From assembly GCA_013695785.1 (NCBI GenBank), contig JACCZT010000187.1, positions 1-47,650 of the forward strand: a DNA stretch of 47,650 nt, written 5' to 3'. Positions 1-47,650 of this stretch are shown here, piece by piece. The position numbers and the translations under genes were made by a program. The notes under the pieces are model-generated. The model saw only the letters and a list, made by a program, of their open reading frames with translations. It did no database searches and had not been told where the DNA came from. Positions within the stretch are counted from its first letter, which is position 1. Each line of letters begins with the position of its first letter. The stretch is from Nocardioidaceae bacterium (GTDB taxonomy: Bacteria > Actinomycetota > Actinomycetes > Propionibacteriales > Nocardioidaceae).

Positions 1-1
1 C

Positions 2-106
2 CGCGGCTGCGAACTCGTATTGCTTCAAGACCCGGAACCGAAATTCGAGAAAGTGAAACGCAAACGCCGGGTGGTGATCCGCGGACGTCCTTACACACAA
101 GCTTAA
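2..106 (+). CDS. 3' end of an unidentified gene (partial, runs off the left edge)
   Basis: One frame is open from the window edge to a TAA at 104-106 and gives 34 residues of a strongly basic C-terminus (…KVKRKRRVVIRGRPYTQA). It has no stop before position 104 and reads like the tail of a real protein, but its codons are less GC-biased than the neighbours. I do not recognise the family. A cluster of Lys and Arg suggests nucleic-acid binding, which is only inference. The short length means it could also be chance. Confidence 0.35.
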   Translation, partial: RGCELVLLQDPEPKFEKVKRKRRVVIRGRPYTQA

Positions 107-284
107 GAACTGCTCCTTAGCAGCCACGGCAACCCTAGCACGCATCGTCGGTGCGTCTCGGTCGCTGAATTGCTGGACTCGCCTCGACCGATTGGGGTTG
201 ACTGGGCGGTCGGGCGGGGGGCCGAGCCGGTCGGTCCGAGGGTGCCGCGCAAGTTCGGAGGCCCCACGATGGACTACACGCCCT

Positions 285-542
285 ACAGCCACGGGCATCG
301 CGCTGCTGCGCATCGTCGACCCCAAGAACAAGTCCAAGACGGTCGAGGAGTTCGGCCTGGCCTACATGGGCTTCGCGCCGGTAGAGATCGCCATGGCGAT
401 CGTGGCGCCGGTTCTGATCATCCAAGGGTTCGGCTGGGCGTTCATCGTCGCCTGCCTCGTCTCTGGCGTCGGCGTGCTGGCGATGACGTTCGTTTTGGGG
501 TGGAACCGACTCGACGACGTCGACCAACCGACAAGAAGCTGA
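285..542 (+). pseudogene. Remnant of a sodium:glutamate-symporter-like membrane protein (C-terminal fragment)
   Basis: From about 285 the reading frame encodes TATGIALLRIVDP, followed by two strongly hydrophobic segments (about 362-430 and 433-510) and a TGA at 540-542. The TG-LLRIVDP stretch followed by two membrane helices resembles the C-terminal part of GltS-like Na+/glutamate symporters. Nothing upstream in this frame looks like the rest of such a transporter: 107-284 is Arg/Ser/Gly-rich and has no membrane segments. I read it as a 5'-truncated relic. The family assignment rests on one short motif and is tentative. The gap 543-595 holds nothing recognisable. Confidence 0.4.
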
Positions 543-595
543 TGGCCGACCGCTGCGTACGCCACCAAGATCGTGCTCAAGCCTTGAGGCGGCGC

Positions 596-601
596 TAGCG
601 T
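596..601 (+). promoter_or_regulatory. -10 box of a probable leaderless promoter
   Basis: TAGCGT lies 7 nt before the ATG at 609 and there is no Shine-Dalgarno between them. This spacing puts the transcription start at or next to the start codon. Confidence 0.45.
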
Positions 602-608
602 TGCGGCC

Positions 609-1808
609 ATGACGTACGACGTGGAGCGGGTCCGGTCACACTTCCCAGCGCTCGGTCACGGCATCGCACACTTCGACGGACCAGGCGGTTCACAGACGCC
701 GGACGTCGTGGGTGCCGCCGTGGCCGGCGTGATGACGTCCGGAGTCTCCAACCGCGGCCGGGTGACGGCCGCGGAGCGCCGCGCCGACGACACCGTGACG
801 GCAGCGCGTCTCGCGATCGGCGACCTGCTCGCGGCCCCGCCGGACGGCGTGGTGTTCGGACGCAGCATGACCCAGCTGACGTACGCCTTCTCCCAGATGC
901 TGGCAGCCACGTGGGAGCCGGGGGACGAGGTCGTAGTCACCCGGCTCGACCACGACGCCAACATCCGCCCGTGGGTCCAGTCCGCCGAACGGGTAGGTGC
1001 GACGGTGCGGTGGGCCGAGCTCGACCCCGCCACCGGTGAGCTGGCGGCTGACGCCGTCGCCGCGGTCATGTCGAGCCGAACGCGGCTCGTCGCCGTCACC
1101 GCCGCGTCCAACCTGATCGGCACGCGGCCCGACGTCGCGGCGATTGGCCGCCTGGCGCACAACGCGGGTGCGGTGCTGTACGTCGACGGGGTCCACTACG
1201 CCGCGCACGCGTCGGCCGACGTCGGTGCTATTGGAGCCGACCTGTTCGCGTGCTCACCGTACAAGTTCCTCGGCCCGCACTGCGGCGTCGTCGCCGGGCG
1301 TCCGGAGCTGCTCGCGTCGCTCCGCCCTGACAAGCTGCTGCCGGCGACCGACGAGGTCCCTGAACGGTTCGAGCTCGGCACCCTGCCGTACGAGCTGTTG
1401 GCCGGCACCACGGCGGCGGTCGACTTCCTCGCGGCGATCGGCCCAGGCGGCGGCGAGACACGACGCGGTGACCTCGTCGCTGCCTTCGCCGCGATCGAGG
1501 AGCACGAGGACGCACTGCGCCTGCGCCTCGAGGCGGGTCTGCACGACCTCGGCGCCACGCTCTACTCCCGAGCCGCGCAGCGTACGCCGACGCTGCTGTT
1601 CACCTTCGACGGGCGCGACTCGACCGAGCTTTACCGTTTCCTGGCCGCACGCGGCGTGGACGCGCCAGCCGGGTCGTTCTACGCCATTGAGGCCAGTCGT
1701 GCCCTCGGGCTCGGCGACGACGGGGCCGTCCGCGTCGGGTTGGCGCCGTACACGAACGACGACGATGTCGACCGACTGCTCGACGGACTGCGAGCCTTCG
1801 TGGCGTAA
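609..1808 (+). CDS. Cysteine-desulfurase-like class V aminotransferase
   Basis: A 399-residue PLP-dependent enzyme of fold type I, matching the cysteine-desulfurase-like subfamily typified by Vibrio VC1184. The PLP lysine is K219 in SPYKFLGPHCG, the cofactor aspartate is D193 in YVDGVHYAAH, and a conserved RLDHDAN block lies near 112-118. The flexible loop with the catalytic cysteine found in true IscS/SufS is not evident, so sulfur mobilisation is not assured; the substrate may be another amino acid. No Fe-S assembly genes are nearby. The ATG at 609 follows a TAGCGT box without an SD, so it is probably leaderless. It converges on the MFS gene with an 18-nt gap and no visible terminator. Confidence 0.88.
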   Translation: MTYDVERVRSHFPALGHGIAHFDGPGGSQTPDVVGAAVAGVMTSGVSNRGRVTAAERRADDTVTAARLAIGDLLAAPPDGVVFGRSMTQLTYAFSQMLAATWEPGDEVVVTRLDHDANIRPWVQSAERVGATVRWAELDPATGELAADAVAAVMSSRTRLVAVTAASNLIGTRPDVAAIGRLAHNAGAVLYVDGVHYAAHASADVGAIGADLFACSPYKFLGPHCGVVAGRPELLASLRPDKLLPATDEVPERFELGTLPYELLAGTTAAVDFLAAIGPGGGETRRGDLVAAFAAIEEHEDALRLRLEAGLHDLGATLYSRAAQRTPTLLFTFDGRDSTELYRFLAARGVDAPAGSFYAIEASRALGLGDDGAVRVGLAPYTNDDDVDRLLDGLRAFVA

Positions 1809-1826
1809 CCGGCACCAGCCGATCGG

Positions 1827-3263
1827 TCAGCGTGGGTGCGACGCGGGCTGGGACACGCCGCAGTGCGCATTTCGCTCGACCGGGACGGGATACTGATGCG
1901 GCACCTTGCGTACCAACGCCGCGGCCACCAGCCCACCTGCGACGAGCAGACCGGCGCAGATGAGCATGGCGGTGGTGAAGCCGCGGTCGAAGACGCCGGG
2001 GTCGGCGTAGTCGTCGCCGCGGATCCCGACCAGCGCCGGCAGGGCGGCGACGGCGAGCAGTTGCGCCGTACGGGCCACGGCGTTGTTGATGCCAGAGGCG
2101 ATGCCCGCCTGAGTCCGTGGTGCTGCGCCGAGGACGGCGGTCGTCAGCGGTGCCACCAGCATCGACAGGCCGAGGCCGAACACGACGACGCCTGGCAGCA
2201 CGTCGCGCCAGTACGACGTGTCCGGGCCGATGCGCAGCAGCAGCAAGAGCCCTGCTGCGCTGAGGAGCGGGCCGACGGTCATCGGCAGCCGCGGACCGAT
2301 CCGCGTCGCGACGGCACCGGCGTACGACGACAGCACCAACATCAGGACGGTTATCGGGAGGCTCGCGGCGCCGGCCGCGAGGGGGGAGTATCCGGCGACG
2401 ACCTGCAGCTCCAGGACGAGCAGGAAGAAGGTACCGCCGAGGGCGGCGTACACCGCGAGGGTGACGAGGTTGGCGGCAGCGAAGACCCGCTCGGCGAACA
2501 GCACCAGCGGCACCAGCGGGTGCGGGCTGCGGCGCTCCTGCACCACGAACGCCACCAGCAGCAGCAGGCCGGTTACCGCTGGGACCGGTTCGGAGGCAAT
2601 GAGACCGTACGTGCCGAACGCGAGCGCAGCGGCGGCGAGGACGATACCGGGGACGTCGAACGACCGCGGGGCGTCTGGGTCGCGGCTCTCTGGTACGTGC
2701 CGTACGGCGATCCACACGATGGCGGCGGCGACCGGCACGTTGATCAAGAAGACCGCCCGCCAGCTGACCGCGCCGACCAGCCACCCGCCGAGCAACGGGC
2801 CGACGGCGGCAGCGACGCCACCCAGCCCTGACCACGCGCCGATGGCGGCACCCCGGTCGCTTTCATCGATCGAGGCCGAGATCAGCGCCAGGCTCCCAGG
2901 GGTGAGCAGCGCACCGCCGACGCCTTGCAACGCCCGTGCGGCGACGAGGGTCTCGATGTTGGGCGCAAACCCGCACAAAAGTGACGCCACCGCAAACCAC
3001 ACGACGCCGACCAGGAACACGCGGCGACGCCCCCACCGGTCGCCCAGCGCGCCGCCGAGAAGGATGAACGACGCGAGCGTCAACGTGTAGGAGTTGACCG
3101 TCCACTGCAGGCCGGCGACGCCGGTGCCGAGGTCGGCGCCGATATCGGGGAGGGCGACGTTGACGACGGTGGCATCCAACATCGCCAGGCTCGAGCCCAG
3201 CACGGTGGCCGTCAGGAGCCAGCGCCCACCGGCGGACTTGATCGCAAGGGTGTCGCCCACCAC
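1827..3263 (-). CDS. MFS drug-efflux transporter, DHA2 (14-TM) type
   Basis: About 478 residues with many hydrophobic helices, fitting the 14-helix DHA2 family of proton-coupled multidrug exporters. Diagnostic motifs are LDATVVNVALP in TM1 (about 29-39) and GALGDRWGRRR in the TM2-TM3 loop (about 71-81). GSLALISASI and GPLLGGWL, the latter resembling motif C of exporters, are also present. The start is uncertain: GTG codons at 3263 and 3260 precede the conserved region, while an in-frame ATG at 3299 lies inside the 22-bp repeat array and would add 12 unlikely residues. No regulator gene lies beside it. Substrate unknown. Confidence 0.88.
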   Translation of the reverse strand: MVGDTLAIKSAGGRWLLTATVLGSSLAMLDATVVNVALPDIGADLGTGVAGLQWTVNSYTLTLASFILLGGALGDRWGRRRVFLVGVVWFAVASLLCGFAPNIETLVAARALQGVGGALLTPGSLALISASIDESDRGAAIGAWSGLGGVAAAVGPLLGGWLVGAVSWRAVFLINVPVAAAIVWIAVRHVPESRDPDAPRSFDVPGIVLAAAALAFGTYGLIASEPVPAVTGLLLLVAFVVQERRSPHPLVPLVLFAERVFAAANLVTLAVYAALGGTFFLLVLELQVVAGYSPLAAGAASLPITVLMLVLSSYAGAVATRIGPRLPMTVGPLLSAAGLLLLLRIGPDTSYWRDVLPGVVVFGLGLSMLVAPLTTAVLGAAPRTQAGIASGINNAVARTAQLLAVAALPALVGIRGDDYADPGVFDRGFTTAMLICAGLLVAGGLVAAALVRKVPHQYPVPVERNAHCGVSQPASHPR

Positions 3264-3296
3264 GTCATCGTGCCACCCAACCCCCACCCTCCCAGT

Positions 3297-3336
3297 CATC
3301 CGCAGGTTCTGGCCCCTCGATCTGCAGGTTCTGGCC
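3297..3336. repeat. 22-bp repeat array, copy A (two units, second degenerate)
   Basis: On the + strand, CATCCGCAGGTTCTGG followed by CCCCTC (3297-3318) is followed by a diverged second unit, GATCTGCAGGTTCTGGCC (3319-3336). It directly abuts the TAA (3338-3340) of the HAD gene. It is inverted with respect to arrays B and C. Confidence 0.85.
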
Positions 3337-3337
3337 G

Positions 3338-3922
3338 TTACAGGATGCGGACGACCGATTCCACATCCGCTTCGGACAGACCGTTTCGCGGATCGGTTCG
3401 GACGCACCGCACGGAGGTCGAGATGTCCTCGCGAGCATTGAAGTACGCGATATCGGCATCGCCGCACTCGTCGTCTATCCACACGACAGGTCGTCGGGTC
3501 GCCGCGGCGAGGTCGCCCACATACGAACTCTTGAAGTACACCCCGTCACCTTCGAGTATCCGCATGCGTTCTTGGAACTCGCGCCGCTGGCCGAGTGAGC
3601 TGGTGTCAGTGGGGCGGGTGAACTCGAGGTACGGCCAGGTCGCGCCGATCCCGCCGATGGCCGGCGACAACTCTCTTGGTGCGGCGGCCTCCCACATGGT
3701 GGCCCAGAACAGGTCGCAGCGTCCTTCTTCGGCGGCATCGGTCAGCGGGCACAACAGCTCGACGAGGTCACGCCTGGTCCTGATGAGGTAACCGAGGATG
3801 GTGTGCGTGACGTAGTCGTCGGGCTCGTCGGGGGCCAGGGCATTGAGCGCACCGTCGACATCGACGCCGATGAGCGGTCGTCCGGGATGGGCGAGCAGCC
3901 GTTCGTCGTACACCATGACCAT
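3338..3922 (-). CDS. HAD-like hydrolase of the actinobacterial 'Swiss Army Knife' HAD type
   Basis: A 194-residue protein with the HAD motif I GVDVDGALN (nucleophile D21, acid/base D23) and a late acidic motif VVWIDDE (D150, D151, E152). TMWE at about 76-79, WPYLEF and TDP..GLS fit the HAD domain first described in Swiss-Army-Knife RNA repair proteins (HAD_SAK_2). Such stand-alone proteins are common in Actinobacteria; the substrate is unknown, with nucleotides or RNA ends as candidates. The start is one of ATG 3922, ATG 3916 or GTG 3913, none with a clear SD. Reading further upstream would translate the repeat array, which is why the longer version is rejected. The gene sits alone between two inverted repeat arrays. 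Confidence 0.8.
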   Translation of the reverse strand: MVMVYDERLLAHPGRPLIGVDVDGALNALAPDEPDDYVTHTILGYLIRTRRDLVELLCPLTDAAEEGRCDLFWATMWEAAAPRELSPAIGGIGATWPYLEFTRPTDTSSLGQRREFQERMRILEGDGVYFKSSYVGDLAAATRRPVVWIDDECGDADIAYFNAREDISTSVRCVRTDPRNGLSEADVESVVRIL

Positions 3923-3946
3923 GTTCGTACCAGCCGAAGGCAAGCC

Positions 3947-3990
3947 GAGGGGCCAGAACCTGCGGATGGAGGGGCCAGAACCTGCGGATG
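3947..3990. repeat. 22-bp repeat array, copy B (two identical tandem units)
   Basis: Two perfect tandem copies, 3947-3968 and 3969-3990, each GAGGGGCCAGAA then CCTGCGGATG on the + strand. On the minus strand the array begins 5 nt after the TGA (3996-3998) of the glutamine-synthetase-like gene, separated by CCCGT. The same TGA-CCCG-repeat junction recurs at array C. Confidence 0.92.
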
Positions 3991-3995
3991 ACGGG

Positions 3996-5372
3996 TCAGT
4001 GGGTCCAGCGGAGGGCGGCGGCGACCTCCTCCTCGGTCGCGGTGGCGAAGTGCTCCATCTCGGCATGCCGCACGGCCAGGATCGAGCCGCGAAGGTCCGA
4101 ACCGAACGCCTCGGCCAGCACGTCGTCGGCTTCGAACAGCACCGTGCTCGTCTGCAGACTCTGCGGCAGCCGGTCGATGCCACGTGACTGCAGCTCCTCC
4201 TCGCTCAACACCGCCGGATCGACCTCGACCGGCGCGGGCAGCTCGGTCCCTGCCGCCATCCCCGCCGAGCCGACGGCGATGATTCCTGCGAGCACGAGGT
4301 ACGGGTTGGCCAGCAGGTCGAAGCACTTGACCTCGACGTTGGCCGCCCAGGCGTCACTACCGGCCGACCCGGTCACCATCCGCAGCGCGGCCTCGCGGTT
4401 CTCCAGGCCCCAGCACGAGTACGCGCCCGCCCAGTGCGACGGCACCAGCCGCAGGTAGCTCGCGACGCTCGGGGCGCCGATCGCCATCAGCGCAGGCAGA
4501 TGCTCCAGCAAACCGGCGGTGAAGGACGCCCCCTCCGCGGTCAGGCCGAACTCCGCATCACCGCCGGCCATCAGGTTGTGTCCGTCGCGCCAGAGGCTGA
4601 CGTGGACGTGTCCACCGTTGCCGACACCAGAGATGTCGACCTTGGGGGAGAAGGACGTACGCATGCCGTGCCGCCTCCCCACGGCGCGGATCGTGTCGCG
4701 GACGAGGATCGAGGTGTCGGCCGCTGCGAGCGGGTCCTCGGCGGCGACGGACACCTCGAGCTGTCCGGCGGCGTACTCGGGGTGGAACTGCTCGACCTCG
4801 ACACCCTGGGCGGTCAGCGCCTCGAGCAGCTCGCGGGCGTAGTCCGAGACGTCCCCGAGGCGAGCCAGGCTGTACGCCGGTCCGAGCGCCGCGGGGACGA
4901 AGTCGTCGGTGCCGGCGACCGAGACCACCCACTCGACCTCGACGGCGGCCGACATCGTGATGCCCTGGGCGGCGAGGTCGTCCACCAGCCGGCGTAAGAG
5001 CAGCCGCCCACAACCGGCATGTGGTTCGCCGGACTGCTCGTACCGTTCCCCGGGTATCCAGGCCCATCCTGGCTGCGCGGCGAGCCTGACCACGCGGTCG
5101 AGGTCGGGCATGATGCGCAGGTCACCGACGGGCGTCGAGCCGTCCGGAGCCGCGGCGATCGAGTCGTTGAAGGTGAACAGGTCGAAGCTCGGCGTCGTAC
5201 CCGCACCCCAGGCAGCGAGCTGGGGGAGCCGCGCGAGCGGCACGGACTTGACCCGGGTGATGCCGGCGTTGTCGGTGAAGGTCGTCGCGACCGCGACGAC
5301 GCCGTCCGCCGCCAGGGCGTCGACGAGCTGTTCGGCGCGTGCCTTGCGATCCTCGCGTGCTGTCACGTCCAT
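3996..5372 (-). CDS. Glutamine-synthetase-like gamma-glutamyl-amine ligase (FluG C-terminal type)
   Basis: A 458-residue type I GS-fold protein expected to couple ATP hydrolysis to joining glutamate to an amine. Visible active-site elements are VEVEW (metal ligands E145 and E147), FHPEYAAGQLE (E199, E206), GNGGHVHVSL (H255, H257) and ENREAALR (R326, R331). The last departs from the NRSA.IRIP consensus of housekeeping GlnA, and no NLYDLP adenylylation site is seen, so this is a specialised paralogue like GlnA3/GlnA4 (polyamine or ethanolamine) or FluG. ATG 5372 is preceded by GAGAG at about 10 nt; longer versions run into non-coding sequence. It is divergent from the permease with about 160 bp between them, probably holding promoters for both directions. 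The amine substrate cannot be read from sequence. Confidence 0.85.
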   Translation of the reverse strand: MDVTAREDRKARAEQLVDALAADGVVAVATTFTDNAGITRVKSVPLARLPQLAAWGAGTTPSFDLFTFNDSIAAAPDGSTPVGDLRIMPDLDRVVRLAAQPGWAWIPGERYEQSGEPHAGCGRLLLRRLVDDLAAQGITMSAAVEVEWVVSVAGTDDFVPAALGPAYSLARLGDVSDYARELLEALTAQGVEVEQFHPEYAAGQLEVSVAAEDPLAAADTSILVRDTIRAVGRRHGMRTSFSPKVDISGVGNGGHVHVSLWRDGHNLMAGGDAEFGLTAEGASFTAGLLEHLPALMAIGAPSVASYLRLVPSHWAGAYSCWGLENREAALRMVTGSAGSDAWAANVEVKCFDLLANPYLVLAGIIAVGSAGMAAGTELPAPVEVDPAVLSEEELQSRGIDRLPQSLQTSTVLFEADDVLAEAFGSDLRGSILAVRHAEMEHFATATEEEVAAALRWTH

Positions 5373-5530
5373 GTTCTTCGCTCTCTCGTCGGGGTGCGCC
5401 CAGGATATTGCCATCTGACAGTACGACGTCACCGCGCTGCTGGTGCGACGGACTGCCGATGCTGGACAGCCTTCCCTGCCGCGGCCACACTGATCCCACG
5501 GGGGCCGGTCTAGCGACATCGAAATGGGCC

Positions 5531-7012
5531 ATGACGGTACCGAGCAACGAGACCACGAGCGATGCGGAACGCCGCCGACTGCGTCGAGGCCTGTCCGTGT
5601 GGCAGGCGGTGGGCATCTCGGTCGCCTTGATGGCGCCGAGCATGGCCATCAACATCAACCCGCAGGGTACGGCGGGGCTCGTCGGGCGGGCGACACCGCT
5701 GGCGTTCCTGCTCGCCGCGATAGCGGTGCTACTCATCGCCTACGTGTTCGTGCGGCTGTGTCAGTACTACCGGCACGCGGGCAGCGTGTACGCGTTCGCC
5801 GGCGCGACTCTCGGGGCGCGTGCCGGTGCCGTCGCCGGCCTCGGCCTGATGGCGACGTACATGTTCTACGGGATGGTCACCGCGTCGGCCGCTGGCATCT
5901 TCGGCTCCGCATTCCTGGACCAGATCGGACTGTGGACCGATCAGCCTTCCTGGGCGGGATACGCCATCGCCGGGCTTGCGCTCGTGCTTGCCTACATCTC
6001 CTCGGTGCTTCCCGCCCGCCGCGCCACCACCACCTTGCTCACGATCGAAGGCATCACGGTGGCGCTGATCGTCATCATCGCCGCGATCGTGCTGGTACGG
6101 ATGTTGGCCGGCAACGCGCCGGGCGACGCGTCCGTCACACTCGACGTCTTCAAGGTCGCGTCCGGCACCGACTCCTCGACGTTGTTCCTGGGCATCGTCT
6201 TCGGTCTGTTGTCGTTCGCGGGCTTCGAGGCCGCGGCCACGCTGGGGGAGGAGGCAAACCAGCCGCAGCGCGACATCCCCCGCGCGATCCTCGGGACCGC
6301 GATCTTCGGCGGGCTCTACTTCGTGGTCATCACCGCCATCGAGATGATGGCGTTCGGCACCGACGAGGCGGGGGTTGCAGCCTTCACCGGCTCATCGGCG
6401 CTGATGGGCGACATCGGCACGTCCTACATCGGCGCCTGGGTCGGCGACATCGTCACCCTGGGGGCCGCGATCAGCGCCTTCGCATGCTGCCTGGCCTGCA
6501 TCGTGGGTGCGGCGAGGCTGCTGTTCGCGTTGACCCGCGACTTCGCACCGGACAACCCGATCGCCGGCACCGCGGCCAACGGCTCGCCTGCCGTAGCCTC
6601 GGGCTCCATCGCCGCGCTGATCGCCGTGATCGCTGCGGTGTGGGCCCTGTTCTTCGACGCGAAGATCGAGGACACGTTCTTGTGGAGTGCCACGATCGGG
6701 ACCCTGATCCTGATCGTGGCCTACGTCCTGGCCACCCTCGGGTGTATCAAGCTGGTGTTCATCGACCGCAAGCTCGACGTGCCGCAGTGGCAGGTCGTCA
6801 TCCCTGTCGCGGCGCTGCTCATGCTCCTCTACACGCTGTACCGCAACGTGTTCCCGTACCCCACCGAGGGTCCGGCCAGGTTCTTCCCGGTCGTGGCGTT
6901 CGGTTGGTTGCTGCTCGTTGCGGTGGTCGTGATCCTCTCCCCGGGCCTGGCCCGGCGGCTCACCGCAGGGCTCGTTGCCGCCGACGAGCGCTCAGACGAC
7001 GCGACGCACTGA
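5531..7012 (+). CDS. APC-superfamily amino acid/amine permease
   Basis: A 493-residue protein with about 12 hydrophobic helices. The first helix region has the APC signature SVWQAVGISVALMAPSMAIN (about 24-43), and FAGFEAAATLGEEANQPQRDIPRA near 215-240 is the classic APC consensus for helix 6 and the following loop. It should import an amino acid or amine by proton symport. ATG 5531 is chosen because the next upstream in-frame Met lies in non-coding sequence. It is head-to-head with the GS-like ligase and followed by two amidohydrolases, so its substrate is probably the compound the ligase or hydrolases act on. Confidence 0.88.
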   Translation: MTVPSNETTSDAERRRLRRGLSVWQAVGISVALMAPSMAININPQGTAGLVGRATPLAFLLAAIAVLLIAYVFVRLCQYYRHAGSVYAFAGATLGARAGAVAGLGLMATYMFYGMVTASAAGIFGSAFLDQIGLWTDQPSWAGYAIAGLALVLAYISSVLPARRATTTLLTIEGITVALIVIIAAIVLVRMLAGNAPGDASVTLDVFKVASGTDSSTLFLGIVFGLLSFAGFEAAATLGEEANQPQRDIPRAILGTAIFGGLYFVVITAIEMMAFGTDEAGVAAFTGSSALMGDIGTSYIGAWVGDIVTLGAAISAFACCLACIVGAARLLFALTRDFAPDNPIAGTAANGSPAVASGSIAALIAVIAAVWALFFDAKIEDTFLWSATIGTLILIVAYVLATLGCIKLVFIDRKLDVPQWQVVIPVAALLMLLYTLYRNVFPYPTEGPARFFPVVAFGWLLLVAVVVILSPGLARRLTAGLVAADERSDDATH

Positions 7013-7060
7013 GACCCCTTCGAGCGGTGGGCGAGGCATCGGTCTGACAGAGTGCTGCCC

Positions 7061-8191
7061 ATGCGCAGCTGGCCGGAGGTGCCGTCCATCCGCTTCGACG
7101 CGACGGCGATGGTCGACCACCACTGTCACGGTGTGTTGACCGAGGACCTCGACCGGGCCGGTTTCGAGGCGCTGCTGAACGAGGGCAACGGCGCGGGCGC
7201 GCTGGGTACGACGGTCTTCGACTCGATGCTCGGTCTGGCGGTACGCCGGTGGTGCGCCCCCGTGCTCGGTCTGGAGCCTCTCGCTGACGCGCAGGCGTAC
7301 CTCGCCAGGCGCACCGAGCTCGGCGCCGAGGAGGTGAACAACCGCTTCGTGTCGGCAAGTGCCACGGCGGACTTCGTCGTCGACACCGGTTTCGGCGCCG
7401 GGAGGGTCACCGGTGCGGAGCGGACGGCCGCCTATGCCGGCGGGCGCGGTCACGAGATCGTGCGGCTCGAAGCCGTTGCCGAGGAGCTGCTGGAATCCGG
7501 CACCACCCCCGCCGACTTCGCCGAGCGGCTGCGCGAACAGCTCACCGGCCGCGGCGCCGTCGGGGCCAAGAGCATCGCGGCGTACCGCACCGGCCTGGCG
7601 CTCGCCGCGGGCAAGCCGACCGACGACACCCTCGTCGCCGCGCTCGGTGAGTGCGGGCGCGACGCCGACGGAACGATCCGGCTGGCGCACCCGGTGGTGC
7701 ACGCGTGGCTCGCGCACACCGCTGTGGAGGAGGGGTTGCCGCTGCAGATCCATGTCGGCTACGGCGACAACGACGTCGACCTGGCCGACTGCGACCCGTT
7801 GCGCCTGACCGCGTTCCTGCGAGCGACCCAGGACCGCGGTACGCCGGTGCTGCTGCTGCACAACTACCCGTTCCACCGGCACGCTGCCTACCTCGCCCAG
7901 GTCTTCTCACACGTGTTCATGGACGTCGGTCTCGCGACGCACAACACCGGTGCGCTGTCCACGGCGTTGGTGCGGGAGTCGCTGGAGCTCGTACCGTTCG
8001 CCAAGATGCTGTACTCCTCCGACGCCTTCGGACTCGCCGAGCTGTACCACCTGGGCAGCCTGCTGTTCCGCCGGTCGATGTCTGAGGTGCTGGCCGGCCT
8101 GGTCGACGCCGATGAGATGGGTGAGACGGACGCGGAGCGCGTCGTCGACCTGGTGGCCCACGACAACGCCCGCCGGGTCTACGCGCTGTGA
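7061..8191 (+). CDS. FluG-type metal-dependent amidohydrolase
   Basis: A 376-residue amidohydrolase-superfamily TIM barrel. Predicted metal and catalytic residues are the H21-x-H23 pair (VDHHCHG), K170 in GAKSIAAYRTG (the usual carbamylated-lysine position), H231 (LQIHVGYGD), H267 (LLLHNYPFHRH) and D321 (LYSSDAFG). This set and the AYRTGL block fit the amidohydrolase half of FluG and of gamma-glutamyl-amide or related hydrolases. ATG 7061 is preferred over GTG 7052; neither has a good SD. It is 48 nt after the permease and overlaps the M20 gene by 4 nt, so the three are likely one transcript. It probably hydrolyses an amide made or imported by its neighbours. Confidence 0.84.
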   Translation: MRSWPEVPSIRFDATAMVDHHCHGVLTEDLDRAGFEALLNEGNGAGALGTTVFDSMLGLAVRRWCAPVLGLEPLADAQAYLARRTELGAEEVNNRFVSASATADFVVDTGFGAGRVTGAERTAAYAGGRGHEIVRLEAVAEELLESGTTPADFAERLREQLTGRGAVGAKSIAAYRTGLALAAGKPTDDTLVAALGECGRDADGTIRLAHPVVHAWLAHTAVEEGLPLQIHVGYGDNDVDLADCDPLRLTAFLRATQDRGTPVLLLHNYPFHRHAAYLAQVFSHVFMDVGLATHNTGALSTALVRESLELVPFAKMLYSSDAFGLAELYHLGSLLFRRSMSEVLAGLVDADEMGETDAERVVDLVAHDNARRVYAL

Positions 8192-9333
8192 AGGTCGAGC
8201 TCGCCAAGCTGTGGCAGGAGGCGGTACGCACAGAGATCCCTGGCGCCGTCGAGATGCGGCACCGTCTGCACGCCGATCCGCGGATCTCCGGTCAGGAGGA
8301 GGACACCGCTGTCGCGGTGACGGAGGCAATCGGGTGTGGCCCGGGGAAGGTCGTGGCCGGGACCGGGCGGCTCATCGACATCACCGGTGTCGGGCCGCGC
8401 GTGGTCGTCGTACGTGCGGAGCTGGACGCCCTCCCGGTCGTCGAGCTCACCGGTGCTCCGTGGCGGTCGGGAAACCTTGCGATGCATGCGTGCGGGCACG
8501 ATGTGCACCTGGCGGCGCTGACGGCGGTCGTGCGCGCCGCCGCGGAGATGGACCTCCCGGCACGGCTTGTCGCGCTCCTGCAGCCACGAGAGGAGGGGAC
8601 GGACAGCGGTGCGCGGGACGTCGTCGACGAGGGGTGGACGGCGGACTGGGACGGCATCGTCGCGGCGCACGTGCAACCTCAGCTCCCGCGCGGCGTCATA
8701 GGGGTGACTCCGGGGCCGGTGAACGCCGCGACGGCGGAGCTCACGATCGAGGTCACCGGACGCGGTGGGCACTCGGGCTACCCGCACACCGTCGACGACT
8801 CGGTGCTGGCGCTGTCCTCGATCGTCGTGGCGTTGCAGCAGCTCGGTTCGCGGCGGATAAACCCGGTTCACGGGTGCGCCATGATGATCAACCAGCTCAA
8901 TGCGGGGTCGGCCGCCAACGTCGTACCCCCACGCGCCGTCGCGCGCGGCACGATCCGCACCATGACCGTGTCGGACACTCGGCTCGCCGAGGCGGCGATG
9001 CGCGACATCGTGCACCACGTCGCCGCCGCGCACGGGTGCGAGGGGATCTTGGTCATGCACCCGGCCGAACCCGTGCTGGCAAATGACCCGGTATACGCGA
9101 CCTCGGCGGGTCTGTTGCTCGCCGGGCTGGGACACGAGGTCGACTCCTCGTGGCGCTCCTTCGGCTCCGATGACTTCTCACACTTCTCGAGCGTCTCCCG
9201 CGGCCTGATGATGTTTGTCGGCACCGGGAGCCAGACCGGTGGCCTGCACGATGCCTCCTACCTCCCGCACGACGACGACATCGCCCTGGTCGCCGATGCC
9301 TTGATCGCCGGCTACTGCGCCGCCGTCGGTTAG
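8188..9333 (+). CDS. M20-family amidohydrolase (N-acyl amino acid / hippurate hydrolase type)
   Basis: A 381-residue member of the M20D peptidase/aminoacylase family. Metal-site motifs are MHACGHDVHL (about 92-101), REEGTDSGARD (about 132-142, with the general-base Glu), AAHVQP and GLHDASY near the C-terminus. The lid/dimerisation domain begins at TIEVTGRGGHSGYPH. It likely removes an acyl or amide group from an amino acid conjugate. The GTG start at 8188 overlaps the upstream TGA (GTGA), indicating translational coupling with the FluG-type hydrolase. It is the last gene of the putative operon. Confidence 0.88.
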   Translation: MKVELAKLWQEAVRTEIPGAVEMRHRLHADPRISGQEEDTAVAVTEAIGCGPGKVVAGTGRLIDITGVGPRVVVVRAELDALPVVELTGAPWRSGNLAMHACGHDVHLAALTAVVRAAAEMDLPARLVALLQPREEGTDSGARDVVDEGWTADWDGIVAAHVQPQLPRGVIGVTPGPVNAATAELTIEVTGRGGHSGYPHTVDDSVLALSSIVVALQQLGSRRINPVHGCAMMINQLNAGSAANVVPPRAVARGTIRTMTVSDTRLAEAAMRDIVHHVAAAHGCEGILVMHPAEPVLANDPVYATSAGLLLAGLGHEVDSSWRSFGSDDFSHFSSVSRGLMMFVGTGSQTGGLHDASYLPHDDDIALVADALIAGYCAAVG

Positions 9334-9404
9334 GTTTGCACACGTTCTCCGGCCACAGATGGAACCGCGCGGGACCTGCCGGACACAAGGGGGTGAACAC
9401 AGTC

Positions 9405-9989
9405 GTGCCGAGCGTCGAACCACTCGACCTGCGCCTGTGGGATCTCGTGCGGCAGGAGGACGAGCACGCCTTCGCTCAGCTCTATGACATGTACGCCAAA
9501 CCGGTCTACAACTTCGCCTTCCGGCGGCTCGCCTCCTGGTCTGCTGCCGAGGAGGTCGTGCAGTCTGCCTTCACGACCGTGTGGCGGCGGGCCCGGGTCG
9601 GTGACCTGCCGCCCCTACAACGCGACAGCGCCTTGCCCTACTTCCTGGGCGTCGCCGGACGCGAGTGTGACAATGCCGCGCGCGGCCGGAACCGGGCGAC
9701 AGCGCTGGCCCGCAAGAGCCGGTTCGACCTGGTCGAGGCCGACCACGCCGACGCGGTGGCGGCACGTGTTGACGACGAGGCACAGATGAGCGAAGTGCTC
9801 GCGATCGTGCGTCGGTTGCCGCAGCGCCAACGCGACGTCCTGGAGCTGGTGGCATGGAGCGGTCTGAGCACGGCCCAGGCCGCTGACGCGCTCGGCCTGC
9901 CCGAGGGCACCGTCAAGTCCCGGCTCTCACGGGCACGCAGCCAGCTGCGTGACATGATCGGCGACCGGAGGGGGAGCGTACATGACTGA
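9405..9989 (+). CDS. ECF-family RNA polymerase sigma factor
   Basis: A 194-residue sigma-70 family protein with only regions 2 and 4. Region 2 spans about residues 10-75 (AFAQLYDMYAKPVYNFAFRR, then AAEEVVQSAFTTVWRRA), and region 4 spans about 125-180 (VLAIVRRLPQRQRDVLELV, then the helix-turn-helix TAQAADALGLPEGTVKSRLSRAR). GTG 9405 is preferred because AAGGGGG at 9387-9393 is a suitable SD at 11 nt; GTG 9393 is too close to it. It overlaps the next gene by 8 nt, as sigma/anti-sigma pairs often do. Confidence 0.9.
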   Translation: MPSVEPLDLRLWDLVRQEDEHAFAQLYDMYAKPVYNFAFRRLASWSAAEEVVQSAFTTVWRRARVGDLPPLQRDSALPYFLGVAGRECDNAARGRNRATALARKSRFDLVEADHADAVAARVDDEAQMSEVLAIVRRLPQRQRDVLELVAWSGLSTAQAADALGLPEGTVKSRLSRARSQLRDMIGDRRGSVHD

Positions 9990-11055
9990 CCATCTGCCCC
10001 CGGACCGCGACGGTCTGTCGATCCCTCCCGATCGAGAACCACCGGCACGTCTGCGGGCGGCCACCCTCCACCGCGCCTTCGGCAGCGAGCCCGCGGTCCG
10101 CCGCGGTCGTCTCGCCATGCCGTTGCTGGCAGCGGCATGCGTCGGGCTGCTGGTGACCGGCGGGTTCGTCCTCGACCGGGTGAGCGACGACGGTACGCCG
10201 CAACCGGCCGGCACGACCGGGACAGCCACCCCCTCACCGACCCCGGAGATCGTCGAGGGGCCCACGCTCGATCGTGGCCCGATGTCCTCGTCCCAGCTTC
10301 GTATGACCCTGGCGAACTGTTCGCGAGCGGCCGGGCTCACCAACGGTGGTGTCCAGGTGCGCTACTCGCGCCTGGTCGCTGCCGCTGACGGTCCGCAACC
10401 CCTGGTGATCGTCGAGTCCGGTGGCGGGACGCTGTACCGGTGCGGCGGCGGGTTCGCGCAGGAGGTGCAGACCCGTGGGATCGACGATCCCCGCGACATC
10501 GAGGCGCTGCGCCGTGCCCGCACCGCCGCCGGCACGGTGGTGGACGGCAGGTACGAGGACTTCGCGTCGAGCCAGCTCTTCCAGGTCGGCGCCGACGTGG
10601 ACCGCGTGGACTCGCGCCTGGTGGGGCCCAACGGCGAGCTGTCACCCTGGCGATCGATGCCGAACATCGACGGCTTCGTCTATGCGGCGCAGTGGTTCAT
10701 CGGCAGGTCTGTCTCCTTCGCCGGCGGGGAGGTACGGGTGCAGTTCCGTGCGCTTGACGTCGATGGCAGTGCGATACTGGACAACGCGCTGCAGGGCTAT
10801 CCCCTCGCCGATGCGGCGCCGCCACCTGGCCAGCCGGTGGCCACCCCAGGGACGACGCCCGGACCGAGCACGGGACCGGGGACGCCGACGAATCCCGCGA
10901 CGCCGTCCCCCACGCCGACCGATCCACCAGCGACCAGCGAGCCAACCGATCCACCAGCGACCAGCGAGCCAACCGACACGGCACCGACCGAACCGACGCT
11001 GCCGCCCGAGACGACGCCGCCAGTGACCGACCCCTCGTCCCGGCCCGGACGCTAG
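9982..11055 (+). CDS. Single-pass membrane protein with Pro/Thr tail, partner of the ECF sigma factor
   Basis: A 357-residue protein with a 45-residue cytoplasmic N-terminus, one membrane helix (MPLLAAACVGLLVTGGFVL, about 46-64), an exported globular region (about 95-275) and a low-complexity Pro/Thr/Ser tail to the end. GGAGG ahead of the ATG and the 8-nt overlap with the sigma gene show translational coupling. By position it should be the anti-sigma or signal-sensing partner, but no HxxxCxxC zinc motif is present and the N-terminus is short. A stress-exported wall protein is the alternative. The tail contains an exact 27-bp tandem duplication (10921-10974). Confidence 0.7.
   Translation: MTDHLPPDRDGLSIPPDREPPARLRAATLHRAFGSEPAVRRGRLAMPLLAAACVGLLVTGGFVLDRVSDDGTPQPAGTTGTATPSPTPEIVEGPTLDRGPMSSSQLRMTLANCSRAAGLTNGGVQVRYSRLVAAADGPQPLVIVESGGGTLYRCGGGFAQEVQTRGIDDPRDIEALRRARTAAGTVVDGRYEDFASSQLFQVGADVDRVDSRLVGPNGELSPWRSMPNIDGFVYAAQWFIGRSVSFAGGEVRVQFRALDVDGSAILDNALQGYPLADAAPPPGQPVATPGTTPGPSTGPGTPTNPATPSPTPTDPPATSEPTDPPATSEPTDTAPTEPTLPPETTPPVTDPSSRPGR
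10921..10974 (+). repeat. 27-bp exact tandem duplication inside a coding region
   Basis: Two identical 27-nt units, 10921-10947 and 10948-10974, each encode DPPATSEPT in the extracellular Pro/Thr-rich tail. In-frame copy-number change would alter only spacer length. Confidence 0.9.
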
Positions 11056-11639
11056 CCGTACCGACCAGGCGAGCCAGTATTGATGCTGCGCCACCACTGC
11101 ACGATGGCGTGCGGGTGCCGCAGTGTCACCGAGCTCATCACCGCACGGCCGTGCACTCGCAGCAGCGGACCCGAGCCGCTGTGGTGGGTGCGGTTGGCGA
11201 GGCTGGACATGATGTCCCGCAGGCCGTCGACCTCGACCCTCACGCCGACCGGGACGATGAGGTCGATCGAGGACATGACCAGCGACACGTCGAGCTCGAT
11301 GAGGGGCGGCAGGTCGGCCTCGGTGAGGTTGAGGCGGAGCGAGGACATCGTCAACCGCGCCCGCAACCTCGCCGGCACCGGCCACCGCCTGGTGCGCTGG
11401 TGAGAGGACATGAACCCCCGGATCTGCACCGGCTCGACCGCGGTCGCAGACGTCTGCTCGGGGAGGTCCGACAGCAGCGGTACGAGCTCGTGGCGGGTAC
11501 GGGCGACGTACGCGGCCTCGACGCGTTCGTCGAACTCGACCATGTCGAGCCTGCCGTCCGTCACCGCTTGGCGCAGCCGCTCGACCACTGCTTCACGATC
11601 GTGGTCGGAGGCTCGCGGCGCCGGCACGGGGCGTTCCAT
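11052..11639 (-). CDS. DUF1707 domain protein with LiaF-like C-terminal domain
   Basis: A 195-residue soluble protein. The DUF1707 domain at about 11-62 has the usual opening RASDHDREAVVERL and GRLDMVEFDERVEAAYVARTRHEL, which resembles a SHOCT-like or DNA-binding helix pair. The C-terminal half is a repetitive beta structure with four MSS-type turns (FMSSHQR, TMSSLRL, VMSSIDL, IMSSLAN), as in cell-wall-active antibiotic response proteins. Role unknown; these proteins are associated with envelope stress. Its stop region overlaps the upstream + strand gene end by 4 nt (11052-11055). It is divergent from the glycosyltransferase, and TAGACT lies 8 nt before its ATG. Confidence 0.85.
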   Translation of the reverse strand: MERPVPAPRASDHDREAVVERLRQAVTDGRLDMVEFDERVEAAYVARTRHELVPLLSDLPEQTSATAVEPVQIRGFMSSHQRTRRWPVPARLRARLTMSSLRLNLTEADLPPLIELDVSLVMSSIDLIVPVGVRVEVDGLRDIMSSLANRTHHSGSGPLLRVHGRAVMSSVTLRHPHAIVQWWRSINTGSPGRYG

Positions 11640-11717
11640 GACTCCACAGTCTACGAATGCCGCAGACGGTCCGCGATACCCCGCCTCCCGCGTCTCGCTG
11701 ACGCGCCCACGGCCCCA

Positions 11718-11723
11718 TAGGGT
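11718..11723 (+). promoter_or_regulatory. -10 box of a probable leaderless promoter
   Basis: TAGGGT sits 7 nt before ATG 11731, placing the transcription start at the start codon. Confidence 0.5.
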
Positions 11724-11730
11724 CGCACCT

Positions 11731-13236
11731 ATGAGCTCCGCGACCGGCCGGCGAGAAGTGCTTCAGGCGGATCGCCCGCCGCTGGCACGGGGGCCGGTCC
11801 TGGCCGCGACGGTCGCGGCGGTCATCGCACTCTCCATCACGAGCGCGCGTTACGGGTACGGCCGGGACGAGCTCTACTTCGCGATGCTTCCCGCCCAGTG
11901 GGGGTACGTCGACCAACCTCCGCTGACGCCGTTGATCGCGCAGTTCTTCAGCACTGTCGTGGCCGACGCGGTGTGGGCAGTCCGCATCCCGGCGACGGCG
12001 ATCATGGCGTCATCGATCGTGGTGGTCACCGAGATCGCCCGCGAGCTCGGTGGGGGGCGGCGTGCGCAAAGCCTCTGTGCCTGGGCGTACGGGTCGTCGT
12101 TGCTGCCGCTGCTGTTCGGCCACGTGCTGCTGACCGCGACCCTCGATCTCCTGGTGTGGCCCGCGGTCATCTTGTTCACCATGCGCGCGGTGCTGCGCAA
12201 CCGGGGGCAGTGGTGGATAGCGGTGGGGCTCGTCGTCGGTCTGAGCATGTACAACAAGCTGCTGGTCGCGATGCTGCTGGTGAGCCTCGCGGCAGCGATG
12301 CTGGCGGTGGGTCCGCGTCGCGTCCTGTGGTCCCGGTGGGTCGTGGCTGGTGTGGCCGTCGCCCTGGTCGTCGGGTCACCGAACCTGATCTACCAGATGA
12401 CACACGACTGGCCGCAGCTGACGATGGGGCGGGCGCTCGCTGCGAACAACGCGGCCGAGGTGCGCGTCGCCATGTGGCCGTTCCTCCTTGTCATCTTCGG
12501 CCCGCCCCTGGTGCCGGTGTGGTGTGCGGGCTCCGTGGCGTTGCTCCGACGACCGCGGTGGCGGTCGGTACGGTACGTCGCCGTCGCCTTCCCCATCCTC
12601 CTGCTGCTCGTCTTCCTCGCCGGCTCACAGTTCTACTATCCGTTCGGGTTGATGACCGCCCTGTTCGCCGCCGGATGCGTCGTCGTCGCCGACTGGTCGG
12701 CCGGCAGCCGCGCACGCCATGTCGTGGTCGTGGCGGCGGTCGTTCTCAACGCCGGCGCCTCCGCTCTGATCGCGCTTCCTGTCGTCCCGGTAGATGAAGT
12801 CGGCTCGACGCCCATCCCCGCCATGAACCAGCTGGTACAGGACCAGGTCGGATGGCCGACGTACGTGCGCCAGGTGGCTGACGTGGCGGCCGCACTGCCA
12901 CCCGCGGAATCGGCCGGCACTGTCGTCGTAGCGAGCAACTACGGCGAAGCCGGGGCAATCGACCGTTTCGGTCCGGCGATGGGGATCACGCAGGTGTTCA
13001 GCCCGCACAACGAGCTGTACTTCGTCGCGCGGCCGCCGGCGACGGCGCGCACGGCGATCGTCGTCGGCGCGTCCATCGCGTTCCTCCGGCCGCTGTTCGC
13101 CTCCTGTGAGATCGCCGGTGTGCTCGACAACAGGGTCGCTGTCGACAACGAGGAGCAGGGCCGGTCGATCTCGATCTGCCGGGCCCCGGTCGGCGGCTGG
13201 CAAGCGGTGTGGCCGGCGATGCAGCACTACGACTGA
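11731..13236 (+). CDS. GT39/ArnT-like membrane glycosyltransferase
   Basis: A 501-residue integral membrane protein with about 10-12 helices. The first extracytoplasmic loop has YGYGRDELYFAMLP (about 44-57) followed by YVDQPPLTPL, the acidic DE-containing loop typical of polyprenyl-phosphate-dependent PMT/ArnT glycosyltransferases. Such enzymes move a sugar from a polyprenyl-phosphate donor to a lipid or protein outside the membrane. The C-terminal soluble part (about 370-501) includes VVASNYGEAGAIDRFG, often seen in this family. No other polysaccharide genes are nearby. The start is the ATG at 11731; upstream sequence in the same frame is antisense to the DUF1707 gene. Confidence 0.85.
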   Translation: MSSATGRREVLQADRPPLARGPVLAATVAAVIALSITSARYGYGRDELYFAMLPAQWGYVDQPPLTPLIAQFFSTVVADAVWAVRIPATAIMASSIVVVTEIARELGGGRRAQSLCAWAYGSSLLPLLFGHVLLTATLDLLVWPAVILFTMRAVLRNRGQWWIAVGLVVGLSMYNKLLVAMLLVSLAAAMLAVGPRRVLWSRWVVAGVAVALVVGSPNLIYQMTHDWPQLTMGRALAANNAAEVRVAMWPFLLVIFGPPLVPVWCAGSVALLRRPRWRSVRYVAVAFPILLLLVFLAGSQFYYPFGLMTALFAAGCVVVADWSAGSRARHVVVVAAVVLNAGASALIALPVVPVDEVGSTPIPAMNQLVQDQVGWPTYVRQVADVAAALPPAESAGTVVVASNYGEAGAIDRFGPAMGITQVFSPHNELYFVARPPATARTAIVVGASIAFLRPLFASCEIAGVLDNRVAVDNEEQGRSISICRAPVGGWQAVWPAMQHYD

Positions 13237-13369
13237 GATCGGGTGATGTTTGGGTTCGCACCGGCATGGGTAGACGGAGGCCACGTCGCCATGGGCACCG
13301 GCAACCCCGGCGCAATGGCGACGACGCAGGACGCGCACCGGGCGGGTCCTCTAGCCAGGGAGAAAAGAC

Positions 13370-14491
13370 GTGCCACGCTCGATCACACCCTCGAGTTTCA
13401 GACTCACGTCACGCAAGTCGATCGCCATGACCTCGGCTGTTCTCGCCGCGACAGCGCTGGCAGCCGCACCCACCGCCTCGGCCGCCGACCCAGACCCGCA
13501 GGCACGTTCTGGCGATGCCCAGACGACCGCGGTCGAGCAGTCCTTGCGCAGTGCCGACCAGGCGCAGCGGATCAGCCGCTCGGTCGACAGCGCGGCCGGG
13601 TCGTACATCGACAGCGCCCGCCGGGTAGTCGTCAACGTGACGGATCGGGCCGATGTCGCCAAGGTCGAGGGCAGCGGCGCGGAAGCCGCGGTCGTCAGGT
13701 ACTCCACCCGCCAGCTCGACAAGGCGACCGCCAAGCTCGGCCGCCAAACCTCCATCCCGGGCACCGCCTGGGCAGTCGACCCGACGACCAACTCCGTCAC
13801 CGTGTCGGCCGACTCCACCGTCAGCAAGAACCAGCTCGGCAAGATCAAGGCCGTCACGAGGTCGCTGGGTGACAAGGCGACACTGAGCAGGACCGCCGGA
13901 GCCTACAGCACCCGGACCAGGGGCGGGGACGCGATCTACGCCCAAGGCGGCGGCCGCTGCTCACTCGGCTTCAACGTCCGCAGCGGGTCGCGCTACTACT
14001 TCCTGACTGCTGGCCACTGCACCAACATCTCCGCCAACTGGTGCCGCGACAGCGGTCAGACCAACCTTCTCGGAACCAGCGGGCGCGGCAGCTTCCCCGG
14101 CAACGACTACGGCATCGTCAACACTTCGGCGACCACGGCAGCAACCAACCCGGGATCGGTGAACCTCTACAACGGCCGCACCCAGGACATCTCCTCTGCC
14201 GGCACGCCGACCGTCGGCCAGACGGTGCAGCGCAGCGGCAGCACCACAGGGCTCCACAGCGGCCGGGTGCAGGCACTCAACGCAACGGTCAACTACGCCG
14301 AAGGCCGGGTCACCGGGCTGATCCAGACCACGGTGTGCGCAGAGTCCGGCGACTCCGGCGGTTCGCTCTTCGCGAGCACCAGGGCGCTCGGGTTGACGTC
14401 CGGTGGCAGTGGTAACTGCAGGACCGGTGGCCAGACGTTCTTCCAGCCGGTGACCGAGGCGCTCAGCGTCTACCAGGTCAGCGTCTACTGA
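13370..14491 (+). CDS. Secreted streptogrisin-like serine protease (S1 family) with propeptide
   Basis: A 373-residue prepro-protease. A signal peptide (about 1-38, cleavage after ASA) is followed by an alpha-lytic-protease-type propeptide (about 55-180) that folds the enzyme and is removed. The mature chymotrypsin-like domain starts near [10 protein letters not shown]. The catalytic triad is H216 (LTAGHC), D246 (GNDYGIV) and S329 (GDSGGS), with cysteine pairs around C197/C217 and C323/C350. GTG 13370 follows AGGGAG at about 10 nt. It is a single-gene unit ending at the strong hairpin at 14520. The 133 bp upstream hold no other gene. Expected to be an exported, broad-specificity endopeptidase. 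Confidence 0.93.
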
Positions 14492-14519
14492 CAGGACGGC
14501 ACCTGCACAGCCTCAATGA

Positions 14520-14551
14520 GGAAAGGGCCCCGCCTCGGCGGGGCCTTTTCC
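14520..14551 (+). terminator. Strong intrinsic terminator after the serine protease
   Basis: A near-perfect 15-bp hairpin: GGAAAGGGCCCCGCC pairs with GGCGGGGCCTTTTCC with one mismatch and a very tight loop, with a T-rich 3' arm. It lies 29 nt after the protease stop. Confidence 0.9.
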
Positions 14552-14620
14552 TTGTCCGCCCGCACGGTGGCGCCGTCAGGCCCTACGGTGGCGGGGACGC
14601 CGATTCGATGGAGGACGAGC

Positions 14621-15508
14621 ATGGCCGAGCGCCATCCGACGATGTTGCAGACAGCCGACGGGCGAGAGCTCGAGGTCGTCGTCGACGGGTCCCGCGACGG
14701 CCTGCTGGTCATCTATCACAGCGGTACGCCGTCGGCCGCACTGTCGTACCCGCTGTTCACCCGTGAAGCGCAGGCGCGTGGGTTGCGGCTCGCCAGCTAC
14801 TCACGTCCTGGCTACGCCGGGTCGACGCCGCGGTTCGGGCGGAGCGTCGCCGATGCGGTCGACGACGTCCAGGTGGTAGCGGACAACCTCGAGGCCGAAC
14901 AGTTCCTCACCTTCGGCTGGTCCGGCGGTGGCCCGCACGCATTGGCCTGCGCGGCGCTGTTGGGTGAGCGTTGTCTTGCTGCCGCCACCGTCGCCGGTGT
15001 GGCACCGTACGACGCCGAAGGACTCGACTGGTTGGCAGGCATGGGGCAGGAGAACGTCGCCGAGTTCACCGCCGCCCGCGCCGGCGTCGACGAACTGACG
15101 GCTTTCCTGAGCCAGCACGCCGACGCGATGCGTACCATCACCGCCGACGACGTCGCGGACAGCCTCGGCGGACGTGTCTCTGACGTGGACAAAGCGGCGA
15201 TCACCGGCGAGCTCGCCGACTACCTGGCCGGCTCTTTCCGTCGGGCGGTCTCGCGGGGGACCGACGGGTGGCGCGACGACGACCTCGCGTTCTGCGCGCC
15301 GTGGGGCTTCGACACCGAAGAGATCGCTGTTCCGGTGTCTGTGTGGCAGGGCACCGAGGACAAGATGGTGCCGCACGCGCACGGCGCGTGGCTCGCTGAG
15401 CACGTGTCCGGGGCGCGCGCCAACCTCTTGGACGGCGAGGGACACGTGTCCCTCACCGCCCAAGCCGGGCGCATCCTCGACGACCTCCTCGAGCAGTCCC
15501 GCAACTGA
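14621..15508 (+). CDS. Alpha/beta-fold hydrolase
   Basis: A 295-residue single-domain hydrolase. The oxyanion region is IYHSGTPSAAL (about 31-41), the nucleophile elbow is GWSGGG (Ser near 107), the acid is probably Asp in GTEDKMVP (about 246-253), and the catalytic His is in GEGHVSL. The helical cap lies between about 140 and 220. ATG 14621 has GGAGG at 8 nt. The substrate cannot be told from sequence. Its 3' end overlaps the downstream opposite-strand frame as that frame is now read (to 15453), an effect of the frameshift there. Confidence 0.87.
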   Translation: MAERHPTMLQTADGRELEVVVDGSRDGLLVIYHSGTPSAALSYPLFTREAQARGLRLASYSRPGYAGSTPRFGRSVADAVDDVQVVADNLEAEQFLTFGWSGGGPHALACAALLGERCLAAATVAGVAPYDAEGLDWLAGMGQENVAEFTAARAGVDELTAFLSQHADAMRTITADDVADSLGGRVSDVDKAAITGELADYLAGSFRRAVSRGTDGWRDDDLAFCAPWGFDTEEIAVPVSVWQGTEDKMVPHAHGAWLAEHVSGARANLLDGEGHVSLTAQAGRILDDLLEQSRN

Positions 15509-16142
15509 CTCCTCCGGCCGGCCGAGTGCGGGGCGGCCTAGTGGCGTGCGTAGTACTCGCTGGACTCCTTGCGCCACAGCAGGACCACCCCGCGACCGAC
15601 ACCACGAGCGTGAGGATGCTGATCAGTGTCGAGATCGCGCCTGACGACGTCCCCGTCGCGCCACCGATCGCGAGCCCTCCGAGCGTGAGAAGGACGTTCA
15701 AGCCGGCGAGGATCGTGGCGACGATGCGGGCCCAGCTGCGGCCCTGACCGTTCTTCCACGCCATCAGGAGCCACAACAAGATCCCGAGGATGCCCAGGAT
15801 CACCGCGAAGGCGATGCCGGCGGTGTAGCTGGCGTTGACCGCGTCCTCGGTGACCTTGGTGTCCTGCTCGGCCAGCTGCTCACGGATCTGGTCCTTCAAC
15901 GACCCGAGCGTGGCCAATGTGACGACCAGCGAGAGGGCGCTGAGTGCCGCGCCGGCCCACATCAGCCGAACCGCCGTGCGGATCGACGACGGCCGTGGCC
16001 CCTTCGCCGCGGTGGGCTGGTTGCCCGGGTCGTGTGCGTCCGCCGGATAGGTCGGGTACCCCGAGCCTGCGGCAGCTGGCTGGCCCGCACCGGGGTAGTC
16101 GCCGGAGCCGGGCGAGGTCGGTGGCGGTCTGTCGTTACTCAT
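15453..16142 (-). CDS. Pro-rich-tailed integral membrane protein, frameshifted near its C-terminus
   Basis: The N-terminal 50 residues are Pro/Gly/Ser-rich and cytoplasmic. Membrane helices follow at about 59-80, 107-128 and 138-160, with a fourth at about 168-185 that is interrupted. ATG 16142 has GAGGGGAA as SD. After residue 185 the frame as given becomes Cys/Arg/Thr-rich, overlaps the neighbouring gene and stops at 15453. Adding one G to the GGGG run on the minus strand (15588-15591) restores VVLLWRKESSEYYARH and a TAG at 15538-15540. That ending is the normal C-terminus of this type of actinobacterial membrane protein. Either the gene is mutated or the sequence has a homopolymer error. 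Function unknown. Confidence 0.7.
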   Translation of the reverse strand: MSNDRPPPTSPGSGDYPGAGQPAAAGSGYPTYPADAHDPGNQPTAAKGPRPSSIRTAVRLMWAGAALSALSLVVTLATLGSLKDQIREQLAEQDTKVTEDAVNASYTAGIAFAVILGILGILLWLLMAWKNGQGRSWARIVATILAGLNVLLTLGGLAIGGATGTSSGAISTLISILTLVVSVAGWSCCGARSPASTTHATRPPRTRPAGGVSCGTARGGRRGCARLGR

Positions 16143-16248
16143 GTGCGATTCCCCTCGTCGTGTGATGCCCGCCCGCTTCGGCTGGTCCAACGGCAGGCTC
16201 CCACGTCCGGGACAGCCCACGCCACCCACCCCGCCGTCGATCGGTCCT

Positions 16249-16254
16249 TATGCT
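16249..16254 (+). promoter_or_regulatory. -10 box of a probable leaderless promoter
   Basis: TATGCT is exactly 6 nt before GTG 16261, supporting that start and a leaderless transcript. Confidence 0.5.
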
Positions 16255-16260
16255 GAGGCG

Positions 16261-18549
16261 GTGACCGGATCGCTGCGCCCCCACGCCTCCCACTGGGGTG
16301 CGTACACAGCAGGCGACACCGCGGAGGGTTTTCGTGTCGTTGCCGCACCTGGCGACCCCGACCCCGCCACGCTGCTCGCCAACGTGCCGGCGTCGTTCGA
16401 CGAGCGGGTGCGGGTGCCGCAACCGTACGTACGCCGGGGCTGGCTCGAGCGCGGGCCGGGCCCAGATGACGCGCGGGGGACCGATACGTACGTGCCGGTG
16501 GGGTGGGACGAGGCACTCGACCTGGTCGCCGGCGAGCTGGAACGGGTGCGCCGTGAGCACGGCAACGAGGCGATCTTCGGCGGTTCGTACGGGTGGGGGA
16601 GCGCCGGGCGCTTCAACCACGCGCAGAGCCAGGTGCACCGCTTCCTCAACACGATCGGCGGCTACACGCGCTCGGCGCACACCTACAGCCACGGTGCCGC
16701 TGAGGTGCTGCTGCCTCGGGTGGTCGGCAGCCTGGAACCGCTGGACACGCCGACGGCCTGGCCGGTGCTCGAACGCCACACCGAGCTCTTCGTCTGCTTC
16801 GGTGGCCTGCCGGTCAAGAACTCGCAGGTCGGTTCGGGCGGCGTCGACCGTCACCACGTCGGCGGGACGTTGCGCGGCGCCCGCGAACGCGGCGCGGAGT
16901 TCGTGCTCGTCAGCCCGCTGCGCGACGACATCAGCGCCGACCTCGGCGCGCAGTGGATCGCACCGGTGCCGGGCACCGACACTGCGCTGATGCTGGCGTT
17001 GTGCCACGCGCTGCTCGATGAAGAGCTGTACGACGCGGCGTTCGTGATGTCGCACTGCGAAGGTTTCGAGAAGCTGCGGGCGTACCTCGCCGGGGAGGCC
17101 GACGGAGAGCCCAAGACCGCCGAGTGGGCGGCACGCTGGTGCGGCGTGGACCCCGCGACGACGCGTGCGCTGGCGCGCCAGATGGCCACTCACCGAACGA
17201 TGATCACCCTGAGCTGGTCGATGCAGCGCAGCCACCACGGTGAGCAGGTCCTCTGGGCGGGCATCGCCCTGGCAGCGATGCTCGGACAGATCGGCCTACC
17301 CGGGGGCGGCTTCGGCCACGGGTACGGCTGCACCGCCAACATCGGTAACGCGCGCGCGGCGCACGGCGTGCCGCTGCTCCCGCAAGGCAGCAACGACGTC
17401 GACGAGCTGATCCCCGTCGCACGCATCGCCGACGCGCTGCTGCACCCGGGCCGAGCCTACGACTTCGACGGGCAGCGGCGGGCGTACCCCGACCTTCGTC
17501 TCGTCTACTGGATCGGAGGCAACCCTTTCCACCACCACCAGGATCTTCGCCGCCTCTCGCGGGCGTTCGGACGGCCTGACACGGTCGTCGTCCACGAGCC
17601 GTTCTGGACCGCGACCGCGCGGCACGCCGACATCGTGCTGCCGGCGACGACGACGCTCGAGCGGGAGGACTTCGGCGGCTCGCCGGTCAGCGGCACGCTG
17701 CTCGCGATGCACCAGGTCGCCCGGCCGGTAGGGGAGGCGCGCGACGACTACGCAATTTTCACCGCCCTCGCGCAGCGACTCGGGGTGGCCGATGACTTCA
17801 CCGAGGGGCGGACGACCCGTGAATGGCTCGACCATCTCTACGAAGCATGGCGGGGGGTGATGGCCGCAGATGATGCCCCGGTCGAGGACTTCGAGGCGTT
17901 CTGGAAGGCCGGTCGGGTCTCGCTGCCCAGGCGCGACCACGACCACGTGATGTACGCCGACTTCCGCGCCGACCCCGAGCACCATCCGTTGCCGACACCG
18001 AGCGGGAGGATCGAGCTGTACTCCGGTCAGATCGCATCCTTCGGCTACGACGACTGCCCCGGGCACCCCACCTGGTTGGTGCCGCACACCCTCGCCGAGC
18101 CCCCCGGCGCCGGCGAGTACCCGCTGCACCTGCTGGCCAACAACCCCGCGGCGCGGTTGCACAGCCAGCTCGACCACGGCGCCACAAGCGCCGCGTCCAA
18201 GATCCAGGACCGCGAGCCGATCCGCATCCATCCGCGCGACGCACGGGCCCGCGAGCTCTCCGCCGGTGATGTCGTCCTCGTCCGCAGCGCGTACGGCAGC
18301 TGCCTTGCCGGTGTCGTCGTCAGCGACGCCGTCCACCCCGGCGTGGTGCAGCTGTCGACCGGCGCCTGGTTCGATCCTTCGGCGCCAGACGTCGCCACCT
18401 GCATCCACGGCAACCCCAACGCGCTGACGCCGGACCTCGCCACGTCCTCGCTCGGGCAGGCATGCGCCGGGCAGATCGTCCGCGTCGAGGTGACGCGGTA
18501 CGACGGCGAGCTGCCGCCGCTCGTTGCCTACTCGACCCCGGTGCGGTGA
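16261..18549 (+). CDS. Molybdopterin oxidoreductase, biotin-sulfoxide/TMAO reductase type
   Basis: A 762-residue member of the DMSO reductase family, carrying the bis-MGD molybdenum cofactor. The N-terminus lacks both the CxxCxxxC iron-sulfur motif and a Tat signal, which fits the cytoplasmic BisC branch that reduces S- or N-oxides, including biotin and methionine sulfoxides. GGSYGWGSAGRFNHAQSQ near 141-158 is the family block that carries the serine molybdenum ligand. Other landmarks are YTRSAHTYSHGAA, WSMQRSHHGEQ, the pterin-binding WIGGNPFHHHQD, and HADIVLPATTTLEREDF. The C-terminal molydop-binding domain starts near HLLANNPAARLHSQLDHG. The electron donor is not encoded nearby, and no cofactor genes are in the window. 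Confidence 0.9.
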   Translation: MTGSLRPHASHWGAYTAGDTAEGFRVVAAPGDPDPATLLANVPASFDERVRVPQPYVRRGWLERGPGPDDARGTDTYVPVGWDEALDLVAGELERVRREHGNEAIFGGSYGWGSAGRFNHAQSQVHRFLNTIGGYTRSAHTYSHGAAEVLLPRVVGSLEPLDTPTAWPVLERHTELFVCFGGLPVKNSQVGSGGVDRHHVGGTLRGARERGAEFVLVSPLRDDISADLGAQWIAPVPGTDTALMLALCHALLDEELYDAAFVMSHCEGFEKLRAYLAGEADGEPKTAEWAARWCGVDPATTRALARQMATHRTMITLSWSMQRSHHGEQVLWAGIALAAMLGQIGLPGGGFGHGYGCTANIGNARAAHGVPLLPQGSNDVDELIPVARIADALLHPGRAYDFDGQRRAYPDLRLVYWIGGNPFHHHQDLRRLSRAFGRPDTVVVHEPFWTATARHADIVLPATTTLEREDFGGSPVSGTLLAMHQVARPVGEARDDYAIFTALAQRLGVADDFTEGRTTREWLDHLYEAWRGVMAADDAPVEDFEAFWKAGRVSLPRRDHDHVMYADFRADPEHHPLPTPSGRIELYSGQIASFGYDDCPGHPTWLVPHTLAEPPGAGEYPLHLLANNPAARLHSQLDHGATSAASKIQDREPIRIHPRDARARELSAGDVVLVRSAYGSCLAGVVVSDAVHPGVVQLSTGAWFDPSAPDVATCIHGNPNALTPDLATSSLGQACAGQIVRVEVTRYDGELPPLVAYSTPVR

Positions 18550-18604
18550 CATCCCTCCCCGCTAGGATCGCTCGCGACACCCTAGGCGACCAGCGGAGGT
18601 ACTC

Positions 18605-19063
18605 ATGACGACGCCCGACGACTCGCCGACACCCCAAGGCGAGCAACCGCCCGCACCCCCGCCGCCGGGGTACGGCCCACCCCCGCCGCCGGGGTACGGC
18701 CCACCGTCGCCCGGCTACGGGCAGCCGCCGCCGCAGTACGGCTCCCCGCCGCCGTACGGCCCACCGCCGCAGTACGGCTACGGTCCGCCGCCTGGTCAGC
18801 AGCCGTACGGCGCGTACCCGCCCGGCTACTACGACCCCAACGCCAAGAGCAAGCTCACCGCGGGGCTCCTGGGCATCCTGCTCGGTGGCTTCGGGGTGCA
18901 CCGGTTCTACCTCGGCTACACCTCGATCGGCATCGTGCAGATCCTCGTCACGCTGGTGACGTGCGGAATGGGCGCGTTGTGGGGTCTGATCGAAGGGATC
19001 CTGATTCTCGTCGGCTCGCCGTCGTTCGCCACCGACGCCGACGGTCGGCCGCTGCGCGAGTAG
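18605..19063 (+). CDS. TM2-domain protein with Pro/Gly/Tyr-rich N-terminus
   Basis: A 152-residue protein. Residues 15-80 are repeats of PPPGYGPP-like sequence, disordered and probably cytoplasmic. The TM2 domain (about 81-140) has two helices around the signature GILLGGFGVHRFYLG and the conserved ending GMGALWGLIEGILILVG. GGAGG lies just before ATG 18605 and a TAGGAT box at 18563-18568. Function unknown; such proteins are often linked to envelope homeostasis. It converges on the DNA ligase gene with a 22-nt gap. Confidence 0.9.
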   Translation: MTTPDDSPTPQGEQPPAPPPPGYGPPPPPGYGPPSPGYGQPPPQYGSPPPYGPPPQYGYGPPPGQQPYGAYPPGYYDPNAKSKLTAGLLGILLGGFGVHRFYLGYTSIGIVQILVTLVTCGMGALWGLIEGILILVGSPSFATDADGRPLRE

Positions 19064-19085
19064 CCACGCGCCGACGCTCGGCGGT

Positions 19086-20615
19086 TCAGGCCAGGGCACG
19101 TACGGTGTCGATCGTATCGGCCTCGGCTGCGGTCTTGTCGTCGCGGTACCTGATGACCCGCGCGAACCGGAGCGCGAACCCGCCAGGGTATCGGGTCGAA
19201 CGCTGCAGACCGTCGAACGCCACCTCGACCACCTGTTCAGGGCGGACGGACACGACGAAGGAGGTGCGCGACTCCTCGAGCTCGAGGAATCGACGCGTCT
19301 GCCAGGTCAGCATCTCATCGGTCATGCCCTTGAAGGTCTTGCCGAGCATCACGAAGCCACCGCCTGCGTCGCGCGCACCGAGGTGGATGTTGGACAGCCA
19401 CCCGCGCCGCCGGCCGCTGCCCCACTCCACCGCGAGGACCACCAGGTCGAGGGTGTGCCGCGGCTTGACCTTGACCCAGGCCGCGCCGCGCCGTCCCGCT
19501 TCGTACGGTGCCGCCAGATCTTTGAGCACGACCCCCTCGTGGCCACGGGCGATGGCATCGTCGAAGAAGGCTTGCGCCTCGGCGTGATGGGCGCTCCGCA
19601 CGCGCGGCACGGCGAGGTCACCGACGGTCGCGTCGAGGACAGCCATGCGCTCGCGCAGCGGCCGCTCCAGCAGGTCCTGACCGTCCACGTACAAGCAGTC
19701 GAAGAAGAACGGGGTCACCTGGACCGTCGGGAGCGTCGGGGCAGCCGACGCCGTTCGTGCCGCCGTCTGCTGGAACGGGCGCGGACGCCCCTCCGGGCCG
19801 AGCGCGATCACCTCGCCGTCGAGCACGAGCCGCCTGGCCGGTAGTGCCCTGACGGCCTCGACCACCTCAGGGAGACGGGCGGTGATGTCGTCCAGGCTCC
19901 GGGTGTAGAGGCCGACGACGTCGCCGTCCTTGTGCGCCTGCACCCGGATGCCGTCGAGCTTGAGGTCGACCGAGACCTCCTGCACGGCGTCGGCCTCGGT
20001 GAGGACCTTCAGCTTGACGAATGCCGCCTCGATACCGGCGGCCGACGCCGCCAGCATGGGGCGGATCGGCCGGCCGACCGAGAGGGTGAACGCCTCGACG
20101 CCGGCGGCGCCGACCGTGAGTGCGGCGACGGCCACCGGCGCGGTGGCGCCGGCCAGCATCGCCGCGCGCCGTACGGCGCTCGAGGTGAGCGCGGATGCCT
20201 CCGCCACCGCGTCGAGCATGATCGAGTCGAGGGCGCCCTGGCGTACCTCCCCGGCGAGGAGGTTGCGCAGGAAGGTCTGCTCGTCGGCGGTGGCTCGCGC
20301 GAACAGGTCCCGCAGGGCGCCGGCGCGGCCGGCCGCGGACCCCGCACCGGACAGCGCGGCGATCCGCGCGAAACCCGCGTCGGCCTCCTGCACGGTCAGC
20401 GTCGCCTCGGCAGCCGGGTCCGGCAGCGAGCGCATCGACGCCCAGCCGATCCCGGTACGACGCTGGCGAAGCTCGCCGGCCAAGTAGGTGACGACGACCG
20501 CGACGTCCCCGGCGCCAGCGCGGCGGAGCAGGTCAGCGAGTGCGGCACGCTTGGCCGTACGCGAGGCGGTGCCGGCGACCGCCTGCGAGGTCCGCACCAC
20601 CTCGGCCAGCAGCAT
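19086..20615 (-). CDS. ligB: ATP-dependent DNA ligase, LigB type
   Basis: A 509-residue three-domain ligase. The N-terminal DNA-binding domain is about 1-175. The nucleotidyltransferase core has motif I VDLKLDGIRVQ with nucleophile K219, LDGEVIAL (motif III), FFFDCLYVDG and GHEGVVLKDL (motif IV). The OB domain includes AAWVKVKP (motif V). Length and order match the mycobacterial LigB family, which seals nicks using ATP and is dispensable beside NAD-dependent LigA. A flavoenzyme gene follows 6 nt upstream on the same strand (20622), so the two may be cotranscribed. A second ATP-dependent ligase lies at 46224. Confidence 0.92.
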   Translation of the reverse strand: MLLAEVVRTSQAVAGTASRTAKRAALADLLRRAGAGDVAVVVTYLAGELRQRRTGIGWASMRSLPDPAAEATLTVQEADAGFARIAALSGAGSAAGRAGALRDLFARATADEQTFLRNLLAGEVRQGALDSIMLDAVAEASALTSSAVRRAAMLAGATAPVAVAALTVGAAGVEAFTLSVGRPIRPMLAASAAGIEAAFVKLKVLTEADAVQEVSVDLKLDGIRVQAHKDGDVVGLYTRSLDDITARLPEVVEAVRALPARRLVLDGEVIALGPEGRPRPFQQTAARTASAAPTLPTVQVTPFFFDCLYVDGQDLLERPLRERMAVLDATVGDLAVPRVRSAHHAEAQAFFDDAIARGHEGVVLKDLAAPYEAGRRGAAWVKVKPRHTLDLVVLAVEWGSGRRRGWLSNIHLGARDAGGGFVMLGKTFKGMTDEMLTWQTRRFLELEESRTSFVVSVRPEQVVEVAFDGLQRSTRYPGGFALRFARVIRYRDDKTAAEADTIDTVRALA

Positions 20616-20621
20616 GGCTCG

Positions 20622-21893
20622 CTATGCCTTGCGCAGGTCGGCGGCCGGGAACGGCGGGCGGGGGTCGAGTCGCACCGACAGGCGCCCGGCCAGCCGCCAC
20701 ATCCGCGCTGTCAGGTCGCGGTCCTCCTCGGTCACCAGGTTGCCCATCACCCGCAGCGCCACCGTCATCAACGCGTGTGAGCGCATGCCGACGGGCCCGG
20801 CCGCCGGCAGCAGCCGAGGCACGGTGATCAGGCCGGCGAGGCGCCGGGCGATGGAGAACGCCTCGCCGTAGTGACGCCGCAGCAGCGCGGGCCATGCCAC
20901 CTCGAGGTCGTCCTCGGCCGCCATCAGGTCCATGACGACGCGGCCGGTTTCCAGGCCGTAGTCGATCCCCTCGCCGTTGAGGGGGTTGACGCAACCGGCC
21001 GCATCACCGATCAGCGCCCAGTTGGGCCCGGCGACACCCGAGACCGCCCCGCCCATCGGCAGCAGCGCCGACGTCGGCGCCCGCAGCTCGTCGCCGAGCT
21101 CCCACTCCTCGCGCCGCTGGCTCGCGTAGAACTCCATCAGGGGGCGCAGCTGGACGTTCGCGGGGCGCTTGGACGTCGCCAAGGTGCCCACACCGAGGTT
21201 TACCTCACCATCGGACAGCGGGAAGATCCAGCCGTAGCCGGACAGCAGCTCACCGCTCTCACCCCGCAGCTCCAGGTGCGAGGAGATCCACTCGTCGTCG
21301 CTGCGCCCGGACTTGACGTAGCTGCGGCTCGCCACGCCGTACGCGGTCTCGCGGTGCCAGGTGCGCCCGAGGGTCCGGCCCAGCGGCGACCGGACGCCGT
21401 CAGCGACCACCAACCGTTGGCACCGCACGGTCACGCGCGAGGCGTCGGGCAGCGCGAAGACGACTCCGCCGACGCGCGCGCCGTCGCGTACGACGTCGAC
21501 CGCGCGGGCGCCGTCGAAGGGCCGGGCGCCGGAGTCGAGAGCGACCTGACGGATGCGGGCATCGAGCTCGGTACGCGGCACCGCCGAGCCGTAGTCGGGC
21601 AGCGAGCCGCCTGGCCACGGCAGCAGCAGCTCGTGGCCGAACCCGGCGGCACGCAGGCCCTTGTTGGTGCCGTGAGTGCGTACCCAGTCGCGCAGGTCCA
21701 GTCGCTCCAGCTCCGCGATCGCGCGCGGGGTGAGGCCGTCGCCGCAGGCCTTGTCACGCGGGAAGGTCGCCGCGTCGGCGAGCACCACGTCCAGGCCGTG
21801 GCGGGCCGCCCACGCCGCGGCCGACGAACCCGCGGGCCCGGCACCGACGACGAGGACGTCTGCCTCGGTCGGCAGGGCTGCGGGCGCGGTCAC
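20622..21893 (-). CDS. Geranylgeranyl-reductase-family flavoprotein (menaquinone reductase MenJ-like)
   Basis: A 423-residue FAD enzyme. A Rossmann motif VVGAGPAGSSAA lies at about 15-26, CGDGLTPRA at about 50, an NADH-hydroxylase-type second motif VADGVRSPLGR, and a conserved flavin site GDAAGCVNPLNGEGIDYG at about 290-307. This pattern is the GGR family, whose mycobacterial member MenJ saturates one isoprene unit of menaquinone; archaeal and plant members reduce geranylgeranyl lipids. The start is GTG 21893. It is 44 bp from, and divergent to, the VUT transporter. The MenJ assignment is by family; no men genes are in the window. Confidence 0.85.
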   Translation of the reverse strand: MTAPAALPTEADVLVVGAGPAGSSAAAWAARHGLDVVLADAATFPRDKACGDGLTPRAIAELERLDLRDWVRTHGTNKGLRAAGFGHELLLPWPGGSLPDYGSAVPRTELDARIRQVALDSGARPFDGARAVDVVRDGARVGGVVFALPDASRVTVRCQRLVVADGVRSPLGRTLGRTWHRETAYGVASRSYVKSGRSDDEWISSHLELRGESGELLSGYGWIFPLSDGEVNLGVGTLATSKRPANVQLRPLMEFYASQRREEWELGDELRAPTSALLPMGGAVSGVAGPNWALIGDAAGCVNPLNGEGIDYGLETGRVVMDLMAAEDDLEVAWPALLRRHYGEAFSIARRLAGLITVPRLLPAAGPVGMRSHALMTVALRVMGNLVTEEDRDLTARMWRLAGRLSVRLDPRPPFPAADLRKA

Positions 21894-21937
21894 GGGGCAA
21901 GTTTCCCACGCGCCTGGCCGCCTGGTTGGATCGGACC

Positions 21938-22648
21938 ATGATGGGCCGCCCGGACCAGCACGGCACCGCCTACGCGCGTACGCGCATCGGCTACTACGAC
22001 GTCATCGTGGTCCTTTTCTGCACCTTCTTGCTCATCTCCAACGTCAGCGCCGTCAAGCTGATCGAGCTCGACGTGCTGGGGGTCGACCGATGGCGCATCG
22101 TCACCGACGGTGGGGCGTTCCTCTTCCCGCTGACGTACGTCCTCGGCGACATCCTCGCCGAGGTGTACGGCTTCCGCGCCGCCCGGCGCGCCATCGTGCT
22201 CGGGTTCTGCGTGTCCGTCCTGGCCTCGCTGACGTTCTTCGTCGTCCAGCAGGCGCCGGCGGCGGCGGACTGGCCCAACCAGGGGGCATTCGAGGCGATC
22301 TTGGGCTTCGTCCCCCGGATCGTGCTTGCCAGCATCTGCGGGTACGCCGTCGGACAGCTGCTCAACGCGTACGTGCTGGTCCGGATCAAGGAACGCACCC
22401 ACGAGGGCAGCCTGTGGGCGCGGCTGATCGGGTCGACGCTGGTGGGCGAGTTCTTCGACACGCTGGTGTTCTGCACCATCGCCTTCTACGGCGTCATCAA
22501 CGGCGGCACGTTCCTCAACTACGTCATCACCGGGTACATCTACAAGTGCGCCGTCGAGATCGTCCTGCTACCCCTCACCTACGCGGTGATCGGGTGGTTC
22601 AAGCGGCATGAGCCGACGTACGCAGCGCCGGTGTCCACCACGGGGTGA
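21938..22648 (+). CDS. VUT/YhhQ-family queuosine-precursor transporter
   Basis: A 236-residue membrane protein with six helices. Diagnostic stretches are FLLISNVSAVKLIEL (helix 1), FPLTYVLGDILAEVYGFRAARRAI, and FDTLVFCTIAFYG…INYVITGYIYKCAVEIVLLPLTY-type sequence late in the protein. The family imports queuosine precursors (preQ0/preQ1 or queuine). Context supports this: it converges on tgt, whose product inserts the base into tRNA. ATG 21938 is preceded at 6 nt by TTGGAT, so a leaderless start is possible. Confidence 0.88.
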   Translation: MMGRPDQHGTAYARTRIGYYDVIVVLFCTFLLISNVSAVKLIELDVLGVDRWRIVTDGGAFLFPLTYVLGDILAEVYGFRAARRAIVLGFCVSVLASLTFFVVQQAPAAADWPNQGAFEAILGFVPRIVLASICGYAVGQLLNAYVLVRIKERTHEGSLWARLIGSTLVGEFFDTLVFCTIAFYGVINGGTFLNYVITGYIYKCAVEIVLLPLTYAVIGWFKRHEPTYAAPVSTTG

Positions 22649-22687
22649 GTCGCCGGCTGACCAGCGCGCCGCGTCTCACGAGCCCCG

Positions 22688-22767
22688 GCTGTACCAGGTT
22701 CTCCTGGTACAGCGTCACTTCACCGAGGTTGCAACACCGATGCAGTGACGGCCCGCCAGGTGAAGTG
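22688..22767. repeat. Dispersed hairpin element, copy 1
   Basis: A perfect 11-bp hairpin, GCTGTACCAGG (22688-22698), TTCT, CCTGGTACAGC (22703-22713), is followed by CACTTCACC (22716-22724), which is an exact complement of GGTGAAGTG (22759-22767). CGTCACT (22713-22719) can alternatively pair with AGTGACG (22744-22750). The first 54 nt recur at 36641-36694 with five differences. No T-run follows. It lies between the convergent yhhQ-like and tgt genes. Confidence 0.85.
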
Positions 22768-22770
22768 CCA

Positions 22771-22812
22771 GCGCTGCGGTTGGCGACCGCCGGCTGCCGC
22801 CAAACCGCAGTG

Positions 22813-22813
<1 letters not shown>
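22771..22813 (-). terminator. Long hairpin at the 3' end of tgt, probable U-run-less terminator
   Basis: Reading with tgt, GCACTGCGGTTTGGCG pairs with CGCCAACCGCAGCGC across a 12-nt loop, with one bulge and one G-U pair. It begins at the tgt stop codon. It lacks a U-tract, as many actinobacterial terminators do. Confidence 0.6.
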
Positions 22814-24111
<1,298 letters not shown>

Positions 24112-24819
24112 TCAGGGGGAGAGGAGGAGGGTGGCGCCGAGGGCAAGGGCGGCGACGTTGACGAGGCCGAAGACGACGACCCACACGGTCCCAGGGACAC
24201 CGGTGAGCCTGGCCAGCTGGTCGGCATCGGAGGTCGCGGCACGCCTCCGGCGGCGCTGAGCCTGCAGCTCCAGGACCGGCCGCGGGGCGGCGATCAGCAG
24301 GAACCATGCCAGCAGGTAGGCGAACGCAGACTGCCCGTCGGACGGTACCCACCAGGAGACCGCGAACACCAGGGTTGCGGTGGCCAGGACCGACCACAGG
24401 CCGAACCAGTTACGGATCTGGACGAGCAGCAGTGCCAGCAGGACCAGCGTCGCCCAGAGCAGCCCGACCGCATGCCCGGTCGCGAGCACCCACGCCGCCG
24501 CGAGCCCGATCAGCGCCGGCCCGACGTACCCGGCGAACGCGGTGGCAACCATCCCCGCACCGCTCGGCCGGCCCCGGGACAGGGTGAGTCCTGAGGTGTC
24601 CGAGTGCAGCCGGATGCCGCTGAGACGACGCCCGCTCAGCAGGGCGACGAACCCGTGCGCACCCTCGTGCGCGATGGTCACGGCGTGGCGGGTGCGTGAC
24701 CAGGCCGGACGGTAGCCGACGAGGCAGGCCGCGACGGCAGCGGTGAGGAGCACCATGCCCTGCGTCGGCGGCGGCTGGGCGCCGATCGCGCGGCTCCAGA
24801 TCTCGTCGATGACGTCCAC
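24112..24819 (-). CDS. M50B-like membrane metalloprotease
   Basis: A 235-residue membrane protein with about six helices and the zinc motif HEGAH (HExxH) at about 51-55, followed by GFVALLSGRRLSGIRLHSDTSGLT. GYVGPALIGL and the late SDADQLARLTGVPGTVW are typical of the actinobacterial M50B-like family. A proteolytic role is plausible but untested in this group. GTG 24819 lies exactly 6 nt after a TAGGCT box and has no SD. It is upstream of tgt on the same strand, separated by the repeat array. Confidence 0.86.
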   Translation of the reverse strand: MDVIDEIWSRAIGAQPPPTQGMVLLTAAVAACLVGYRPAWSRTRHAVTIAHEGAHGFVALLSGRRLSGIRLHSDTSGLTLSRGRPSGAGMVATAFAGYVGPALIGLAAAWVLATGHAVGLLWATLVLLALLLVQIRNWFGLWSVLATATLVFAVSWWVPSDGQSAFAYLLAWFLLIAAPRPVLELQAQRRRRRAATSDADQLARLTGVPGTVWVVVFGLVNVAALALGATLLLSP

Positions 24820-24825
24820 GGCACG

Positions 24826-24831
24826 AGCCTA
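24826..24831 (-). promoter_or_regulatory. -10 box of a probable leaderless promoter
   Basis: TAGGCT on the minus strand, 6 nt before GTG 24819. Confidence 0.55.
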
Positions 24832-24905
24832 GGCACCCAGCACCCACGAAGACGTACGGGTCAGCCCGCGCGGTGAGGCTCCACACATCTGTCGGTGACG
24901 GCTCC

Positions 24906-24911
24906 TATGGT
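24906..24911 (+). promoter_or_regulatory. -10 box of a probable leaderless promoter
   Basis: TATGGT, 6 nt before ATG 24918. Confidence 0.55.
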
Positions 24912-24917
24912 GACGAG

Positions 24918-26051
24918 ATGAGGTTCATCGCCACCGCTGACTGGCAGCTCGGGATGACCGCCTCCTACCTCACCGCGGAGGCGCGGCCGAGGTTCGCCCA
25001 GGCCAGGTTGGACGTCATCCGCGCGATCGGCGAGCTGGCCGCCGAGCGGGCGGTCGACTTCGTCCTCGTCTGTGGCGACGTCTTTGAGTCCAATCAGCTG
25101 GACCGGCAAGTCGTGTTGCGGGCATTTGACGCACTGCGCGCGGTCGCTGTGCCTGTCTACCTCCTGCCGGGCAACCATGACCCGCTCGACTCCGCCTCCA
25201 TCTACACCTCCGCGACGTTTCGCGACCGCTGCCCCGATCACGTCCACGTCCTCGCAGAGCCCGGCCCCGTGACGGTGCTCCCCGGGGTCGAGGTCGTCGC
25301 CGCTCCGTGGTCCAACAAGGCCCCGCTGTGTGACCTTGTCGCCCGCGCGTGCGCCGACCTCGGCCCGTCCGACGACGTCATCCGCATCGTCGCCGGCCAC
25401 GGTGTCGTCGACACGCTCAACCCTGACCGCGACAGCCTCGCCGCGATCAGTGTCGCCGCGCTCCAGGCGCAGGTCGACGCTGGTCGCATCCACATGTGCG
25501 TCCTCGGCGACCGACACTCCACGACGCAGGTGACCGAACGGATCTGGTACGCCGGCGCGCCCGAGGTCACCGACCGCGACGAGACCGACCCCGGCAACGT
25601 CCTGGTCGTCGACATCGACACCGCTCAGCCCGCTGCGAGAGTCGCCGTGGAGCGCGTGCACGTGGGCCGTTGGGAGTTCGAGGTGGCGGCCCGTGAGCTC
25701 GGCTCGGTTGAGGATGTCGACGCGCTGGTCGGCTGGCTCGACGGGCACAGCGGCAAGGACCGTACCGCCATCTGGCTCAAGCTCTCGGGGACGCTTTCGG
25801 TACGTGACAAGGCGCGTCTTGACGCCGCGCTGGAGGAGCAGGCGGAGATTTTCGGCTCGGTGCTGATCTGGGAACGGCACTACGACCTCAGTGTCGTGCC
25901 GGACGACTGCGACTTCGGTGACCTCGGACTGACCGGCTTCGCCGACGATGCGGTGCGCGAGCTGGTGCAGATGGCCGGGTGCGAGCCAGGGGGCGCGGAG
26001 GCACAGGACGCCCTCGGTCTGCTCTACCGGCTGACGGAGGCGTCGCGGTGA
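24918..26051 (+). CDS. SbcD-like metallophosphoesterase (DNA repair exonuclease subunit)
   Basis: A 377-residue calcineurin-fold nuclease subunit. Motifs in order are TADWQLG (about 5-11), LVCGDVFESNQ, LLPGNHDPLD, IVAGHGVVDT and CVLGDRHST. The first motif is D-W-Q in place of the usual D-x-H of SbcD/Mre11, so one metal ligand is changed. The C-terminal 130 residues are a capping domain. It overlaps the SbcC-like ATPase by 4 nt (GTGA), so the two should form a complex that processes DNA ends or hairpins. ATG 24918 is apparently leaderless. Confidence 0.86.
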   Translation: MRFIATADWQLGMTASYLTAEARPRFAQARLDVIRAIGELAAERAVDFVLVCGDVFESNQLDRQVVLRAFDALRAVAVPVYLLPGNHDPLDSASIYTSATFRDRCPDHVHVLAEPGPVTVLPGVEVVAAPWSNKAPLCDLVARACADLGPSDDVIRIVAGHGVVDTLNPDRDSLAAISVAALQAQVDAGRIHMCVLGDRHSTTQVTERIWYAGAPEVTDRDETDPGNVLVVDIDTAQPAARVAVERVHVGRWEFEVAARELGSVEDVDALVGWLDGHSGKDRTAIWLKLSGTLSVRDKARLDAALEEQAEIFGSVLIWERHYDLSVVPDDCDFGDLGLTGFADDAVRELVQMAGCEPGGAEAQDALGLLYRLTEASR

Positions 26052-28678
26052 AGATCCTGCGGATCAGGCTCGAGCACTTCCGCGGCATCACGTCCCGTGA
26101 GATCGTGCTCCAGCCCGCCGGCATCACCGTCGTCGAAGGACCGAACGAGGTCGGCAAGTCCTGCGTGCCCGAGGCGATCGGGCTCATCCGCAGCTACCTC
26201 GACAGCTCACGCGCCAAGGCGGTCACCGACGTACGCCCGGTCGGTCAGGACGTCGGACCCAAGGTGGAGCTGGAGGTGGTGACCGGCCCGTACCACCTCG
26301 TTTACACCAAGCAGTTCCTCTGGCGACCGTCGACCGAGCTGCGGATCCTCGCTCCCCGCCCCGAGCAGCTTGCCGGGCGAGAGGCGCACGACCGCTTCGA
26401 CACACTTCTCGCCGAGACCCTCGACCCGCAGCTGTGGGACGCGCTGCAGGTCGTGCAGGGTGACTCGCTGCGCCAGCCAGTCCTGGCCAGGATCGAGCCC
26501 CTGCGGACCGCACTCGGGGCGACTGACGCCAAGCCGGGGCCGGGCGGTCACGACGCCCTGATAGGGCGGATCGAGCAGGAGTACGCGCGGTACTTCACGT
26601 CCAAGACGGGCAAGGTCACCGGCGACTACGACGCGACCGCCGCGCGGGTCGCTTCGACGCGCCAGCAGGTCGACCAGCTGCGCGCCCGGCTCGGCGAGGC
26701 CGAGGACCGCATCGCGCAGTACGCCCGCATCGAGGCCGAGCTCCGGCAGGTCTGCGCGGCCCAGAGACCGGTCCTGCGTGAGCTGGAGGAGCTCCGATCC
26801 CGTCGGCGGCGGCTCGACGAGCTCGAGCGGGCCGCGGAGCTCTCCCGGGCCGACGTCGAGCGGGCGCAGGCGACACAGGCCGAAGCAGAACGCGCCGTGG
26901 CGCAGCGAGGCGAGCTGGCGGCTGAGCACCGACGGCGCCTCGACGAGCACGAGCAGTGCGAGGTCGAGCTGTCCCATCTGGAGCAACGTTGCACGCAACA
27001 GCGGCTCGACGCCGACCTGGCTGCGTCCGCCGCCGCCGAGGCGATGACCGCTGCCGAGCAGCTGTCCGCCCGACAGCGCGCGGCCGACGACGCGCTCGCC
27101 TCGGCCAGGGCCCACCAAGACCTGCGCCTGCTCGGCGACCGGATCGGCGCGGCCACCGCGGCCCGCATCACGGCGGCCGAAGCTGCGGCCCGGCTCGAGA
27201 ACAATCCCATCGACGACGCGATCGTTGCCGAGCTCCAGGCCGCTCAGACGGGGCTGCTGGTTGCCGAAGCCAAGCGCGACGCGGGAGCCCCCCGCCTTTT
27301 CGTGACCAGCCTTGGCGGTCGGCGCATCGATGTCGACGGAAGCACCCTCGACGCGGACCACGAGGCCGCGGTGACCTCGCAGAGCGTCGTCGAGGTGCCC
27401 GGCGTGGTGCGCGTGGTCGTATGCGCCGGACAGGACGGCCACGAGCTGGTAGCCGCCGCGGAGGCCTGCGCCCACCGCTGGCAGCTGCTGCTGGACCGCC
27501 ATGTGATCGGTGACCTGACGACTGCGCGGGACGCCGCCGGGCGACGCCGCCACGACCTCGTCGAACGTCAACTGGCCCGGCGCAGCCTTGCCGAGGCGCT
27601 GGACGGTGACGATCTCGACGAGATGCGAGCGCGCCACGAGGCACTACGTGATCGCGTGCTCACCCCCGTGAGGCGGACCACACCGTCCGCTGCGGCCAGT
27701 GCAAAGTGTGTGCGCGGGGCCGAACGCGCCGCCGGGCTCGCACGCGATGCCGCCGACGCCGCCGCGGCCTCCGCAGCGGACCTGCGGGCTGCGGCCGAGG
27801 CCGCGGCTGGTGTGCTCATGCTCCGCGACGTCGAACGCATCAAGCTTCAGCAACGCCTCGACGGGGCACGGGTCGAGCGTGAGCGAACCGCTCGCGCGCT
27901 GCAGGCGTCGCGGGACGGGCTCAGCGACAACGAGCTCCGCACCGTGGTCGCCCATGCCGTCAAACGGCTGCACGATGCCGTCGTGCTGCACGATGAGGGC
28001 CGCGACGAGCTGAGCGCGGCGGGGGCCGACGAGCTGCGAATCGTGTTGGACAATGCGGCCGCCAAGCACGAACGACTCGCCCGGGACACTCACGAGCTCA
28101 CGGCCCAGCAGCATCGGTTGCGCGGACAGCTCGACGACATCGAGGGTCAGGGCCTCAAGGACCACCTCGACGCAGCCGGCGCCGCCCTCGACGACGCTGA
28201 GCGCGTGCACGGCCGGCTCGCCCAGCGCGCTGCGGCCGTGCGGCTGCTCAGGGCCACTTTCACCCGGCACCGCGACGACGCTCAGAGCCGCTACGTCCAG
28301 CCGTTCACCCAAGCCCTCGAACGTCTCGGCCGACTCGTCTTCGGACCAGAGATGCGTGTCCACGTCTCGCCCGAGCTGGCGATCGAGTCCGTGACCCGCG
28401 GCGGTGTGACCGTACCCTTCGAGGCCCTCTCCGGTGGGGCCAAGGAGCAGCTCGCGGTGCTCGGCCGACTCGCCTGCGCGCAGCTCGTCGGTGCCGGTGA
28501 CGGCGCGCCGGTCGTCCTTGACGACTCGCTGGGATTCGCCGATCCGGGGCGGCTGGAACGGATGGCGGCGGTCCTCAACGAGGTCGGGCAGACCAACCAG
28601 ATCATCGTGCTCACCTGCCAGCCGGACCGGTTCCGCTCCATCGGCTCGGCGGTCGTGGTTCGTCTCGACGCTGCCTAG
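26048..28678 (+). CDS. SbcC/Rad50-like AAA ATPase without an obvious zinc hook
   Basis: An 876-residue SMC-like ATPase. The N-terminal half-site has Walker A GPNEVGKS (31-38). Long heptad-rich coiled coil occupies about 190-400 and 480-760. The C-terminal half-site has the ABC signature LSGGAKEQLA (794-803) and Walker B VVLDDSLGFAD (822-832). Instead of a CxxC hook at the apex there is a small beta-rich segment at about 411-478 (RLFVTSLGGRRIDVDG…VPGVVRVVV). At 876 residues it is shorter than E. coli SbcC. GTG 26048 overlaps the SbcD-like stop. Inference: a DNA-end-binding partner of the nuclease. Confidence 0.86.
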   Translation: MKILRIRLEHFRGITSREIVLQPAGITVVEGPNEVGKSCVPEAIGLIRSYLDSSRAKAVTDVRPVGQDVGPKVELEVVTGPYHLVYTKQFLWRPSTELRILAPRPEQLAGREAHDRFDTLLAETLDPQLWDALQVVQGDSLRQPVLARIEPLRTALGATDAKPGPGGHDALIGRIEQEYARYFTSKTGKVTGDYDATAARVASTRQQVDQLRARLGEAEDRIAQYARIEAELRQVCAAQRPVLRELEELRSRRRRLDELERAAELSRADVERAQATQAEAERAVAQRGELAAEHRRRLDEHEQCEVELSHLEQRCTQQRLDADLAASAAAEAMTAAEQLSARQRAADDALASARAHQDLRLLGDRIGAATAARITAAEAAARLENNPIDDAIVAELQAAQTGLLVAEAKRDAGAPRLFVTSLGGRRIDVDGSTLDADHEAAVTSQSVVEVPGVVRVVVCAGQDGHELVAAAEACAHRWQLLLDRHVIGDLTTARDAAGRRRHDLVERQLARRSLAEALDGDDLDEMRARHEALRDRVLTPVRRTTPSAAASAKCVRGAERAAGLARDAADAAAASAADLRAAAEAAAGVLMLRDVERIKLQQRLDGARVERERTARALQASRDGLSDNELRTVVAHAVKRLHDAVVLHDEGRDELSAAGADELRIVLDNAAAKHERLARDTHELTAQQHRLRGQLDDIEGQGLKDHLDAAGAALDDAERVHGRLAQRAAAVRLLRATFTRHRDDAQSRYVQPFTQALERLGRLVFGPEMRVHVSPELAIESVTRGGVTVPFEALSGGAKEQLAVLGRLACAQLVGAGDGAPVVLDDSLGFADPGRLERMAAVLNEVGQTNQIIVLTCQPDRFRSIGSAVVVRLDAA

Positions 28679-28702
28679 CCCGAGCGCGGGACGGCGCGTG
28701 TT

Positions 28703-28720
28703 TGTCAACCGTGGTTGACA
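28703..28720. promoter_or_regulatory. Perfect 18-nt palindrome overlapping a -35-like TTGACA
   Basis: TGTCAACC-GT-GGTTGACA is an exact inverted repeat. Its right arm contains TTGACA (28715-28720). It sits 10 nt upstream of the Clp_N-domain reading frame and 24 nt after the SbcC-like stop. It has the form of a dimeric repressor operator. The regulator is not identifiable from this window. Confidence 0.7.
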
Positions 28721-28730
28721 CGCCGGCGCC

Positions 28731-29102
28731 TTGCGCGAAGGCTACGGACCCGCCGACGCCGAGGCGCTCGCCACGCTGGGAATCGACCTCGACGAGGTGC
28801 GTCGTCAGGTGGACGAGGCCTTCGGACCAGGTGCGCTGGACCGTATCCGCTCGGCGTCCGGCAAGGAGAGCTGGTGGAAAGGCGGCCACCTCGGCTTCGA
28901 ACGCGCCAGCAGGAAGGTGCTGGAGCTGGCTCTGCGCGAAGCCATGCGCCTGGAGCACGGCTACATCGGCACCGAGCACATCTTGCTGGGCCTGCTGCAG
29001 ACCGAGGGCGCCGCGCAGCGCATCCTCCTGGCCCGGGGGTTGCGCGTTCAGACGGCGACGGCCATGGTGGACGGGCTGGTACGCAGCCAACGAGCGAGCT
29101 GA
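28731..29102 (+). CDS. Clp N-terminal-domain protein, apparently truncated at its 5' end
   Basis: A 123-residue protein with one complete Clp_N repeat: FERASRKVLELALREAMRLEHGYIGTEHILLGLL (about 55-88) plus flanking helices. The preceding 45 residues (ALATLGIDLDEVRRQVDEAFGPGALDR) match the end of a first repeat whose beginning is missing. An in-frame TGA at 28716-28718 prevents extension, and the only upstream start is TTG 28731, without an SD; GTG 28797 is the alternative. Clp_N domains bind adaptors or substrates for ClpC-type unfoldases; there is no ATPase domain. It may be a functional short form or a deletion remnant. Confidence 0.72.
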   Translation: MREGYGPADAEALATLGIDLDEVRRQVDEAFGPGALDRIRSASGKESWWKGGHLGFERASRKVLELALREAMRLEHGYIGTEHILLGLLQTEGAAQRILLARGLRVQTATAMVDGLVRSQRAS

Positions 29103-29115
29103 TCCTCCGCACAGT

Positions 29116-29141
29116 TAGGGTCGGTGCAACGACGCAGGAGG
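29116..29141 (+). promoter_or_regulatory. -10 box and Shine-Dalgarno for the DUF6636 lipoprotein
   Basis: TAGGGT (29116-29121) and AGGAGG (29136-29141) precede ATG 29149 with 7 nt between SD and start. This gives a short leader, unlike the leaderless genes of the window. Confidence 0.5.
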
Positions 29142-29148
29142 CTACGCG

Positions 29149-29697
29149 ATGTTCCGCCGCTCGACGCTGCCGCTCGTCTTGGCGATGTCCTTGGTGGTTG
29201 CCGGGTGCGTCTCGGCCAGTGACCTCGCAGAGGGCGACGTAGAGGCGAACCAAGCGCGCGAGGACGCACGGTCCGGCGGCCAGTCGGAGCGCAACGGCCG
29301 CGACGGTGGCCGCAGCGCAGACAAGGCGGGACGACGGGTCGAGCTGCCCAACATCGTCGGCGTGGTGCGGTCGTTCTCCAGTCCGACCGGCAACATCGGC
29401 TGCTACATCGGAGAAGATCTTGCCCGCTGCGACATCCGGGAGAGGACGTTCGCGGCCCCTCCAAAGCCGGACGGCTGCGGACTTGACTGGGGTCAGACCC
29501 TCGAGGTCGGCTCCCGAATTGCGGTCTTCGGGTGTGTCGGCGACACGGTGCTGGGATCTCGGCGGATCCTGAAGTACCGCACCACTACCGTGGTCGGCGA
29601 CTTCGGCTGCACCAGCGCAAGGACCGGGGTCACGTGCGTCAACCGGCGCACGCAGCACGGCTTCGTCATCTCTCGCGTCGTTGCGAGGGTCTTCTGA
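29149..29697 (+). CDS. DUF6636-type exported lipoprotein
   Basis: A 182-residue protein with a lipoprotein signal peptide ending in VVAGC (lipidated C20), a charged Gly/Arg/Asp-rich linker to about residue 62, then a compact domain. FSSPTGNIGCYI, ARCDIRERTFAAPPKPDGCGLDWGQ, GDTVLG, GVTCVNRRTQHGFVISR and six spaced cysteines match the DUF6636 pattern common in exported actinobacterial proteins. Role unknown. It ends 29 nt before the oppositely oriented recQ-like gene. Confidence 0.85.
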   Translation: MFRRSTLPLVLAMSLVVAGCVSASDLAEGDVEANQAREDARSGGQSERNGRDGGRSADKAGRRVELPNIVGVVRSFSSPTGNIGCYIGEDLARCDIRERTFAAPPKPDGCGLDWGQTLEVGSRIAVFGCVGDTVLGSRRILKYRTTTVVGDFGCTSARTGVTCVNRRTQHGFVISRVVARVF

Positions 29698-29726
29698 TCG
29701 ACCGAGCTCGACAGCGAGCGTGGCGC

Positions 29727-31856
29727 TCAGCCGTCGGCGGCGAGGACGAACGGGTGTACCGCCGTCGCACCGACGGACAGCAGCTCACGTGCAGCGACGG
29801 CAAGTGTCCACCCGGTGATCGTCCGGTCGTCGACGAGCAGGATCGCCTTGTCAACGATCTCCTCTACGCCGGTGAGGCGGTAGCGGTGGGCAACCGCGGC
29901 GAGCCGCTGCGCAGAGTTCATCACGCCATGGGAGCCAGGGATCGGCGCGACGATCTCGAACCGCCCCACGACGGGCCATCCGGTGTAACGCGACAACCCT
30001 TCGGCGAGGTGCGCCGTCAGCACGGGGTGCTGCTGGGACCCAAGTCCGACGATCGCTTCGGGGGCGCCACCGTCAGCGGGCCACTCCCACGCGTCGAGCA
30101 CCGCCACGAGCGCGTGTCGCAAGGAGACCGGGACCTCCTGGTCCGGTGCCCCGCTCGCGAACAGGGCGCGCAGCTCGTTCCCCCACCCCAGGTCGGTGAG
30201 TCGCGCCACCGCCCGACCCCGATGCGGCTGCTGCGCCGGCGGTATGCGGCCTTTCAGGTCGACGTCGAGCCGTGACATGGCGCTCGGCCACATCCGCCGC
30301 GGCTCGAGCACCACGCCGGGCCGGTCGAGCCACTGCCGGGCGGCGTCGACCGCCGAATCGGAGACGCCGGCGACGAGATCGAGGCCGCCGCAGTTGTCGC
30401 ACCGGCCGCACGGTGCCGCGCCTGGGTCGTCGAGCTGGCGGCGCAGGAATTCCAAGCGGCAGTCGGTCGTGGTCTCGTAGTCCAGCATCGCCTGCTGCTC
30501 GCGGGTGCGGGCGGCGGCGACGCGGGCGTACCTGTCGGTGTCGTAGTGCCACGGCTGCCCGGTGTGCATCCAGCCGCCGCGCACCCGGCGTACGGCTCCG
30601 TCGACGTCCAGGACCTTGAGCATCGCCTCGAGCCGGTTGCGGCGCAGCGGGACGTAGGTCTCCAGCGCCGCGGTCGACAGCGCCGAGCCGCTGCCCTCGA
30701 GTGCGGCGAGGCTCTGGCGTACCAGGTCCGGCGCGGGGAAGGAGAGCGAGCCGAAGTAGTCCCACACCGCTTCGTCCTCGGTACCTGGTAGTAGCACGAC
30801 CGTGGCCCGGTCCACCCCACGTCCGGCGCGGCCCACCTGCTGGTAGTACGCGATGGGGCTCGGCGGCGCGCCGAGGTGGATCACGAATGTCAGGTCCGGC
30901 TTGTCGAAACCCATGCCCAAAGCTGACGTGGCCACCAGGGCCTTGACCCGGTTGGTCGCGAGATCGTCTTCGGCGGCGAGACGTTCGGCCTGCTCGGTCT
31001 GCCCGGAGTACGGGCGGACGTCGTGTCCCCGCCCGCGGAGGTAGTCGCTGACGTCGCCTGTCGCCGCGACCGTGAGGCAGTAGATGATGCCCGAGCCCTC
31101 GAGCGCGTCGAGCTGATCGGCGATCCAGGCGAGGCGTTCGCGTTGGTTCGCCAACATGACCACCCCCAGGTGCAGGGACTCGCGGTCCAGGCTGCCACGT
31201 AGGACCAGGACGTCGTCAAGCGTGCGCGACCCGCTCGTCGACAGCTGTTCGGCGACGTCGGCGGTGACCCGTTCGTTGGCGGTAGCGGTGGTCGCGAGCA
31301 CCGCGATGCCGTCAGGAAGGTACGCGAGCAGCGTCCGGATGCGGCGGTAGTCGGGCCGGAAGTCGTGTCCCCAGTCCGAGATGCAGTGTGCCTCGTCGAC
31401 CACGAGCAGGCCAGCAGATGCGGCGAGGCCAGGCAGCACCTCGTCGCGGAACTCAGGGTTGTTGAGGCGTTCTGGTGAGACGAGGAGCACGTCGACGCGG
31501 CCGGCGGAGATGTCGGCGTACAAGTTCTGCCAAGCCTCGGGGTTCGTCGAGTTGACGGTCACGGCATGGATGCCGGCGCGTTCGGCCGCCGTGATCTGGT
31601 TGCGCATCAGGGCTAGCAGGGGCGACACGATGACCGTGGGACCGGCGTCACGGGCGCGCAGCAGCGCGGTTGCCACGAAGTAGACCGCCGACTTGCCCCA
31701 ACCGGTGCGCTGGACCACCAGTGCGCGGCGCTGATGGGCGACAAGCGCCTCGATCGCGGTCCACTGGTCGTCGCGAAGCCGCGCGTCGGCAGTGCCGACG
31801 AGCGCCTGCAATATCGCCTCGGCCTCGGTGCGCAGGGCGGCCGTGTCGCCGCGCAC
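29727..31856 (-). CDS. RecQ-family DNA helicase with C-terminal phosphoribosyltransferase-like domain
   Basis: A 709-residue SF2 3'-5' helicase. Motif I is RTGWGKS (50-56) and motif II is DEAH (154-157) within VVDEAHCISDWGHDFRPDYRRI. Helicase motifs V/VI appear as SALGMGFDKPDL and QQVGRAGRG. The RecQ zinc-binding region has CRLEFLRRQL and CGRCDNCGG. No HRDC domain follows. Instead the C-terminus contains AILLVDDRTITGWTLAVAARELL (about 671-693), the PRPP-binding signature of type I phosphoribosyltransferases. GTG 31856 begins 2 nt after the pepC-like stop, so the genes are coupled; an alternative start at 31889 would overlap pepC. Confidence 0.9.
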   Translation of the reverse strand: MRGDTAALRTEAEAILQALVGTADARLRDDQWTAIEALVAHQRRALVVQRTGWGKSAVYFVATALLRARDAGPTVIVSPLLALMRNQITAAERAGIHAVTVNSTNPEAWQNLYADISAGRVDVLLVSPERLNNPEFRDEVLPGLAASAGLLVVDEAHCISDWGHDFRPDYRRIRTLLAYLPDGIAVLATTATANERVTADVAEQLSTSGSRTLDDVLVLRGSLDRESLHLGVVMLANQRERLAWIADQLDALEGSGIIYCLTVAATGDVSDYLRGRGHDVRPYSGQTEQAERLAAEDDLATNRVKALVATSALGMGFDKPDLTFVIHLGAPPSPIAYYQQVGRAGRGVDRATVVLLPGTEDEAVWDYFGSLSFPAPDLVRQSLAALEGSGSALSTAALETYVPLRRNRLEAMLKVLDVDGAVRRVRGGWMHTGQPWHYDTDRYARVAAARTREQQAMLDYETTTDCRLEFLRRQLDDPGAAPCGRCDNCGGLDLVAGVSDSAVDAARQWLDRPGVVLEPRRMWPSAMSRLDVDLKGRIPPAQQPHRGRAVARLTDLGWGNELRALFASGAPDQEVPVSLRHALVAVLDAWEWPADGGAPEAIVGLGSQQHPVLTAHLAEGLSRYTGWPVVGRFEIVAPIPGSHGVMNSAQRLAAVAHRYRLTGVEEIVDKAILLVDDRTITGWTLAVAARELLSVGATAVHPFVLAADG

Positions 31857-31858
31857 AC

Positions 31859-33193
31859 TCAACGCGCCAGGGCGCCCATCGGGTCCCAAGCCGGCAGCAC
31901 TATCGGCTCTGCGGACAAGGCGGCTTGCAGGTCAGGCGGCAGCGCGTCCCTGCGGACGGCGATCTCGAAGACGTGCTCGGCGAACCAGTTGTCGTTCATC
32001 GTGTAGAAGCCCTTGTCGGCCTTGTCATCGCCCCAGCTGTTCTCGACCCGCCACCGGCGCGGGACGTCGTCCACGAGGTCGACACCGGTGAACAGCATCG
32101 CGTGCGTCATCAGCGATGCGTGGTACAGCAGCCGGTCGGCTTTGTCGAGGTCGGAGACGGTCGCGTAGACCGCGTCGTAGTCGTACAGGTGCGCGTCCCA
32201 CAAGCCGAGGTCGGTGCTCGACATCTGGTCGGTGTCGCACCCGAACCACACAGGTTCGCCGCCGACGATGGCATCGGTCGCGAGCTGCTTCATCAGGTCC
32301 GTCTCGATGTTGAGGTAGACGACCGGCGGCGCGTCGACGACGTTGCCAAGATGCTCGACGGTGAACGTACGTCCGACCGGGCTCGTCGGTCGCGGGTCGT
32401 GGACGACGCAGACGTAGTCCTCCAGCGGGAGGGTGACGTAGCGCTCGGCGAACTCCGAAGGCGTCATCTCCCCGTCGCGGTGGAAACCCTTGTCCTTGTC
32501 GGCCCACTGCCACAAGAAGCTTTCCGGCGGCGTGCCGAGGTGAATGCTGAGCACCCGGTGGACGGCGCCGAGCGCGTCGGCCTTGAGTGCCCGCAGGGTC
32601 TCCGCGTCGTCCCCGGCGGCGGCTCGCGCGCGGATGTCGCGAGCGGCTTGGCGGAGAACGGCTGAGAGACGCTGGTTCATGACGTTGGTGGCGCTGGAGG
32701 ACTGCGTCTCGGGCATGGCGACCTTCGGGACCATGCCGTGCTTGCGCACCAGGGCGACGAACATGTTCCACTGGCCACCGTCCTCGGCAGGGGACTGCAG
32801 CAGATGCGCGACCGTACGGTCGTCAAGATCGCGGTCGGAGGTGTCGATGATCGACTCGAGCCAGTGGTTCGCCTTCTCGAACTTGTCCCAGAACAACAGG
32901 TAGTTCTGGGAGAACTCGAAATCCTTGACGTCCAGCTTCGTGGCGGCGCCGACGCGGAGCAGGTTGGTGCCGGCGAACAACCAGCACCGTCCGCTCTGCT
33001 TCTGGTTGGTGGCTGCCCAGTCGTCCAGGAGGTGCGAGACCGAGTGGTCGACAGAGGTGACGATGCGCCGGTCGAGGGCGACGTCCTTGACCGGCGTCTT
33101 GGTGACGGCGTTCTGCATCAGCCGCCGTGAGGGGTCTGCGTCGAACTCCTTGGCGAACTGCTCGGTCTGGTCCTTGGTCAACGCACGCTGCAT
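31859..33193 (-). CDS. pepC: C1B cysteine aminopeptidase (PepC / bleomycin hydrolase family)
   Basis: A 444-residue papain-fold peptidase of the self-compartmentalising bleomycin hydrolase family, cytoplasmic and normally hexameric. Catalytic residues are C70 in QKQSGRCWLFAG, the His in LMTHAMLFTGVD and the Asn in WRVENSWGD. The C-terminal residues fold into the active site and give aminopeptidase specificity in this family. ATG 33193 has GAGAGG at about 8 nt. It lies directly upstream of recQ with a 2-nt gap. Confidence 0.93.
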   Translation of the reverse strand: MQRALTKDQTEQFAKEFDADPSRRLMQNAVTKTPVKDVALDRRIVTSVDHSVSHLLDDWAATNQKQSGRCWLFAGTNLLRVGAATKLDVKDFEFSQNYLLFWDKFEKANHWLESIIDTSDRDLDDRTVAHLLQSPAEDGGQWNMFVALVRKHGMVPKVAMPETQSSSATNVMNQRLSAVLRQAARDIRARAAAGDDAETLRALKADALGAVHRVLSIHLGTPPESFLWQWADKDKGFHRDGEMTPSEFAERYVTLPLEDYVCVVHDPRPTSPVGRTFTVEHLGNVVDAPPVVYLNIETDLMKQLATDAIVGGEPVWFGCDTDQMSSTDLGLWDAHLYDYDAVYATVSDLDKADRLLYHASLMTHAMLFTGVDLVDDVPRRWRVENSWGDDKADKGFYTMNDNWFAEHVFEIAVRRDALPPDLQAALSAEPIVLPAWDPMGALAR

Positions 33194-33233
33194 GAACGAA
33201 CCTCTCGACGGGCGACACCGGACAGGACACAGG

Positions 33234-33713
33234 TTACGCCTGCCACACGACCTCGAAGCGTTCGAACGCCATCATGGAGTCGTCACCGGTCGCGATGCCC
33301 AGCGCAGCGCCGCGACGGCTCGCAAACGCCCGATGGCCGGCCAACCACGCCTCGCGGCTCCGGTCCCCCTCACCCTCGTCGTACGCGAACGCATCGTCGA
33401 CGCTGTCCAGGCGACCCACGCGCACCTCGGTGGTACGCAGCACCGCGCGGGGCACCCCGGCACCGTCGCACGCGACCCAGTGATCACCCGGCCCCGGCAG
33501 GGGCTCACCGGCGGCTTCGTAGTCGGCGACCAGCCCTGCGGTGGCGCGCTTGATGCCGTCGAGGACGAGCGCGATCAGCTCGTCGGCGAGCTCACGGCTG
33601 TCGCCGAAGCCGTCGACGTCGGGCAGCGACTCCTCGCCACTGAACTGCGCCGGCTGGCTCGCGAGGTAGTCGTGCCACATCTGCCGAGCGGCATCTCGAT
33701 CTGGTTCGGCCAT
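33234..33713 (-). CDS. ASCH-domain protein
   Basis: A 159-residue protein of the ASCH superfamily, related to the PUA fold. Recognition blocks are LIALVLDGIKRATAGL (about 46-61), GDHWVACDGAGVPRAVLRTTEV (about 76-97), and DEGEGDRSREAWLAGHRAFF-like sequence near 117-131, which carries the conserved acidic/W motif. Some ASCH proteins act on modified nucleosides or RNA; the substrate here is unknown. It lies 40 nt upstream of pepC and 18 nt downstream of the flavin reductase stop, in one minus-strand run. Confidence 0.86.
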   Translation of the reverse strand: MAEPDRDAARQMWHDYLASQPAQFSGEESLPDVDGFGDSRELADELIALVLDGIKRATAGLVADYEAAGEPLPGPGDHWVACDGAGVPRAVLRTTEVRVGRLDSVDDAFAYDEGEGDRSREAWLAGHRAFASRRGAALGIATGDDSMMAFERFEVVWQA

Positions 33714-33731
33714 GTCGGTTATCGTGCGTCC

Positions 33732-35087
33732 TCAGCTCAGGTCCGCGAGGGCTGTCTCGATGGCTCGGTGGAAGGTCGGGTACGCCCAGATGGTGTGCCG
33801 CAGGGTCGCTACCGGCACCTCGCCGCGGATCGCCACCGCAAGGGCACCCATGACCTCACCGCCGGTAGGCCCCGCGCTGGTGGCGCCGACGAGCACGCCA
33901 CGGTCGGCGTCTTCGACCACCTTGATGAAGCCGTCGTTGCCGGCCTTGTGGATGTACCCGCGGCTGCTGGGCGCCAGATCGGTGTGTCCCGTCCGAACGG
34001 TGAGACCAGCGTCGCGCGCCTGCTTCTCGGTCAGCCCGGCGGCGCCGATCTCGGGGTCGGTGAAGGTGACCCGGGGGAGCGCGTCGTAGTCGCCGCCGGG
34101 ACCCTCCTGGCCGAGGATCGAGGCGACGGCGATGGCAGCTTGGTACATCGAGACGTGGGTGAAGGCTCCCTTGCCGGTGATGTCACCGATCGCCCACACG
34201 CCGTCGGTGACCCGCTGATGCTCATCGACGCTCACCGACCGCCCACTTGCGTCGACCCCGATCGAGTCCAGGCCGAGGGTGTCGATGTTGGGGGTCCGGC
34301 CGGTGGCGACCAGCAACGCCTCTGCCCCTACGGTCTCGGCGCCGAGGTCGATGCTGAAGCCGCTGTCGTCGTGGCCGACCGAGGCGATGGAAGCGCCGAC
34401 GCATACGGCAATGCCTTCGCGCTCGAAGACATCGCTCAGCAGCTCCGCTGCCTCGGGCTCCTCCGGGCCGAGGAGCCGAGCGCCGGCCTCGACCACCGTC
34501 ACGGTGGAGCCGAAACGGCTGAACGCCTGCGCGAGCTCCAGGCCGATGGCGCCGCCACCGATCACCGCGAGTGAGGCCGGGAGCTCTGTCGCCTCGAGAA
34601 TCTCGTGGTTGGTCCAGTACGGGGTCTCGGCGAGGCCGGGGATCGGCGGCACGGCGGGGCGGGTCCCGGTGTTGAGCACGATCGCGCGCCGGGCGGTGTA
34701 GGCCTGACCCTCCACCTCGACGCGACCCGGACCGGTGATACGCGCATCACCGCGTACGAGACGGCCCCCGGTGTCGGTGAAGCGCCGCGCCGCTACGGCA
34801 TCGTCCCAGTCGTCGGTGGCCTCCTCGCGGATGCGCGTGGCGACGACGCCGAAGTCGGCCTCGACGCTCGATGCCCCGGCCATGCCGGGGATGCGCCGCG
34901 CCTCGGCAAGCAGGGCGGCCGAGCGGATGAGCATCTTGGAGGGGATGCACCCCCAGTACGGGCACTCGCCACCGACGAGGGAACGCTCCACGGCGATCAC
35001 GTCGAGGCCCGCCGTGGCGAGCTTGGCGGCAGCATCCTCGCCGCCAGGTCCCATCCCGATCACGATGACGTCTGCTGCGAAATCCAT
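33732..35087 (-). CDS. Pyridine nucleotide-disulfide oxidoreductase (dihydrolipoamide-dehydrogenase-like)
   Basis: A 451-residue two-dinucleotide-fold flavoprotein. FAD binding is VIVIGMGPGGEDAAAKL (about 6-22). The redox-active pair is GGECPYWGCIPSK (about 40-52). The NAD(P)H fold is LAVIGGGAIGLELAQAF (about 172-188), and FAD contact is GVWAIGDITG (about 297-306). The C-terminal interface domain ends HTIWAYPTFHRA rather than the HAHPT.SE of lipoamide dehydrogenase, so the disulfide substrate is probably different. ATG 35087 has GGAG at 7 nt. It is divergent from the GNAT gene with only 25 bp between starts. Confidence 0.87.
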   Translation of the reverse strand: MDFAADVIVIGMGPGGEDAAAKLATAGLDVIAVERSLVGGECPYWGCIPSKMLIRSAALLAEARRIPGMAGASSVEADFGVVATRIREEATDDWDDAVAARRFTDTGGRLVRGDARITGPGRVEVEGQAYTARRAIVLNTGTRPAVPPIPGLAETPYWTNHEILEATELPASLAVIGGGAIGLELAQAFSRFGSTVTVVEAGARLLGPEEPEAAELLSDVFEREGIAVCVGASIASVGHDDSGFSIDLGAETVGAEALLVATGRTPNIDTLGLDSIGVDASGRSVSVDEHQRVTDGVWAIGDITGKGAFTHVSMYQAAIAVASILGQEGPGGDYDALPRVTFTDPEIGAAGLTEKQARDAGLTVRTGHTDLAPSSRGYIHKAGNDGFIKVVEDADRGVLVGATSAGPTGGEVMGALAVAIRGEVPVATLRHTIWAYPTFHRAIETALADLS

Positions 35088-35112
35088 CTGACAACTCCAA
35101 GTCGTTAATGCC

Positions 35113-36021
35113 ATGCTCGTCGACATGCGCGCCGCCCGCGACTTGACGACCAGAGAGCTGACCCCAGCCGATGCCGCAGAGGTGACCGAGCTCATCGCGG
35201 CCTGCGAGGTCGCCGACTCAGGGGTCGCGTTGATCGAGCTCGAGGACATCGTCGCAGACTGGAAGCGCCCTGGCTTCACCATGACACAGCAGACGATCGG
35301 CTACTTCGACGACGCGCGGATGGCCGCTTGTGGCGAGGTGCACCGGTCGCGGTCCGAGTCCTACGTGCACCCGGCTTACCGGGACGCCGGGATTGGGACC
35401 GAGCTGGTCCTCTGGTCGCAGCGCACCGCCGTCGCCCTCGGGTACGGCCAGGTCGGGCAGACGGTGAACGAGCAGAACACCGCGGCAGTGTCGTTGTTCG
35501 AACGCCGCGGCTACACGCGGCGCTACTCGTCCTGGGTGCTGGAGCTGCCGCCGGAGACCGAGATCGCGCCGGTCGAGCTGGGAGACGGATACCGGTTGCG
35601 GGGGGTCGAGGGCGCTTGGGACGAGCGGGCGGCGTACGACGTCATCGAGGGCGCGTTCAGCGTGTGGCCCGACCGGGAGGACCGCACCTTCGAGGACTGG
35701 TCGACGACGACCACGCGACGCGACGACTACGAACCGTGGCATCTCAGCCTCGCGATCGGACCCGGCGAGCAGGTGGCAGGGGCCTGTTACGCCTCCCCCG
35801 TCGGTGACATCGGGTGGGTGGACCAGGTCGCGGTCGCCGAGGCGCATCGCGGACGCGGCCTCGCCCAGGCACTGCTGGTGCGCGCCTTCGGGTTGACCCG
35901 CGAGCACGGTGCACCGCGTGCCCAGCTCAACACCGACAGTCGTACCGGCGCTCTCGGGCTCTACGAGCACGTCGGCATGCGCGTCGTCGACACGTTCGTC
36001 CACTTCGCGAGGGTGCTGTGA
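35113..36021 (+). CDS. Tandem GNAT-family N-acetyltransferase
   Basis: A 302-residue protein with two GNAT folds. The N-terminal one (about 11-140) has SYVHPAYRDAGIGTELVLWSQ and NTAAVSLFERRGY. The C-terminal one (about 155-300) has the canonical acetyl-CoA loop VAEAHRGRGLAQALLVRAF and LNTDSRTGALGLYEHVGMRVV. The layout resembles mycothiol synthase-like tandem acetyltransferases, but no proof of that role is present. Starts at ATG 35113 or ATG 35125. It overlaps the methyltransferase by 4 nt (GTGA). Confidence 0.88.
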   Translation: MLVDMRAARDLTTRELTPADAAEVTELIAACEVADSGVALIELEDIVADWKRPGFTMTQQTIGYFDDARMAACGEVHRSRSESYVHPAYRDAGIGTELVLWSQRTAVALGYGQVGQTVNEQNTAAVSLFERRGYTRRYSSWVLELPPETEIAPVELGDGYRLRGVEGAWDERAAYDVIEGAFSVWPDREDRTFEDWSTTTTRRDDYEPWHLSLAIGPGEQVAGACYASPVGDIGWVDQVAVAEAHRGRGLAQALLVRAFGLTREHGAPRAQLNTDSRTGALGLYEHVGMRVVDTFVHFARVL

Positions 36022-36620
36022 CGAGGTGGTCGCAGGCGCGCGGACATATCGACGCCGAGGCGTACGCACGCCGTTTCGACGACCTGGCCGACAGCGGCGT
36101 GCACGTGCACGGCGAGGCCGATCTGTGTGCGTCCTTGGTCCGGCCGCCGGCGCGTGTCCTGGACGCCGGTTGCGGGCACGGCCGGGTCGCTGTCGAGCTG
36201 GCCGGGCGGGGGTATGACGTCACCGGCGTCGACGTGGACGCCGATATGATCGCCGTCGCGCGGCGGACCGCACCGGCATTGGCGTGGCACCAGGGCGACC
36301 TCGCGATGCTGGACGGCTCGGTTGGTGCCGCCTTCGACCTGGTCGTGGCGGCAGGCAACGTGATGCCGCTGCTCGCCGCCGGCACCGAGAGCGCAGCCGT
36401 CGCCGCCATGACGGCCGTGCTCGTTCCCGGCGGACAGCTCGTCACAGGCTTCGGTCTCGACGCGGCGCACCTCCCGCTCGAGGAGGCGCCGTTCGGGTTG
36501 CCCGAGTACGACCGGTGGTGTGCCGCGGCCGGCCTGCGTCTTGTCGACCGGTGGGCGACATGGGCACGTGCGCCGTACACGGGCGGCGGCTACGCCGTCA
36601 GCGTCCACACCACGGCCTGA
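36018..36620 (+). CDS. SAM-dependent class I methyltransferase
   Basis: A 200-residue single-domain methyltransferase. Motif I is VLDAGCGHGRVAVEL (about 43-57), followed by VTGVDVDADMIAVAR (SAM ribose contact), FDLVVAAGNVM (motif IV) and VPGGQLVTGFGLD. The substrate is unknown. GTG 36018 overlaps the stop of the acetyltransferase gene, so the pair is translationally coupled. The hairpin element copy 2 begins 21 nt after the stop. Confidence 0.88.
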   Translation: MTRWSQARGHIDAEAYARRFDDLADSGVHVHGEADLCASLVRPPARVLDAGCGHGRVAVELAGRGYDVTGVDVDADMIAVARRTAPALAWHQGDLAMLDGSVGAAFDLVVAAGNVMPLLAAGTESAAVAAMTAVLVPGGQLVTGFGLDAAHLPLEEAPFGLPEYDRWCAAAGLRLVDRWATWARAPYTGGGYAVSVHTTA

Positions 36621-36641
36621 CGACCCGCCTCAGGCGTCACG

Positions 36642-36721
36642 GCTGTACCAGGTTCTCCTGGTACCGCGTCACTGCACCGAGGTTGCGACCCCGGAGAGGC
36701 GATGCTGAGCCCGGCGAAGTG
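36642..36721. repeat. Dispersed hairpin element, copy 2
   Basis: GCTGTACCAGG (36642-36652), TTCT, CCTGGTACCGC (36657-36667) forms the same hairpin as copy 1 with one mismatch. It is followed by GTCACTGCACCGAGGTTGC, nearly identical to copy 1, and later by GGCGAAGTG (36713-36721), the counterpart of GGTGAAGTG. Again it lies between convergent genes. Confidence 0.82.
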
Positions 36722-36760
36722 CGCCAGAAGTCAGGAACGGGCGCCAGAATTCACGTACGA
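36721..36760 (+). repeat. Two imperfect 20-nt tandem units beginning GCGCCAGAA
   Basis: Units 36721-36740 and 36741-36760 match at 16 of 20 positions, sharing GCGCCAGAA and TCA. They directly follow hairpin element copy 2. GCCAGAA also occurs in the 22-bp repeats. The rest of the 245-bp gap to 36866 holds a short hairpin (GCCGC/GCGGC at 36808-36822 followed by TAATTTT), a weak terminator candidate for the + strand. Confidence 0.6.
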
Positions 36761-36865
36761 GCGAAGGGGGGATTGGGCGTCGGGCTGGGAGCGCCTCACG
36801 GCGCGTGGCCGCTCGGGGCGGCTAATTTTGGGACCCGGGGCTACCAGCCCGACGCATTGCACAGC

Positions 36866-37468
36866 CTAGCTCAACTGGCCGAGCCGTTCGGTTCGAGCGG
36901 CCGACTGCAGGACCCGGCTCGTCTCGACGAGCCGGGCCGCGCTGCGGAGCTGGTCGGGATCGTCGTGCAGGTGCGCACGACCGATGCCGACCGCGTGGGC
37001 GAAGGACGCGGCGCGATCGAGGATGTCGGAGAACTCGCCGGTGACGACGCCACCGACCACCGCATCGACCAGACGGATGACCTCCGCCGGCGTCGGCGGG
37101 TCGGCTACGCCCGCGATGACCTCGTCGACCGGTGTGAAGCCCTTGCCCGCCTCGAACTCACGCGCCGCCTGGACCGGGTTGGCCCGGACCCAGGCGCGGA
37201 TCAGGTACAACCGGAACAGCACGCCGGCGATCGACTCAGCCGGTGCAGTTGCCCACAGGTCGGCAACCGCGTCCAGCCCGTGCTCGTCGGTCAGTGTCAC
37301 CACACGTTCGACGAGCTCGACGTCGCCGGTGTCGTGCGGCCCGCGCACGAGAACCGTCGCGACGCGGACGCCGGCCTCGGCACGTACCGCTGGGTCCTCG
37401 TCGCCGGTCAGAGCCTCGAACACGTCAGCGCCAGGCAGTGCGGGTTTCCTGTGACGCTCCATCGGCAT
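36866..37468 (-). CDS. Conserved-looking hypothetical cytoplasmic protein
   Basis: A 200-residue soluble, acidic, mostly alpha-helical protein without membrane segments, cysteine motifs or a recognisable enzyme signature. The central part (about 25-130, ALTGDEDPAVRAEAGVRVA…VVTLTDEHGLDAVADLWATA) has the look of a helical repeat or scaffold. Codon use is typical of the window and the frame is long and uninterrupted, so it is likely real. Start is ATG 37468 or ATG 37462, neither with a clear SD. It lies 60 nt downstream of the RNase D stop on the same strand. I do not recognise the family. Confidence 0.7.
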   Translation of the reverse strand: MPMERHRKPALPGADVFEALTGDEDPAVRAEAGVRVATVLVRGPHDTGDVELVERVVTLTDEHGLDAVADLWATAPAESIAGVLFRLYLIRAWVRANPVQAAREFEAGKGFTPVDEVIAGVADPPTPAEVIRLVDAVVGGVVTGEFSDILDRAASFAHAVGIGRAHLHDDPDQLRSAARLVETSRVLQSAARTERLGQLS

Positions 37469-37528
37469 GTGTCCATGGTCGCAAACACGTCAAGCGGCTG
37501 CTCGCAAGCAGCTCGGTGAGGCGTGCGG

Positions 37529-38791
37529 CTACGTCGGCGCGTGCGCCTGCAGGCAGTCGGCGAGCACGTCGGCAGTCAGCTCGACCTGCCATGCCCGTGC
37601 TCCGGCGGCGGTCAGCACCTGTGCGACCGCCGCCCCGTCGAGCGGCTCCGGTGGCTCCCACGCAAGGCGTCGCACCAGCTCGGGCATGAGGAGGTTTTCC
37701 AGTGGCACGTCCTGCTCGGCGGCGATAGTGGCCATCGACTCGCGACAAGCGCGCAGGCGTTCGGCGGCGGTGGGGTTCTTGTCCGCCCAGGTCCGCGGCG
37801 GCGGCGGCCCGTCGTGCTCGGCGGTGACCGGCGGTAGCTGCTTGTCGGGCAGCGCAAGTGCGATCTCGACCGCGCGCTGCCACTCATCGAGGTAGCGACG
37901 CGGCCCCCGCGCACGCAGCGAGGTCAGTGAGCGGAGGGTGGCGCGGTCCTTGGGCTGTGCGGCCGCGATCTGGCTGATCGCGCTGTCGGGCAGTATGCGT
38001 CCGGGCGTGACGTCCCGATCGGCGGCGAGCTCGTCGCGTGCCTGCCACAGCTCGCGCACCACCGCAAGCGAGCGTCGGTTGCGGGTCTTGTGGATGCCTG
38101 AGGTACGCCGCCACGGCTCGGCGCGGCGACGGGGTCCGGTGAACGACAGCAGCGCCTCGAACTCCTGGTCGGCCCATTCCCGCTTGCCGGCGGCGGTGAG
38201 GCGCTCGTCGAGCTCGGCGCGCAGCTCGATCAGCACCTCCACGTCGAGTGCGGCGTACTCCAGCCACGGGTCAGGAAGTGGCCGGGTGGACCAGTCGACG
38301 GCCGAGTGTTCCTTGGCGAGGGTGTGGCCGAGGATCTCCTGCACCAGCGACGCGAGCCCGACGCGCGGCAGGTTGAGCAGGCGACCGGCGAGCTCGGTGT
38401 CGAAGAGTGTGGTGGGGCGTAGTCCGATCTCGGCCAGGCACGGGAGGTCCTGGGTGGCTGCGTGCAGAATCCACTCCGCGTTCCCGATCGCCTCATCGAG
38501 GACGGCGAGGTCGTCGAAGGCGATCGGGTCGACCAGTGCGGTGCCGGTGCCGCAGCGGCGAAGCTGAACCAGGTAGGCACGCTGGGAGTAGCGATAGCCC
38601 GAGGCGCGTTCGGCGTCGAGGGCGACCGGGCCGGTTCCTGCTGCGACCGAGCTGGTCAGCGTGCGAAGGCCGTCCGCGTTGTCGACGACTGGGGGTATCG
38701 GTGCCCGCAGCCGAAGCGGCGGGAGAGGCTCGCTGGGCGGAACCAGGTCGGGTTGCCCGTCAGGGGTTGGTGGCGAGGGGACGTCACTCAC
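37529..38791 (-). CDS. Ribonuclease D family 3'-5' exonuclease with HRDC domain
   Basis: A 420-residue protein. The DEDD exonuclease domain (about 35-215) has PVALDAERASGYRYSQRAYLVQL (motif I with Asp and Glu), LHAATQDLPCLAEIGL (motif II), and LEYAALDVEVLIELR (motif III, Tyr/Asp). The HRDC domain is about 240-320 (TRNRRSLAVVRELWQARDELA…ILPDSAISQIA). It probably trims structured RNA 3' ends. GTG 38791, 14 nt after the DUF3000 stop, has GGTGAG as SD. Sitting beside DUF3000 and hemE is a frequent actinobacterial arrangement. Confidence 0.9.
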   Translation of the reverse strand: MSDVPSPPTPDGQPDLVPPSEPLPPLRLRAPIPPVVDNADGLRTLTSSVAAGTGPVALDAERASGYRYSQRAYLVQLRRCGTGTALVDPIAFDDLAVLDEAIGNAEWILHAATQDLPCLAEIGLRPTTLFDTELAGRLLNLPRVGLASLVQEILGHTLAKEHSAVDWSTRPLPDPWLEYAALDVEVLIELRAELDERLTAAGKREWADQEFEALLSFTGPRRRAEPWRRTSGIHKTRNRRSLAVVRELWQARDELAADRDVTPGRILPDSAISQIAAAQPKDRATLRSLTSLRARGPRRYLDEWQRAVEIALALPDKQLPPVTAEHDGPPPPRTWADKNPTAAERLRACRESMATIAAEQDVPLENLLMPELVRRLAWEPPEPLDGAAVAQVLTAAGARAWQVELTADVLADCLQAHAPT

Positions 38792-38804
38792 ACGCTCACC
38801 ACGT

Positions 38805-39416
38805 TCAGCGGTGCTGCCCGCGCGCCAGTCCGCCGCGCCTGTTGGGCATCGCCACGACGCCCGCCGCGAGCGGAGGGAGTCCGGAGATCTCGCACAACAG
38901 GTCGCTCCAGGCGCCGACATGTCGTCCGAGGTCCAGTGACCCGGCGTCCCCGACCGGGGTCCACGACGCGCGGATCTCCAGCTGGGCGGTCGAGCCGTCC
39001 TCGCGCATACCGCCGAAACCTTCGGACCGCACGGTCGTGACGCTGCCGCTGGCGGCGATATGGCGGGCGTCGTGGCCGGTCAGAGCGTCGGTCAGCCAGG
39101 ACCAGCCGACCTCGGGCAGCATCGGGTCGGTGACCATCTCGACCTCGACGTCAGCACGGGCGAAGGTCACGAGACGGAATGTGCCTTGCCACGCGTCGTT
39201 GCCGTCGGGATCGTGCAACAGGACGATGCGGCCGGTGCCGACGTCCTCGCCGGAGATGACGACGTCGCCGCTCATCGCATAGGCGTGCGGCGCGATGCGG
39301 CTGGGCGCGGGCATCTGTTCGCACACGACCTCCGGACGCACCGGTGCGTCCCGCAGCTGTTGGACCGCCCGTACGAACTCGACAGGAGGGCCGCCCAACT
39401 CTTGACGAGTTGCCAT
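38805..39416 (-). CDS. DUF3000 family protein
   Basis: A 203-residue protein of a family found mainly in Actinobacteria and usually next to hemE and RNase D, as here. Recognisable blocks are PEVVCEQMPAPSRIAPHAYAMSGDV, GRIVLLHDPDGNDAWQGTFRLV, PMLPEVGWSWLTDAL and LGRHVGAWSDLLCEISGLPPL. No enzymatic motif is visible; function unknown. ATG 39416 follows a TAGGCT box at exactly 6 nt, so the transcript should be leaderless. Divergent from hemE. Confidence 0.9.
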   Translation of the reverse strand: MATRQELGGPPVEFVRAVQQLRDAPVRPEVVCEQMPAPSRIAPHAYAMSGDVVISGEDVGTGRIVLLHDPDGNDAWQGTFRLVTFARADVEVEMVTDPMLPEVGWSWLTDALTGHDARHIAASGSVTTVRSEGFGGMREDGSTAQLEIRASWTPVGDAGSLDLGRHVGAWSDLLCEISGLPPLAAGVVAMPNRRGGLARGQHR

Positions 39417-39422
39417 GCCCGC

Positions 39423-39432
39423 AGCCTAGGGT
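39423..39432. promoter_or_regulatory. Overlapping divergent -10 boxes between DUF3000 and hemE
   Basis: AGCCTAGGGT contains TAGGCT on the minus strand (39423-39428, 6 nt from ATG 39416) and TAGGGT on the plus strand (39427-39432). Both share the palindromic core CCTAGG, so two RNA polymerases cannot occupy the two promoters at once. Confidence 0.55.
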
Positions 39433-39486
39433 CGCCGTGGTGGGCTGACGATGCGACTCGCCGGGCGGGCTGGGAGGATCGGCCCT

Positions 39487-40518
39487 GTGCTGCTGAGTGA
39501 TTCTGCGTTCCTACGCGCGTGCCGAGGCGAGCGCGTCCCCCATGTGCCGGTCTGGTTCATGCGTCAGGCGGGACGTTCGTTGCCGGAGTACCGCGCTCTG
39601 CGCGAGGGCGTGCCGATGCTCGAGTCCTGCACCCGCGCGGAGCTTGTGGTCGAGATCACCATGCAGCCCGTGCGCCGCTACGGTGTCGACGCCGCGATCT
39701 TGTTCTCCGACATCGTCGTGCCCCTGAAGGCGATCGGTGTCGACCTCGACATCGTGCCCGGCACAGGCCCGGTGGTGGCCGCGCCGATACGCGACCTGGC
39801 GGCCGTGGGGCAGCTGCGTGAGCTCACGCCCGAGGACGTCCCGTACGTCACCGAAGCGATCCGTGGCGCGGTCGGTGAGCTCGGCGCCACGCCGCTGATC
39901 GGCTTCGCCGGCGCGCCGTTCACGCTGGCCTCTTATCTCATCGAGGGCGGACCGTCCAAGGACCACAGGCTGACCAAGGCCATGATGTACGGCGAGCCCG
40001 ACCTGTGGCACGCCCTTCTCGGCCGCCTGGCCAAGATCGCGGCGGTGTTCCTTCGGGTGCAGGCCGAAGCCGGCGCCAGCGCGGTGCAGCTGTTCGACTC
40101 CTGGGCCGGCACCCTAGGCCGCTCCGACTACGAGAAGTATGTGCGCCCGCACTCCCAGGCAGTGCTCGAGGCGGTGGCGGACCTCGGCGTCCCGCGGATC
40201 CACTTCGGGGTGGGCACCGGCGAGCTGCTCGCGTCGATGGGCGCCGCGGGCGCCGAGGTGGTCGGGGTCGACTGGCGGGTCCCGCTGGACGAGGCCAGCA
40301 AGCGGATCGGGCCTGGGCGTGCCGTGCAGGGCAACCTCGACCCGACGCTGGCCTTCGCCCCGACCGCTGTGATGACAGCGCGCGCCGGCGAGGTGATCGA
40401 CGCCGGCAGGCACGCCCCGGGCCACGTCTTCAACCTCGGGCACGGCGTGCTGCCCGGCACAGACCCGGACCAGCTGGCACGGCTCGTCGACTTCGTGCAC
40501 GGCTACCAGCCCCGCTGA
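39487..40518 (+). CDS. hemE: Uroporphyrinogen decarboxylase
   Basis: A 343-residue TIM-barrel enzyme converting uroporphyrinogen III to coproporphyrinogen III. The N-terminal signature [15 protein letters not shown] holds the substrate Arg residues. Other blocks are [16 protein letters not shown] (Asp), [37 protein letters not shown] (Tyr/Ser region) and [13 protein letters not shown] (His). GTG 39487 is chosen because GGGAGG (39472-39477) lies 9 nt upstream; an ATG at 39451 lacks an SD. It overlaps the next gene by 1 nt (TGATG), so hemE, the oxidase and hemQ are one operon. Confidence 0.96.
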
Positions 40519-41933
40519 TGACTGGCGTACGCATCGCGGTCGTCGGCGGCGGCATTGCCGGGGTCACCTCCGCGTACGTCCTTCGGCAACGCCTGCCCGA
40601 TGCCACGATCGTCGTCCTGGAGGCCTCGGACCGGCTCGGGGGCAAGCTGCGGGGAGGTGACATCGGCGGGATCACCGCGGACCTCGGCGCGGAGTCGATG
40701 CTCAACCGCCGCCCCGAGGCGGTCGAGCTGGTGCGTGCGGTCGGGCTGGGGGACAAGATCGTGCACCCAGCACAGACCTCGGCCGGCATCTGGACGCGCG
40801 GTGCGATCCGGCCGATGCCGCCGACTGTCATGGGCATTCCCGCCGACGCCGACGCGCTCGCGACGAGCGGGCTGCTGTCGCGGGCGGGAGTGGCGCGGGC
40901 GCGGGTCGAAACCGGGCGTGGCGTACCGCCGACGGATGTGTCAGTCGGCGACTTCGTCCGCAGGCGTCTCGGCCACGAGGTCGTCGACCGGCTTGTCGAG
41001 CCCCTGCTGGGTGGTGTGTACGCGGGCCATGCGTCGCGCCTGTCCTTGCGAGCCGCCGCGCCGCAGATTGCGGCGTTGGCCGCAGACGGTCCGTTGCTCG
41101 CCGCTGCCCGGGCGCACCGTGCCGAGACCGCGACCCGTGCGGCGCCCGTCTTCGCCGGTCTCGTCGGCGGTCTCGGCCAGCTCCCGGACGTCGTCGCCCG
41201 CGCGTCCGGTGCCACCATCCGGCTCGGTGCCACCGTGCGGGAGCTGTCTCCCGGCGTGGTCCCCGGCACCTGGCAGCTCGTCATCGGCCCCACGTCGGCC
41301 CCGGAGCTGCTCCTCGCCGACGCCGTGGTCCTCGCCACCCCGGCCGCGCCAACCGCGCGGCTGCTGGGACCGGTCGTCCCGGCCGCGTCGCGGGCGCTCC
41401 GCGAGATCGAGTACGCCTCGATGGCCGTTGTCACCCTTGCGGTCTCGGTCGCCGGTGAGGACGCAGGGCTGCTGACGGGATCGGGGTTTCTCGTCCCGCC
41501 GGTCGACGGCCGCGCGATCAAGGCGGCGACCTACTCCTCAGCCAAGTGGGCGTGGATCGGCGACGCAGCACCGCCGGGCGTGGCGATGCTGCGAGCGTCG
41601 ATCGGTCGCGCCGGCGAGGAGCAGCTCCTGCAACGTGACGACAACGAGCTCGTCGCTCTTGCGATGGACGACCTGAGGACCGCCACCGGAGTACGCGGAC
41701 CGCTGGCGGCCGCGGACGTCCAGCGGTGGGGAGGCGGGCTTCCGCAGTACGCCGTCGGCCACCTGGACCGCGTCGCCGCCATCGAGGCTGCCGTCGCCGG
41801 CGTACCCGGACTCGCGGTGTGCGGCGCGGCGTACCACGGCATCGGTATCGCGGCGGTGGTCGCCGGTGCGACGGCTGCGGCCGGGGCCCTCGCGGACCGC
41901 CTGGCCGGCGGGATCGACGGCGCGGGACACTAG
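40518..41933 (+). CDS. cgoX: Coproporphyrinogen III / protoporphyrinogen oxidase (CgoX/HemY type)
   Basis: A 471-residue FAD flavoprotein. The N-terminal dinucleotide motif is [19 protein letters not shown] (4-22) with [27 protein letters not shown] fits the HemY/CgoX group, and the C-terminal FAD contact is [21 protein letters not shown]. In Actinobacteria this oxidase produces coproporphyrin III for the coproporphyrin-dependent heme route, and the adjacent hemQ supports that. It is often annotated hemG or hemY. Translation is coupled to hemE by overlap. No ferrochelatase gene lies within the operon. Confidence 0.92.
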
Positions 41934-41937
41934 GACC

Positions 41938-42663
41938 ATGAGCGCTGAGCAGACCCGGCCGCGACCGCCTGGTCGGGGCAAGCTGGCCAAGGCGGTCAAC
42001 GACACCATCCGCTACACCATGTGGTCGGTGTTCCGGCTCGAGGCGCCGATCGGCGGCGACGACCGCAGCACTGTCGCCCAGGAGGTCGAGGAGCTGTTCG
42101 CCTCCCTCGCCGCCGATGACGTCGTCGTTCGCGGCACCTACGACGTCAGCGGGCTGCGCGCTGATGCGGATCTGATGATCTGGTGGCATGCCCCGACCTC
42201 GGACGCCCTGCAGGATGCGTACCACGCGTTCCGGCGCACCGCGCTCGGCGCTCTGATGGCACCGGTCTGGTCGCAGCTTGCCCTGCACCGGCCGGCGGAG
42301 TTCAACAAGTCACACACGCCGGCGTTCATGTCCGAGCAGGACGCGCATCCGTACCTGTGCGTCTACCCGTTCGTGCGGTCGTACGAGTGGTACCTCCTGC
42401 CGGAGGAGGAACGTCGCGACATGCTGCGCGAGCACGGCATGCAGGCACGCGACTACCCCGATGTGCGGGCCAACACCGTCGCGTCGTTCGCCCTCGGTGA
42501 CTACGAGTGGATCCTGGCGTTCGAGGCAGACGAGCTGCATCGCATCGTGGACCTGATGCGTGAGCTGCGGGCCAGCCGGGCCAGGCGCCACGTGCGCGAG
42601 GAGGTCCCCTTCTACACCGGTCGAGCCCGTTCGGTCGGGCAGATCGTCGAGGCGTTGCCCTGA
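41938..42663 (+). CDS. hemQ: Coproheme decarboxylase (HemQ/ChdC)
   Basis: A 241-residue member of the chlorite-dismutase-like family that makes heme b from coproheme. Landmarks are [40 protein letters not shown] with the predicted radical-forming Y143, and [15 protein letters not shown] with the likely proximal His H166. ATG 41938 lies 4 nt after the oxidase stop. It completes the last step of the heme pathway and is the final gene of the operon; the next gene converges at 42672. Confidence 0.94.
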
Positions 42664-42671
42664 GACGACGT

Positions 42672-43265
42672 CTAGCGGGCGCGTTCGGACTCTATTGCGC
42701 GGCACTGTAGTGCTACCGCATCTTGGGTTGCGGTCGGACCGCACAACGTCACCGAGAAGTCCAGGATGAGCTCGCGCTCGTGCCACCCGGTGCGGTACTC
42801 GATGACGAGCTCGTCGGCGTACGTCATCTGGCGGCGCGCCTTGGACACCTCGATCGCCATCTCGGCGTTGTCGACGGTGGTGCGGCACGGCGCCGCGACG
42901 GGCGTACGCCGGACGTACTCAGGCAGGTCGGTCAACCGCCGCGAGAGGCTTGGGTCGGCTCCGATGCGCGCGAAGACCGGGCGGACCCCCCAGGTAAGTA
43001 CCTCGACCCGCCCGCGCATGTTGAGGAAACGTACGTCGGTGATCTCGACCTCGCCCGGCTCGTCCAGGCACAGGTCGATGCCGTCCAGGACATACGGTGT
43101 GTCGGCCGCGGCGGAGGCGACGTACGGGCTGGCGCCGCTGGCGCCGAGGCTGAGCAGGTGGGGACCGCTGTTGTGGTAGGCGCGGGCGCCCAAGCCGCCG
43201 CCGACGACCGCGGCGAGCACCGACGCGGTCACCAGCACCGACCGCCGCGCACCGGTCATGAGCAT
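42672..43265 (-). CDS. Hypothetical membrane-anchored or exported protein
   Basis: A 197-residue protein with one N-terminal helix (SVLVTASVLAAVVGGGLGA, about 9-27) acting as a signal or anchor, followed by an exported region of about 165 residues. Two or three cysteines (DLCLDEPGE, APCRTTV, LCGPTAT, LQCRAIE) are spaced as if they form disulfides. No family recognised. Starts at ATG 43265 or ATG 43259, no strong SD. Converges on hemQ with an 8-nt gap, across AGACGACGTCT, a short imperfect palindrome. Confidence 0.72.
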   Translation of the reverse strand: MLMTGARRSVLVTASVLAAVVGGGLGARAYHNSGPHLLSLGASGASPYVASAAADTPYVLDGIDLCLDEPGEVEITDVRFLNMRGRVEVLTWGVRPVFARIGADPSLSRRLTDLPEYVRRTPVAAPCRTTVDNAEMAIEVSKARRQMTYADELVIEYRTGWHERELILDFSVTLCGPTATQDAVALQCRAIESERAR

Positions 43266-43388
43266 GTCTCGACGGTATCGCAGACACCCCAAAATAATCG
43301 CACAGACGTTCAAAATTATCAGTGGCTCCTGGTTGACTGTTGTCATCAAGCAGCAGCTGGAGGTGTACTTGTCGTCGCTTCGCGATGA

Positions 43389-44239
43389 CCTTCTGATCTC
43401 GCGGATCACCCGCAACGCCTGGCCCAGCTGCTGGACCAGGTCGAGTGCACCGTGCTGCCCGCAGTGGTGGCCGAGGAGGTCGAGCACTGGTTGGCAGGAC
43501 GTGAGGTCACGGTCCGCCCTGGCGAACGCGGCACCAGCGTGGTCGCCGGCACGGTCTCCACGGCCGATGGTGCCCGTCTGACCCAACGGCTGACCCGGGT
43601 CGCCGCTTGGGTCGCCGAGACGGGCGACACCCGTACCAAGCACGTGCTGCGGTCGGTCGCGCTGGGGATGCTCGCCGACCCCGGCACCGTCGACAATCTC
43701 TACGCCCGGGTGTGTGCCCACCGGGCCGGGCAGGACCTACTCGATTTCGATCCGTTGGCGGCGCCGCCGTCTGGTTGCCCATTGCCGGCGACGTGTTGTA
43801 CGTCCACCACGAACCCGACTCGCGGTGCTGGTCCTTGGACGGCCACGGCGCCATCACCGCCGGTGAAGCCGCCGAGCTGGTCGGGCACTCCCACGTGAGC
43901 GTCAAGCCGGTGATCGACCTCGCGGTGCCGATCCAGTGCCCCGGCTACGTCGCCTCACCCAGGCTCAAAGAGCATCTGGCGTTGATGAACGCCGGGTTGT
44001 GCACCTTCCCCCACTGCGACCAACCCGCAATCGGCGGCGACTTCGACCACCAAGAGGCATATCCGCGGGGGCCGACGTCCACGACCAACGGCGGCCACCT
44101 GCCGTGCCGGCGCCACCACCGGGTCAAGACCTTCACCGACTGGCGAGTTGCGACCATCACCACCGGCGTCTGGCTCTGGACCAGCCCCACCAGCGAGCAC
44201 TACCTCGTCACCGCAGGCACCACCACACCGCTGCGGTAA
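43389..44239 (+). pseudogene. HNH endonuclease of the DUF222 family, truncated and frameshifted
   Basis: From 43389 one frame encodes DHPQRLAQLLDQVECTVLP…GTVSTADGARLTQRLTRVAAWVAETGDTRTKH-type DUF222 sequence up to LLDFDPLAAPP near 43765. Homology then continues in another frame from GDVLYVHHEPDSRCWSLDGHGAIT to the HNH nuclease domain FDHQEAYPRGPTSTTNGGHLPCRRHHRVKTFTDW, ending at TAA 44239. The shift lies at about 43755-43785. The N-terminal half of the family is missing and no start codon with an SD is seen; an in-frame TGA at 43386-43388 closes the frame. DUF222-HNH genes are multicopy and mobile-like in Actinobacteria; this copy is dead. Confidence 0.82.
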
Positions 44240-44308
44240 CGGATCTGTACTGCCCGGCCCGGTGGCGTTGACGCCAGAATCCAGTTGCTGTGGTGATGCA
44301 CGTCGCCA

Positions 44309-45265
44309 ATGATGACGGCCATGCCCGCGACCAAGATGCATGCCGACGAGATCAAGACCGACGTCGCGCTCGTGCGCCGCTTGCTGGCAGGGCAGTTCCC
44401 CCGATGGGCCGATCTGCCGATCAATGCGGTCGCGTCGTACGGGACCGATCACGACATCTACCGGCTCGGTGGGTCCCTGGCCGCCCGACTGCCGCGCATC
44501 GGGTGGGCCACCGAGCAAGCGGCGAAGGAGGCGGAGTGGCTGCCGAAGCTCGCGCCGCAGCTGCCGCTCGCGTTGCCCGTGCCGCTGGCGATGGGACATC
44601 CGGCCGAAGGCTATCCCTTCGCCTGGTCGGTGTGCACGTGGTTGCCAGGCGAGGACGCCAACTGCACGATCGACGATCTGGATCGGGCGGCCGTCGATCT
44701 CGCCGCCTTCGTGAACGCGCTGCGCCAGGTCGACACGACCGGCGCACCTCCGCGGCCCACTCATGGTCGAGGCGGTCCACTCCCCGAAGGTGACAATCAG
44801 GTTCGTCGATCGATAGCCGAGCTCGGCGACCGAATCGACGGCGATGCGACCCTTTGCTCATGGGAGCAGTCACTGGGCGCCCCGGCATGGGGCGGTGGAG
44901 AGGTCTGGGTGCACGGCGACTTGTTACCGGGCAACCTGCTCGTGGTCGACGGTCGCCTGTCGGCGGTGATCGACTTCGGTGGCCTCAACGTGGGCGATCC
45001 CGCATGCGACCTGCAGCCTGCGTGGAACGTGTTCACAGGCGACAATCGCATGCGGTTCAGAGCTGAGCTCGAGGTCGACGATGCGTCTTGGTTGCGGGGC
45101 CGCGGCTGGGCGCTCTACCAGGCGGTGTCGGCGCTCGCGTACTACTGGGACACCAACCCCGGGATGATCCGCCAGGCCTCACACGGGCTCGCGCAGGTCC
45201 TCAACGACAGCTCGCCCGATGGCGACCAGTCTGGCCTCAGGCCTCCGGCTCGAGCGTCAGGCTGA
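44309..45265 (+). CDS. Aminoglycoside-phosphotransferase-family kinase
   Basis: A 318-residue kinase-fold protein. The catalytic loop is VWVHGDLLPGNLLV (about 197-210) and the Mg-binding motif VIDFGGLNVGDPACDL (about 216-231). The N-lobe is around DHDIYRLGGSLAARLPR. The family phosphorylates small molecules with ATP; most members outside resistance islands have metabolic substrates, so resistance should not be assumed. Starts at ATG 44309 or 44312. Its last 29 nt overlap the end of msrB on the other strand. Confidence 0.86.
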   Translation: MMTAMPATKMHADEIKTDVALVRRLLAGQFPRWADLPINAVASYGTDHDIYRLGGSLAARLPRIGWATEQAAKEAEWLPKLAPQLPLALPVPLAMGHPAEGYPFAWSVCTWLPGEDANCTIDDLDRAAVDLAAFVNALRQVDTTGAPPRPTHGRGGPLPEGDNQVRRSIAELGDRIDGDATLCSWEQSLGAPAWGGGEVWVHGDLLPGNLLVVDGRLSAVIDFGGLNVGDPACDLQPAWNVFTGDNRMRFRAELEVDDASWLRGRGWALYQAVSALAYYWDTNPGMIRQASHGLAQVLNDSSPDGDQSGLRPPARASG

Positions 45266-45641
45266 TCCCGTTGATGCAGAAGCGCTGGTCCGTCGGTGTG
45301 GCAAAGCCCTCGCCCTCGAAGAGGTGACCGAGGTGGGAACCGCAGCGCGCGCACCGCGCCTCGACCCGCTTCATGAACATGGAGCGGTCCTCGATCAGCT
45401 CGACCCGGTCCTCGGCCAGTGGGGTGTAGAAGGCCGGCCATCCGCAGTGCGCGTCGAACTTCACCTCGCTGCGGAACAGCTCAGCACCGCAGGCGCGGCA
45501 CGCGTAGACGCCGACGGTCTCGTCGGTCTCGTACGGGCTGCTGAAGGGCCGCTCGGTCGAGGCCTTGCGGAGCACGGAGTACTCCTCAGGGCTCAGCTCG
45601 GCTCGCCATTCCTCGTCGGTCTTCTCCACGTCATAGGCCAT
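45237..45641 (-). CDS. msrB: Peptide-methionine (R)-S-oxide reductase MsrB
   Basis: A 134-residue enzyme that reduces methionine-R-sulfoxide in oxidised proteins. Zinc ligands are C48/C51 (YACRACG) and C97/C100 (RCARCG). The catalytic cysteine is C122 in RFCINGISL. HCGWPAF, GSHLGHLF and the Cys positions are those of the classic MsrB fold. ATG 45641 is 6 nt after TAGGCT, so leaderless. Converges with the kinase gene and overlaps it by 29 nt. Confidence 0.96.
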   Translation of the reverse strand: MAYDVEKTDEEWRAELSPEEYSVLRKASTERPFSSPYETDETVGVYACRACGAELFRSEVKFDAHCGWPAFYTPLAEDRVELIEDRSMFMKRVEARCARCGSHLGHLFEGEGFATPTDQRFCINGISLTLEPEA

Positions 45642-45647
45642 GTCGCA

Positions 45648-45653
45648 AGCCTA
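45648..45653 (-). promoter_or_regulatory. -10 box of a probable leaderless promoter
   Basis: TAGGCT on the minus strand, 6 nt before the msrB ATG. Confidence 0.55.
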
Positions 45654-45675
45654 GTCGGGCCCACAAACGCGCGGT

Positions 45676-46197
45676 TCAAATGATGCTGACGCCCTCGCCA
45701 CCACCGGAGGACTGCCCGTCGAAAGTCTCGTGCTCGAGCAGGTGCAACGTGGGGACGTCGAGCTTGCGGCGGGCCCGGGAGGTCCAGTCCAGGTGGAAGA
45801 ACTCCGAGACGATGTGAGGCTCGGTGAGGATGATCGCCTCGGCCGCTGAGTGCTCGGCCACGAGCGCGGCAAGGGCGGTGATCGGGTCGTCGCTGGTCAG
45901 CTGCGTGGTGACGGCCTGACCTTGCGCCTGCATGAGTGTCCGGCTCGCGTCGAGCCCGCGCTGCCCGGTCTCGGTGGCGCTGCGCTGGACGTCGTCGAGC
46001 TCACGTGCGTCGGGGGTCGACAGCATGTCGACGCCACCGACCGCTCCCATGGAGGTCGCGAGCTGCCCCGCGGCATCCTCGACCGGGAGCAACAGGTGGT
46101 AGGTGACGGCTTCGTCGAGGCCCTCGTGCAAGGAGACGACCTGCCGGACGTCAAGGTCGGTGAGCGCGCGCTCGATCAGCAGGACGACGTCGTACAT
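45676..46197 (-). CDS. USP-like hypothetical protein
   Basis: A 173-residue soluble protein with alternating beta strands and helices. YDVVLLIERALTDLDVRQVVSLHEG at the N-terminus, TYHLLLPVED, and AEAIILTEPHIVSEFFHLDWTSRARRKLDVPTLHLLEHETF at the C-terminus resemble a Rossmann-like universal-stress-protein fold, but the ATP-binding GxxGxx(9)GS motif is not present. Related actinobacterial proteins are annotated inconsistently, some as indole-glycerol-phosphate synthase, which the sequence does not support. ATG 46197 is leaderless by its TAGGGT-N6 spacing. Confidence 0.75.
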   Translation of the reverse strand: MYDVVLLIERALTDLDVRQVVSLHEGLDEAVTYHLLLPVEDAAGQLATSMGAVGGVDMLSTPDARELDDVQRSATETGQRGLDASRTLMQAQGQAVTTQLTSDDPITALAALVAEHSAAEAIILTEPHIVSEFFHLDWTSRARRKLDVPTLHLLEHETFDGQSSGGGEGVSII

Positions 46198-46203
46198 GGC
46201 ACC

Positions 46204-46209
46204 ACCCTA
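46204..46209 (-). promoter_or_regulatory. -10 box of a probable leaderless promoter
   Basis: TAGGGT on the minus strand, 6 nt before ATG 46197. Confidence 0.5.
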
Positions 46210-46223
46210 CGCGCACCACACCG

Positions 46224-47288
46224 TCAGCGAAGCACGTCGGCGAGGTCGTACGACGCCGGCACCTCGAGCTGGGAGTAGGTGCACGAGCTCGCCTCACGGT
46301 CCGGACGAAAGCGGATGAACTGGCCGGCATGGCGCAGCCGGCCACCCTGCAGCTGGTCGTAGGCGATCTCGACGACCAGGACGGGGTGGAGGGGAACGAA
46401 CGACTGGTCCTTCTTGCCGCTCCAGCGACTCTGCCCACCGGGCCGCCGGTCGCCGGTGTCGCCGCCCGGCGTCCAGGGGTGGCCGTCCGCCGGGTCCGCA
46501 CGCACGTCGTCGAGCACCACGGGCAGCTCGGCGCGGACGGCGTCCGAGAACGACGCGCACCCGCCGATGAACTGCAGCGTGCCGGCCTCGTCGTACAACC
46601 CGAGCAGCATCGAGCCCAGAAGTACGGCATCTGGCGTGGACCGTTTGTGCAACCGGTAACCAGCGACCACCACGTCGGCGGTGCGGTGGTGCTTGACCTT
46701 CAGCATCGTGCGCTTGCCCGGGGTGTACGGCTCGGCGCGGCCCTTGGCAACGACGCCGTCGAGACCGGCGCCCTCGAAGGTATCGAACCAGCTCTGCGCG
46801 GTGGCGGGATCCTCGGTGATCGCGGTGATGTACACCGGCGGCGAGACGGCCTCGGCCACCTGCTCCAACCGGGTGCGGCGCTGGCTGAACGGCAGGTCCA
46901 GCAGCGACTCGTCGCCGACGGCGAGAAGGTCGAAACACACCAGGGACGCCGGCGTCTCGGCCGCCAGGCGGCGTACACGCGAGTCGGCGGGGTGGACGCG
47001 ATCGAGCAGGCGGTCGAAGTCCAGGCGGTCACCCTGCGGGACGACGATCTCGGCGTCGACGACGCATCGCTCGGGCAGTCCGGCGGTCAGGACGGCGGTG
47101 ACGACGTCGGGGAAGTAGCGCTCGAGGGTCTTGCCCGAGCGCGAACCGAGCACGACGTCGTCGCCGTCGCGGTGCACGATGCAGCGAAAACCGTCCCACT
47201 TCGGCTCGTAGGCGTAGTCGCCGACCGGAACGGTGTCGGTGGCCTTGGCGAGCATAGGTTCGATCGAAGGGCTGATCGGCAGCGACAT
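46224..47288 (-). CDS. ligC: ATP-dependent DNA ligase, LigC type
   Basis: A 354-residue two-domain ligase. The nucleotidyltransferase core has motif I YEPKWDGFR (nucleophile K30), GSRSGKTLERYFP, VVDAEIVV (motif III), VCFDLLAVGD, LDGVVAKG (motif IV) and MLKVKHHRTADVVVAG (motif V). The OB domain runs from about 210 to the end, with HPVLVVEIAYDQL and FIRFRPDREA. Size and lack of an N-terminal DNA-binding domain match mycobacterial LigC, linked to NHEJ and repair. No ku or ligD is in the window. ATG 47288 has no clear SD. Confidence 0.93.
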   Translation of the reverse strand: MSLPISPSIEPMLAKATDTVPVGDYAYEPKWDGFRCIVHRDGDDVVLGSRSGKTLERYFPDVVTAVLTAGLPERCVVDAEIVVPQGDRLDFDRLLDRVHPADSRVRRLAAETPASLVCFDLLAVGDESLLDLPFSQRRTRLEQVAEAVSPPVYITAITEDPATAQSWFDTFEGAGLDGVVAKGRAEPYTPGKRTMLKVKHHRTADVVVAGYRLHKRSTPDAVLLGSMLLGLYDEAGTLQFIGGCASFSDAVRAELPVVLDDVRADPADGHPWTPGGDTGDRRPGGQSRWSGKKDQSFVPLHPVLVVEIAYDQLQGGRLRHAGQFIRFRPDREASSCTYSQLEVPASYDLADVLR

Positions 47289-47361
47289 GGGGGTGCTTTC
47301 GTCGGGCGGTGTCAGGTGCGGGTGCGGACCTCGAGCCCCACGCTATCGACCTTCATCGGCA

Positions 47362-47650
47362 TCAGGCGGGGATCGGGACGAGGTCGACGGCGCCGACGGC
47401 GTACCTCGCGAGCATGGTCCGGACGAGCTCCTCGTCCACGCCGAGCGGCGCGGCGACGGCGACTGCGCCCGCTTCGAGCGCCAGCTCCGCGGCCCTGTCG
47501 GGCAAGAACCCCGGTGCGAGGAACAGCGAGCCCATCGCGATGTGGCGGCGGCCGTCGGCGCGCAACGCCCGTACGGCCTCACCGGTGGCCGGGGGAGCCG
47601 CCGACGCGAACGCCGCGATCGTGGGGAGGTGGTGCCGAGCGCCCCAGGCG
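47362..47650 (-). CDS. C-terminal part of a CbiX/sirohydrochlorin-chelatase-like protein (partial)
   Basis: The minus-strand frame is open from the right edge (47650) to the stop at 47362. It encodes TIAAFASAAPPATGEAVRALRADG, then MGSLFLAPGFLPDRAAELALEAGA and APLGVDEELVRTMLARYAVGA. The LAPG.LPD block and the C-terminal PLG…V..LVL.RY pattern are those of the CbiX family, which inserts Fe or Co into sirohydrochlorin for siroheme or cobalamin. The metal-binding N-terminal half is outside the window. The 73 bp between it and ligC hold no gene. Confidence 0.75.
   Translation of the reverse strand, partial: AWGARHHLPTIAAFASAAPPATGEAVRALRADGRRHIAMGSLFLAPGFLPDRAAELALEAGAVAVAAPLGVDEELVRTMLARYAVGAVDLVPIPA

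Follow-up and report, generated by a model that had tools for sequence, protein, structure and literature searches.

It is proposed, with a probability of roughly 0.72, that positions 3996 to 9333 of the sequence analysed here (the window, a stretch of 47,650 nucleotides) hold a divergent four-gene gamma-glutamylation locus of the GlnA3/SCO6961 type. The locus is real, conserved and probably functional, and it is largely ordinary, being a common variant order of the already studied Streptomyces GlnA3 family, whose members handle polyamines. The source genome is actinobacterial, 2.08 Mb in size and 81% complete; the nearest named relatives at the four-gene locus are Nocardioides and Segeticoccus.

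Organization of the locus

An earlier note on this DNA had described a GS-like gene divergent from a permease and two hydrolases, and this layout was confirmed for all four genes in position and in strand. The ligase gene (3996..5372, minus strand) encodes a protein of 458 aa. On the plus strand are the genes for an APC-superfamily permease (5531..7012), an amidohydrolase-superfamily protein of the 2QPX/SCO6961/FluG N-terminal type (7052..8191) and an M20D-type metallo-amidohydrolase resembling YxeP, ILR1 and AgaA (8188..9333). The ligase and permease starts are separated by 158 bases, and the M20D start overlaps the amidohydrolase stop by 4 bases.

Other neighbouring clusters of ORFs were considered as parts of the module and set aside, as they resemble taxon synteny. 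Immediately past the stop codon of the M20D gene, and likewise on the plus strand, an ORF for an ECF sigma factor begins (9336-9989); next to the module of a Nocardioides relative (L020) no such ORF was detected. Elsewhere in the window are a DHA2-family MFS drug-efflux transporter (1827-3482; TIGR00711 above cut-off) and a secreted, trypsin-like serine protease (13370-14491), which by eye is of the streptogrisin type.

Identity of the ligase

The ligase ORF is open up to 5519, and homologues support the ATG at 5372 as its start. The protein is matched by the Pfam models Gln-synt_C (274 bits) and Gln-synt_N_2, and its best solved relative is PA5508 (PDB 4HPP, E=2.7e-63). Curated family models assign it no substrate: the scores were far below the cut-offs for both type I GlnA (TIGR00653, 195 versus 429 bits) and PuuA (NF045547, 327.7 versus 650 bits).

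Two features distinguish the protein from a true glutamine synthetase. The Glu of the ammonia flap is replaced by W314, and a conserved motif reads ENREAALRMV, as compared with RNREAALRI in PA5508 and ETREAAVRVV in the GlnA3 orthologue described below. The earlier observation that the housekeeping NRSA.IRIP consensus has been lost is therefore correct. Since PA5508 and the GlnA3 orthologue lack the consensus as well, the loss is a trait of the whole family of amine ligases.

For comparison with GlnA3 itself, the orthologue was identified in a Streptomyces locus (L172/L178) by means of the published glnA3 and SCO6960 primer sites, three of which (glnA3-F, His-R and SCO6960-F) matched exactly. 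The ligase at that locus possesses 12/12 published GlnA3 residues at the published numbers, and it was therefore taken to be the orthologue of GlnA3 (SCO6962). A Streptomyces APC-GS-AH-M20 cluster (L069, L080; AH, amidohydrolase) was also considered as SCO6962 and was rejected, as both the tree and the residue spacing group it with PA5508.

The window ligase has 11 of the 12 GlnA3 residues (E145, E147, A161, E199, E206, N252, G253, H255, H257, R308 and R331), the sole mismatch being S319 in place of T327. The metal, glutamate and ATP residues are kept, and W314 and A161 are situated at the replaced Glu327 and Tyr179. A161 corresponds to A169 of GlnA3, where a small Ala gives the amine pocket more room. 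The flap Glu is reported to be Trp in both PauA7 (W296) and GlnA3 (PMC5403932); residue 327 of GlnA3 is given as Trp in that paper but as Thr in PMC8998196. The orthologue identified in this analysis has Thr at 327, with its aligned Trp five residues earlier.

A maximum-likelihood tree was constructed without FluG and Rv1878 sequences. It is apparent that the window ligase and the GlnA3 orthologue fall in one clade of 34 rows with support of 100/100, and that PA5508 and a second Streptomyces ligase lie outside it. The tree thus groups the protein with GlnA3, and the common descent that it indicates excludes PauA7 and the other sampled GS-like proteins. On this evidence, the window ligase is placed as a co-orthologue of GlnA3. 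W314, the NREA motif and the tree together uphold the view that the protein is an amine ligase and not a glutamine synthetase, and its assignment as a GlnA3-type gamma-glutamyl-amine ligase is considered very probable.

The hydrolases and the permease

The amidohydrolase scored 25.1 bits against the Pfam model Amidohydro_2, just below the cut-off of 26.4, and matched PDB 2QPX with E=1.5e-35; its fold class is the TIM-barrel. Translation possibly begins at 7061 instead of 7052. The ligands HxH, Lys, His, His and Asp are aligned in the window protein, its relatives and 2QPX, and this set forms the two-metal site in the amidohydrolase superfamily. The protein is 46% identical to the product of the gene directly after glnA3 in Streptomyces (SCO6961).

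The second hydrolase contains the Pfam domains Peptidase_M20 (PF01546) and M20_dimer (PF07687), and it passes the NCBIfam model TIGR01891 (196 versus 154 bits), which identifies it as an M20D amidohydrolase. Among solved structures it matched 1YSJ (E=8e-45) and 6SLF (E=3e-30), and the nearest structures are YxeP, ILR1-like and N-acyl-glutamine aminoacylase.

The permease scored 82 bits against AA_permease (PF00324/PF13520) and 89 bits against TIGR00909, far under the cut-off of the latter. Relatives have a permease at the same place that is 70-73% identical. In one locus, near a contig end (L021:3324-3560), the permease adjoining the ligase has an apparent internal deletion in which query residues 13-43 run into 435-483; this gap seems to reflect decay or an assembly fault.

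Predicted pathway and substrate

In the proposed route, the permease would import an amine or an amine-containing compound, and the ligase, with ATP, would join the amine to the gamma-carboxyl of glutamate, a polyamine being the most likely substrate, as for GlnA3. Both metal-dependent hydrolases would act on intermediates of the route by cleaving their amide bonds, and glutamate and a carbon skeleton would be released. The outcome would be detoxification or the salvage of carbon and nitrogen.

The earlier note held the substrate to be unknown. Its class is less open than was supposed, because GlnA3 is a demonstrated gamma-glutamylpolyamine synthetase (PMC5403932; PMC8998196) and because polyamines induce glnA3, SCO6961 and SCO6960, which are probably transcribed together (PMC5403932; PMC8998196). 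A polyamine is given about an even chance of being the substrate of the window ligase. Confidence is moderate mainly because the locus lacks an oxidoreductase: neither that enzyme nor an aldehyde dehydrogenase was found in the module, and a full Puu-type polyamine route needs them. The same genome has, on another contig (C46:4000-16000, L184), a conventional gamma-glutamylation operon with genes for a GntR regulator, a GlnA4-like GS, an aldehyde dehydrogenase, a short-chain dehydrogenase (SDR) and a C26 gamma-glutamyl hydrolase. The window route either borrows enzymes from that operon or is purely hydrolytic. At about 52% identity to the GlnA3 orthologue, the substrate of the window ligase may also differ from that of GlnA3. 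The lack of a SCO6960 counterpart and the low scores with the PuuA and GlnA models likewise tell against the proposed reading.

Two alternatives, both unlikely, bear on this scheme. In the first, the substrate of the ligase would be no polyamine but a monoamine or another amine (ethylamine, ethanolamine or an aromatic amine), with the permease and hydrolases serving the same compound. PMC6478659 presents PA5508, the nearest solved structure, as a ligase for aromatic monoamines, the FluG-type enzyme CsTSI links glutamate with ethylamine (PMC9909507), and genes for polyamine oxidation are absent from the locus, all of which is consistent with this explanation. The tree, however, groups the window ligase with GlnA3 and away from the PA5508 clade, the GlnA3 pocket residue A169 is retained as A161, and GlnA3 favours spermidine and spermine (PMC8998196).

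In the second alternative, which concerns the order of the steps and is compatible with either class of substrate, an imported conjugate with an amide bond would first be split by the amidohydrolase and M20D protein to give an amine or amino acid, and the amine so released would then be capped by the ligase. Such an order is suggested by the names of the solved M20D relatives 6SLF and 1XMB (N-acyl-glutamine aminoacylase and IAA-amino acid hydrolase), and by the proposal that the ligase is fed by the product of the amidohydrolase (PMC6478659). It is doubtful in view of the prediction that SCO6961 acts late, after glutamylation and oxidation (PMC5403932).

A self-contained route free of oxidoreductases, in which the amidohydrolase, M20D protein and ligase would jointly hydrolyse and gamma-glutamylate an imported non-polyamine amide or amine, is less probable still. 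A route of this kind would, if true, differ from both the Puu-type and the GlnA4-type pathway, and the role of the amidohydrolase half of FluG would become clear from it. The locus also widens the known distribution of GlnA3-type loci.

Conservation of the neighbourhood

Conservation was assessed in 80 named actinobacterial loci, fetched by the amidohydrolase family alone. They are those that match the window amidohydrolase best, and the counts thus apply to its near relatives and not to SCO6961-type amidohydrolases in general. Within 4 kb of the amidohydrolase, a ligase was found in 64 of the 80 loci, an M20D gene in 26 and an APC permease in 24; all four families occurred together in 16. The order in the window (GS-/APC+/AH+/M20+) was observed in 11/80 loci and the order APC+/GS+/AH+/M20+ in 5/80. 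The divergent order, with the ligase opposite APC-AH-M20, occurs also in Nocardioides, Segeticoccus and Amycolatopsis. The ligase of the five loci with the second order is of the PA5508 type, about 33% identical to that of the window, and the APC/AH/M20 set therefore accompanies two ligase lineages.

The genomes of such loci contain just 5 or 6 PF00120 matches each, so that the adjacency of GS and amidohydrolase genes in 64/80 loci is far beyond chance. It spans several orders (GS-/AH+, AH+GS+ and GS+AH+) and many families, and a search based on the ligase, among relatives of the genome, gave an adjacent amidohydrolase in 9 of 13 informative loci. That unrelated amino-acid genes have come together by accident or through synteny alone, as might be argued from the lower counts for APC (24/80) and M20D (26/80), is highly improbable given the frequency and breadth of the GS-AH pairing and the occurrence of APC, AH and M20 genes in Streptomyces with a different, PA5508-type ligase.

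No further gene family was consistently linked to the module among the loci examined. The genes between APC and AH vary in Geodermatophilaceae and Planosporangium, where a TPM-domain protein, an epoxide hydrolase, an FAD protein and a class III aminotransferase were observed.

The intergenic region

A promoter-like element, TGGACA-N17-CACACT, is situated 5′ of the permease operon (5463..5491, plus strand). The form T[GA]GACA-N17-CA[CG]ACT was present at this place in each of the six loci in the clade of the window, whose sequences are related; outside the element, their intergenic regions have diverged. The element was not found on the other strand in these six loci, nor in 11 more distant ones (Amycolatopsis/Geodermatophilaceae/Actinocrinis). 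The shuffle control preserved base composition only. The element reads toward the permease and resembles a housekeeping promoter, which is suggestive of a putative promoter. An operator shared by the ligase and permease genes was also considered and was rejected, as there was no conserved palindrome and just the promoter-like element was found.

Comparison with known systems

The earlier note presented the locus as a split FluG. The underlying domain homology is real, as the 4HPP and 2QPX matches indicate, but the comparison is not new, having been published for SCO6961-6962. Fungal FluG and plant NodGS and CsTSI share with the window a 2QPX-type amidohydrolase domain and a GS-like ligase domain. 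Those proteins are fusions, whereas in the window the two domains are encoded by separate genes on opposite strands, with no known developmental role; no single polypeptide contains both. The two halves of FluG have already been assigned separate equivalents in bacteria, SCO6961 and SCO6962 (PMC6478659). In that work 2QPX (LSEI_0440) serves as a stand-in for the N-terminal half, and in Aspergillus the function of FluG can be taken over by LSEI_0440 together with PA5508 (PMC6478659). CsTSI, from tea, forms theanine from glutamate and ethylamine (PMC9909507). The transporter and second hydrolase added here narrow the candidate substrates for the FluG/SCO6961 amidohydrolase half, and the separate genes permit single knock-outs in Nocardioides or Amycolatopsis, which is less simple in the fungal fusion.

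PA5508/PauA7 (4HPP) has the same Trp for the flap Glu and the same NREA motif as the window ligase, but belongs to a separate clade (100/100). Of the mycobacterial pair Rv1878-Rv1879, Rv1879 is presumably an amidohydrolase. GlnA3Mt (Rv1878) of Mycobacterium tuberculosis is a spermine ligase and a published GlnA3 orthologue, with a preference for spermine (PMC11841054). One locus with a window-family ligase (L033) has all ten listed GlnA3Mt residues, with an amidohydrolase and APC gene adjoining; that ligase belongs to a sister clade and is about 35% identical to the window's.

In Streptomyces sp. B-S-A6, an amidohydrolase start (LVDHHCHG) lies directly 3′ of a glnA3-type ligase (L140:8640-8990) with the frame lost, and this gene has apparently decayed; a second cluster in the same organism (L141) has an intact amidohydrolase.

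No description of APC or M20D members of GlnA3-type loci was found in the literature, although earlier notice is possible; Iyer 2009 and Strong 2003 are cited for such gene clusters by PMC6478659. The closest known system is glnA3-SCO6961-SCO6960 of S. coelicolor. The likeness lies in the ligase clade (about 52% identity to the orthologue) and in the same-family amidohydrolase adjoining the ligase (46% identity). The Streptomyces genes run in a single direction, and the third, SCO6960, encodes a DUF4916/NUDIX protein that has no counterpart in the window, whereas the window ligase is divergent and its partners include APC and M20D genes. The locus is, then, a GlnA3/SCO6961 module that carries APC and M20D genes in the absence of SCO6960.
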